From the NCBI GenBank assembly GCA_902561325.1, contig CACEOL010000009.1:1-37724 (forward strand): 37,724 bases of DNA, in the 5' to 3' direction. The stretch's first letter is position 1. Every line of letters begins with the position of its first letter. A program made the translations under genes and the position numbers. Positions 1 to 37,724 of the stretch are shown here, piece after piece. The stretch comes from an uncultured SAR86 cluster bacterium (GTDB taxonomy: Bacteria; Pseudomonadota; Gammaproteobacteria; Magnimaribacterales; AG-339-G14). The notes under the pieces were generated by a model. That model saw only the letters and a program-made list of their open reading frames with translations, had not been told where the DNA came from and ran no database searches.

Positions 1-337
1 GACTGGTTTGGTTAATTGTTTTAAAAAGATCCCGCTCTCTTTTTTTTAGCGTGGATGATAATTGAAGAATTCCCCGAACTTTTTGAGGCAAAGATAGAAA
101 AGATATAAATGATTGAATTCCAGCAAGTGATTGAGGATCAAGGTCTTTAACTTTGGGATCGTCATTATAAAAAATCAAAGTCCTTTCTTCCGCTTCTGCA
201 TCATTGAGGAAGGAAGTCTTATTTATTCGCAGAATTTGTGCTAAATCTCGTAAGTATTGTGTAAGATCATTTTCTATTGCTTGGACAAGAAAATATGTTT
301 TTAACTGCAAAGGATTTTTTGTAAGATCTTTATTCAT
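1..337 (-). CDS. Hypothetical protein, C-terminus cut by window edge
   Basis: An open reading frame runs without a stop from an ATG at 337 (reverse strand) through the left edge, giving at least 112 residues. It begins MNKDLTKNPLQLKTYF and is rich in Leu, Lys, Asp and Gln, with no membrane segment or signal peptide. I recognise no family. The part seen looks mostly helical, with a charged stretch near residues 98-104 (KKRERDL). It is transcribed divergently from the phosphatase gene at 405, across a 67-base AT-rich spacer. The uninterrupted frame and the divergent layout are the only support for it being a real gene. Confidence 0.6.
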   Translation of the reverse strand, partial: MNKDLTKNPLQLKTYFLVQAIENDLTQYLRDLAQILRINKTSFLNDAEAEERTLIFYNDDPKVKDLDPQSLAGIQSFISFLSLPQKVRGILQLSSTLKKRERDLFKTINQTS

Positions 338-375
338 TACTCTTAATTTATATCAAAACTTCAGACTAAATTCCT

Positions 376-381
376 TATAAT
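376..381 (+). promoter_or_regulatory. Candidate -10 box for the phosphatase gene
   Basis: A perfect TATAAT lies 23 bases before the ATG at 405. No convincing -35 hexamer is found 16-18 bases upstream. This is a motif match only. The same 67-base spacer must also hold the promoter of the divergent partial gene. Confidence 0.3.
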
Positions 382-404
382 TTTGTCAACTGTTAATCAA
401 ATAA

Positions 405-848
405 ATGAAAAGGAAAAATATAATTATTTGCGATATTGATGGCACAGTTGCAAATAATCTCCATAGGCAGGACTTTTTAACAAAAAAGAAGGATTGGCAT
501 AACTTTTTTAATCACTTGGACAAAGATAAGCCCATACTTAAAATTATAGAAAAGATAAATAAGCTTGACGGAGATGGTTTTGAAATCATTTTCATTACAG
601 GCAGACCTGAAAAATATAGATTTTCTACTACAGCATGGCTGGAGAAATTTTTTCAATTTGATATAAAAATATTAATGAGGGCAGATAAGGATAGAAGAAA
701 TAAAGTTGACATTAAAAAAGAACTTTTCAAAAAGAATTTTAAAAGCTCAAAAGTCTACATGGTATTTGAAAACGACGATGAACTTTGTGCACTTTGGCAA
801 AGTCTTGGATTAAAAGTTTTTAAAGTAAACGAAAGTGATTTTGATTAG
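405..848 (+). CDS. HAD-superfamily phosphatase, polynucleotide kinase 3'-phosphatase type
   Basis: This 147-residue protein has the HAD motifs. Motif I is DIDGT (D10 and D12 as nucleophile and acid/base), motif II is the Thr of FITGRPEKYR (T65), motif III is a Lys near K104/K105, and motif IV is the acidic FENDDEL (D124/D125). The layout, including the KDWHNFF and KDKPI segments, resembles the phosphatase half of T4-type polynucleotide kinase, which removes 3' phosphates from nucleic acid ends, and stand-alone phage and bacterial relatives. There is no kinase domain. Its 3' end overlaps the convergent small gene at 845-1036 by four bases. A role in end repair fits the nuclease-helicase nearby, but a free-nucleotide phosphatase is equally possible. 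Confidence 0.75.
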   Translation: MKRKNIIICDIDGTVANNLHRQDFLTKKKDWHNFFNHLDKDKPILKIIEKINKLDGDGFEIIFITGRPEKYRFSTTAWLEKFFQFDIKILMRADKDRRNKVDIKKELFKKNFKSSKVYMVFENDDELCALWQSLGLKVFKVNESDFD

Positions 849-1036
849 CTTAATTTTTGATTTATATCTTTTTCAAAATTTTTAGAAAGTAAATTCAGCG
901 CAATATCAAACATATCCTCAGTATTAGGTTTTTCTCCTCTTTTAGTATAAGAATTTATTATGTCTTTGATCTCTTCAAATTGATCATCGCTAAGATGGCT
1001 TAGAAGTTTGAGGTATTGTATTAAATGTTTTTTCAT
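845..1036 (-). CDS. Small protein, SD(D/E)QFE family, copy 1
   Basis: This 63-residue acidic-helical protein has no known family. Residues 8-50 (core YLKLLSHLSDDQFEEIKDII, then DMFDIALNLL) align clearly with the 61-residue protein at 9003-9188 (YLELLSKMSDEQFEAHKSII, then EQFNLALKML). The two are therefore paralogues, and the similarity supports both being real genes. It is the last gene of a four-gene minus-strand run (2188 to 845), 13 bases after the 102-residue gene. It has no signal peptide or membrane segment and is probably cytoplasmic and helical. Function unknown. Confidence 0.7.
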   Translation of the reverse strand: MKKHLIQYLKLLSHLSDDQFEEIKDIINSYTKRGEKPNTEDMFDIALNLLSKNFEKDINQKLS

Positions 1037-1049
1037 AATTTTAAAGGTT

Positions 1050-1358
1050 TCAGTGAACTTTGTAAGAGGTTATGTCTTCAATGGAATCGATGGGTTCTTT
1101 GTCTCGAATCCAATTTTCAAAATCTTCGATTTTGCCGCCTTGCTGCATATGAAATTCTTCATTGGAAAATAAGTGCCCATCCACTTCCCACAGCCATACT
1201 TTGTTCTCTTGATCGTAATAAATATCTTCCTCTGAGATTTCTTCATAAGGATTATCGGATTTCCTGGATTTCTTTAATAAATCGAGCAGGTCATCGCCAA
1301 ACCAAAAGAGCCAAAATACCAGGCCAAAAACCAACATTTGTGCTTCGTTAAAAAACAT
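1050..1358 (-). CDS. Small membrane-anchored protein with C-terminal GGxxExxxxW motif
   Basis: This is a 102-residue protein. Residues 7-22 (QMLVFGLVFWLFWFGD) form one short hydrophobic anchor, followed by a Lys/Arg-rich stretch (LLKKSRKS) and a strongly acidic soluble part. Near the C-terminus EEFHMQQGGKIEDFENW resembles segments in the 65-residue protein at 8732-8929 (EFHVEKGGDPEVFRSW) and the 204-residue protein at 2492-3106 (EHYQLSMGGTIEALDEW). I do not recognise the family. The start lies three bases after the stop of the small gene upstream, which indicates one transcript. A reading frame on the opposite strand (1025-1351) is a shadow of this gene. Confidence 0.65.
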   Translation of the reverse strand: MFFNEAQMLVFGLVFWLFWFGDDLLDLLKKSRKSDNPYEEISEEDIYYDQENKVWLWEVDGHLFSNEEFHMQQGGKIEDFENWIRDKEPIDSIEDITSYKVH

Positions 1359-1361
1359 AAT

Positions 1362-1481
1362 TTATAAATCAAAAACTATTTTAGGTTTCAATTGCTCCTC
1401 ATCAGATTTATTAATTCTTTTTAAAGTAATTTTTCCCCCTTTCTCCTCTTTTTTCACTTTTGACTTCTTTTTTGATTTCAC
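1362..1481 (-). CDS. Very small Lys-rich protein, GTG start overlapping upstream stop
   Basis: A 39-residue frame begins at a GTG (1481-1479) that overlaps the TGA of the 236-residue gene as GTGA. An AGGAGG lies five bases before the GTG, the best Shine-Dalgarno in this region, although it also encodes Glu-Glu of the upstream protein. The product is basic in its first half (KSKKKSKVKK) and ends KPKIVFDL. The stop is three bases before the next ATG, so it fits neatly between two genes of the run. The longer frame in the same phase (up to 1679) only overlaps the upstream gene and is not meaningful. No family is recognised; it may instead be a leader that couples translation. Confidence 0.45.
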   Translation of the reverse strand: MKSKKKSKVKKEEKGGKITLKRINKSDEEQLKPKIVFDL

Positions 1482-2188
1482 AAGGCCTCCTCTAATTCCG
1501 GAATACAATATTCTTGGCCTTCTGAAAAGAAATCTCTCAAAGGCCCCCAAGCATAGTATGAGTCTATAGGCACATATAAAAGCTCTGTCCAGACGCGGCA
1601 GAAATTTCGGGGATCCTTTTCCAAAAGGCCATGAGTGATGTTTGAATTTATCTCTCGATTGAATCTTGATGCCCACCACCAGCCATCGGTAATTAAAAAT
1701 ACAGAAAATTCTTGGTCTAATTGATGATGCTGGGAAATTTTTTTGGGCCCTACTTTAGAATCGAAACTGATGAAATCGTTTTGAGTTTTGCTATCTATCC
1801 CGGTCTTACAACCAGAGTAACTCAATAAAACGGAATCATCGTTATTAAGAACTTCAATGATGTCGTGTTTATCGCGAATGCGTTTCTGTGTGATTCCAAA
1901 GAAAGGACAAGTTTCATCTGCCATAATGCCTTGAAAAGAGGTATGTGTTGAAATTTGATGTCGATAAAGAGCCCAACTCGCAATTGTTACCGAATTTTTT
2001 TTTGCATCGCTATAAAGCATGGTTGAGCCGTCCTCTTCCAAATAAATTAAATAGGACATGAATTCAGAAAAGTCCGGCCCAGAGTCTTCTTCGAAGAGGG
2101 GAGAGTTTAGATAGACTAAAGAGCTGCTAAAAGCCAAAACAACAATAATTTTCAGAACATTGTTTGAGTCATTAAATAAATTTCCCAT
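1478..2188 (-). CDS. Membrane-anchored protein of unknown function
   Basis: This 236-residue protein has one N-terminal hydrophobic segment (about residues 12-30, KIIVVLAFSSSLVYLNS) preceded by few charges. The rest is probably exported and anchored, though the topology is uncertain. The soluble part has spaced cysteines (ETCPFF, SGCKTG, NFCRVW, EYCIPE) and aromatic patches (DGWWWASRF, YYAWGPL). The cysteines could form disulfides if the domain is periplasmic, which would fit dsbA and dsbB elsewhere in the window. I recognise no family. It is the first gene of the minus-strand run leading to 845, with a -10-like box and the 2241 palindrome upstream. Confidence 0.6.
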   Translation of the reverse strand: MGNLFNDSNNVLKIIVVLAFSSSLVYLNSPLFEEDSGPDFSEFMSYLIYLEEDGSTMLYSDAKKNSVTIASWALYRHQISTHTSFQGIMADETCPFFGITQKRIRDKHDIIEVLNNDDSVLLSYSGCKTGIDSKTQNDFISFDSKVGPKKISQHHQLDQEFSVFLITDGWWWASRFNREINSNITHGLLEKDPRNFCRVWTELLYVPIDSYYAWGPLRDFFSEGQEYCIPELEEAL

Positions 2189-2240
2189 TACAGATTAGTC
2201 ATTATTTAGAAAGAAAAGTTCTCAGAATAGATTCTATTCA

Positions 2241-2257
2241 CGACACAATTTGTCGCG
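2241..2257. promoter_or_regulatory. Operator-like palindrome, site 1, with -10 box at 2236-2231
   Basis: CGACACAATTTGTCGC has arms CGACA/TGTCG around a centre at 2248. It matches site 2 (8952-8967) at 14 of 16 positions. On the minus strand it is followed by TAGAAT (2236-2231), a plausible -10 for the 2188-845 genes, so a bound protein would sit between -35 and -10 as a repressor does. On the plus strand it ends four bases before the GTG at 2261. A separate inverted repeat, GAATAG-ATT-CTATTC (2225-2239), abuts it. The identity of the binding protein is inference; the WYL protein at 7737-8735 is the obvious candidate. Confidence 0.6.
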
Positions 2258-2260
2258 TCT

Positions 2261-2479
2261 GTGACTAAAAATGAATCTATGAATGAAAAGGACCGACCAC
2301 TTTCTGAACTTTCTGAGGGAGAATATCAAGAAACTCTTCGTGAAATTAGTGAACGTCTGGGGTTAAAAATACTCCCTGAGGATCACCCCATTTATCAAGA
2401 ACCACCAACGATAATTCTAAATCCTTTTACAAAAAATGATTCTAAGGAAGAGGTAGATGACGAACAAAATTCAGAATAA
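2261..2479 (+). CDS. Small acidic protein of unknown function
   Basis: This protein has 72 residues from a GTG at 2261, or 66 from an in-frame ATG at 2279. It is very acidic and polar, with a helical middle (LSEGEYQETLREISERLGL) and a Pro-rich part (PEDHPIYQEPPTI), and ends in an acidic tail. It has no signal peptide, membrane segment or known family. Neither start has a clear Shine-Dalgarno, and the operator-like palindrome covers the region just before the GTG. It is the first gene of a plus-strand run that continues 12 bases later with the 204-residue gene. Confidence 0.5.
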   Translation: MTKNESMNEKDRPLSELSEGEYQETLREISERLGLKILPEDHPIYQEPPTIILNPFTKNDSKEEVDDEQNSE

Positions 2480-2491
2480 CCGTTTTCTCCT

Positions 2492-3106
2492 ATGGTTAAA
2501 TTCCTCCTGGTCAATGACTGGGAGGTCCTAACCTTGGATTGGGTTTACGAACTTTGGAAGATACTCAAAGAGCAGCGAGAAAATGGAGTTGAAGACTCTA
2601 TTAAAACTTGGAGCTTGAATAACAAGATGATTGTTAATGAAGATCAGGAGTATGCACGAATCTTAGAAGCTTGGCATAAGAAAAACCTTTGGTACGGCGT
2701 TGACTACGAGATGACAGAAGCAGCTCTTAGTTACCACAACAACATATTGAATAGTTATTTGATAGGTTTTGATGAAAAATGCCCTGAGTACCTTGAGATG
2801 ATAGACGCTTTTATGAAAGGTACTTTTTTTGACTTTTTTTACACCAAAGAATTTGCCTATTGGATTAAAAACGAGGATCCCGAGGAGCCTTATTACGAGA
2901 AAGATACTTTATATTTCAAGAGACAAGGTAAATATGGGATTGTAACTTCTGAACATTACCAATTATCTATGGGCGGAACTATCGAAGCTCTTGACGAATG
3001 GCATAGGGTCAAAGATAAGGAAATTTATTTGATCAGATATCGACCCATTCAAAACTGTGGCGACTTCCCGCCCGTAAAGAATTTTGTGGAAAAACTTCGA
3101 CATTAA
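2492..3106 (+). CDS. Hypothetical protein with GGxxExxxxW motif
   Basis: This 204-residue soluble protein is rich in Tyr, Trp, Glu and Asp. Its N-terminal two thirds appear helical. Residues 135-180 (around YYEKDTLYF and EHYQLSMGGTIEALDEW) resemble the C-terminal part of the 102-residue protein at 1050-1358 and, more weakly, the 65-residue protein at 8732-8929. That recurring element suggests a shared small domain in this locus. No catalytic motif is visible and I do not recognise a family. It follows the small acidic gene at 2261-2479 and precedes the twin-arginine-like membrane protein. Confidence 0.65.
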   Translation: MVKFLLVNDWEVLTLDWVYELWKILKEQRENGVEDSIKTWSLNNKMIVNEDQEYARILEAWHKKNLWYGVDYEMTEAALSYHNNILNSYLIGFDEKCPEYLEMIDAFMKGTFFDFFYTKEFAYWIKNEDPEEPYYEKDTLYFKRQGKYGIVTSEHYQLSMGGTIEALDEWHRVKDKEIYLIRYRPIQNCGDFPPVKNFVEKLRH

Positions 3107-3152
3107 AACAATTTAGGAAGTAAAAATAATAATATATTATTTGAGATTAATT

Positions 3153-3485
3153 ATGGTTGATATTTCGAGAAGAAAATTTATAAAACAAACTCTTAAATTT
3201 TCAGTAGCTACAGGTACTGCTCTCGCTACATTTCCAATTACAAACCTTTACCAAGAAAGGATTCTGCCTAAGATAAATGAACAATATCCAGACTTGAAAG
3301 ATAATTTAGATTTAACTTTCATAGATTCTCTTACTCCTCATTTAATTATTAGTTCATCTGTAATGTCTTTTATTATGATGTATGCGGATCAATTGGAGAC
3401 TTTTGCCATTTTGCTTATCGCAGCTTTATCTCTTCTCTTCTTAGATATACCTTTATCAGAATATGCCTTAAATATTTTTTTGTAG
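3153..3485 (+). CDS. Small protein with twin-arginine-like leader and C-terminal hydrophobic segments
   Basis: I take the ATG at 3153 (110 residues), because the protein then starts MVDISRRKFIKQ, a good match to the Tat motif S-R-R-x-F-L/I-K, followed by a hydrophobic stretch (VATGTALATFPI). An in-frame TTG at 3141 would only add four residues. A mainly polar middle is followed by two hydrophobic segments (about 63-78 and 84-110, LIISSSVMSFIMMY and FAILLIAALSLLFLDI), so the protein is membrane-bound. TatABC are encoded at 33634-34720. A folded periplasmic cofactor domain, usual for Tat substrates, is absent, so the motif may be coincidental. It lies nine bases before the nuclease gene. Confidence 0.5.
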   Translation: MVDISRRKFIKQTLKFSVATGTALATFPITNLYQERILPKINEQYPDLKDNLDLTFIDSLTPHLIISSSVMSFIMMYADQLETFAILLIAALSLLFLDIPLSEYALNIFL

Positions 3486-3494
3486 TTATTCTGA

Positions 3495-4943
3495 ATGAAA
3501 AGATTTTCTCCGACAGATCTTATGAGATTTTTTATATCGCCATATGAATCATGGGCAACAAGATATAGCTCTGAAGTTGACTCAACAATTTTTATAAAAG
3601 ATCCCGAAAACGAATTTCTATCGATGGCAAAAAGAAAGGGCGATGATCACGAATATAAAATACTTAAACGGTATCAAGATGAAAAATTATCAATCAAAAT
3701 AATTCCAGATTCAGGTCCAAGAGAAGAAAGGCTCGATGCGACTAAACAAGCAATGTTGGATGGATTGGACATAATTTACCAAGGAAGTTTAGAAAACGAA
3801 TTGTTTTTTGGGAAAACAGACTTTTTGGTAAAAACGCATGGCGATTCAAATCTTGGCAATTACAGTTACGAAATACTTGACGCAAAGTTAGCCAGAAGGG
3901 CAAAAGCGGAACATATTATTCAACTATCTTGTTATCGAGAGTTATTAGAAAACATTCAAGGCAAAGTTAGTGATAGTGCTTCTTTGATATATGGTGACGG
4001 AGAACTAGAGAGATTCAATCTAGATAATTACGATAGTTTTTACAAAGCTTTAAGAGAAAAATTTTTTAATTTTCACGCAAGCTTTAATCCCGATAATATC
4101 CCAGATCCAGCATCGTATGATGAATGGGGCATTTATTCTGAATATGCAAAAAATATAATTCAGAAAACCAACAATTTATCCATTATCGCAGGCATAAGAA
4201 AAAGCCAAATAAAAAAACTTAAAGAAGCCAATATTAATTCTTGTGAGGAACTTATCAATTCAGAAATTAGCAAAGAAACTAAAATAAATCCTAAAGTTTT
4301 GGATCGCTTGAAATTACAAGCAAAACATCAATTGAAATCTAAGAAAAATTCTAAATTGAGTTTTGAGGTGCTTCCCCATTCAGACAGAGGCCTCGGTTTA
4401 AAAGGTCTGCCAGAAAAAAGTCTAAACGATGTTTATTTTGATTTAGAAAGCAATACATTCACTGTACCTATGACACTTCACTACTTGTGGGGCTTTGCCT
4501 ATGAAAAAAACTCTCACAAAAAATTTGATTGCCTCTGGGCTCACACTCAAGAAGATATGAAAGAGGTCTTTGAATCTTTTGTAGATATGTTGATGGACAA
4601 ATTTTCCGAAGATCCAAAAATGCATGTCTTTCATTATGGAGCCTTCGAGGTGACAACCTTAAAAACTTTAGCTGGGTACTTTTCCTCAAAGTCAGATGAA
4701 ATAGACCATTTATTGAGAAATAATGTTTTTATAGACTTATTTAAGCTGGTGAAACAATCTTTTTGTATTGGTTCAACTGGATATGGCCTCAAAGATATAG
4801 AGCCTATATTTAGGAATGAAAGGACAGAAGAAGTGACTGGAGGAACTGAATCAATGATTCAGTATGAATTATGGTCAGCAAATAATGACGAATCAAAAGA
4901 TGAAACTGATAGCGAGCTATTGAAAAAACATCTGGGAATATAA
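3495..4943 (+). CDS. TM0106-family RecB-like nuclease / RNase H-like protein, N-terminal half of a frameshifted gene
   Basis: These 482 residues are the first part of a larger gene that continues at 4984-6831. The RecB-type nuclease domain shows GDDHE (H52, E53), GKTDFL (D109), YEILDAK (D129, K131) and QLSCYREL (Q143, Y147). A helix-hairpin-helix-like part follows (about 230-275). Then comes a YprB-type RNase H-like domain with FDLES (D316, E318), HYGAFE (E385) and D414. The last expected motif, YNxxDC, is absent from this frame but present just beyond as EYNREDC in the +1 frame. The family normally joins these domains to an SF1 helicase in a protein of about 1,100 residues that is thought to process nucleic acid. 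The six residues after K477 are off-frame. Confidence 0.85.
   Translation: MKRFSPTDLMRFFISPYESWATRYSSEVDSTIFIKDPENEFLSMAKRKGDDHEYKILKRYQDEKLSIKIIPDSGPREERLDATKQAMLDGLDIIYQGSLENELFFGKTDFLVKTHGDSNLGNYSYEILDAKLARRAKAEHIIQLSCYRELLENIQGKVSDSASLIYGDGELERFNLDNYDSFYKALREKFFNFHASFNPDNIPDPASYDEWGIYSEYAKNIIQKTNNLSIIAGIRKSQIKKLKEANINSCEELINSEISKETKINPKVLDRLKLQAKHQLKSKKNSKLSFEVLPHSDRGLGLKGLPEKSLNDVYFDLESNTFTVPMTLHYLWGFAYEKNSHKKFDCLWAHTQEDMKEVFESFVDMLMDKFSEDPKMHVFHYGAFEVTTLKTLAGYFSSKSDEIDHLLRNNVFIDLFKLVKQSFCIGSTGYGLKDIEPIFRNERTEEVTGGTESMIQYELWSANNDESKDETDSELLKKHLGI
4923..4928 (+). other. Frameshift site: A6 run with one extra A
   Basis: Reading TTG AAA AAA CAT leads to a stop at 4941-4943. Removing one A gives L-K-N-I-W-E-Y-N-R-E-D-C and joins the helicase frame without a stop. 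The repaired gene (3495-6831) would be 1,112 codons, the usual family length. The restored EYNREDC is a conserved motif of this family, so the break is inside a functional domain and not at a natural domain border. Confidence 0.85.
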
Positions 4944-4983
4944 CCGAGAGGATTGTTTTTCACTCATAGATCTTGTTGACTGG

Positions 4984-6831
4984 ATGAGATCAGAACAAAT
5001 TAAAAATGGGTTTGCCTATGAAAATCTTTATGAGGAGGAAAAAAGTTCTGTTGTTGAATTTATAACTCAAGAGATTAATTCAAAATATTCCGCCAAAGGA
5101 AAGCAACCTTATTTGCAACTCTTGTTGGACTTATGTTTATACCATCGAAGAGAAGCCAAGCCTTCATGGTGGAGATATTTTGATATGTTAGCTTCAGAAG
5201 ATGACGAGCTAGAAATTGAATTAGATTGCCTAGCCAACGCTATTTATACAGGAAAAAAATTCAAAGAAAAGAAATCCATGGTTTACGAATATAAATTCAA
5301 TAATTTACAAGAATCAAAAATAAAAGAAGCCGACAGAGTAAGAATAAAATCAGATCCCACCATAAACTGTGAAGTCTTTTCCATGGATTTAGATGCAGGC
5401 AAGTTTGAGCTTAAATCAACTTCTGATTTGCCAAATGAAGTATCTCTTATTCTTTTTAAGCATGTAAGTGCAAAAATAATAGAGAACTCAATTGAGTCAA
5501 TCACAAATAGGTACTACCAAAAAGGGTATATCAAGCCTTGTTTAAAAACTTTTTTTGACAAAAAAAGACCCACCTTAGTAAATGATTCTGAGCAAAAAAA
5601 TGATCTAACAAAGTGGGGAGAAAATATACTTGAGTCTTCTAAGAAAGTTATCTCTGCTATGAAAGATAGCACTCTTTGCTTACAAGGACCTCCTGGTTCT
5701 GGCAAGACTTATGTTTGTGCAAGAGTGATTGCAGACTTAATCAAAAAAGGTAAAAAAATAGGTATCGCATCTAACAGCCACAAAGCTATAAATAACGTCA
5801 TAGAAGAGTTGATCTTGGTTATGGATGATCAAAAAATCGATGGAAATATTGCTAAAGTGGATAGAACTTCAGAGGAAGAAAAACTTTACAAAAATAAGCG
5901 AATTACTATATTTAAGTCCATCGAGACTGTCCATTTAAATGAAGACTTAGCAGTAGTTGGCGGCACCGCTTGGGCATTTTCTAATCAGGCAATACAAGAT
6001 GAACTCGATTATTTATTTGTTGATGAAGCAGGGCAGGTAAGCGTGGCCAATTTAGTTGGCATGTCTCAATCTACTTCCAACATTGTTTTAATTGGCGATC
6101 AAATGCAATTGGCACAACCCTCTCAAGGAATTCATCCGGGAGATTCAGGAACTTCTTGCCTATCTTATTTTCTTGGAGACAAACCAACTATTCCCAATGA
6201 TATTGGAATTCTTTTATCTGGAACGCATAGATTGCATCCAAACATATGTGAATTTATTTCAAGAGAAGTTTATGAGGGTAGGCTTGTGTCAGAAGGTGAT
6301 GCTCCATTAAGAAAACTAAAATTGCCCAAAGATCATAATTTGATTAGTAAAGAATCAGGAATTATGCATATCCCTGCTTCTCATGTTGCAAATAGTCAGG
6401 CAAGTATTGAAGAGATAGAGATAATTTCAAATTTGATTGAAGAACTCTTAACTTGCGAAAAATTTGATCCTAAAAAAAACTCTTTTACGAAATTATCTAA
6501 GAAAGATATTTTAGTAGTTGCTCCGTACAATCACCAGGTTCGTTCCTTAAAAGGAAAATTTAATAGCCAAATAGAAGTTGGAACGGTTGACAAATTTCAA
6601 GGAAGAGAAGCTGAGGTTGTAATTGTATCTATGACCTCGAGCGATATTTTTGAAGCTCCAAGGGGCATAGACTTTCTCATGGAAAAGAACCGTCTTAATG
6701 TTGCAGTAACCAGGGCCAAAACTTTGGCAATTATTGTGGGTAGTGAAGATTTGCATCAACCTGAGGCCAAATCAATCAAAAATATGGAAATCCAGAATTT
6801 CTATATTTCTTTGATTAAACATGCTTCTTAA
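4984..6831 (+). CDS. SF1 DNA/RNA helicase (Dna2/Upf1-like), C-terminal half of the frameshifted TM0106-type gene
   Basis: These 615 residues from an ATG at 4984 hold a complete SF1 helicase core. Walker A is QGPPGSGKT (234-242), motif Ia is IASNSHKAINNVI, motif II is VDEAG (347-350), motif III is GDQMQLAQPSQG, motif IV is GTHRLHPN, motif V is VGTVDKFQGREAEVV and motif VI is RLNVAVTRAK (570-579). The first 220 residues are the helicase N-terminal region typical of TM0106-type fusions. In the intact gene this is one polypeptide with the nuclease at 3495-4943. The ATG is probably internal (the upstream in-frame residues WEYNREDCFSLIDLVDW are conserved), but the helicase could be made alone. It converges on the rmuC operon 15 bases away. 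Confidence 0.85.
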   Translation: MRSEQIKNGFAYENLYEEEKSSVVEFITQEINSKYSAKGKQPYLQLLLDLCLYHRREAKPSWWRYFDMLASEDDELEIELDCLANAIYTGKKFKEKKSMVYEYKFNNLQESKIKEADRVRIKSDPTINCEVFSMDLDAGKFELKSTSDLPNEVSLILFKHVSAKIIENSIESITNRYYQKGYIKPCLKTFFDKKRPTLVNDSEQKNDLTKWGENILESSKKVISAMKDSTLCLQGPPGSGKTYVCARVIADLIKKGKKIGIASNSHKAINNVIEELILVMDDQKIDGNIAKVDRTSEEEKLYKNKRITIFKSIETVHLNEDLAVVGGTAWAFSNQAIQDELDYLFVDEAGQVSVANLVGMSQSTSNIVLIGDQMQLAQPSQGIHPGDSGTSCLSYFLGDKPTIPNDIGILLSGTHRLHPNICEFISREVYEGRLVSEGDAPLRKLKLPKDHNLISKESGIMHIPASHVANSQASIEEIEIISNLIEELLTCEKFDPKKNSFTKLSKKDILVVAPYNHQVRSLKGKFNSQIEVGTVDKFQGREAEVVIVSMTSSDIFEAPRGIDFLMEKNRLNVAVTRAKTLAIIVGSEDLHQPEAKSIKNMEIQNFYISLIKHAS

Positions 6832-6846
6832 GATAGCAAGATTTTG

Positions 6847-7740
6847 TTATTGATCTTCATCATTTAAGCTATCTGCCCCTCTATCAAGGGTCCTGCCCAA
6901 AACGTTAACTCTGGTTTGAAGACTATTCACGTCTTTCAAAGCGCCTTCCAATTTCTTTAGAACCTTTTCGGTACTGGAATCAAAGCTTTTAAATTCTTTT
7001 TGAATGTTTCTAACCACTGTGGCAACTTTCTCTGCGGTCTGATTGAGTTTAAGATAATGATGACCCACACGGATTGTATCTAAGAAGGCAGCTAAAGTAT
7101 TGGGTCCTTGAATCAAGATTTTCTTATCGGTCAAACACTCTTGGCGCAAATCTTCAATTTTATCAACTAGATCGATGAGTTTTTCTGAGGCGATATACAA
7201 AACAGCATAATTGGTGGTTGAATTTTGCAAAATGTATTTTTCTGAGATGTCTTCGGCATCTCTCAAAATCGCGGTGCGTAAATCCCGAAGGACAGTCTGC
7301 CGATCGGTATCTGTTCCAGCCTCTTGATAGGAACGGTATTGGCCGGAATAAAATTTTGAATCAATGGGTACTAAAATTTCTTCAGCAGTAACAACTGCAC
7401 AATCCACGCGATCAGCTGTTTGGGGATTGATTTGATGCTGAAAATGATAGCTGCCATCGGGCATAATATCTTGCACAACCGATTCCAAATTCCACTCCGC
7501 CAACCTTCCAGTAGTGACATTGCCACCCAAAAATCTATTCAACTCATTTATTGGGGTGGTAACCGAAGTCAGATCCTGGCCGATTTTATTGATATCTTCA
7601 GAGAAAGCTTTGAACTTCTCATCCAAAATCGAATTTTGATTTTCTCCTTGAAGATTTTGGTCACGTAATTTTAAGAAAATATAGATGACCAGACCCAAGG
7701 TACCTAAAGAAATTAATAGGACTAAAAGAATTAAACTCAT
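6847..7740 (-). CDS. rmuC: RmuC-family DNA recombination protein
   Basis: This 297-residue protein has an N-terminal membrane anchor (residues 2-23), a coiled-coil-prone linker and then the RmuC nuclease-like domain. The domain shows LAEWNLESVVQDI, VDCAVVTAEEILVPIDSKF and ILIQGPNTLAAFLDTIRVG, followed by a C-terminal helical region. RmuC limits inversions and other rearrangements in E. coli and belongs to the PD-(D/E)XK-like group. The protein is shorter than E. coli RmuC (about 475 residues), with a reduced coiled coil. Its ATG overlaps the stop of the WYL regulator gene (ATGA), so the two are translationally coupled, an unusual partnership for rmuC. Confidence 0.85.
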   Translation of the reverse strand: MSLILLVLLISLGTLGLVIYIFLKLRDQNLQGENQNSILDEKFKAFSEDINKIGQDLTSVTTPINELNRFLGGNVTTGRLAEWNLESVVQDIMPDGSYHFQHQINPQTADRVDCAVVTAEEILVPIDSKFYSGQYRSYQEAGTDTDRQTVLRDLRTAILRDAEDISEKYILQNSTTNYAVLYIASEKLIDLVDKIEDLRQECLTDKKILIQGPNTLAAFLDTIRVGHHYLKLNQTAEKVATVVRNIQKEFKSFDSSTEKVLKKLEGALKDVNSLQTRVNVLGRTLDRGADSLNDEDQ

Positions 7741-8735
7741 TGATAAATTGACCTCATTTTTTTGGTTAAGGAAATAAATTTGTTTCTTAATTTTTTTGGT
7801 TTCATAACTTCGACATCACTGCCAAAACTCATCAGCCATTGCTCAAATTGCAAGGTATCTGGCACCCTTGCTTTGATGAGTAATTTATCGCCTCCCATTT
7901 CGGTAACTTTTTGAGAGCCATTTAAAGGTGTTTCTAGCAGATGAAAGGCCATGGTCTTATCAAAAACCGCCTCAAATGTGTAAAGATCATTGCTGTAGGC
8001 GTAACTCAAATTGTTTTTGTGAATGAATTCATCGATATCAAATCCTTTTGGCTCTTTGACTTCAGCTTCTAAGAGTTCTACTTTTTCAAATCTCTGCAAA
8101 GGGAGATATCTTGGGTTGATAGGATCTTCATCCATCATGCAAATTAAGTAATGCATACTTCCTTTCAAAACAATTCCCAACGGATGCATGTGGCGTTCGT
8201 TCCCTACTTTTTCGCCTCGCTTTCTATAGAGTGCTTTGATTTGTATACCTTCATAAACTGCTCTATAAATTCTTTGGCGCAAATCCAAATTTACCTTAGG
8301 TTCTTTGAATCTCATATTTTCTGATACAACCTTTACGCGTTTGCGCCATCTTGCCAATTTGGTTTTTTCACTACCCACTAAGACTTTTTCAGCTCGAGAA
8401 AAAAAATCTTCCACTCTCTTAAAATTAGCTTTCGGCATCAAAGGCTCTAAATATTGAGCAGCCAATGAAAAGGTGAGAGCTTGAATGGGGTCCATAGCAG
8501 GTGACTGGTAATCTTGAGCATCTTTTTCCCAACTCCAACCAAAAGGGCTATTGCGCTCATCACTTATAATGGGAAAACCTCTAGATAATTCTTGTAAATC
8601 TCTCTGAATGGTTCTTAACGAAGCTTCGTAACCAGCATCATTCAAAGCATCTCTGATATTAGCTGTAGTCACTTTCTGCGGATAACGCGGAATCAGCTGC
8701 AGCATATTCATTTGTCTTAAAATCGTATCGCTCAT
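7737..8735 (-). CDS. WYL-domain transcriptional regulator
   Basis: This 332-residue protein has a winged helix-turn-helix at residues 1-65 (ending ASLRTIQRDLQELSRGFPI, the recognition part of DeoR/YafY-type regulators). A WYL domain follows (about 160-240; IKALYRKRGE, HMHPLGIVLKGSMHYLI), then a C-terminal WCX-like domain (about 255-332). WYL regulators often sense nucleic acid or nucleotide ligands, and several control anti-phage systems (BrxR, CapW). The gene overlaps both neighbours by four bases (8732-8735 and 7737-7740), forming a tight operon 65 aa-WYL-rmuC. Its promoter region holds the palindrome at 8950-8968, so self-regulation is likely. Control of the second site at 2241 is inferred. 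Confidence 0.88.
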   Translation of the reverse strand: MSDTILRQMNMLQLIPRYPQKVTTANIRDALNDAGYEASLRTIQRDLQELSRGFPIISDERNSPFGWSWEKDAQDYQSPAMDPIQALTFSLAAQYLEPLMPKANFKRVEDFFSRAEKVLVGSEKTKLARWRKRVKVVSENMRFKEPKVNLDLRQRIYRAVYEGIQIKALYRKRGEKVGNERHMHPLGIVLKGSMHYLICMMDEDPINPRYLPLQRFEKVELLEAEVKEPKGFDIDEFIHKNNLSYAYSNDLYTFEAVFDKTMAFHLLETPLNGSQKVTEMGGDKLLIKARVPDTLQFEQWLMSFGSDVEVMKPKKLRNKFISLTKKMRSIYQ

Positions 8736-8929
8736 GATGTGTCATCCTCGGTTTGCGCTTTTGACCAGGATCTAAAAACTTCTGGATCACCGCCTTTTTC
8801 TACATGAAACTCTAAAGTAGTTTGCAATTTAGTACCCTTAACTTTGAAGTAAATACCTGTGCTTAAGTCTTTAATGGTTCTACCTTCGGTAAAAATTTGT
8901 TTGATAATGTCTTCGTTTTCTTTTTCCAT
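8732..8929 (-). CDS. Small protein with GGxxExxxxW motif, first gene of the WYL operon
   Basis: This 65-residue soluble protein has IYFKVKGTKLQTTLEFHVEK followed by GGDPEVFRSW. The last part resembles the C-termini of the 102-residue (1050-1358) and 204-residue (2492-3106) proteins. Its stop overlaps the WYL start, so it is co-translated with the regulator. The ATG is exactly six bases after a perfect TATAAT (8941-8936), so the mRNA probably begins at or next to the start codon. Function unknown. Linkage to the regulator could suggest a ligand-sensing or accessory role, but nothing in the sequence shows it. Confidence 0.65.
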   Translation of the reverse strand: MEKENEDIIKQIFTEGRTIKDLSTGIYFKVKGTKLQTTLEFHVEKGGDPEVFRSWSKAQTEDDTS

Positions 8930-8935
8930 TTATAC

Positions 8936-8941
8936 ATTATA
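8936..8941 (-). promoter_or_regulatory. -10 box for the 65 aa-WYL-rmuC operon
   Basis: TATAAT on the minus strand is followed by six bases and the ATG at 8929, predicting a leaderless transcript. Its upstream edge is 18 bases from the centre of the palindrome at 8959. The -35 position falls inside the palindrome, and no good -35 hexamer is present. Confidence 0.55.
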
Positions 8942-8949
8942 GTCAGCAA

Positions 8950-8968
8950 AGCGACAAGATTTGTCGCT
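8950..8968. promoter_or_regulatory. Operator-like palindrome, site 2
   Basis: AGCGACAAGATTTGTCGCT has perfect 8-base arms around a GAT spacer centred on 8959. It sits between divergent promoters, with each -10 box (8941 and 8977 edges) exactly 18 bases from the centre, so one bound dimer would cover both -35 regions. The core matches site 1 at 2241-2256 at 14 of 16 positions. It is probably the binding site of the WYL regulator encoded next to it; this is inferred from position. Confidence 0.7.
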
Positions 8969-8976
8969 AAGATGAA

Positions 8977-8982
8977 TACAAT
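8977..8982 (+). promoter_or_regulatory. -10 box for the small-protein gene pair at 9003-9508
   Basis: TACAAT on the plus strand lies 20 bases before the ATG at 9003. It mirrors the minus-strand TATAAT around the palindrome. The -35 region lies inside the palindrome and is poor. Confidence 0.4.
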
Positions 8983-9002
8983 AGATCTCCGCGAGAAATT
9001 AT

Positions 9003-9188
9003 ATGGACGATCACATGAAAATTTATTTGGAATTATTAAGCAAAATGTCAGACGAACAATTTGAGGCCCACAAAAGCATCATCGAAGAAATTCATTCTTC
9101 TGGAGGCATCTTATCGCAAGATGAGCAATTCAATCTGGCTTTGAAAATGCTAAATAATTTTACGCAAAGCAATGGGAGGCTGCATTGA
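9003..9188 (+). CDS. Small protein, SD(D/E)QFE family, copy 2
   Basis: This 61-residue protein aligns with the 63-residue protein at 845-1036 over most of its length (YLELLSKMSDEQFEAHKSII; EQFNLALKML). It has no membrane segment or signal peptide and appears helical. The stop TGA overlaps the TTG start of the next gene, so the two are translated together. It is divergent from the WYL operon across the shared palindrome. Family and function unknown; a second copy near the same kind of operator argues that it is a functional gene. Confidence 0.7.
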   Translation: MDDHMKIYLELLSKMSDEQFEAHKSIIEEIHSSGGILSQDEQFNLALKMLNNFTQSNGRLH

Positions 9189-9508
9189 AATTTTCTAGCA
9201 TTGATAAACGCTCTTTAAAAGAATCTATTTTCGATACTGCAATTGCCTTGCCTATCGCTTGGAGCATGTCCTATGTAACTTTGGTGGCCATGTATGCACT
9301 GGAAGTTTCTAATGCTTTTTTGATTTCTTTAGCACAAACAATTGTTTTAACAGTCGTTTCGGTATTTAGAAAATACACAATTCGTACGAAGTTTAAAAAA
9401 GCTGAAGATAATTTGATGAAAAGTCAGAATAGCGATGAATTAACTATAGATATTGACCATCTTAATTTGGCGCAAAGACAAGAGAAATATCCCCGCGCAA
9501 CAAATTAA
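9185..9508 (+). CDS. Small two-helix membrane protein, TTG start
   Basis: This 107-residue protein starts at a TTG that overlaps the preceding TGA (TTGA) and has GGGAGG five bases upstream, which supports this start. Residues 14-34 and 43-60 are hydrophobic helices, followed by a basic segment (FRKYTIRTKFKK) and a polar tail. The pattern E-S-x-x-D / two helices / VSVFRKYxIRxxF resembles a small membrane-protein family common in marine phages and bacteria (the DUF7220 type), recalled from memory. The last 69 bases overlap the convergent dsbB gene, so the true C-terminal tail may matter little. Function unknown. Confidence 0.65.
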   Translation: MKFSSIDKRSLKESIFDTAIALPIAWSMSYVTLVAMYALEVSNAFLISLAQTIVLTVVSVFRKYTIRTKFKKAEDNLMKSQNSDELTIDIDHLNLAQRQEKYPRATN

Positions 9509-9934
9509 AACCCAGCCTGGAATGGATATGCCGAGAAGACTCCACATCACTTCGGCACAATTCCCATCACCTATAAACAATTGAATCAATGCATCAGAAA
9601 CAAAATTGTTATCTAACAAATAATTCAAATCAGGCCCACAAGATGGGACTCGATCTGGCGGTAAAGATTGCAGGTACAAATGTCTGATGGCAGAAGCACC
9701 GCCTGCGGCACTAAAAAAAGCGGTCAGTCCCAAATAAAATTTGTCTATTTTGTTATGCAAAATGCCAATTAGAGCTGCAGCTCCAGCTAAAGCAACAGCT
9801 ATTCTTTGCACGATACACATGGGACAGGGTTCGAGCCCAAGTTGGTATTCCATGTAAAATGCAGTAGCAATTAAACCGATGCAAGCAAGCAGAATGAAAG
9901 TTAAAACAACACGCGTTTCTTGCAGCAAATTCAT
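9440..9934 (-). CDS. dsbB: Disulfide bond formation protein DsbB
   Basis: This 164-residue inner-membrane protein has four hydrophobic helices (about 10-28, 45-60, 67-85 and 140-158). The first periplasmic loop has the redox pair CPMC (C37-C40 region, EPCPMCIVQRIA). The second has the two other cysteines (PSCGPDL and DGNCAEV). It re-oxidises DsbA and passes electrons to quinone; ubiB and ubiE for ubiquinone synthesis and dsbA (14934-15557) are in the same window. Its gene ends inside the convergent small membrane-protein gene. A TATACT box six bases before the ATG suggests a leaderless mRNA. Confidence 0.95.
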   Translation of the reverse strand: MNLLQETRVVLTFILLACIGLIATAFYMEYQLGLEPCPMCIVQRIAVALAGAAALIGILHNKIDKFYLGLTAFFSAAGGASAIRHLYLQSLPPDRVPSCGPDLNYLLDNNFVSDALIQLFIGDGNCAEVMWSLLGISIPGWVLICCAGIFLLSLRQIKMVNIYS

Positions 9935-9940
9935 GGTATA

Positions 9941-9946
9941 AGTATA
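9941..9946 (-). promoter_or_regulatory. -10 box for dsbB
   Basis: TATACT on the minus strand is followed by six bases and the dsbB ATG (9934), the same spacing as for the genes at 8929 and 20662. Confidence 0.4.
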
Positions 9947-9969
9947 ACGAAATTTAGGTAAAAAATTTT

Positions 9970-12675
9970 ATGGCAAAACCAGAAAGCGCATCAGATACCG
10001 ACTCCGTCATTCTCATCGATGGGTCATCATATGTATACCGAGCGTACCATGCTTTACCGCCCTTAACGACTTCCTCTGGTCAGCCAACTGGTGCGGTAAG
10101 AGGGGTGACCACCATGGTGATGCGCATCTTAGAAGACCATCCAAATTCACCCATTGGTATGATCTTCGATGCCAAAGGCGATACTTTTCGCCACGACATG
10201 TATAAAGAATACAAAGCCAATCGTCCTCCGATGCCAGACGATTTGCGTCCACAAATTCAACCCATTTACGACATTGTTGATGCCTTGGGCATAAAGATTT
10301 TTGTAGTCGATAACGTTGAGGCCGATGATGTGATTGGCACACTTGCCAAGCAAGCTGAAGAAAAGGGTATTTCGACTGTGATTTCCACTGGCGATAAAGA
10401 TCTGGCACAACTCGTAACCAAAAATATCAAATTGGTGAATACCATGACCAATGAAGTTCTGGATCAAAAAGGGGTTGAGAAAAAGTTTGGCGTAACCCCA
10501 GAACAAATCATCGATTACTTGGCACTTGTTGGGGACACCTCGGATAACATTCCAGGAGTAAATAAAGTCGGTCCCAAAACTGCCGTTAATTGGTTAAGCA
10601 AATATGGAACGGTTGAAACCATCATTGAAAAATCTGAAGAAATTACCGGTAAGGTTGGCGAATACTTACGCGAAGGCATTGAGCAACTCAAACTCTCTCA
10701 ACAATTAACCACCATTAAAAAAGATGTCACTTTGGATTTTGGGATTGAGGATCTGGCAGTAGGGGAAACCGATCAAGCTAAATTGCACAAGTTATTTACC
10801 GAACTGGAATTTAAAACTTTATTAAAAAGTGCCGAAACAAAAAAAACTCCAGCAACAAGCTCCAACGGCTCTGCTTCAAAAGACAATTACCGTAGTGTTC
10901 TGACCAAAAAAGATTTGGATGGTCTTATTAAGGAGTTGAAAAAAGCCAAAGTTTTGGCTTTTGATACAGAAACAGACTCCTTGGATTTTACTCAAGCCAA
11001 TTTGGTCGGCTTATCAGTTGCAACAGATGAAGACAACGCTTACTACATTCCGGTAGGTCACGATTACGAAGGTGCGCCTAAGCAGCTCGATCGAGACGAG
11101 GTTTTAAAAAAACTCAAACCAATCATTGAAAAGACTCCTTTGATTGGCCAACACCTAAAATTCGATCGCAACGTTTTAGCAAATTACGACATCCATTTGA
11201 ATTCTATTGAAAACGACACCATGTTGATGTCTTACGTCTATGATCCAACTGCGACCCGTCATAACTTGGATGCCATGGCGAGTCATTATTTAAATGTCAA
11301 AACCACAACTTTTGAAGATGTTGCTGGTAAGGGCGTCAAACAACTTACTTTCAATCAGATACCTTTGGAAAAAGCGAGTGACTATGCAGCAGAAGATGCG
11401 GATATCACTTTCCGTTGCTATTCCCATTTAAAACCAGCTTTAGCAAAGACGCCTTCTTTGGAAAAAGTTTTGCATGAAATTGAATTGCCTTTGGTGCCGG
11501 TGCTCTCCGATATGGAACAAGCAGGGACTTTAGTTAATGAAGAAGCTCTAAAAGTTCAATCCAACAATTTAGGACAACGCATCAGCGGGCTTGAAGAACA
11601 AGCTTATCGAGAAGCGGGTAAAGAATTCAACTTGGCTTCTACCAAAGATTTAAGGGCAATTTTCTTTGATGAGATGAAGTTGCCGGTCGTGAAAAAAACT
11701 CCTGGCGGCCAACCTTCTACCGATGAGTCGGTTTTACAAGAATTAGCCAATCATTATGAGTTACCAAAAATTTTATTGGAACACCGCACTTTGGCAAAAT
11801 TGAAAAGTACTTATACCGATAGTCTGCCGCAACAAATATCAAAAAAGACAGGTCGCGTGCATACTTCTTTTCACCAAGCCGTGACTTCAACTGGAAGGTT
11901 GTCTTCTGCCGATCCCAATTTGCAAAACATCCCAATCAAAACCGACGAGGGTAGACTTATTCGAACGGCTTTTGTTGCGCCCAAGGGCTATCAATTGCTA
12001 GCAGTTGATTATTCGCAAATTGAATTACGCATCATGGCACATCTTTCTGAAGATAAAGGTCTCATTACCGCATTCGAAAATGGTGAAGACATTCATTCTG
12101 TTACAGCTGCAGAGGTCTTTGCTGAACCAGGAGAGGAGGTCACTGCAGAACAACGTCGCGGAGCCAAAGCGATCAACTTCGGTTTGATTTATGGCATGTC
12201 AGCTTTTGGCTTGAGTAAAGCTTTGAATATTTCAAGACCCTTAGCAGCAGACTATATCGACTCATATTTTCACAAATATCCAAGCGTAAAATTGTATATG
12301 GAACGAACCAAGGAGCTAGCTAAAGAGAAAGGTTATGTTGAAACCTTTTTTGGCAGACGACTTTATTTACCGGGAATCCACAGCGGACGCAGTCGCATGG
12401 CTGCAGAGAGGGCAGCAATCAATGCGCCCATGCAAGGAACTGCTGCTGACATCATGAAAATTGCGATGATTGAAATTCACGAGTGGCTGGCCAAAGGTAA
12501 AGTTGATGCTCGGATGATTATGCAAGTTCACGATGAAGTGATTTTGGAGGTCAAAGATCAAGACGCTTCCAAAGTAGAACAAGAAGTTTCAAAAATCATG
12601 CAAGGTGCAGCGAAATTGAAAGTACCTTTGGAAGTTGAAAGCGGCCTAGCTTCCAATTGGGGTGAAGCTCATTGA
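9970..12675 (+). CDS. polA: DNA polymerase I
   Basis: This 901-residue protein has all three domains. The 5' nuclease spans about 8-285 (ILIDGSSYVYRAYHALPPL, VEADDVIGTLA, GDTSDNIPGV). The 3'-5' exonuclease spans about 310-500 with intact acidic residues (FDTETDSLDF, GQHLKFDRNVL, YAAEDADIT), so proofreading is expected. The polymerase has motif A VDYSQIELR, motif B RRGAKAINFGLIYGM and motif C QVHDEVILEV. It acts in DNA repair and Okazaki-fragment processing. Length is close to E. coli PolA (928). It is followed after five bases by the convergent dioxygenase gene; engB lies beyond, a common neighbour of polA in gammaproteobacteria. Confidence 0.98.
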   Translation: MAKPESASDTDSVILIDGSSYVYRAYHALPPLTTSSGQPTGAVRGVTTMVMRILEDHPNSPIGMIFDAKGDTFRHDMYKEYKANRPPMPDDLRPQIQPIYDIVDALGIKIFVVDNVEADDVIGTLAKQAEEKGISTVISTGDKDLAQLVTKNIKLVNTMTNEVLDQKGVEKKFGVTPEQIIDYLALVGDTSDNIPGVNKVGPKTAVNWLSKYGTVETIIEKSEEITGKVGEYLREGIEQLKLSQQLTTIKKDVTLDFGIEDLAVGETDQAKLHKLFTELEFKTLLKSAETKKTPATSSNGSASKDNYRSVLTKKDLDGLIKELKKAKVLAFDTETDSLDFTQANLVGLSVATDEDNAYYIPVGHDYEGAPKQLDRDEVLKKLKPIIEKTPLIGQHLKFDRNVLANYDIHLNSIENDTMLMSYVYDPTATRHNLDAMASHYLNVKTTTFEDVAGKGVKQLTFNQIPLEKASDYAAEDADITFRCYSHLKPALAKTPSLEKVLHEIELPLVPVLSDMEQAGTLVNEEALKVQSNNLGQRISGLEEQAYREAGKEFNLASTKDLRAIFFDEMKLPVVKKTPGGQPSTDESVLQELANHYELPKILLEHRTLAKLKSTYTDSLPQQISKKTGRVHTSFHQAVTSTGRLSSADPNLQNIPIKTDEGRLIRTAFVAPKGYQLLAVDYSQIELRIMAHLSEDKGLITAFENGEDIHSVTAAEVFAEPGEEVTAEQRRGAKAINFGLIYGMSAFGLSKALNISRPLAADYIDSYFHKYPSVKLYMERTKELAKEKGYVETFFGRRLYLPGIHSGRSRMAAERAAINAPMQGTAADIMKIAMIEIHEWLAKGKVDARMIMQVHDEVILEVKDQDASKVEQEVSKIMQGAAKLKVPLEVESGLASNWGEAH

Positions 12676-12680
12676 TTTAG

Positions 12681-13496
12681 CTAAAACATGTCATCTTCTT
12701 CTTGCATGAAGAAGTGATCTGGGTGCATAGAAAAACCCAAGCCTTTGTAGGCTCTATATCCAACCAATTCTGATACTTCCTTTGGGAGATCTTTTGCAAT
12801 TTCCGAAGGCACATTTAAGTATTGGTTTTCTTCTTGCCTCAACCAGCCAAGTGAGTAAGTCAAAATTGCGCCATATCTCCAATCAGAGGAAATATTTTCA
12901 CCTGCGCCATGCAAAGTTCCTCCTAACCAATACAACACAGAGCCTTTTGGCATTTCAGCCGAAAAGATTTCTTCATCAGTTGGCACTCTTTCTTTATCCC
13001 ACTTATGACTTCCTGGAACCAATAACGTACCGCCATTGTCTTTTCTAAATTCAGAGATAGCCCACATACTTGCCACTATTAAATTAGGACGAGGCTCCTT
13101 AAAAAAAGGAAAAGTATCTTCTTCACGATGCAAAATTTGTTTTCTTGCACCAGGCCCAACTTCTAAAGCAACACTGACATGCAGTTGATAACCACAATTT
13201 GAATTTGGAGTTAAAAAATAATCACAAATTTCTTTGGAAGTTTTATGAACAGCCAATTGGCCTGCAGATTCTGAAAGACCTACTAAGCCTCCCATTCTTC
13301 TGGTATTCCCTGGATAAAATTCATCTGGATTATCCTCTTGCGGAGGAGATAATTCCATCGCAGGAGCTAAGTCTTTCTTAAAATTTTCAACTAAATTAGA
13401 TGAAGCAGCATTTTCAATAACCAAGCAACCAAACTCTTCTAAACAATTAATAATATTTTTGCTTGAATCAGAACTGTCTAAAACTGGAATTTTCAT
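12681..13496 (-). CDS. Phytanoyl-CoA dioxygenase (PhyH) family protein
   Basis: This 271-residue protein is an Fe(II)/2-oxoglutarate-dependent oxygenase of the PhyH type. The iron site is suggested by QILHREEDTF (an H-x-E in place of the more common H-x-D) and by GTLHGAGEN (distal His). Downstream DWRYGAILTY supplies the Arg for 2-oxoglutarate. LLVPGSHKWDKE is typical of the family. The substrate cannot be read from sequence; the family hydroxylates fatty acyl chains, small metabolites and phosphonates. It appears to be a single-gene insertion between polA and engB. A Shine-Dalgarno (GGGAG) precedes the ATG. Confidence 0.85.
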   Translation of the reverse strand: MKIPVLDSSDSSKNIINCLEEFGCLVIENAASSNLVENFKKDLAPAMELSPPQEDNPDEFYPGNTRRMGGLVGLSESAGQLAVHKTSKEICDYFLTPNSNCGYQLHVSVALEVGPGARKQILHREEDTFPFFKEPRPNLIVASMWAISEFRKDNGGTLLVPGSHKWDKERVPTDEEIFSAEMPKGSVLYWLGGTLHGAGENISSDWRYGAILTYSLGWLRQEENQYLNVPSEIAKDLPKEVSELVGYRAYKGLGFSMHPDHFFMQEEDDMF

Positions 13497-13590
13497 TTTT
13501 TTCTCCCACTAAAATTTAAAGAACTTTTTTGAGCGTATTCAGTCTAAAAAACGTTCTCCTAAAAAATAAGGAAATACATAATCCTTGTGG

Positions 13591-13628
13591 CCCGTCAGCA
13601 TCTCTCTCCCCTGAAAACTGCTGACGGG
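13591..13628. terminator. Strong hairpin between engB and the dioxygenase gene
   Basis: A perfect 10-base stem (CCCGTCAGCA / TGCTGACGGG) has an 18-base loop. It begins two bases after the engB stop codon when read on the minus strand, so it would form at the 3' end of that mRNA. No T-run follows on the minus strand and only TTT on the plus, so it is not a textbook intrinsic terminator. It could stop transcription by another route, protect the mRNA end, or be a regulatory RNA element for the next gene. Confidence 0.5.
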
Positions 13629-13629
13629 T

Positions 13630-14238
13630 TTAAACTTCTAAGAGCAGTTTAATTTTATTTAACAAAGTTTCCAAACCTATTTTTTTGGTTGCAGAGAACA
13701 CCAGTGAGTCCACAATAGCTGGGTAATCAGCCATTTTTTCCGAGACAACTTTAAGAGTATTTTGGGTTTCTTTATTATTAAGTTTATCGGCTTTGGTCAA
13801 AACTAAATGAATGGGCAAATTCAATGATTCGCAAAGACTTAAAAATTCCAGATCTTTGTTTTGAAAAGGGTGACGCATGTCCATGATCAAAATCAAATCG
13901 GTTAGGGCTGCTCTTTTTTCTAAATAACTTAAAATCAGTTTGGCCCAAGTATTTTGATCTTGCTTGCTGGCTTTGGCGTAACCAAAACCTGGCAGATCGA
14001 CTATCTTTTTTGCTTCGTCATTCGCCAAATGAAAAAAATTTATGGATTGGGTTCTCCCTGGGGTATTGGAGGTTTTGGCCAATTTTTTTTGATTAGCCAA
14101 AGCATTAATCAAAGTAGATTTTCCGGAATTTGATCTGCCGCAAAGAGCTATTTCATTACCTGAATCAGGAGGGAAAAGCTTGCTTTCTGTTGCAGCACAA
14201 GCAAAGTTTAGAGGCAAAGGTTTTGACTTATAACTCAT
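13630..14238 (-). CDS. engB: Ribosome biogenesis GTPase EngB (YihA/YsxC)
   Basis: This 202-residue GTPase has G1 GRSNSGKST, the G2 region NTPGRTQSINFF, G3 DLPGFGYA, G4 TKADK and G5 SATK. It assists late assembly of the large ribosomal subunit and is essential in many bacteria. Length is normal for the family (E. coli 210). It is divergent from cytochrome c4 and near polA, which is the order seen in Pseudomonas and relatives. Confidence 0.97.
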   Translation of the reverse strand: MSYKSKPLPLNFACAATESKLFPPDSGNEIALCGRSNSGKSTLINALANQKKLAKTSNTPGRTQSINFFHLANDEAKKIVDLPGFGYAKASKQDQNTWAKLILSYLEKRAALTDLILIMDMRHPFQNKDLEFLSLCESLNLPIHLVLTKADKLNNKETQNTLKVVSEKMADYPAIVDSLVFSATKKIGLETLLNKIKLLLEV

Positions 14239-14273
14239 TCTTCTAAAATCAGGAAAAACAATATTCTATAGTA

Positions 14274-14279
14274 TATAAT
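14274..14279 (+). promoter_or_regulatory. Candidate -10 box for the cytochrome c4-dsbA transcript
   Basis: TATAAT lies 32 bases before the ATG at 14312. An AAAGAG sits near the start codon as a weak ribosome binding site. No clear -35 hexamer is present. Confidence 0.4.
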
Positions 14280-14311
14280 TGCCAACCATTTAGCCCACTA
14301 ATAAAGAGTAA

Positions 14312-14953
14312 ATGATAAAAAAATTATTACTTCTATCGTTTTTGGTAAGTTCCTTTAGCGTTTTTGCAGCTGCTGCTGGAGAAATGGCTGAGGCCAAACC
14401 AATGAAAAGAGGGGATGCAGAAAAGGGTTCAAAACTTGTTGGTACTTGTGTTGCTTGTCATGGCGTCGACGGAAATAGTGTTGTTGGCCAGTGGCCAACT
14501 TTAGCTGGCCAAAGAGAAAGTTATCTCTTTGAGCAACTTGAGCACATCAGAGATGAAGAGCGAGTTATTGCTGTTATGAAAGGTCTTTTGAATAATTATT
14601 CCGATGATGATTTGAGAGACATGGCGGCTTTTTACGCAAGCCAAAAAACCAAAGTCAGCCAAGCAGATGAAACAAATTTAGAATTAGGCCAACAAATTTA
14701 TCGAGCTGGAAACTTGGCTTCAGGCGTACCCGCTTGTACCGGTTGTCATGGGCCTGCAGGTAAAGGCTTAGAGTCAGCACAATACCCAATGCTTGGTGGT
14801 CAAAAGGCCGAATACGTAGTCACAAGTTTGATTGCTTATCAAACTGGAGAGAGAGCTATCGACGAACACGGCAAAATTATGCAAGGAATAGCTTCAAGAC
14901 TTACCATCGAAGAGATTAGAGCGGTCGCCAATTATGTTTCAGGCCTTTACTAA
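14312..14953 (+). CDS. Cytochrome c4, diheme
   Basis: This 213-residue protein has a signal peptide (residues 1-20, KKLLLLSFLVSSFSVFAAA) and two class I cytochrome c domains. Each has a CxxCH heme site (CVACHGVDGNS and CTGCHGPAGKG). Two hemes in tandem with this length is the signature of cytochrome c4, a periplasmic electron donor to terminal oxidases, often membrane-associated. The 3' end overlaps dsbA by 20 bases, so the two genes are co-transcribed, as in Pseudomonas. Confidence 0.93.
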   Translation: MIKKLLLLSFLVSSFSVFAAAAGEMAEAKPMKRGDAEKGSKLVGTCVACHGVDGNSVVGQWPTLAGQRESYLFEQLEHIRDEERVIAVMKGLLNNYSDDDLRDMAAFYASQKTKVSQADETNLELGQQIYRAGNLASGVPACTGCHGPAGKGLESAQYPMLGGQKAEYVVTSLIAYQTGERAIDEHGKIMQGIASRLTIEEIRAVANYVSGLY

Positions 14954-15557
14954 AAAACTTTTTCTAGTCTTTATTTTCTCAGTCAGTTCAGCACTGATTG
15001 CAGAAGATTATCAGCCAGGTAAACATTATCAGATTTTATCTGAACCCATTGCTACTAGAGACCCAAAAAAAATTGAAGTCATCGAATTCTTCTGGTTTGG
15101 ATGTGGACATTGTTACAGTTTAGAAAATCAACTTAATAGCTGGGAGAAGAAACTTCTGGAAGATGTAGATTTTTGGCGTTCACCAATTACTTGGAACGAA
15201 ATGGCTAAAACGCATGCCAAATTATTTTATGCTGCGGAATTTTTCAAAAATCCTGCAATCATTAGAGAAACTTTTTTATCTATTCATGCCAATCAACGCA
15301 TGATGACTTCTGACAAAGAGTTGCAACCTTTTTTCGCGAGCTTCGGTATTGCTGAAGATCAATACCAATCTTTATTTAATTCTTTTGCTATGCAGAACAA
15401 AATACGAAGAGCAGATACCTTTGGGCTCAAATATGAAATCCGCGGAGTACCTGCTTTTATTGTCAACGGAAAATACAGAGTATCAGCTTCTCGACAAGTT
15501 GGAACTTCCGAACTTTTGGATGTTGTTGATTACCTTATTAACTTAGAAAGGAAATAA
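14934..15557 (+). CDS. dsbA: Thiol:disulfide interchange protein DsbA
   Basis: This 207-residue periplasmic oxidoreductase has a signal peptide (about 1-23) and a thioredoxin-like fold with a CGHC active site in FFWFGCGHCYSLE. The cis-Pro loop is RGVPAFIVNGKYR. It introduces disulfides into exported proteins and is re-oxidised by DsbB (9440-9934). The ATG lies inside the cytochrome c4 gene. The variant CGHC in place of E. coli's CPHC is common in gammaproteobacterial DsbA. The lyase gene starts two bases after its stop, so transcription may continue into the CoA-acid genes. Confidence 0.93.
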   Translation: MFQAFTKKLFLVFIFSVSSALIAEDYQPGKHYQILSEPIATRDPKKIEVIEFFWFGCGHCYSLENQLNSWEKKLLEDVDFWRSPITWNEMAKTHAKLFYAAEFFKNPAIIRETFLSIHANQRMMTSDKELQPFFASFGIAEDQYQSLFNSFAMQNKIRRADTFGLKYEIRGVPAFIVNGKYRVSASRQVGTSELLDVVDYLINLERK

Positions 15558-15558
15558 C

Positions 15559-16386
15559 ATGAGATACAAATCAAACCTGTTCATTCCAGGCCATACGCTC
15601 AACCGTTTGGATCGAGGTCTTAATAGCAACGCGAGTGCTCTTATCATTGATCTTGAAGATGGTTGTCCAGAAGATAAAAAAATCAAAGCACGTGAAGAAT
15701 TGATTGGCCTTTTAAAAAAAGGCAATGTATTTACCAAACCTTTGTTTGTCAGAGTCAACGATGCTATGAATGAGAACGGCAGACAGGATATTGATGCTTT
15801 ATCGGATTTTGAAGATCAGATTGAGGCTATCATTCTTCCCAAAACACAAAGTTTTGATTTCTTAGCAACGCTTGCACCAATGATTGCGTTTGAAAATAAA
15901 CTAGTTCCTTTAATCGAGACGCCAAGAGCAGTCGATACCGTTACACAAATAGCAGCATTTAAAGGAGTAATCGGTCTATTCTTTGGAGCGGCTGATTTTT
16001 CAGCAGGTATGGGTTCTAAATTAGCATGGGAACCGCTTTTGTACGCTCGCCATAAAGTAGCTTTGGCTGCAGCAATGTACAACCTCTTTACCATCGATGC
16101 GCCATTTTTCTATATCGATAATGAAGAAGGACTTAAAGAAGAGGCTGAAAAAGTGAAGAATCTCGGTTTTACAGGAAAAGCAGCAATTCATCCTTCGCAA
16201 ATTGATTTCATCAATGAGGCATTTGAACCTACCAAAGAAGAAAAAGAAGAAGCTAAAAAGGTTCTCGAGGAATACCAAAAGATGGATGGCGGAGCGGTTA
16301 AAATAGATGGCAAAATGGTAGACGAGCCTATTGCGGAAGCAATGCGTTTAAAATTATCTCTAGGGGATAAAGAAAAGGAGGACTAG
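15559..16386 (+). CDS. HpcH/HpaI-type CoA-ester lyase (CitE-like, malyl/citramalyl-CoA lyase family)
   Basis: This 275-residue protein starts [18 protein letters not shown] and has the CitE-family motifs [22 protein letters not shown] (substrate Arg), [18 protein letters not shown] (metal-binding Glu), [12 protein letters not shown] (metal-binding Asp) and [10 protein letters not shown]. The family cleaves or condenses malyl-CoA, methylmalyl-CoA or citramalyl-CoA to acetyl-CoA plus a 2-oxo acid. The next two genes, a MaoC hydratase and a CaiB/BaiF CoA-transferase, are one and one bases away, so the three form a pathway. The trio matches itaconate breakdown (Ccl, Ich, Ict) or the mesaconyl-CoA steps; which one cannot be told from sequence. 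Confidence 0.88.
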
Positions 16387-16387
16387 C

Positions 16388-16907
16388 ATGTCAAAGTCCA
16401 GCAAAGATTTAGGGAACAATAGATTTAGAGAATCCTTCGGTCGTTATTTTGAAGAATTTGAAGTAGGTCATGTATACGAACATCGTCCTGGTAGAACCAT
16501 TACCGAGTCGGACAATACCTGGTTTACGCTTTTAACTATGAATACTCATCCTCTGCATTTTGATAAGGAGTATGGCAAGGCAACGGAATTTGGGAAAAAT
16601 TTAGTCAACAGTACGTTCACCGTATCTGTGATGGTTGGTATGAGTGTGAGTGATATCAGTCAAAAAGCCATAGCCAATCTTGGTTGGACCGACATTGTGC
16701 TTCCACATCCGTTATTTGTCGGTGATACTTTATATGCTGAGTCTGAAGTTTTAGAAACGCGTCTTTCTGAATCAAGAAAAAAACGCTGGCATTGTCACTG
16801 TAAAAACAATTGGTAAGAATCAAAATGGGGATGTTGTAGCTTCCTTCAAACGCTCAGCTTTAATTCCAACCAAAGGAAATGCTGTAGACGATAAGATCGA
16901 TTATTAA
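16388..16907 (+). CDS. MaoC-family enoyl-CoA hydratase, frameshifted near the C-terminus
   Basis: The frame from 16388 reads MaoC-type sequence ([20 protein letters not shown], then HPLHFD, with the catalytic Asp/His region, and [17 protein letters not shown]). It then goes out of frame after SRKK and stops at 16816. Removing one A at 16777-16783 continues as [19 protein letters not shown] and ends at 16905-16907, giving 172 residues, normal for the family. The hot-dog-fold hydratase adds water to a 2-enoyl-CoA; with its neighbours the substrate is likely itaconyl-, mesaconyl- or methylcrotonyl-type CoA. It starts one base after the lyase gene and ends one base before the CoA-transferase gene. 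Confidence 0.85.
16777..16783 (+). other. Frameshift site: A7 run with one extra A in the MaoC gene
   Basis: TCA AGA AAA AAA CGC leads to an early stop at 16816. With six As the frame reads [10 protein letters not shown] and carries the conserved MaoC C-terminus to a stop just before the next gene. Confidence 0.85.
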
Positions 16908-16908
16908 G

Positions 16909-18078
16909 TTGAAGCAATCTTTAAAAGGCATAAAAGTTCTCGATCTAACCCATATGTTGGCAGGTCCATATACGACTATGGTTCTGGCTGATTTGGGCGC
17001 CGAAGTTGTAAAAATAGAGCAACCCAAGACAGGCGACATTACCAGAAATCTTCTGAAAGACGACCCAAAGTATTCTTTTGATGGAATTGGCGCATATCAT
17101 CTAACTTTAGGTAGAAATAAAAAAAGCGTTGAATTGGATCTCAAATCTGAAGAAGGCTTAAATCTTTTTAAAGAGTTGGTCGCAGTTGCAGATGTTGTCG
17201 TGGATAATTTCAGTCAAGGCGTGACGAAGCGTTTGGGTATAGATCATCAAAGCTTAAAAAAAGTTAATTCAAAAATCATTACCTGTTCAATCAGCGGCTT
17301 CGGTGATACTGAAGTAAATCGTCCTGCCTATGACAATCTCATTCAAGGTTACGCAGGAGCAATGTCCATTACAGGAACGGATAAAGAAAGTCCGGTGAAA
17401 TCCGGCATCCCTATAGCTGACTTAGGAGCTGGACTTTATGCAGTGATTGGTATTTTAAGCGCTATACAGTCTCTAGAAAAAAACAACTCTGGCGAACATG
17501 TTGATATTTCCATGTTGGATACTCAAGTGAGTTTATTGACTTATATGGCTACTATGCATTTTCTTTCTGGCGAAAATCCTGAGCCGATTGGAAATCAACA
17601 CATGAATCATGTGCCATTTAATTCTTACAGAACTTCGGATGGTTTTATTCAAATAGGAGTGGTTGCTGAAGATTTTTGGCCTAGCCTGATTGAAGCGCTT
17701 GATTTAAGACAATTGGATACTGAAGAAAATAAAGCAAGAATTGGTCGATTAAAAAATAGAGAAAATATTGATCAAGCTGTGCAGGACGTTTTTATTACCA
17801 ATACCACAGAACATTGGTTGAAAATATTACAAGAACACCGAGTTCCATGTGGACCTATTAATACTCTTTCTGAAACTTTTCAAGATACTGATCTTTTGAA
17901 AAGAAACATGATTGTTGAGGTTCTTCAAGATAGTGGAGCGTCTGTAAAAATGCCTGGTAACCCAGTAAAAATTTCTAATCACGATGAAGAATTTAGACGC
18001 TCGCCAAAACTCGGTGAACATACTGCTGAAATTTTTAAAACATGGTTAGATAAAGATATCTCAGTTGACCAAGATTAA
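16909..18078 (+). CDS. CaiB/BaiF family (class III) CoA-transferase
   Basis: This 389-residue protein starts at a TTG one base after the restored MaoC stop. It has the class III start (SLKGIKVLDLTHMLAGPYTTM, ADLGAEVVKIEQP), the catalytic Asp in RPAYDNLIQGYAGAM, and the ADLGAGLYAVIGIL and GEHVDISMLD segments. It moves CoA between acyl-CoA and a free acid. With the CitE-like lyase and MaoC hydratase it is likely to activate a C5 dicarboxylate such as itaconate or mesaconate using succinyl-CoA, but carnitine- or formyl-type substrates belong to the same family. Confidence 0.88.
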   Translation: MKQSLKGIKVLDLTHMLAGPYTTMVLADLGAEVVKIEQPKTGDITRNLLKDDPKYSFDGIGAYHLTLGRNKKSVELDLKSEEGLNLFKELVAVADVVVDNFSQGVTKRLGIDHQSLKKVNSKIITCSISGFGDTEVNRPAYDNLIQGYAGAMSITGTDKESPVKSGIPIADLGAGLYAVIGILSAIQSLEKNNSGEHVDISMLDTQVSLLTYMATMHFLSGENPEPIGNQHMNHVPFNSYRTSDGFIQIGVVAEDFWPSLIEALDLRQLDTEENKARIGRLKNRENIDQAVQDVFITNTTEHWLKILQEHRVPCGPINTLSETFQDTDLLKRNMIVEVLQDSGASVKMPGNPVKISNHDEEFRRSPKLGEHTAEIFKTWLDKDISVDQD

Positions 18079-18146
18079 GACTTCCTACTCTTTTCAGGAA
18101 CAATTTAGAGGATTAAACTAAATTCAATTATTCAGGAGAGAAAAAC

Positions 18147-19199
18147 ATGGATGCGGAAAAACTCAGTCAATTAACTCAAAAAGTCATTGGTGATGCAGCA
18201 GGAGCAGTAGGACTGTTGCTGGCTTACATTGGTGACCAATCAAAAGTCTATACAACAATGGATGAATTAGGTCCTTCAACTGTAAAGGAAATTGCAGATA
18301 AAGCAGGTCTTGATGAACGTTACCTAAGAGAATTTCTCTCTTCAAATGCTGCCAATGGCTATGTAACTTACGAATCCGCGGAGGATAAATTTTCTCTTTC
18401 GCCAGAGCAAGCAGCTGTCTTTGCAAAAGATGGTGAGCCTACCTGTTTGCAAGGGTACTTCCAAGCAATTGTTGGTCAATACGCAGAGCACGAAAAAGCC
18501 GTGGAAACTTTTCAATCAGGAAAAGGCAGACCGTGGGGAGAACATCATCTGTGTTGTTTCTGTGGTACTGATAGGTTCTTCAGACCTGGTTATGTTGGCA
18601 ATTTAGTCAGCAATTGGATTCCATCTTTATCTGGAGTTGAAGATCAACTTAAAGCTGGCGCTAAAGTTGCCGACATTGGTTGTGGGCTAGGCTCAACGAC
18701 AATTATCATGGCTCAGACTTATCCAAATTCAACAATTCATGGATATGATTTTCACGGCCCATCCATTGAAGAGGCTAGTGCTAGGGCAAAGGAACTGGGA
18801 TTAACCAATATTGAGTTTCATGTGTCAGATGCTAGAGATATTCCAGATAATGGTTATGACTTTGCTTGTATTTTTGATGCTCTGCATGATATGGGTGATC
18901 CAGTAGGTGTTGCCAATCATATTAAAAATGTACTTTCCGAAGAAGGAACCTTTATGCTAGTTGAACCTGCAGCAGCAGATAATTTGGAAGACAACCTAAA
19001 TACTTTTGGCGGACTGGCCTATGGATTTTCAACAATTGTTTGTGTTCCTACCTCTAGAGCCCAAGACGTTGGTCTGTGTTTAGGAGCTCAAGCTGGACCA
19101 AAAAGATTAACGGAGGTCTTAAATTCTGCAGGTTTTGATCATGTTCGAGAATCAGCAAGAACTGGAACGAATATGGTTTTTGAGGTCAAACAAGCTTAA
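18147..19199 (+). CDS. Class I SAM-dependent methyltransferase with N-terminal winged-helix domain (Rv2258c-like)
   Basis: This 350-residue protein has an N-terminal winged-helix domain (about 1-95: TVKEIADKAGLDERYLREFL), a linker, and a Rossmann methyltransferase domain (about 165-330) with the SAM site VADIGCGLGSTTIIMA. GYDFHG, SDARDIP and DALHDMGDP follow. The architecture matches the Rv2258c group of small-molecule methyltransferases. A Cys-rich patch (HHLCCFCGTDRFF) near residue 135 is notable. A good Shine-Dalgarno (GGAGA) precedes the ATG. Its stop overlaps the hflX start (TAATG). Substrate unknown. Confidence 0.85.
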   Translation: MDAEKLSQLTQKVIGDAAGAVGLLLAYIGDQSKVYTTMDELGPSTVKEIADKAGLDERYLREFLSSNAANGYVTYESAEDKFSLSPEQAAVFAKDGEPTCLQGYFQAIVGQYAEHEKAVETFQSGKGRPWGEHHLCCFCGTDRFFRPGYVGNLVSNWIPSLSGVEDQLKAGAKVADIGCGLGSTTIIMAQTYPNSTIHGYDFHGPSIEEASARAKELGLTNIEFHVSDARDIPDNGYDFACIFDALHDMGDPVGVANHIKNVLSEEGTFMLVEPAAADNLEDNLNTFGGLAYGFSTIVCVPTSRAQDVGLCLGAQAGPKRLTEVLNSAGFDHVRESARTGTNMVFEVKQA

Positions 19200-20522
19200 T
19201 GCCTAAAGAAAATAGTTTTCTTGAAAAAGCTCTATTGGTTCAAGTAGAGACCACGAAAGTCAGGCGCATCTTAAATTTTGAAAACTCTTTAGAAGAGTTT
19301 AGAGACCTTGCCAGATCGGCTGGAGCTAATGTTTTAGATGAAATTGAAGGCAAGCAGGAACTTGCATCGCCTAGATATTTTATTCAAAAAGGCAAGTTGG
19401 AAGAAATTAAGCAAGCCGTTCATAAAAATAAAATAGGCTTGGTGATATTCAACCATGCTCTTTCTCCGTCGCAGGAGAGAAATATTGAAAGCTATTTAAA
19501 GGCCAGAGTTTTAGATAGAACTGGCTTGATTTTGGATATTTTTGCAAGACGCGCTTTTAGTCATATTGGAAAACTTCAAGTTGAACTTGCCCAATTATCA
19601 CATCTGTCGACTAGATTAGTCAGAGGCTGGAGCCATTTGGAAAGACAAAAAGGAGGAATCGGTCTCAGAGGTCCTGGGGAAACTCAGCTTGAAACAGATC
19701 GAAGATTGATTGGTAATAGGATCAAGGCACTCAAAAAGAAACTGGTTAAAAGTCACAACCAAAAATCCTTAAACCGTTACGCCAGAAAAAAAGGAAAAAA
19801 TAAAATAGTTGCTTTGGTTGGTTATACCAATGCAGGTAAAACAACATTATTTAACGCTTTAACCGGAGGAGACGAATATCAAGCAGATCAGTTGTTTGCA
19901 ACTTTAGATTCGGTCACCAGAAAGAATTTAAGTCCTGGAAGCAGAGCAATTTTATTTACTGACACTGTAGGTTTTATTTCTGAAATTCCAACTGAGTTGA
20001 TTGAATCTTTCAAAACTACTTTAGATGATCTTAGATCTGCAGATTTATTAATCCATTTGGTAGACATCAATGATCCTGAAAAAGAACTCAAGCAAAAGGA
20101 AGTTACAAGAATTTTGAAAGATTTGAATGTTGATAAAATTCCTCAACTTTTAGTGAATAATAAAATTGATCATCTCTCTGAAAAAAAAACAACAAGAGCT
20201 GGAGTTTCAACACCCTGAAGAACTTTTTATTTCTGCAGAAAAAAATATTGGCATTGAGCCTTTAAAAGAAAAAATATTAGAGAGAATCAGTAATGGTCTC
20301 TTTAAAGGCTGGGTATCGATTTCCCATCAAGCATCAGCTGCTAGAGCGAGGCTTTATGAAGAAGGATGTGTTCGCGATGAGGTTATAAAAGATAACGAGT
20401 GGCATCTGAAATTAAATATCGGAAATGATTTACTCACCGATTACCTAAATTCATCGCAATTAAAAATTTTGTATGATGATAATCAACAACCGTTAGAAGT
20501 TGGTGAGCCAGGCAGGACTTGA
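19199..20522 (+). CDS. hflX: GTPase HflX, frameshifted in the GTPase domain
   Basis: The first frame (19199-20218, 339 residues) has the HflX N-terminal domain (RYFIQKGKLEEIK, VIFNHALSPSQERNIE), the linker GIGLRGPGETQLETDRR, Walker A GYTNAGKT, FATLDSVTR, DTVGFI and LVNNKID. It then runs out of frame. Removing one A at 20181-20189 joins QQELEFQHPEELFISAEKN and ends at 20522, restoring about 440 residues (E. coli 426). HflX splits stalled ribosomes under stress. In many gammaproteobacteria it follows hfq; here it follows a methyltransferase gene. The last 22 bases overlap the 3' end of the tRNA-Arg gene on the other strand. Confidence 0.92.
20181..20189 (+). other. Frameshift site: A9 run with one extra A in hflX
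   Basis: GAA AAA AAA ACA leads to a stop at 20218. Eight As give E-K-K-Q-Q-E-L-E and rejoin the C-terminal frame, which includes the G5-like FISAEKN. It is the third frameshift of the same kind in the window. Confidence 0.87.
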
Positions 20523-20577
20523 ACCTGCGATCTTTTGCTCCGGAAACAAACGTTCTAATCCACTGAACTACTGGCTC
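20501..20577 (-). tRNA. tRNA-Arg (anticodon CCG)
   Basis: The minus strand folds as a full tRNA. The acceptor is GAGCCAG/CTGGCTC, the D arm GTTC...GAAC, and the anticodon stem TTTGT/GCAAA with loop TTCCGGA (anticodon CCG, reading CGG, Arg). The T arm is GCAGG-TTCAAGT-CCTGC, and the CCA end is encoded. Total 77 bases. It overlaps the 3' end of hflX on the opposite strand by 22 bases. Confidence 0.95.
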
Positions 20578-20649
20578 AATACTTAAAATATTTTTAAATA
20601 AGCTTAAACTTTTCTCCATCTCAGAGATAGATTTAATTCCTTAGAGGTC

Positions 20650-20655
20650 TATAAT
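20650..20655 (+). promoter_or_regulatory. -10 box for cytochrome c5
   Basis: TATAAT is followed by six bases and the ATG at 20662, so the transcript likely starts at the start codon. There is no Shine-Dalgarno in the six bases (CGCGGC). No clear -35 hexamer is seen. Confidence 0.5.
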
Positions 20656-20661
20656 CGCGGC

Positions 20662-21105
20662 ATGAAAAAAATCTTTTTAATTGCTGTTGTATCAACAATG
20701 ACTTTTCTTTTCGCTGCAGACATGCGTGAAGAAGCAATTTTAAAAAGAATTCAACACCTTGGTTCCGTCTGTACTTCTGCAGATTGCGGCTTGAAGGCTT
20801 CTGGTCCAGGTTGGAAAGTTTCGACCACAATGTTTGCTGCTCCAATGCAAGTTGCCGATGCTAGCGGTCGAGATGGAAAAACAGTTTATGATGCTGCTTG
20901 CACAACCTGTCATGCTGTTGGAGTGGCTGGTGCACCAAAATTTGCTGATGCATCGAGTTGGGGAGATCGTCCCAACAAAGGTCTGGCAACTCTAACCATG
21001 AATGTTAAAAATGGTTTAAATGCTATGCCTGCAATGGGCCTCTGCATGGATTGTACTGACGCTGAATTGGAAGCTTCTGTGCAGTATATGTTAGACGCTC
21101 TCTAA
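20662..21105 (+). CDS. Cytochrome c5-type monoheme cytochrome
   Basis: This 147-residue protein has a signal peptide (about 1-19) and one class I cytochrome c domain. Its heme site is CTTCH, the axial Met is probably in NAMPAMG, and the extra Cys pair is LCMDCTD, typical of cytochrome c5. Between signal and heme domain is a 45-residue extension with two more cysteines (SVCTSADCG). It carries electrons in the periplasm, like the cytochrome c4 at 14312. The gene probably has its own leaderless transcript. It ends 15 bases into the convergent HAD gene. Confidence 0.9.
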   Translation: MKKIFLIAVVSTMTFLFAADMREEAILKRIQHLGSVCTSADCGLKASGPGWKVSTTMFAAPMQVADASGRDGKTVYDAACTTCHAVGVAGAPKFADASSWGDRPNKGLATLTMNVKNGLNAMPAMGLCMDCTDAELEASVQYMLDAL

Positions 21106-21798
21106 GTCCGCAATTCCCTTTTCCAAGTCATACCAAGAAACTATTTCGTTGGGCTGAAATTGTTTTTCCTCAGGCCACTCTGCATCCAGCAAGTTCAGCC
21201 AAATTGCTTTCATGCCTAATTTCATAGCAGCTTCAACATCATTATCTGGATGATCGCCCACGTGACATACTTCTTCAGGGCTTAATTGAGTTATTTTCAA
21301 AGCTTCTTCAAACATTTTCGCTCCAGGCTTGCTGTCATTTACCATTTCAGCGTTCAAGTAAAAATCAAACAAGTGATCGATTTTCAAGGTTTCAATGCTG
21401 GCATTCCCGTTGGTTAAAACGCCAAGAGTGTATTTTTCTTTCAAAGATTTGAGAACCTCAAGGGTACCCTTAAAATAAGTGATATCGTGACGTAATTTTA
21501 AAAAAATATCGAAAGCGTCCTTTGACGTTGTTTTTGCATCTTCATCGGAAACACCATTTTCTGTTAATAATGTCTCGATAACTTTCTTACGAAGCTCAGA
21601 CAAGCGATGTCTTAGAGAATTGTCTTTTGCAATGAGCTTTTGCCACATCTTTTGCTCCTGTTCTGTGAACAAAACTTTGGACATGTTTGGAAATTTATCG
21701 ATTATCCAGTTGTTGGATTCTTTGTGTGCGTGGATGATGACTTCACGCAGCGGCCATAGCGTGTCATCAAGATCAAAAGTTACTGCTTTAATTTTCAT
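21091..21798 (-). CDS. yigB: HAD-IA phosphatase, YigB type
   Basis: This 235-residue protein has HAD motif I FDLDDTLWP, motif II LTNGN, a Lys in NDSKPGAKMFEEAL and motif IV GDHPDNDVEAA, with an alpha-helical cap between residues 15 and 95. It is next to xerC, as yigB is in E. coli, where the enzyme dephosphorylates FMN and the 5-amino-6-(5-phosphoribitylamino)uracil intermediate of riboflavin synthesis. The assignment rests on order and HAD type, so the exact substrate is uncertain. Its start overlaps the xerC stop (ATGA). Confidence 0.85.
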   Translation of the reverse strand: MKIKAVTFDLDDTLWPLREVIIHAHKESNNWIIDKFPNMSKVLFTEQEQKMWQKLIAKDNSLRHRLSELRKKVIETLLTENGVSDEDAKTTSKDAFDIFLKLRHDITYFKGTLEVLKSLKEKYTLGVLTNGNASIETLKIDHLFDFYLNAEMVNDSKPGAKMFEEALKITQLSPEEVCHVGDHPDNDVEAAMKLGMKAIWLNLLDAEWPEEKQFQPNEIVSWYDLEKGIADLESV

Positions 21799-22694
21799 TT
21801 TTTATTTTTTGCATGTGGATGGCTTTTATCGTAAACCTTGGCCAAATGCTGGAAATCCAATTTAGTGTAGATTTGAGTGGTACTTAGATTAGCATGTCCT
21901 AATAATTCTTGAACAGCTCTGAGGTCTCCACTAGATTCTAAAATATGAGTTGCGAAAGAATGCCTCAACATATGAGGATGGACGTAAGGCAAGCCTCTGT
22001 CTTGACTGATTTTCTTAAGTCGAATTTGAACCGTTCTTGGACCAAGTCGATTTCCTTCTTTATTCACAAAGACCGAAGTTTCATCTTGTTTGGCTATAGT
22101 TGCTCTATGTACAAACCATTGCTCCAATGCCTCAATCGCTTTAGAGCCAACAGGACAAAGTCTTTCTTTGTTACCTTTTCCTAGAACTCTGCACATTTGC
22201 TCTTCAAGCAAAAGATCCTTTAAGTTCAAGGAGCAAAGTTCAGAAAGTCGCAATCCAGAAGAATAAATCAATTCCATCATTGCTTTATCGCGATGTTCTA
22301 TCCAACTTTTTGGTTCAAAATTTAAAAGTTTATCGATCATGTCGGTATCGAGTGCTTTTGGTAAAAGGGCATCCTGCTTAGGTGCGCTGATACCAACTGT
22401 TGGATCGTTGGTAAATTTTCCTTCGGTCTTGAGAAATTTAAAAAAACTCCTTAGGGAAGATAAAATTCTTGCAAGACTCTTCGGACTGAGACCTTTTCTT
22501 CTGTGCAAACCTAAAAAATTTCTTACTTGATTATTGTTAACCTTAGCAATGGTTAAAATTTTGTTTTCATTAAGAAAGATCTCGAATTTATTCAAATCAT
22601 TTCTGTAACTCTTAAGAGTGTGTTCTGAGTAGTTACGATTTTCTTTAAGAAAATTTAAAAAAGATTCTATTAAGTTGCTAATCTCGGTCTTCAA
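21795..22694 (-). CDS. xerC: Tyrosine recombinase XerC
   Basis: This 299-residue recombinase has an N-terminal SAM-like DNA-binding domain (about 5-90) and a catalytic domain with SSGLRLSEL (Arg), the Lys in LGKGNKERLCPV, HMLRHSFATH (His-x-x-Arg), LGHANLSTTQIYT (His and nucleophilic Tyr). With XerD it resolves chromosome dimers at dif. Length is that of E. coli XerC (298). It lies between DUF484 and the yigB-like gene, as in E. coli, and overlaps the DUF484 gene by 17 bases. Confidence 0.96.
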   Translation of the reverse strand: MKTEISNLIESFLNFLKENRNYSEHTLKSYRNDLNKFEIFLNENKILTIAKVNNNQVRNFLGLHRRKGLSPKSLARILSSLRSFFKFLKTEGKFTNDPTVGISAPKQDALLPKALDTDMIDKLLNFEPKSWIEHRDKAMMELIYSSGLRLSELCSLNLKDLLLEEQMCRVLGKGNKERLCPVGSKAIEALEQWFVHRATIAKQDETSVFVNKEGNRLGPRTVQIRLKKISQDRGLPYVHPHMLRHSFATHILESSGDLRAVQELLGHANLSTTQIYTKLDFQHLAKVYDKSHPHAKNKK

Positions 22695-23361
22695 TTAATC
22701 TATCTATTTGATGGCTCAAAACTTCCACTATAAAACTTAGAAATAATGTATCTTGGTCTGGAGTATATTTATCATCTATTGAAGAACCTAAAATTAATAC
22801 TCCTGCAATCTTATTGGAATGCAATTTGCCAATAACTGCTTCTTTGATACCAGCTTGAGCACCAAAAGTTAAGGAGGCAATTTCATTGGAAAGCTTTCCT
22901 AAAAAAATATCTACTTCTTTAAAAATCTTAGAGAAAGTCTTAGTAGCTATTTCTGGCTCAATGATTCTCTTCGAGGATACTCGATACAGTTCTTCTTGAG
23001 TAAAGAACAATAATTTACATTTTTCTGTACCAAGCTCATTCATAAAAAAACTTTCTGTAGCAATCAACAATTTTTCTAAGTCTTCGGCACTCAGAATAAT
23101 GCTTATCAGTTTTCTAACCTTCGCAAAAAGCAGCTCATTCTCATTTGCGTTTGTAATAAAGTCTTTGAGTTGCGTGCTCGTTGCTAAATTCTTGGATTTT
23201 ATGAATTCAACTTGTTTTTCAATAAAGCTTACCGCTTCACCTGATTCATGTCTTATCTCTAAATGTTCTATAGCTTCTGGATGGTCTATAAAAAAATCAG
23301 GATTTTCTTTTAAGAAATTAATTACTTCTTCGGGTTTAAGAGATTTACTAAAAAGTTTCAT
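22678..23361 (-). CDS. DUF484 family protein
   Basis: This 227-residue protein begins with KPEEVINFLKENPDFFIDHPE and then GEAVSFIEKQVEFIKSKN, the start of the DUF484 family. The rest looks like a GAF-type sensory domain. Function is not established; the gene is regularly between dapF and xerC in gammaproteobacteria, as here. It starts one base after the dapF stop and overlaps xerC. No membrane segment. Confidence 0.88.
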   Translation of the reverse strand: MKLFSKSLKPEEVINFLKENPDFFIDHPEAIEHLEIRHESGEAVSFIEKQVEFIKSKNLATSTQLKDFITNANENELLFAKVRKLISIILSAEDLEKLLIATESFFMNELGTEKCKLLFFTQEELYRVSSKRIIEPEIATKTFSKIFKEVDIFLGKLSNEIASLTFGAQAGIKEAVIGKLHSNKIAGVLILGSSIDDKYTPDQDTLFLSFIVEVLSHQIDRLIEDRD

Positions 23362-23362
23362 T

Positions 23363-24178
23363 TTAAAGATTTAACAAAACATCTTGTTTTCTATACTCTG
23401 CGCTTCCTTGAAGCATAACTTTTGAAGTACCTAAATCCACTTTAGTGAATACTTGGCCTTGATGAAAGTTAATTTTTAACTCTTGATCTAATTCTTTTTG
23501 AATTGCACATGCGACAGCTGCTGCACAAGCTCCACTTCCACAAGCTTGAGTTTCTCCTACACCTCTTTCAAAAACTCTTAAATTTATCTCCTGAGCATTT
23601 TTTAATTGAATAAAGCCAACATTTACACCATTTTTAAAAAAATTACTTTCTTGTAAAAATGTTCCGAACTTTTGTACATCCAAACCCAACTTATCATTAA
23701 AGATTACGGCATGTGGATTTCCTATTGAAACAGCAAAACAAGGAACTTTTTGATTATTAAATTCAATTTCAAAAACCTGCTCATTTTCATTTAGACCAAT
23801 TTCTGAGGGAGATAGTGAAAATTTATTTTCTACAATGTAATCGTTTTTATTTTTCTCAACAGTAACTTGATTAGCACCTATGAGTAACCTCACAGCATCA
23901 CTGATGGATATGTTTCTGTCGGATAGATATCTAGCAACACACCTCATGCCGTTAACACAGTTCTCTGCCTCACTGCCGTCTTGATTAAAGATTTTTACAG
24001 AAAAATCTGCAATTTCTTTTTCTGGAGGTTCAATTACCAGAATTTGATCAAACTCCAGAAAATCCTCCTTATCAAGAAACTTTGGGATGCTATCTTTAGA
24101 GAAAGAAAAATCCTGCGTTACTGAATCTACAATTATGAAATTGTTACCTAAAGCCTCCATAAACTGGATATAGGGCAT
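23363..24178 (-). CDS. dapF: Diaminopimelate epimerase
   Basis: This 271-residue enzyme interconverts LL- and meso-diaminopimelate for lysine and peptidoglycan. Both catalytic cysteines are present, in ENCVNGMRCVARYL and GETQACGSGACAAAVA. The N-terminal FMEALGNNFIIVD is a small variation on the usual KMHGLGNDF. Its ATG overlaps the lysA stop (TAATG), so it is translated with lysA, the next step in lysine synthesis. Confidence 0.97.
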   Translation of the reverse strand: MPYIQFMEALGNNFIIVDSVTQDFSFSKDSIPKFLDKEDFLEFDQILVIEPPEKEIADFSVKIFNQDGSEAENCVNGMRCVARYLSDRNISISDAVRLLIGANQVTVEKNKNDYIVENKFSLSPSEIGLNENEQVFEIEFNNQKVPCFAVSIGNPHAVIFNDKLGLDVQKFGTFLQESNFFKNGVNVGFIQLKNAQEINLRVFERGVGETQACGSGACAAAVACAIQKELDQELKINFHQGQVFTKVDLGTSKVMLQGSAEYRKQDVLLNL

Positions 24179-25410
24179 TAAAGTTCCTCTTCTTTAATGA
24201 GATCATCAAAGGTTTCTGCTTTTCTGATGACTTTATGACTTTTATGATTAACTAAGATTTCGGCAGGTTTAAGTCGAGTATTATAATTAGAGCCCATACT
24301 TGAGCCGTATGCTCCTGCTGAATATACAACCAAATAATCTCCAGCATTGGCACTAACTTCGAAATCTGAACCAAAACTGTCGGCAGTCTCACAGACAGGC
24401 CCAACTACAGAATAGAGATTCTTCTTTTCAGAAGACTCCACTAAATTATCTATTTTATGTCTCGCGCTATACAACGACGGCCTCATCAAATCGTTCATGC
24501 CGGCATCAACAATAAGAAACTTTTGACTTCCATTCTCTTTAATACCCAATACTTTGGTTATCAAAACTCCTGCTTGCGCAACAACAGAGCGTCCTGGCTC
24601 TAGAGTTAAGTCATATTTTGAAGAAAACTGCTTCAGTTTTTTTATAAGTTCATTAGGTGAAAAATTTTTTTCCAATTCATAGTCGATTGCTAAGCCTCCA
24701 CCAACATCTATGTGATCTATTTCAAAACCCAAAGAAACCAATTGGTCTGCTAACTTTTCAAGTTTTTCGTAAGCTTCAACCAGTAAATCCGTATTTGTAA
24801 TTTGAGATCCAATATGGGCTGAAACACCAACCAAGTTTATTTTTTCAGTTCCATACTTTTTAGCTAAAGTCAGAGCTTCTTCTTCGGAAATACCAAATTT
24901 GCAATCTGCCTTACCAGTTTCAATATAAGGATGAGATTCTGCAGCAATGTCAGGATTTATTCTAAACGAGATTCTTGGTGTTTTATTTAGTTCTTCAAGA
25001 AGTTTCAATTCGTATTCAGATTCTACGTTGATAGAAAATATTTCGTAATCACAAGCAAGTTTTAATTCTTCTTTGCTTTTACCAACTCCAGAAAAAACAA
25101 TTTTCTTTGGATCTGCACCGATTTTTAAAACTCTTTTTAATTCTCCACCAGATACTACGTCAAAGCCCAAACCTTCATCTTTAATCAAAGACAAAATACT
25201 CAGATTACTGTTAGCTTTTACGGCATAGCAGGCCAGATCAGAGGAAGATAAGCCATCTTTATAAGATCGACAATTTTCTCTAATTGTTTCAGCAGAATAA
25301 ACATAAAAAGGTGTTTCTAAGCTATCACTTAGCTCAAGCAAGTTAGTGTCTTCCGAATATAAGACACCCTCGTTAAAATTAAAATGTTTTAAGTTCATTG
25401 ATTTGTTCAT
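24178..25410 (-). CDS. lysA: Diaminopimelate decarboxylase
   Basis: This 410-residue PLP enzyme makes lysine from meso-diaminopimelate. It has YAVKANSN (the PLP-binding Lys), GFDVVSGGELKR, HIGSQI, HIDVGGGL, EPGRSVVAQAG, and the C-terminal CETADSF and GAYGSSM motifs. The start could be the ATG at 25410 or, in-frame, 25398; both lie inside the lptM gene and neither has a clear ribosome binding site, so coupling with lptM translation is likely. The lptM-lysA-dapF order is typical of gammaproteobacteria. Confidence 0.97.
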   Translation of the reverse strand: MNKSMNLKHFNFNEGVLYSEDTNLLELSDSLETPFYVYSAETIRENCRSYKDGLSSSDLACYAVKANSNLSILSLIKDEGLGFDVVSGGELKRVLKIGADPKKIVFSGVGKSKEELKLACDYEIFSINVESEYELKLLEELNKTPRISFRINPDIAAESHPYIETGKADCKFGISEEEALTLAKKYGTEKINLVGVSAHIGSQITNTDLLVEAYEKLEKLADQLVSLGFEIDHIDVGGGLAIDYELEKNFSPNELIKKLKQFSSKYDLTLEPGRSVVAQAGVLITKVLGIKENGSQKFLIVDAGMNDLMRPSLYSARHKIDNLVESSEKKNLYSVVGPVCETADSFGSDFEVSANAGDYLVVYSAGAYGSSMGSNYNTRLKPAEILVNHKSHKVIRKAETFDDLIKEEEL

Positions 25411-25498
25411 CTTCAGGCAGATATAAAGGACCTTTTATGCCACATGAGCTTAGAAAGCCAAAACTGATTAGACACATCCCAAGTAAAAAAATTTTCAT
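25379..25498 (-). CDS. lptM: LptM (YifL) lipoprotein
   Basis: This 39-residue precursor has a lipoprotein signal (MKIFLLGMCLISFGFLSSC, cleavage before the Cys at 19) and the mature start CGIKGPLYLPED, which is the conserved LptM signature. LptM binds the LptDE complex in the outer membrane and helps LptD fold with correct disulfides, which suits the Dsb genes in this window. The ATG overlaps the argH stop (ATGA) and the 3' end overlaps lysA by 32 bases. Position before lysA is conserved in gammaproteobacteria. Confidence 0.93.
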   Translation of the reverse strand: MKIFLLGMCLISFGFLSSCGIKGPLYLPEDEQINELKTF

Positions 25499-26880
25499 TT
25501 CTTTAAATAGTCTTTTGCTCTTTTAATTTCTTTTTTTATTTGCTTCAAAGCAGTACCTCCAATTGAGGTTTTTGCTTGGATAGAGTCGCTAGGATCTATG
25601 TAATCAAAAACGTCTTGGGAAATCTTATTTGAAATTTTCTTAAATTCATCAAGCGACATTTCAAATAGTAAGAGATCATTGTCTTCAGCGTATTTCACTG
25701 CCGTTCCGGTAATTTCATGAGCCTCTCTAAATGGCACTCCTTTAATAACCAAATATTCAGCAAGATCTGTCGCAGTTAAGAAATCATCGTAGACATCAGC
25801 AAGCATTTGATCTTTATTAAAAGACACACCTTTGATCATCTCGTCCATGATACTCAATGCCTCCGTAGCATATTCTATTGAATTAATTAAAGGCGCCTTA
25901 TCTTCTTGATTGTCTCTGTTGTAAGCCAAAGGTTGATTCTTCATTAAACTTAACACCGTGATTAAATTACCAACCGTTTTCGCAGATCCTCCTCTGACTA
26001 ACTCAGCCATATCGGGATTTTTCTTTTGCGGCATAATCGAAGAACCTGTGCATAATTCTTCAGGCAATTGAGCATAATTGAATTGCGAAGAAGACCAAAT
26101 GATCAGTTCTTCGCAAATTCTTGAAAAATGGATAGCCATTACACTTATATTAAAAGCAACTTCTAAAGCAAAATCTCTATCGGATACAGCATCAATGGAA
26201 TTCCTGGTAACCGAATCGAATCCCAAAGACTTAGCCAGTTTTTGTCTATCCAATTTAAACCTATTACCGGATAGGGCACCGGAACCCAAAGGGCTTACCT
26301 TGAGTTCCTTTTTAGTTGCTGAAACTCTTTCTAAATCTCTTTTCATCATTTCGTACCAAGATAAGAGATAGTGCGCCAAACTTACCGGCTGAGCATTTTG
26401 CAAATGAGTAAAACCCGGCATCAGTGTTTCTAACTCTCCCTCTGCTCTTACAACTAAGTTTTTCATTAAACTTTTTAATAAAGATTCAATTTCAATGCTC
26501 CTTTCCAAGAGAAGCAATTTAAAATCAGTTACGACCTGATCATTTCTGGATCTTCCCGTATGAAGTTTTTTTGCAGTCACTCCGATTTCTTTTTCAAGAG
26601 CGGCTTCGATATTCATGTGAACATCTTCCAGAGCTGGATTCCAATTAAATTTACCAGCTTCGATTTTCTTTTTAATTTTTTTAAGACCAGTCTTAATTTT
26701 ATTAAATTCATTTTTGGATAGCACTTTGGCTTCCATCAGCGCTTCTGCATAAGCAATCGAACCTTGAATGTCTTGGCTATAGAGGACTTGATCTACATCA
26801 ACAGAGGATGAAAAATTCTGAGCAATTTGGGAAGGTTTTTTGGTAAATCTTCCTCCCCACGAGGGATTTTTTTTTGACAT
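25495..26880 (-). CDS. argH: Argininosuccinate lyase
   Basis: I take the ATG at 26880 (461 residues), which overlaps the ahcY stop as TGATG; the in-frame TTG one codon earlier is not needed. The enzyme splits argininosuccinate to arginine and fumarate. It has the N-terminal SWGGRF, LHTGRSRNDQV, TPGFTHLQNAQPVSLAH-like segment (here MPGFTHLQNAQPVSLAH) and the signature GSSIMPQKKNPD with the catalytic Ser. It is transcribed with ahcY and followed by lptM-lysA. Confidence 0.97.
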   Translation of the reverse strand: MSKKNPSWGGRFTKKPSQIAQNFSSSVDVDQVLYSQDIQGSIAYAEALMEAKVLSKNEFNKIKTGLKKIKKKIEAGKFNWNPALEDVHMNIEAALEKEIGVTAKKLHTGRSRNDQVVTDFKLLLLERSIEIESLLKSLMKNLVVRAEGELETLMPGFTHLQNAQPVSLAHYLLSWYEMMKRDLERVSATKKELKVSPLGSGALSGNRFKLDRQKLAKSLGFDSVTRNSIDAVSDRDFALEVAFNISVMAIHFSRICEELIIWSSSQFNYAQLPEELCTGSSIMPQKKNPDMAELVRGGSAKTVGNLITVLSLMKNQPLAYNRDNQEDKAPLINSIEYATEALSIMDEMIKGVSFNKDQMLADVYDDFLTATDLAEYLVIKGVPFREAHEITGTAVKYAEDNDLLLFEMSLDEFKKISNKISQDVFDYIDPSDSIQAKTSIGGTALKQIKKEIKRAKDYLKK

Positions 26881-28256
26881 CAATACTTATAGTAATCAGG
26901 TTTATAAGGTCCATCAACATCTACATTTATGTAGTCAGCTTGATCCTTTGTAAGCTTTGTAATGACCCCTCCAAAACCTTCTACCATATATGATGCAACT
27001 TCTTCATCTAGTTCCATAGGCAAAACTTGGACTTTTAACATTTCTTGCTTTGTAGTTTCATCATTAATTGAGGCAAAACCTTGTTTGTACAAAAATATTT
27101 GTGCAAGAACTTGGTTAGCAAACGAGCCATCCATAATTCTTGAAGGGTGACCAGTTGCATTACCAAGGTTAACTAATCTGCCTTCTGCCAAAAGAAGCAA
27201 ATAATCTTTATTATCCTTGGGACCTCTATAAACCTTATGCACTTGAGGTTTAATCTCTTCCCAAGTCCATTCATTTCTCATGTATTGAGTATCTATCTCG
27301 TTATCAAAATGACCGATATTACTGACAATTGCTCCTGACTTTAAATTATTCAAGATGTGTTTATCACAAACATTGAAGTTACCAGTTGCAGTTACTATAA
27401 GATCAATATCACTTAGAAGTCCTTTATTGATCGATTCATCATTGTTTAAATTTTCACCATTTATATAGGGCGAAACTACTTCGTACCCATCCATACATGC
27501 TTGCATAGCGCAAATAGGATCGATTTCGGTAATTTTAACTACCATTCCTTCTTGTCTAAGACTCATTGCAGAACCCTTACCAACATCACCGTAACCAAAA
27601 ACAAGGGCCTTTCTTCCAGAAAGCAACATATCTGTGCCACGTTTTATAGCATCGTTCAAACTATGTCTGCATCCATATTTATTATCGTTTTTAGATTTTG
27701 TTACCGAGTCGTTAACATTAATAGCAGGCACCTTAAGCGTACCTTTTTCCAACATTTCATATAGTCTCAATACCCCTGTCGTCGTTTCTTCGGAAATACC
27801 ATTAATTCTTTCTAACATTTCTGGATATTTTTCATGCACCATAGCAGTCAAGTCACCACCATCATCCAAAATCATATTTGCATCCCATGGTTTGCCATCA
27901 GAAAGGATAGTTTGTTCTATACACCAATCAAACTCTTCTTCATTCATACCTTTCCAAGCGAAAACAGGAATTCCTTTTTGCGCGATAGCTGCTGCAGCAT
28001 GATCTTGGGTAGAAAAAATATTACAAGACGACCATCTCACAGAAGCTCCTAATTCAACTAAAGTTTCTATAAGAACTGCAGTTTGGATAGTCATGTGTAT
28101 GCAACCCATAATTTTTGCACCCTGCAAAGGTTTGTCATTTCCATATCTTTCTCTGAGTTTAATCAAAGCAGGCATTTCAGATTCAGCCAGTTCTATTTCT
28201 TTTCTTCCAAACTCTGCTAGAGAAATATCCTTTACTTTGTAGTCTTTGAATTCCAT
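26880..28256 (-). CDS. ahcY: S-adenosylhomocysteine hydrolase
   Basis: This 458-residue NAD-dependent enzyme cleaves S-adenosylhomocysteine to adenosine and homocysteine. Motifs are [61 protein letters not shown] (NAD site), [20 protein letters not shown] and the C-terminal [10 protein letters not shown]. The length and insert are those of the long bacterial type. It follows metK by two bases, so SAM formation and recycling of its product are in one operon. AhcY replaces the Pfs/LuxS route of E. coli; this is common in marine bacteria. Confidence 0.98.
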
Positions 28257-28258
28257 AT

Positions 28259-29413
28259 TTATTTTAGTTGTTCTACTTTATCAGTTGATTCCCAAGAAAA
28301 ACTTTCTTCTTCTCTTCCAAAATGACCATATGAAGCAGTCAATTGATAGATTGGCTTTTTAAGATCTAACATTTCGATAAGTTTTTTAGGTTTTAGTTCA
28401 AAATTCTTTTCTACCAACTCAACAATTTTTGCCTCTTCTGTCTTATTTGTATCGAAGGTGTTGATGCTGATGGAAGTTGGTTCAGCGACTCCAATGGCAT
28501 AAGAAACTTGAATTTCACATTTATCTGCAAGACCTGCAGCAACAATATTTTTAGCTACATATCTTCCAGCATAAGCGGCAGATCGATCAACTTTTGAAGG
28601 GTCCTTACCAGAAAAAGCACCTCCACCATGCCTAGCCATGCCTCCGTAAGTATCCACAATTATTTTTCTTCCTGTTAATCCACAATCTCCGACAGGACCT
28701 CCTATCACGAAGCTTCCTGTGGGATTTATATAAATTTTTGTATCTTCATTGAGCCATGTATTTGGAATGATAGGTTTGATAATTTCTTCCATAACTCCTT
28801 CTTTAATAGTTTTTGCATCTATATCTGGATCATGCTGAGTTGATAAAACGATTGCCGAAACACTGGATGGATTACCTTGATTATCGTATAAAAAACTTAA
28901 CTGACTTTTTGCATCCGGTCTTAGCCAATTTAATTTTCCATTCTTTCTTACTTCAGACTGCTTCTTAACTAGTAGATGGGAATAGTGAATTGGTGCCGGC
29001 ATCAGAACATCAGTTTCATTGGTTGCGTAACCAAACATTAAACCTTGGTCACCGGCGCCTTGGTCCAAATCGGTTCCTGAACCTTCATCTACTCCGGCGG
29101 CGATATCTACTGACTGCTGTCCAATGGCATTAATTATTTCAACTTTATTACCGTTGAATCCTAAGTCATCATTGTCATAGCCAATTTCGTTAATTACTTC
29201 TCGAATAACTTTTTCTAGGTTAGGCTGTGAAGAGGAGGTTATTTCTCCTGCAATCACAACCAAATCCGTTTTAACTAGGGTTTCACAAGCTACTCTGGCA
29301 TTTGGATCTTCCTTAAGGTATGCATCCAAAATTGCATCGGAAATTTGATCACACATTTTATCAGGGTGACCTTCAGAAACAGATTCAGACGTGAAAGTTT
29401 TGTACTCAGACAT
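28259..29413 (-). CDS. metK: S-adenosylmethionine synthetase
   Basis: I choose the ATG at 29413, giving 384 residues starting [19 protein letters not shown], the same length as E. coli MetK. The longer in-frame extension to 29497 runs into tkt and is not conserved. Signatures are [35 protein letters not shown] and the metal-binding residues near GHPDK. It makes SAM from methionine and ATP. The next gene is ahcY. The 69-base spacer to tkt holds a 9-base inverted repeat (29434-29465). Confidence 0.98.
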
Positions 29414-29433
29414 GACAATAATAAAGTCAGCAA

Positions 29434-29465
29434 TTCTACTATGAACTGACCTTGAAATAGTAGAA
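29434..29465. promoter_or_regulatory. 9-base inverted repeat in the metK/tkt divergent promoter region
   Basis: TTCTACTAT (29434-29442) and ATAGTAGAA (29457-29465) are exact inverted copies 14 bases apart. They lie in the only spacer between metK-ahcY and tkt-pgk-fba. The right arm overlaps the likely -35/spacer region of the tkt promoter. It could be a two-site operator for both operons or a hairpin in the metK leader. It does not resemble a MetJ box, and I could not match it to a SAM riboswitch. Confidence 0.45.
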
Positions 29466-29479
29466 AATAACATTCTAAT
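29452..29479 (+). promoter_or_regulatory. Candidate tkt promoter
   Basis: TTGAAA (29452-29457) and TCTAAT (29474-29479) are separated by 16 bases; each differs from consensus at one position. The -10 is three bases before the tkt ATG, so the transcript could start inside or at the first codon, or another start is used. The motif match is good but the location is unusual. Confidence 0.35.
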
Positions 29480-29482
29480 TTC

Positions 29483-31456
29483 ATGACTAATCAACAAAAC
29501 CTAGCCAATGCTATAAGAGCTCTATCTATGGATGCAGTTCAGAGAGCAGGGTGCGGACATCCTGGCATGCCTATGGGAATGGCAGATATCGCACAAGTTC
29601 TGTGGACAAAACATCTTAAATATAACCCTTCAAATCCTGATTGGTTTGATAGAGATAGATTTGTTTTGTCCAATGGACATGGCTCCATGCTTCTTTATTC
29701 GCTTCTTCATTTGACAGGTTATGATCTTTCAATGGACGAATTGAAAAATTTCCGTCAACTTGGTTCAAAAACACCAGGACATCCGGAATGTGATGTGACT
29801 CCGGGAGTAGAAACTACAACTGGTCCGCTTGGGCAAGGTATAGCTAATGCAGTTGGGATGGCAATGGCAGAAAAAATTCTTGCAAAGAGATTTAATAAAA
29901 AAGATTGTCTAATAATTGATCATTACACTTACGTTTTTTGTGGTGACGGTTGCTTGATGGAAGGTATTTCTCACGAGGTTTGTTCTTTAGCTGGTACTCA
30001 TAAACTCAATAAATTAATTGTCTTATATGATGACAATAAAATAAGCATAGATGGCAAAGTTGAAGGATGGTTTACAGACAATACCCCAGAAAGATTCAAA
30101 AGTTACGGATGGAACGTTATAGCAGATGTTGATGGGCATGACTTTCAAAGTATTGATAAAGCTTTGAAAGATGCAAAATCATCTAATCTTCCAACTCTAA
30201 TTTGTTGTAAAACAGAAATTGGGAAAGGATCTCCGAATAAATCAGGTTCAGCAGATGCTCATGGCGCGGCTCTTGGCGAGGAAGAAATCAAACTCACTAG
30301 AGAAAACATCCAATGGCAGTATGAGCCTTTTGAAATCCCAGATGAAATTTATGAGGCTTGGGATCACAAAAAAAAAGGACAAGAAAGTGAAGAAAAATGG
30401 CAAGAGACTCTTGCCGATTTTGAAAAAAACCATCCTGAAGATTCCAAAGAACTCCATAGACTAATCAATGGAAGCTTACCTAGTAATTTTGAGCCTACCA
30501 TCGAGAACTTAATCAATAATTTTTCTGAAGATGGAAATTCTTATGCCAGTAGAAAGTGCTCTGGCATGTGTTTGGATGCCATTGGCCCAATTATGCCCGA
30601 GTTGATAGGTGGATCAGCAGATCTCTCTCCTTCAAATAATACTGAATGGAAAGGAACCTCTCATCTTGCTGAAGATGGCTCAGGAAATTATTTGAATTAT
30701 GGCGTTCGAGAATTTGGTATGTCGGCAATCATGAATGGCATGATCTTACATGGCGGCATTAGACCTTATGCAGGAACTTTTCTTACTTTTCTTGATTACG
30801 CTAGAAATGCAGTAAGGATGTCAGCTTTAATGAAATTGCCTGTGATTTATGTGTATACGCATGACTCTATCGGGGTCGGTGAAGATGGTCCAACTCATCA
30901 ACCAGTGGAACATATTTCAATGCTAAGAATTACGCCTGGAATTTACACTTGGCGACCTTGTGATGGGGTAGAAACTGCTTGTGCATGGAAATTTGCGCTG
31001 GAGTCAAAAGCTGCACCTTCAGCATTGATATTATCCAGACAATCATTGGATGCTCAAAAAAGGGAAACAAATGACTCAATTTTTAAAGGCGGATACGAAC
31101 TCGCGTCAGCACAAAATCCCAAAATAACATTGGTTGCTTCAGGCTCAGAAGTGAGCCTAGCCATGAAAGTTCGAGATCAGCTTAATGAACAAAAAATTTC
31201 ATCAAGAGTTGTCTCAATGCCATGTACTGAAATATTTGATGAACAATCATCAGAATATCAAAGAGAAACTTTAGGCGATTTACCAAAAATTTTCATAGAA
31301 GCAGGGCAAAGCGATTTTTGGAAGAAGTATTGTGAAGGAGATGATCAAGTAGTCGGTATCGACAAATTTGGGGAATCCGCTCCAATAGATGATTTGATGA
31401 ACCATTTTGGTTTTACAGTTGAAAATATAATCAAACAAATTAACAAAACAATTTAA
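29483..31456 (+). CDS. tkt: Transketolase
   Basis: This 657-residue thiamine-diphosphate enzyme (E. coli 663) has [23 protein letters not shown], the ThDP motif [13 protein letters not shown]...DDNKIS, and later [16 protein letters not shown] and [18 protein letters not shown]. It moves two-carbon units in the pentose phosphate pathway. Its stop abuts the pgk GTG start, so tkt-pgk-fba form one transcript joining pentose phosphate and glycolytic or gluconeogenic steps. Confidence 0.98.
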
Positions 31457-32617
31457 GTGGATTTAACAAATTCAAAGCTATCCTCTTTTGATTTTGAGGG
31501 AAAAAGAGTTCTTCTGAGAGTAGACTTCAATATTCCAATCAGAGATGAAGAAGTTCTTAATGATGAAAGAATGATAAGAGCTTTACCGACCATTAAACAC
31601 TTATTGGAAAAAGCAAAATCTCTCAGGATCATAACTCATCGTGGCAGACCTCAAGAATCGGGAGAAGTTCAGTCTGAATTTTCGATTAAACCAATAGCAA
31701 AAAGACTCTCTCAATTATTAGATATTCCTATTCCAATAGCTGATTCTTTCGATGGTTTAGAGCAAGACGAAAAAATTATCATGTTGGAAAACATAAGATT
31801 TTTTCAAGGAGAAAAAGAAAACTCTGAGAATCTTTCAAAAAAACTAGGTAATTTTGGAGATGTTTATATCATGGATGCTTTTGGCACTGCTCATCGTAAG
31901 CAAGCATCTACCTTTGGAGTAATTGACTCAGTAGCTGAAGCGGGTGTTGGCTTTTTGGTTGAAGATGAACTGGAGGCTTTGAAAAAGATTTTGGTGAATC
32001 CAAAAAAACCTCTAATTGGGATTATTGGCGGATCAAAGATTTCAACCAAAATTAATGTCATTGATTCGCTTACTTCATACGTGGATAAATTAATCATAGG
32101 TGGAGCTTTAGCAAATACCTGCTATAAGGCAATGGGAAAAAACATTGGAAAATCTTTATTTGAAGAAGATTATTTAGATGTGGCAGAAAAATTTGTTAGT
32201 AATGAGAAGATTGTATTACCAGAAAATGTCGTAGTTTTAGATACATCTAACGATTCTGTTGTAGAAAAGCATATTGATGATATAGCCAGTCATGAAGCTA
32301 TCTGCGACGTGGGTAAAAAATCTTTGGAGTATTTTCAAAAACATATCAATTCCGCTAAAACTGTTTTTTGGAATGGTCCTTTGGGTAAATTTGAAGATTC
32401 AAGATTTTCTGAAGGGACTTCCGAGGTAGCAAAAATTATGTCTAAATCTGAAGCCTATAGCATTATTGGTGGCGGAGAGACCATAACCTCTTTTGCAAAT
32501 ATTAATTTAATGGATTCTGTAGATTATGCTTCCACTGCGGGAGGAGCTTTCTTAGAATATATAGAGAATAATTCCTTACCTTGCATAGATAAGATAATAA
32601 ATAAAAATAAAGGATAG
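31457..32617 (+). CDS. pgk: Phosphoglycerate kinase
   Basis: This 386-residue protein starts at a GTG directly after the tkt stop. It has VLLRVDFNIPI, THRGRPQ, MLENIRFFQGE, DAFGTAHR, IGGSKISTK, VFWNGPLGKFE and the nucleotide loop IIGGGETI. It transfers phosphate between 1,3-bisphosphoglycerate and ATP. No glyceraldehyde-3-phosphate dehydrogenase gene lies between tkt and pgk, though gap or epd is often found there. Four bases separate it from fba. Confidence 0.97.
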   Translation: MDLTNSKLSSFDFEGKRVLLRVDFNIPIRDEEVLNDERMIRALPTIKHLLEKAKSLRIITHRGRPQESGEVQSEFSIKPIAKRLSQLLDIPIPIADSFDGLEQDEKIIMLENIRFFQGEKENSENLSKKLGNFGDVYIMDAFGTAHRKQASTFGVIDSVAEAGVGFLVEDELEALKKILVNPKKPLIGIIGGSKISTKINVIDSLTSYVDKLIIGGALANTCYKAMGKNIGKSLFEEDYLDVAEKFVSNEKIVLPENVVVLDTSNDSVVEKHIDDIASHEAICDVGKKSLEYFQKHINSAKTVFWNGPLGKFEDSRFSEGTSEVAKIMSKSEAYSIIGGGETITSFANINLMDSVDYASTAGGAFLEYIENNSLPCIDKIINKNKG

Positions 32618-32621
32618 AAAT

Positions 32622-33629
32622 ATGAAATCACTGGAAGAAATTGCAACTTATATTGTTTCTGATGGAAAGGGCATATTAGCTGCTGATGAGAGTACCCCAA
32701 CAATAGGAAAAAGATTTGCAACAATAAATGCTGAGTCCACGGAAGACTCCAGAAGGGATTATCGTGAAATGCTTTTTCGAGCTGATGGAATGAAAAATAA
32801 TATTGGCGGAGTTATTTTATTTGATGAGACATTAAGACAAGAAGCAAAAGACGGCACTCCTTTAAAAGATGTAATTTCCGCACAAGGTGCATTGCCAGGT
32901 ATTAAGGTAGACAAAGGAATCAGCCCGCTTGATTCTTCTCCTGAAGAAAATATCACTGGAGGCTTAGAAGGACTTAATGAGAGATGTGCAGAGTATTTTG
33001 ATCTTGGTGCTAAATTTACCAAGTGGCGTGCAGTTATAAAAATTGCCGACGGCTTGCCTTCTCAAGAGGCTATCAAAGCAAACATGGATACTCTTGCTGA
33101 TTACGCAAAAATAGTTCAGGAAAATAACATGGTTCCAATTGTTGAGCCTGAAGTTTTGATGGATGGCAGTCATTCCATAGAATCTTGTGAAGACGCAACA
33201 AAAAGATGTTTAAGTACTCTATTTGATTCTTTGGCAGAGAAAAGCGTTTTGGTAGAAGGAACCATTTTAAAACCCAATATGGTGGTCTCAGGAAAAGAAT
33301 GTTCGGAGCAAGCTGGAATCCAACAAGTTGCAGAAATGACACTCAATTGTTTATTAGAAAATGTGCCTAGCAATCTCCCAGGAATTACATTTCTTTCTGG
33401 AGGACAATCTGATATTGACGCCACTGCTCATTTAGATGCCATGAATAAAATTGGGGGCAATCCATGGAAGCTCAGTTTTTCTTATGGCCGTGCTTTGCAA
33501 CAGGCTGCTCTCAAAACTTGGAGCGGTAAACAAGATAATGAGCAAGCGGCCCAAGAGGCCTTCAGTCACAGAGCTAAGATGAATATGTTGGCAGCAAAAG
33601 GAGAGTGGTCAGAAAACTTAGAAAGATAG
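32622..33629 (+). CDS. fba: Class I fructose-bisphosphate aldolase (eukaryotic/glycolytic type)
   Basis: This 335-residue protein is a Schiff-base aldolase of the same family as animal and plant enzymes, not the class II zinc type that usually follows pgk in gammaproteobacteria. Motifs are GKGILAADESTPTIGKR, GVILFDETL, KVDKG, FTKWRAVIKI, VPIVEPEVL, the Schiff-base Lys in VEGTILKPNMV, and ITFLSGGQSD. It makes or splits fructose-1,6-bisphosphate. A clear ribosome binding site (AAAGGA) precedes the ATG. It is convergent to tatC, four bases away. Confidence 0.95.
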   Translation: MKSLEEIATYIVSDGKGILAADESTPTIGKRFATINAESTEDSRRDYREMLFRADGMKNNIGGVILFDETLRQEAKDGTPLKDVISAQGALPGIKVDKGISPLDSSPEENITGGLEGLNERCAEYFDLGAKFTKWRAVIKIADGLPSQEAIKANMDTLADYAKIVQENNMVPIVEPEVLMDGSHSIESCEDATKRCLSTLFDSLAEKSVLVEGTILKPNMVVSGKECSEQAGIQQVAEMTLNCLLENVPSNLPGITFLSGGQSDIDATAHLDAMNKIGGNPWKLSFSYGRALQQAALKTWSGKQDNEQAAQEAFSHRAKMNMLAAKGEWSENLER

Positions 33630-33633
33630 TCTT

Positions 33634-34344
33634 TTATTTTTTTATAAAAAATCTACTAGCTAATAGCCCCACTTCATAAAGCAACCAGACAGGAAGAGCC
33701 AAAAGAGTCTGTGAAAAAATGTCGGGTGGTGTAAGAAACATTCCCACGACAAAACATCCTATGATTACATAAGGTCTGGCACTAGAGAGTTGATAAGTAT
33801 TTGTCATTCCTGACCAAATCATAAGCATTAAAATAATTGGTACCTCAAAAGCAAAGCCAAAGACAAAAAGAATTCTGAGAATAAAATCAATGTATTCGTT
33901 TATGTCGGTCATTACCAAAACTTCTGAAGGAGAGGCTTGAACGAAAAAATTAAAAATAATGGGAAAAATAACAAAAAAAGCAAAACAAATGCCTGCAAGA
34001 AATAAAATTATGCTGGAAAACAAAACTGAAAAAAAACCTATCTTTTCTTCTTTGTATAAACCTGGCGCAATGAAGTTCCATAACTCAAAAAGTAAGTATG
34101 GAATTGCTATAAATGTGGCTACATAAAAAGTAAGCCTTAATGGAGTCAAAAAGGGTGATACTACACCTGTTGCAATCATTGAAGAATTGGCGGGTAAGAT
34201 TTCTGTTAAGGGATTGGCAAAAATGAGAAAGATTTCATTCCTAAAAAATACCAAAACAAAAAAAATTAGAGCAATTGCGCCGAGGCTTCTTAAAAGAACA
34301 TTTCGCAGGGAGCTTAAATGCTCAAGATAACTTTTTTCAGTCAT
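33634..34344 (-). CDS. tatC: Twin-arginine translocase subunit TatC
   Basis: This 236-residue multi-pass protein has the N-terminal YLEHLSSLRNVLLRS, the conserved Glu in LWNFIAPGLYKEEK, FFVIFPIIFNFFV, and FAFEVPIILMLM. Six membrane helices are expected. TatC recognises the twin-arginine signal. It overlaps tatB by eight bases. Tat substrates normally include cofactor-loaded proteins; the small protein at 3153 has a matching signal-like N-terminus. Confidence 0.96.
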   Translation of the reverse strand: MTEKSYLEHLSSLRNVLLRSLGAIALIFFVLVFFRNEIFLIFANPLTEILPANSSMIATGVVSPFLTPLRLTFYVATFIAIPYLLFELWNFIAPGLYKEEKIGFFSVLFSSIILFLAGICFAFFVIFPIIFNFFVQASPSEVLVMTDINEYIDFILRILFVFGFAFEVPIILMLMIWSGMTNTYQLSSARPYVIIGCFVVGMFLTPPDIFSQTLLALPVWLLYEVGLLASRFFIKK

Positions 34345-34543
34345 CTTTATTTTCTTTGTTATTTTGGAAGTCTTCCGAATATATTTCTTGTTTTATCTCT
34401 TGTGAGATTGAAGAACTTTTTGAGCGAATTAACTTTACATACTCTTCTAATTTGGTAAGAAAACCCGGCAATCTTTTAGGGCCTAAAATAAGTAAAGCAA
34501 TGATTCCTATTAATAAGATTTCAAAGAATCCTATGTCGAACAT
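34337..34543 (-). CDS. tatB: Twin-arginine translocase subunit TatB
   Basis: This 68-residue protein begins MFDIGFFEILLIGIIALLIL with the GPKRLP hinge and an amphipathic helix after it (LTKLEEYVKLIRSKSSSIS). It is very short for TatB (E. coli 171): the C-terminal tail is almost missing. The starting FDIGFFE, with a Glu at position 8, and its place between tatA and tatC identify it as TatB. Confidence 0.92.
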   Translation of the reverse strand: MFDIGFFEILLIGIIALLILGPKRLPGFLTKLEEYVKLIRSKSSSISQEIKQEIYSEDFQNNKENKDD

Positions 34544-34720
34544 TTAATCTTCTTTTTTGTCGTCTAAACTTTTATCTTCTTCTTTGACTGCTTTTTTAAA
34601 CCCTTTAACAAAAGAACCTAAATCTCCACCAAGATTTCTAATTCTTTTAGTTCCGAAGATCAAAACAATAATTGCAAGAATGATTAGCAATTGCCAAATA
34701 CTTATTCCACCAAAACCCAT
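34544..34720 (-). CDS. tatA: Twin-arginine translocase subunit TatA
   Basis: This 58-residue frame reads [20 protein letters not shown] followed by [20 protein letters not shown] and [18 protein letters not shown]. It has the TatA single membrane helix, the FGTKRIR hinge, the amphipathic helix and an acidic tail. It begins directly after the hisE stop and its TAA touches the tatB ATG. It forms the transport pore with TatC. Confidence 0.95.
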
Positions 34721-35041
34721 TTATTCTTTCCTTCCTTTTTTTTCTTCTATTCCAGAAAGACCCTCTCTGCTTTCAAGTTCCTTTAAAATTTCAGTCGGGT
34801 CGATTCCGTTATTCGTCAATAATACCATGACGTGAAACCATAAATCTGCTGCTTCATGAATAACCTTATTTTTCTCTAAATCTTCATTTATTTCGGCAAT
34901 TAGTTCGTCAGTCTCTTCAGATATTTTCTGAATGATTTTATCGTTTCCTTTGGCATACAAACCAGCTACATAAGATGAAGAAGGATCGGCATTCTTACGC
35001 TCCTTCAGTAAGGCACTCAATCTTTCTACGATGTTTTTCAT
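34721..35041 (-). CDS. hisE: Phosphoribosyl-ATP pyrophosphatase
   Basis: This 106-residue enzyme has SSSYVAGLYAKGNDKIIQK, then ISEETDELIAE, and HEAADLWFHVMVLL. It is the all-helical MazG-like fold that removes pyrophosphate from PR-ATP in the second step of histidine synthesis. In many gammaproteobacteria hisE (with hisI) lies between ubiB and tatA, as here; hisI is not adjacent. It overlaps the ubiB stop as ATGA. Confidence 0.96.
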   Translation of the reverse strand: MKNIVERLSALLKERKNADPSSSYVAGLYAKGNDKIIQKISEETDELIAEINEDLEKNKVIHEAADLWFHVMVLLTNNGIDPTEILKELESREGLSGIEEKKGRKE

Positions 35042-36573
35042 TGGCTAACTATTATGGCAACTAAAAGCAATGTAGTAATCCCTATGTATATAAATTTATT
35101 ATTGTTTTTTGATTGCTTGATCTCTTTTTTTAAGTTTTTTATTTCCGAGTTGTATTCTTCTAATCTAGACAGGTTATCTAATATGATTTCAATTTTTTCA
35201 GGAAGTTCATAAGCTTTTTCTGCCAAAGCAAAAGAATCATTTTTAAATCTTTCAAACATTGCCTTGGGACTGTATTTTTTTGCAACCCAAGATTGAATAA
35301 AAGGTTTAGCCGTTGTCCATAAATCCAATTCTGGATAAATTTGTCTGCCTAACCCCTCAATATTAATTAAAGTTTTGTTAAGCAATAACAATGAAGTCGG
35401 AAGGGATAAATCAAATTTTCTAGTAGCGTCGAATAAATAGAGCAACATTTCTCCAAATTTAATTTCATCGAAGGGTTTTTCAAAAATTGGATCTAAAACT
35501 GTTCTTATCACAACTTCTAGCTCAACTTCTTTTGTATCTTCACCAACCCAACCAGCATTTATCATGGTCTTGGCAACCCCGGAATAATTTTTATTGAACA
35601 TTTCTGAAAGCATCTTGCCGATGACGAGTTGTTCTTTCTCTGTTAAGGAACCGCAAATTGCATAATCAACGGCAACATAGGTAGGATTTTCAGGATTTGA
35701 ATTATTAACAAAAATATTTCCTGGATGCATATCGGCATGGAAAAAATTATCGTCAAAAAGCTGTTTGAAGAAAATCTTTACACCTGTTTCAGCTAGGGCT
35801 TTTAAATTAATGTTTTCTTTTTTTAGAAATTCTATTTCCGTTACTGGTATTCCTGAAATTTTTTCCATGGTCATGATGTTTTTTGAGGAGAAATTTTCAT
35901 AAACCTCTGGAATATATAAAAGAGAATTTTCTTTGAAAAAGTTTTTTGTTTGGATGGCATTCGCCGCTTCTTTTTTTAGATCGGTCTCAGCAGTAATAAC
36001 CAATTCATATTCTCTTATCAAATCCATCAGCTTTAATCTTCGAGCATCAGAGAGGATTAATTCAGCTAAACCGCCTAGAAATTTTATTGAATTAACATCA
36101 GCTGAAATTCTCTTATCCAATCCGGGTCGAACAATTTTTACAACTACTGATTTACCATCTTTTAAAATTGCTTCGTGCACTTGAGCAATAGAAGCTGCTG
36201 CGAGAGGTTCTTCGCTAAAGGAATCAAAAATTTGATCTATAGGACTTTCTAAATCTTGCTCTACTGTTTTGATAGCCTCTTTTGTTGAAAAAGGTTTTAA
36301 GTTATTTTGAAATCTTTTTAAGATAAGTGCTTGCTTTTCTCCAACAAGATCTGGTCTGGTTGATAAGAGCTGACCAAATTTTATAAATAGCGGACCCATC
36401 TCTTCTAACGCATCGCTTAAACGATGCTCTATTTCTTTTTGCTTTCTAAAGAAGATTTTTGGGAAAAAAAATAAAACAGACAAAAGGACTTTGTTTGCCA
36501 AAGGATCAAGTAATTCATCCAATCTATATTTGCAAAAAATATAAGAGATGCGAATCAGACTGAAAATAGCCAT
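35038..36573 (-). CDS. ubiB: UbiB, ubiquinone biosynthesis kinase-like protein
   Basis: I take the ATG at 36573 (511 residues, MAIFSLIRISYIF), one base after the ubiE stop; a TTG at 36588 would add five residues and overlap ubiE. The protein has the KxGQ motif FIKFGQLLSTRPDLV, the Ala-rich loop AAASIAQVHEA, HADMHPGNIF and AVDYAICG, all marks of the ABC1/UbiB atypical kinase family. One or two C-terminal membrane helices (YIGITTLLLVAIIVS) anchor it. It is needed for ubiquinone, the acceptor for DsbB. Confidence 0.96.
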   Translation of the reverse strand: MAIFSLIRISYIFCKYRLDELLDPLANKVLLSVLFFFPKIFFRKQKEIEHRLSDALEEMGPLFIKFGQLLSTRPDLVGEKQALILKRFQNNLKPFSTKEAIKTVEQDLESPIDQIFDSFSEEPLAAASIAQVHEAILKDGKSVVVKIVRPGLDKRISADVNSIKFLGGLAELILSDARRLKLMDLIREYELVITAETDLKKEAANAIQTKNFFKENSLLYIPEVYENFSSKNIMTMEKISGIPVTEIEFLKKENINLKALAETGVKIFFKQLFDDNFFHADMHPGNIFVNNSNPENPTYVAVDYAICGSLTEKEQLVIGKMLSEMFNKNYSGVAKTMINAGWVGEDTKEVELEVVIRTVLDPIFEKPFDEIKFGEMLLYLFDATRKFDLSLPTSLLLLNKTLINIEGLGRQIYPELDLWTTAKPFIQSWVAKKYSPKAMFERFKNDSFALAEKAYELPEKIEIILDNLSRLEEYNSEIKNLKKEIKQSKNNNKFIYIGITTLLLVAIIVSQ

Positions 36574-36574
36574 T

Positions 36575-37324
36575 TTACTTTTCCGCAATATGAAGAGTTA
36601 CTATGCCTGCTGTCATGATGTCATAGGAAACATTTTTAAAATTTACAGATTCAAGCATTTTTTTAAATTCTTCTTGCGATGGATGCATCCTTATTGATTC
36701 TGCAAGATATTGATAACTTTCTTCATCTTGAGCAAAAAATTTTCCAAGTTTAGGCAAAATCTTAAATGAATAGAAATCGTATAAGTCAGATATTAAAGGG
36801 GATTCAGGCTTTGAAAATTCCAAGACTAAAAGTCTACCTCCCGGTTTTAAACATCTGTAAAAATTTTTTAAGGCTTCAAGTTTATTCGTTACGTTTCTTA
36901 TTCCAAAACCTATGGTTATGCAATTGAATCTGTTATCGGAAAAAGGGAGGTTTTCAGCATCAGCAACAGCAGTTTTTATATTTAGTTTATTTTTATCAAG
37001 ACTTCTTGCTTTGCCTAGCCTTAACATTTTCTCGTTGATATCACTGAGGATTATTTCGCCTGACTCTCCAACCAAATCTGACATTAAAATAGACAGGTCT
37101 CCTGTTCCACCGGCGACATCCAAAACAGAATCTCCTTGCTTTAAATTAGTAAGCTCGATTGTCCCTCGCTTCCATAAGCGATGAATTCCTAATGACATTA
37201 GGTCGTTCATAAGATCGTAATTTTCAGCAACAGAATCGAAAACGCCCTTAACCATTTCTGGTTTTTCTCTTTTATCTACATTCTTAAAACCAAATTTGGT
37301 TTCGTTGTTTTCGTTTTTACTCAT
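36575..37324 (-). CDS. ubiE: Ubiquinone/menaquinone methyltransferase UbiE
   Basis: This 249-residue SAM methyltransferase has VLDVAGGTGDLSILM (SAM loop), ILSDINEKML, VADAENLPF, ITIGFGIRNVTNK and LKPGGRLLVLEFSKP. The C-terminus MTAGIVTLHIAEK matches UbiE. It methylates the ring carbon during ubiquinone synthesis. It starts the minus-strand series ubiE-ubiB-hisE-tatA-tatB-tatC. It is divergent from orn, with a 35-base spacer holding TACAAT-like boxes on the minus strand. Confidence 0.97.
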   Translation of the reverse strand: MSKNENNETKFGFKNVDKREKPEMVKGVFDSVAENYDLMNDLMSLGIHRLWKRGTIELTNLKQGDSVLDVAGGTGDLSILMSDLVGESGEIILSDINEKMLRLGKARSLDKNKLNIKTAVADAENLPFSDNRFNCITIGFGIRNVTNKLEALKNFYRCLKPGGRLLVLEFSKPESPLISDLYDFYSFKILPKLGKFFAQDEESYQYLAESIRMHPSQEEFKKMLESVNFKNVSYDIMTAGIVTLHIAEK

Positions 37325-37359
37325 TTCTTTGGAATCTGTTAGTATTGTAGTTTATTCAT

Positions 37360-37724
37360 ATGGAAAACAAATTAATTTGGCTAGACTTAGAAATGACTGG
37401 TCTAGAACCTCAATCCGAAAGAATTATAGAGATTTTCACCGCCATTACTAATGAAGATTTGACGGAAGTAATCGAAGGACCCAATATCGTAATATCACAA
37501 CCAATAGAATATTTAGACAATATGGATGATTGGAATCAAGACCACCATTCCAGATCGGGATTATTAGACGAAGTTAAAAAGAGCGAGATTTCTCAAGAGG
37601 ATGCAGAGTTGAGGACTTTGAATTTTATAAAAGAACATGTCGATAAAAATAAATCACCACTTTGTGGAAACACAATTCATCATGATAGAAAATTTTTAAC
37701 CTTATATATGCCTCAATTAGAAGA
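37360..37724 (+). CDS. orn: Oligoribonuclease, 3' end cut by window edge
   Basis: The frame from ATG 37360 reads through the right edge, giving 121 residues. It starts MENKLIWLDLEMTGLEPQSE (the DEDD exonuclease ExoI motif with D and E), then RIIEIFTAITNEDL, WNQDHHSRSGLL, and ExoII-like CGNTIHHDRKFLTLYMPQLE. Orn degrades 2-5 nucleotide RNAs and pGpG to mononucleotides. About 60 residues, with the ExoIII motif, are missing only because of the window edge. Confidence 0.95.
   Translation, partial: MENKLIWLDLEMTGLEPQSERIIEIFTAITNEDLTEVIEGPNIVISQPIEYLDNMDDWNQDHHSRSGLLDEVKKSEISQEDAELRTLNFIKEHVDKNKSPLCGNTIHHDRKFLTLYMPQLE

Follow-up and report, generated by a model that had tools for sequence, protein, structure and literature searches.

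Two near-identical palindromes, each lying between divergent genes in an uncultured SAR86 cluster bacterium, raise the question of which protein recognizes them and which genes they control. The window, meaning the whole stretch of DNA that was analysed, comprises 37,724 nucleotides (contig CACEOL010000009.1). It contains two exact copies of CGACA-N5-TGTCG, with cores at 2241-2255 (copy A) and 8952-8966 (copy B). The candidate operator at copy B (8951-8967, no strand assigned) is a perfect 7-3-7 inverted repeat, GCGACAAGATTTGTCGC, and the one at copy A (2240-2256, likewise without strand), ACGACACAATTTGTCGC, has two mismatches to the 17-base pattern of copy B. A far-end site equivalent to copy A is present in genomes G037 and G039. 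The original prediction described two 16-base sequences that agree at 14 of 16 positions and are both placed between divergent genes, and this was confirmed; copy A is found between ORFs bounded at 2188 (- strand) and 2279 (+ strand), and copy B between ORFs bounded at 8929 (-) and 9003 (+). The exact core occurs only twice in the entire 1.17 Mb assembly (86.7% complete), both times within the window. The failure to find a third copy by eye is thus borne out, and a spread of the motif across many unrelated genes, which had been named as a possible refutation, was not observed. A control pattern read backward is absent from this genome, and is found once each in 14 of the 40 genomes of the family. 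When one mismatch was allowed, the window genome had eight additional matches compared to nine for the backward control, and these matches are thus at chance level. Five of the seven inspected are found within ORFs of 215-863 aa, two are in no ORF of at least 90 aa and lie in what we take, by eye, to be rRNA genes, while the eighth (18671) is found within a 350-aa ORF at 18147-19199. The possibility that the regulon of this genome extends beyond the two sites was rejected, since the one-mismatch sites do not exceed the control and are mostly located within ORFs.

Judged from sequence and from analogy to DriD, it is probable, by our estimate about three in four, that the WYL protein encoded at 7737-8735 (- strand) uses both palindromes as operators, and that this protein is a DriD homologue and activator, probably responsive to ssDNA, driving an island of repair and defence genes. 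DriD is a WYL activator of an SOS-independent DNA-damage response, and the published DriD consensus of Caulobacter crescentus is ATACGAC-N7-GTCGTAT. The half-sites and spacing of this operator (CGAC-N7-GTCG) are the same as the core of both window sites and of the sites at all 11 WYL loci of the family. The outer ATA/TAT is missing in both window copies; the full form is found in another SAR86 (L154, position 8102). As for DriD, a bidirectional promoter is located beside the regulator gene and the predicted target genes include nucleases. driD is not regulated by DriD itself, whereas the window site faces the WYL operon and the regulator probably belongs to its own regulon. The DriD targets are didA, bapE, recJ, and dnaG, while the cargo of the window is a putative swappable repair/defence island. 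The literature covered, mostly outside subscription journals, described neither a DriD-type operator in SAR86 nor DriD-type activators at defence islands.

The WYL gene is found in 11 of the 40 genomes of the SAR86 family to which the window belongs, and the palindrome is present upstream of the gene in all of them; the absence from orthologous promoters that had been named as the other possible refutation was thus not seen. All 11 family genomes that have the gene contain exact sites, compared to 2 of the 29 that lack it, and in those two the sites are within ORFs. In the whole order, the 17-base form is found in 20 of the 29 genomes with a WYL gene and in 9 of the 174 without, while the backward control is found in 14 of 203 genomes, one of them having the gene. 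Fisher p for the linkage is 3e-8 in the family and 3e-14 in the order, although these are not strict probabilities since the genomes are related. Outside the family, the site is located upstream of 11 of 19 WYL genes from the remainder of the order and of 10 of 23 from class members beyond the order (the tally used 23 of 26 phylum loci, three partial matches being excluded). For the remaining eight of the 19 genes the normal core is missing; five have a variant site and three have none. When 400 bp upstream of 53 WYL genes were searched for the core within one mismatch, spacing 5 gave matches for 31 genes compared to 0 of 53 inside genes, while spacings 3, 4, 6, and 7 in the same upstream regions gave 1, 0, 0, and 0 (23 of the 25 non-own class matches were used, two partial second matches being excluded). 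Family relatives have one to three exact sites at the island, and other genera have sites also at lexA and nuclease genes. Nine genomes of the order carry the 17-base motif without a WYL match. Four of these (G353, G357, G367, and G422) have a single site within an ORF, while the site in G365 faces a gene of PD-(D/E)XK cluster f5. In the remaining four (G428, G429, G432, and G436), with assemblies that are 51-79% complete, the site is located at lexA. In G432, further sites are found at a gene resembling exonuclease I and, close to the end of a contig, next to WYL-flanking genes.

The promoter geometry resembles that of DriD as well; the site overlaps the -35 region and has a fixed distance to the predicted -10 in SAR86, weakly so at copy A. 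At copy B the -10 boxes had been placed 18 bases from the centre, and both TATAAT of the leftward promoter (8936-8941, -) and TACAAT of the rightward promoter (8977-8982, +) do start there, 10 nt past the 15-base core. No good -35 is seen by eye at this site. The candidate -10 boxes at copy A are weak, that of the rightward promoter being at 2266-2272 (+; TAAAAA at gap 10 or AAAAAT at gap 11) and that of the leftward promoter, TATTCT, at 2224-2229 (-; gap 11). A TAGAAT reported next to copy A is indeed present (2231-2236, - strand), but lies 4 nt from the 15-base core and is off the conserved distance. Among 48 non-redundant SAR86 flanks, 41 have a predicted -10 at 10-11 nt outside the site and 35 have it at gap 11, compared to a mean of 6.7 and a maximum of 16 in 2000 shuffles. 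By our own reading of three printed promoters, this is the DriD register. The flanks stem from loci L048-L062 and L150-L184 and from the window, and 48 of 85 were kept after those at least 60% alike over 40 nt were dropped. Intergenic here means outside mechanically called ORFs of at least 150 aa, and some sites counted in this way fall within shorter ORFs or potential 5' extensions, as for L048 3588 and L059 5837; L158 and L183 were coding in the first flank tally, yet were retained among the 48. Against expectation, the SAR86 pattern was not visible outside SAR86; for 15 sites of other class members, a -10-like hexamer at gap 11 was found once in the WYL-ward direction and twice in the opposite direction, and among phylum flanks it was found in 3 of 14.

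The gene at 7737-8735 is the only WYL-domain gene found in the window genome. DriD-type proteins have the domain order wHTH, three-helix bundle, WYL, and WCX. The window protein has an N-terminal HTH, and Pfam identifies both WYL (PF13280) and WCX (PF25583). In the AF2 model, which is weak (mean pLDDT 66), helices are seen at the position expected for the three-helix bundle, but with pLDDT below 50 at residues 75-120. DriD is the best match both in sequence and in fold. In Foldseek, DriD occupies the top eight rows, with full-length alignments and an identity of 15-19%, while BrxR (1.6e-7) and CapW (2.4e-7) rank below. A profile search of the PDB returned only DriD-type entries followed by arginine repressors at E 0.04-0.5. 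VIA did not separate the WYL families, since DriD, PafBC, CapW, and BrxR tied (Z 11.9-12.8). Arg209 and Arg215 are conserved without exception across 11 aligned rows and correspond to arginine in DriD, a pattern that is suggestive only when it comes to ssDNA binding by the WYL domain. Unexpectedly, the viral contigs searched contained no relative of the regulator. PafBC and SiwR are mycobacterial WYL regulators that share the WYL/WCX architecture and the role in the DNA-damage response, and the SiwR palindrome is reportedly located between -35 and -10. Their operators and regulons differ from those of the window, and PafBC is a heterodimer whose contact with promoter DNA, at -24, requires RNA polymerase to be present.

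The two sites bracket an accessory island near what we take, by eye, to be dsbB-like (9440-9934, -) and polA-like (9970-12675, +) flank genes. To the left of copy A is a 236-aa protein (1478-2188, -). The genes to the right of copy A encode a 66-aa protein with the stretch LPEDHPIYQEPPTII (2279-2479, +) that has relatives in six further loci, a 204-aa protein (2492-3106, +), and a 114-aa protein (3141-3485, +) that is membrane-like by eye and has relatives in the islands of G035 and G019; the 236-, 204-, and 114-aa proteins have no Pfam match. These are followed by the RNase_H_2 nuclease part (3495-4943, +) and, in a different frame, the SF1-type helicase part (4984-6831, +; profile matches to AAA_11/AAA_12) of a nuclease-helicase that in relatives is a single ORF of 1108-1114 aa. 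An RmuC-family gene (6847-7740, -) overlaps the WYL stop; in genus-mates without WYL this gene adjoins dsbB. The first gene to the left of copy B encodes a 65-aa protein (8732-8929, -) that overlaps the WYL start and has homologues in G035 and G036. To the right are a 61-aa ORF (9003-9188, +) and a DUF7220 protein (9185-9508, +; profile match). The locus is empty and the site absent in six genus-mates that lack the WYL regulator. When it comes to the cargo, this varies between genomes and includes DISARM, PsyrTA, and the nuclease-helicase according to PADLOC and Pfam profile matches; several cargo proteins have no match in either. The cargo appears to be defence-like and to consist of swappable DNA-repair and defence genes.

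Short motifs present in two copies are often accidental, and the likeness of the two palindromes could be due to chance. Allowing three mismatches and counting each strand of a site, the window has eight matches versus 2.35 expected, a number reached in 2 of 100 shuffles. Chance has a negligible probability and was rejected, being contradicted by the conservation at orthologous promoters, the exact-copy counts, the specificity for spacing 5, and the linkage to the WYL gene. Another factor, such as LexA, might bind the palindrome, the WYL gene then being guilty only by association. Like the LexA operators of the SOS response in gammaproteobacteria, the palindrome would control DNA-repair genes, and LexA is encoded by the window genome and by 167 of 203 genomes. 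The palindrome is even found at lexA in six genomes of two other SAR86 genera, four of them without a WYL match. However, LexA is near-universal while the palindrome follows the patchy WYL gene, and the operator form covaries with residue 42 of the WYL protein. The 30 lexA loci fetched, out of 167, carry a separate CTGT-N8-ACAG box (25 exact, five with one mismatch), and the six palindrome-bearing lexA promoters have both motifs. The palindrome was thus rejected as a LexA box, and binding by LexA or another such factor is very improbable.

The same protein and sites could also constitute a repressor system like CapW or BrxR, where the ligand-free form blocks both divergent promoters until it is released by ssDNA. 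In the passages covered, the regulators of defence islands (CapW/BrxR, CapH+CapP, and CapK+CapS) are repressors released by ssDNA or damage, and the WYL repressors CapW and BrxR are well described. Like the window regulator, these adjoin diverse anti-phage systems and have palindromes or inverted repeats at the promoter. The cargo here is defence-like, a site over the -35 could also block the polymerase, the -10 boxes of copy B look strong even without an activator, and VIA ties CapW and BrxR with DriD. However, CapW sites reportedly overlap the -10 and BrxR sites lie just downstream of the promoter, while the window-type site overlaps the -35 with the predicted -10 outside it in the SAR86 flanks; the operator geometry is thus not CapW-like. 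Furthermore, the PDB profile search matched no CapW or BrxR chains at E up to 1, and the VIA alignments to BrxR and CapW end at model residues 238-245, while those to full-length DriD and PafBC reach 323-332. A repressor is thus unlikely.

If the WYL protein is instead a DriD-type activator, ssDNA from damage or phage attack would bind the WYL domain of a homodimer, which would then bind the site overlapping the -35 region and recruit RNA polymerase to promoters that have a -10 but no good -35, as inferred from DriD. From copy B, transcription would run leftwards into the 65-aa/WYL/rmuC operon and rightwards into the 61-aa/DUF7220 pair; from copy A, it would run rightwards into the gene of the 66-aa protein and those of the nuclease-helicase. 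Jointly the two copies would switch on an accessory DNA-repair and defence island with genome-specific cargo. The two-locus regulon that had been proposed is supported and fits the window genome, but both loci belong to a single accessory island, of which they form the two ends. The original prediction included neither the DriD identity of the operator, nor the promoter geometry, nor the defence cargo. If the activator reading is true, damage-inducible defence genes of uncultured SAR86 could be predicted from DNA alone, from the operator and the fixed -10 spacing, and the DriD operator code would reach beyond Caulobacter.

More tentatively, with odds somewhat short of even, regulator, operator, and geometry may together form a transferable control unit for interchangeable immune cargo. 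In this case, the regulator would enter beside dsbB, place the core gene rmuC under the control of the regulator's own promoter, and bracket the installed module with two operators, so that ssDNA switches on the whole island. Sister lineages would have added the operator to lexA or exonuclease promoters, and one lineage would have changed both the operator letters and the recognition-helix residue 42. All six WYL proteins whose genes have an altered site, CGTCA-N5-TGACG, carry M or N at position 42, while T or S occupies this position in 39 of the 41 proteins that go with the normal core; this would make residue 42 and the operator a natural specificity switch. A recognisable site is lacking for 29 of 76 WYL genes, and since 26 of these 29 also have T or S, residue 42 alone does not predict the operator. 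The altered sites have a predicted -10 at gap 10 in 7 of 10 non-redundant flanks, at gap 11 in one, and at gap 3 in six, the nearly equal count at gap 3 making this a weak test. The preference of the variant sites for gap 10 over gap 11 was against expectation.

The assembly to which the window belongs (1.17 Mb, 25 contigs, 86.7% complete) contains two exact copies of the core CGACA-N5-TGTCG, and both are found in the window, which is the complete contig C9. The original prediction of a palindrome at two divergent promoters was confirmed by reading the sequence directly, with cores at 2241-2255 (site A) and 8952-8966 (site B), and ORF calls placed divergent ORFs on either side of both. Around the core of site B, positions 8951-8967 form a perfect 7-3-7 inverted repeat. 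Allowing one mismatch adds eight matches in the assembly, compared to nine for the same pattern read backwards. Seven of these were examined, of which five are within ORFs and two appear rRNA-like by eye, and the eighth (18671-18685) is within a 350-aa ORF.

The gene at 7737-8735 on the reverse strand encodes a protein with WYL (PF13280) and WCX domains according to Pfam; no other WYL-domain gene was found in this genome. The gene is present in 11 of the 40 genomes of the SAR86 family, and is preceded by the palindrome in every one of them; in G035 the distance is 442 bp because small ORFs intervene. The pair of sites is linked to the WYL gene. Within the family the exact core is found in 11/11 genomes with the gene vs. 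2/29 without it (Fisher p = 3.4e-8, uncorrected for kinship), and both cores in genomes lacking the gene sit within ORFs (296 and 1039 aa). A 17-base form, RCGACAN5TGTCGY, was used to search the order, and was found in 20 of 29 genomes with a WYL gene vs. nine of 174 without (p = 2.9e-14), while its backward control matched 14 of 203 genomes, one of which has a WYL gene. With at most one mismatch the core is present in the 400 bp upstream of 10/11 WYL genes in the family, 11/19 elsewhere in the order and 10/23 elsewhere in the class; the same test inside the genes gave 0/53, and half-sites spaced by 3, 4, 6, or 7 upstream of them gave 1, 0, 0, and 0 of 53. In a wider set of 76 WYL genes, 460 bp of upstream sequence contained the core in 41 cases, a variant in six and neither in 29. 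Of 23 exact sites in family genomes with the gene, 22 lie outside ORFs of at least 150 aa. Of these, 19 are no more than about 13 kb from the WYL gene, two are on a short contig of G021 that carries the same far-end genes as islands in other genomes, and the last is at another place in G029.

DriD, a WYL activator of Caulobacter, is described as recognising ATACGAC-N7-GTCGTAT (PMC12340889). Both sites in the window agree with this consensus in its core, CGAC-N7-GTCG, and another SAR86 site (L154, 8102) agrees with it in full. A profile built from 11 WYL proteins and searched against PDB sequences gave five sequences at E-values from 4e-9 to 2e-8, followed only by arginine repressors (E 0.04-0.5). 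Four of the five are named DriD (7tzv, 9cu3, 9pfq, and 8tp8), and the aligned residues of the fifth, 7u02, are the same as in the DriD entries. Foldseek, using an AF2 model of the WYL protein with a mean pLDDT of 66, ranked DriD as hits 1-8, followed by PafBC, BrxR, and CapW; VIA-align left these four families unseparated.

The sites in SAR86 also have a fixed spacing to a -10-like hexamer, defined as at least four of the six TATAAT positions. The exact SAR86 sites examined have 79 flanks that face a gene, and in 55 of these the hexamer starts exactly 11 nt from the core, every other gap being found in at most 22. When similar flanks were dropped, 35 of the remaining 48 had gap 11, the best other gap having 14, and 41 had gap 10 or 11; 2000 shuffles gave a mean of 6.7 and a maximum of 16 for the gap-11 count. 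Site B has a -10 box at gap 10 on both sides, and site A has weak -10 boxes only. Outside SAR86 the spacing did not show up, with a hexamer there at one of 15 class sites in the WYL direction and two in the other, and in 3/14 phylum flanks. A gap of 10-11 nt means that the site overlaps the -35 region, and we read it as matching the register of DriD promoters. The site at bapE fits the core poorly, with five mismatches in 10.

Control of defence islands by WYL proteins has been described for the repressors CapW and BrxR (PMC9122588 for CapW), and CapW sites are reported there to overlap the -10. Since the SAR86 sites instead overlap the -35 region, activation is favoured over repression. By analogy with DriD, a dimer of the WYL protein would bind the site, ssDNA would act as the inducer, and the bound protein would recruit the polymerase. 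Control of immune operons by ssDNA or damage has already been reported (PMC13373217). The literature searched contained no report of a DriD-type activator controlling defence islands.

The operator varies together with residue 42 of the WYL protein, which lies in the putative recognition helix. CGTCA-N5-TGACG replaces the core at five SAR86 WYL genes and at one other gammaproteobacterial gene (genes at L131-L135 and L074; sites at L159, L161, L162, L164, and L165), and all six proteins have M (five) or N (one) at this position. T or S is found in 39/41 proteins with the normal core, the other two having Q and K, and in 26/29 without a recognisable site. As the five SAR86 cases form one clade there are at most two independent events, and the variant is possibly a natural specificity switch. 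In SAR86, sites of the variant form tend to have their -10 at gap 10.

LexA is present in the window genome and in 167/203 genomes of the order. All of the 30 lexA loci fetched have a CTGT-N8-ACAG box, exact in 25 and with one mismatch in five. In six genomes of two other SAR86 genera a WYL-type palindrome lies between this box and the lexA start (L175 5666, L176 4820, L178 4923, L181 1370, L182 4896, and L183 5497), with a 5'-nucleotidase gene on the opposite side. As these promoters have a separate LexA box, the possibility that the palindrome is itself one was rejected. The WYL and LexA circuits may touch in these two genera.

To the left of site B is an overlapping operon of a 65-aa gene, the WYL gene and rmuC, and to the right are two small genes. 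The first gene that site A faces is one of 66 aa; farther on comes a nuclease-helicase (3495-6831) divided into two ORFs in different frames. These halves are a single ORF in relatives (1114 aa in G039, L048; 1108 aa in L162, L164, and L165), and the split is either real decay or an assembly error. The WYL gene is a few small genes from a dsbB-like gene in 9/11 family genomes; the distance is about 7 kb in G029 and about 10 kb in G039. Of nine WYL-negative genus-mates, six had a dsbB match, and reading these six (L260-L265) showed the corresponding empty locus. Here the order is polA, dsbB, rmuC, with a 194-aa gene separating the last two in one genome. Beyond rmuC, sometimes with others between, are genes resembling two (155 and 339 aa) that in G037 sit beyond the far operator. 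None of the six loci has the palindrome at one mismatch or less. This order implies that rmuC is a core gene, and that the WYL gene and operator came between dsbB and rmuC. The island parts rmuC from dsbB and places it behind the WYL gene. In another system, Shield, RmuC domains are reported to have been recruited into phage defence (PMC10270631).

The cargo between the two operators varies by genome: PsyrTA (G037), DISARM DrmA/DrmB (G021), PIF1- and UvrD/GajB-like helicases (G019), a restriction enzyme with an SNF2 helicase and an MzaB-like ATPase (G023), a cytosine methylase (G038), a CARF_2OG-like protein (G035), and the nuclease-helicase (the window and G039, and broken into several pieces in G029). 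Of 20 proteins from the islands or next to them that were submitted to PADLOC, six had no match. WYL loci of other SAR86 families adjoin matches to DrmA, SspC, SWIM_XIII, and PDC-S37/Hhe, as well as nuclease genes, among them an exonuclease I-like gene and a PD-(D/E)XK gene of Cas4/RecB-like type.

Near the sites in seven loci is a family of small proteins (about 59-76 aa) that share the conserved stretch LPxDHPxYxxPPT (window 2279-2479, a member with no Pfam match; L048 10054-10284; L049 3856-4065; L050 4249-4449; L053 3856-4041; L055 16723-16908; L056 3059-3238), located at different island ends in two genera. In G365, where the search for a WYL gene gave no match, a site (L172, 5293) precedes a PD-(D/E)XK cluster f5 gene between two partly repeated gene blocks. 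In G391, six copies or near-copies of the operator (0-1 mismatch) within 13 kb (L155, 2975-15511) surround the WYL gene together with a nuclease gene and MoxR/VWA genes.
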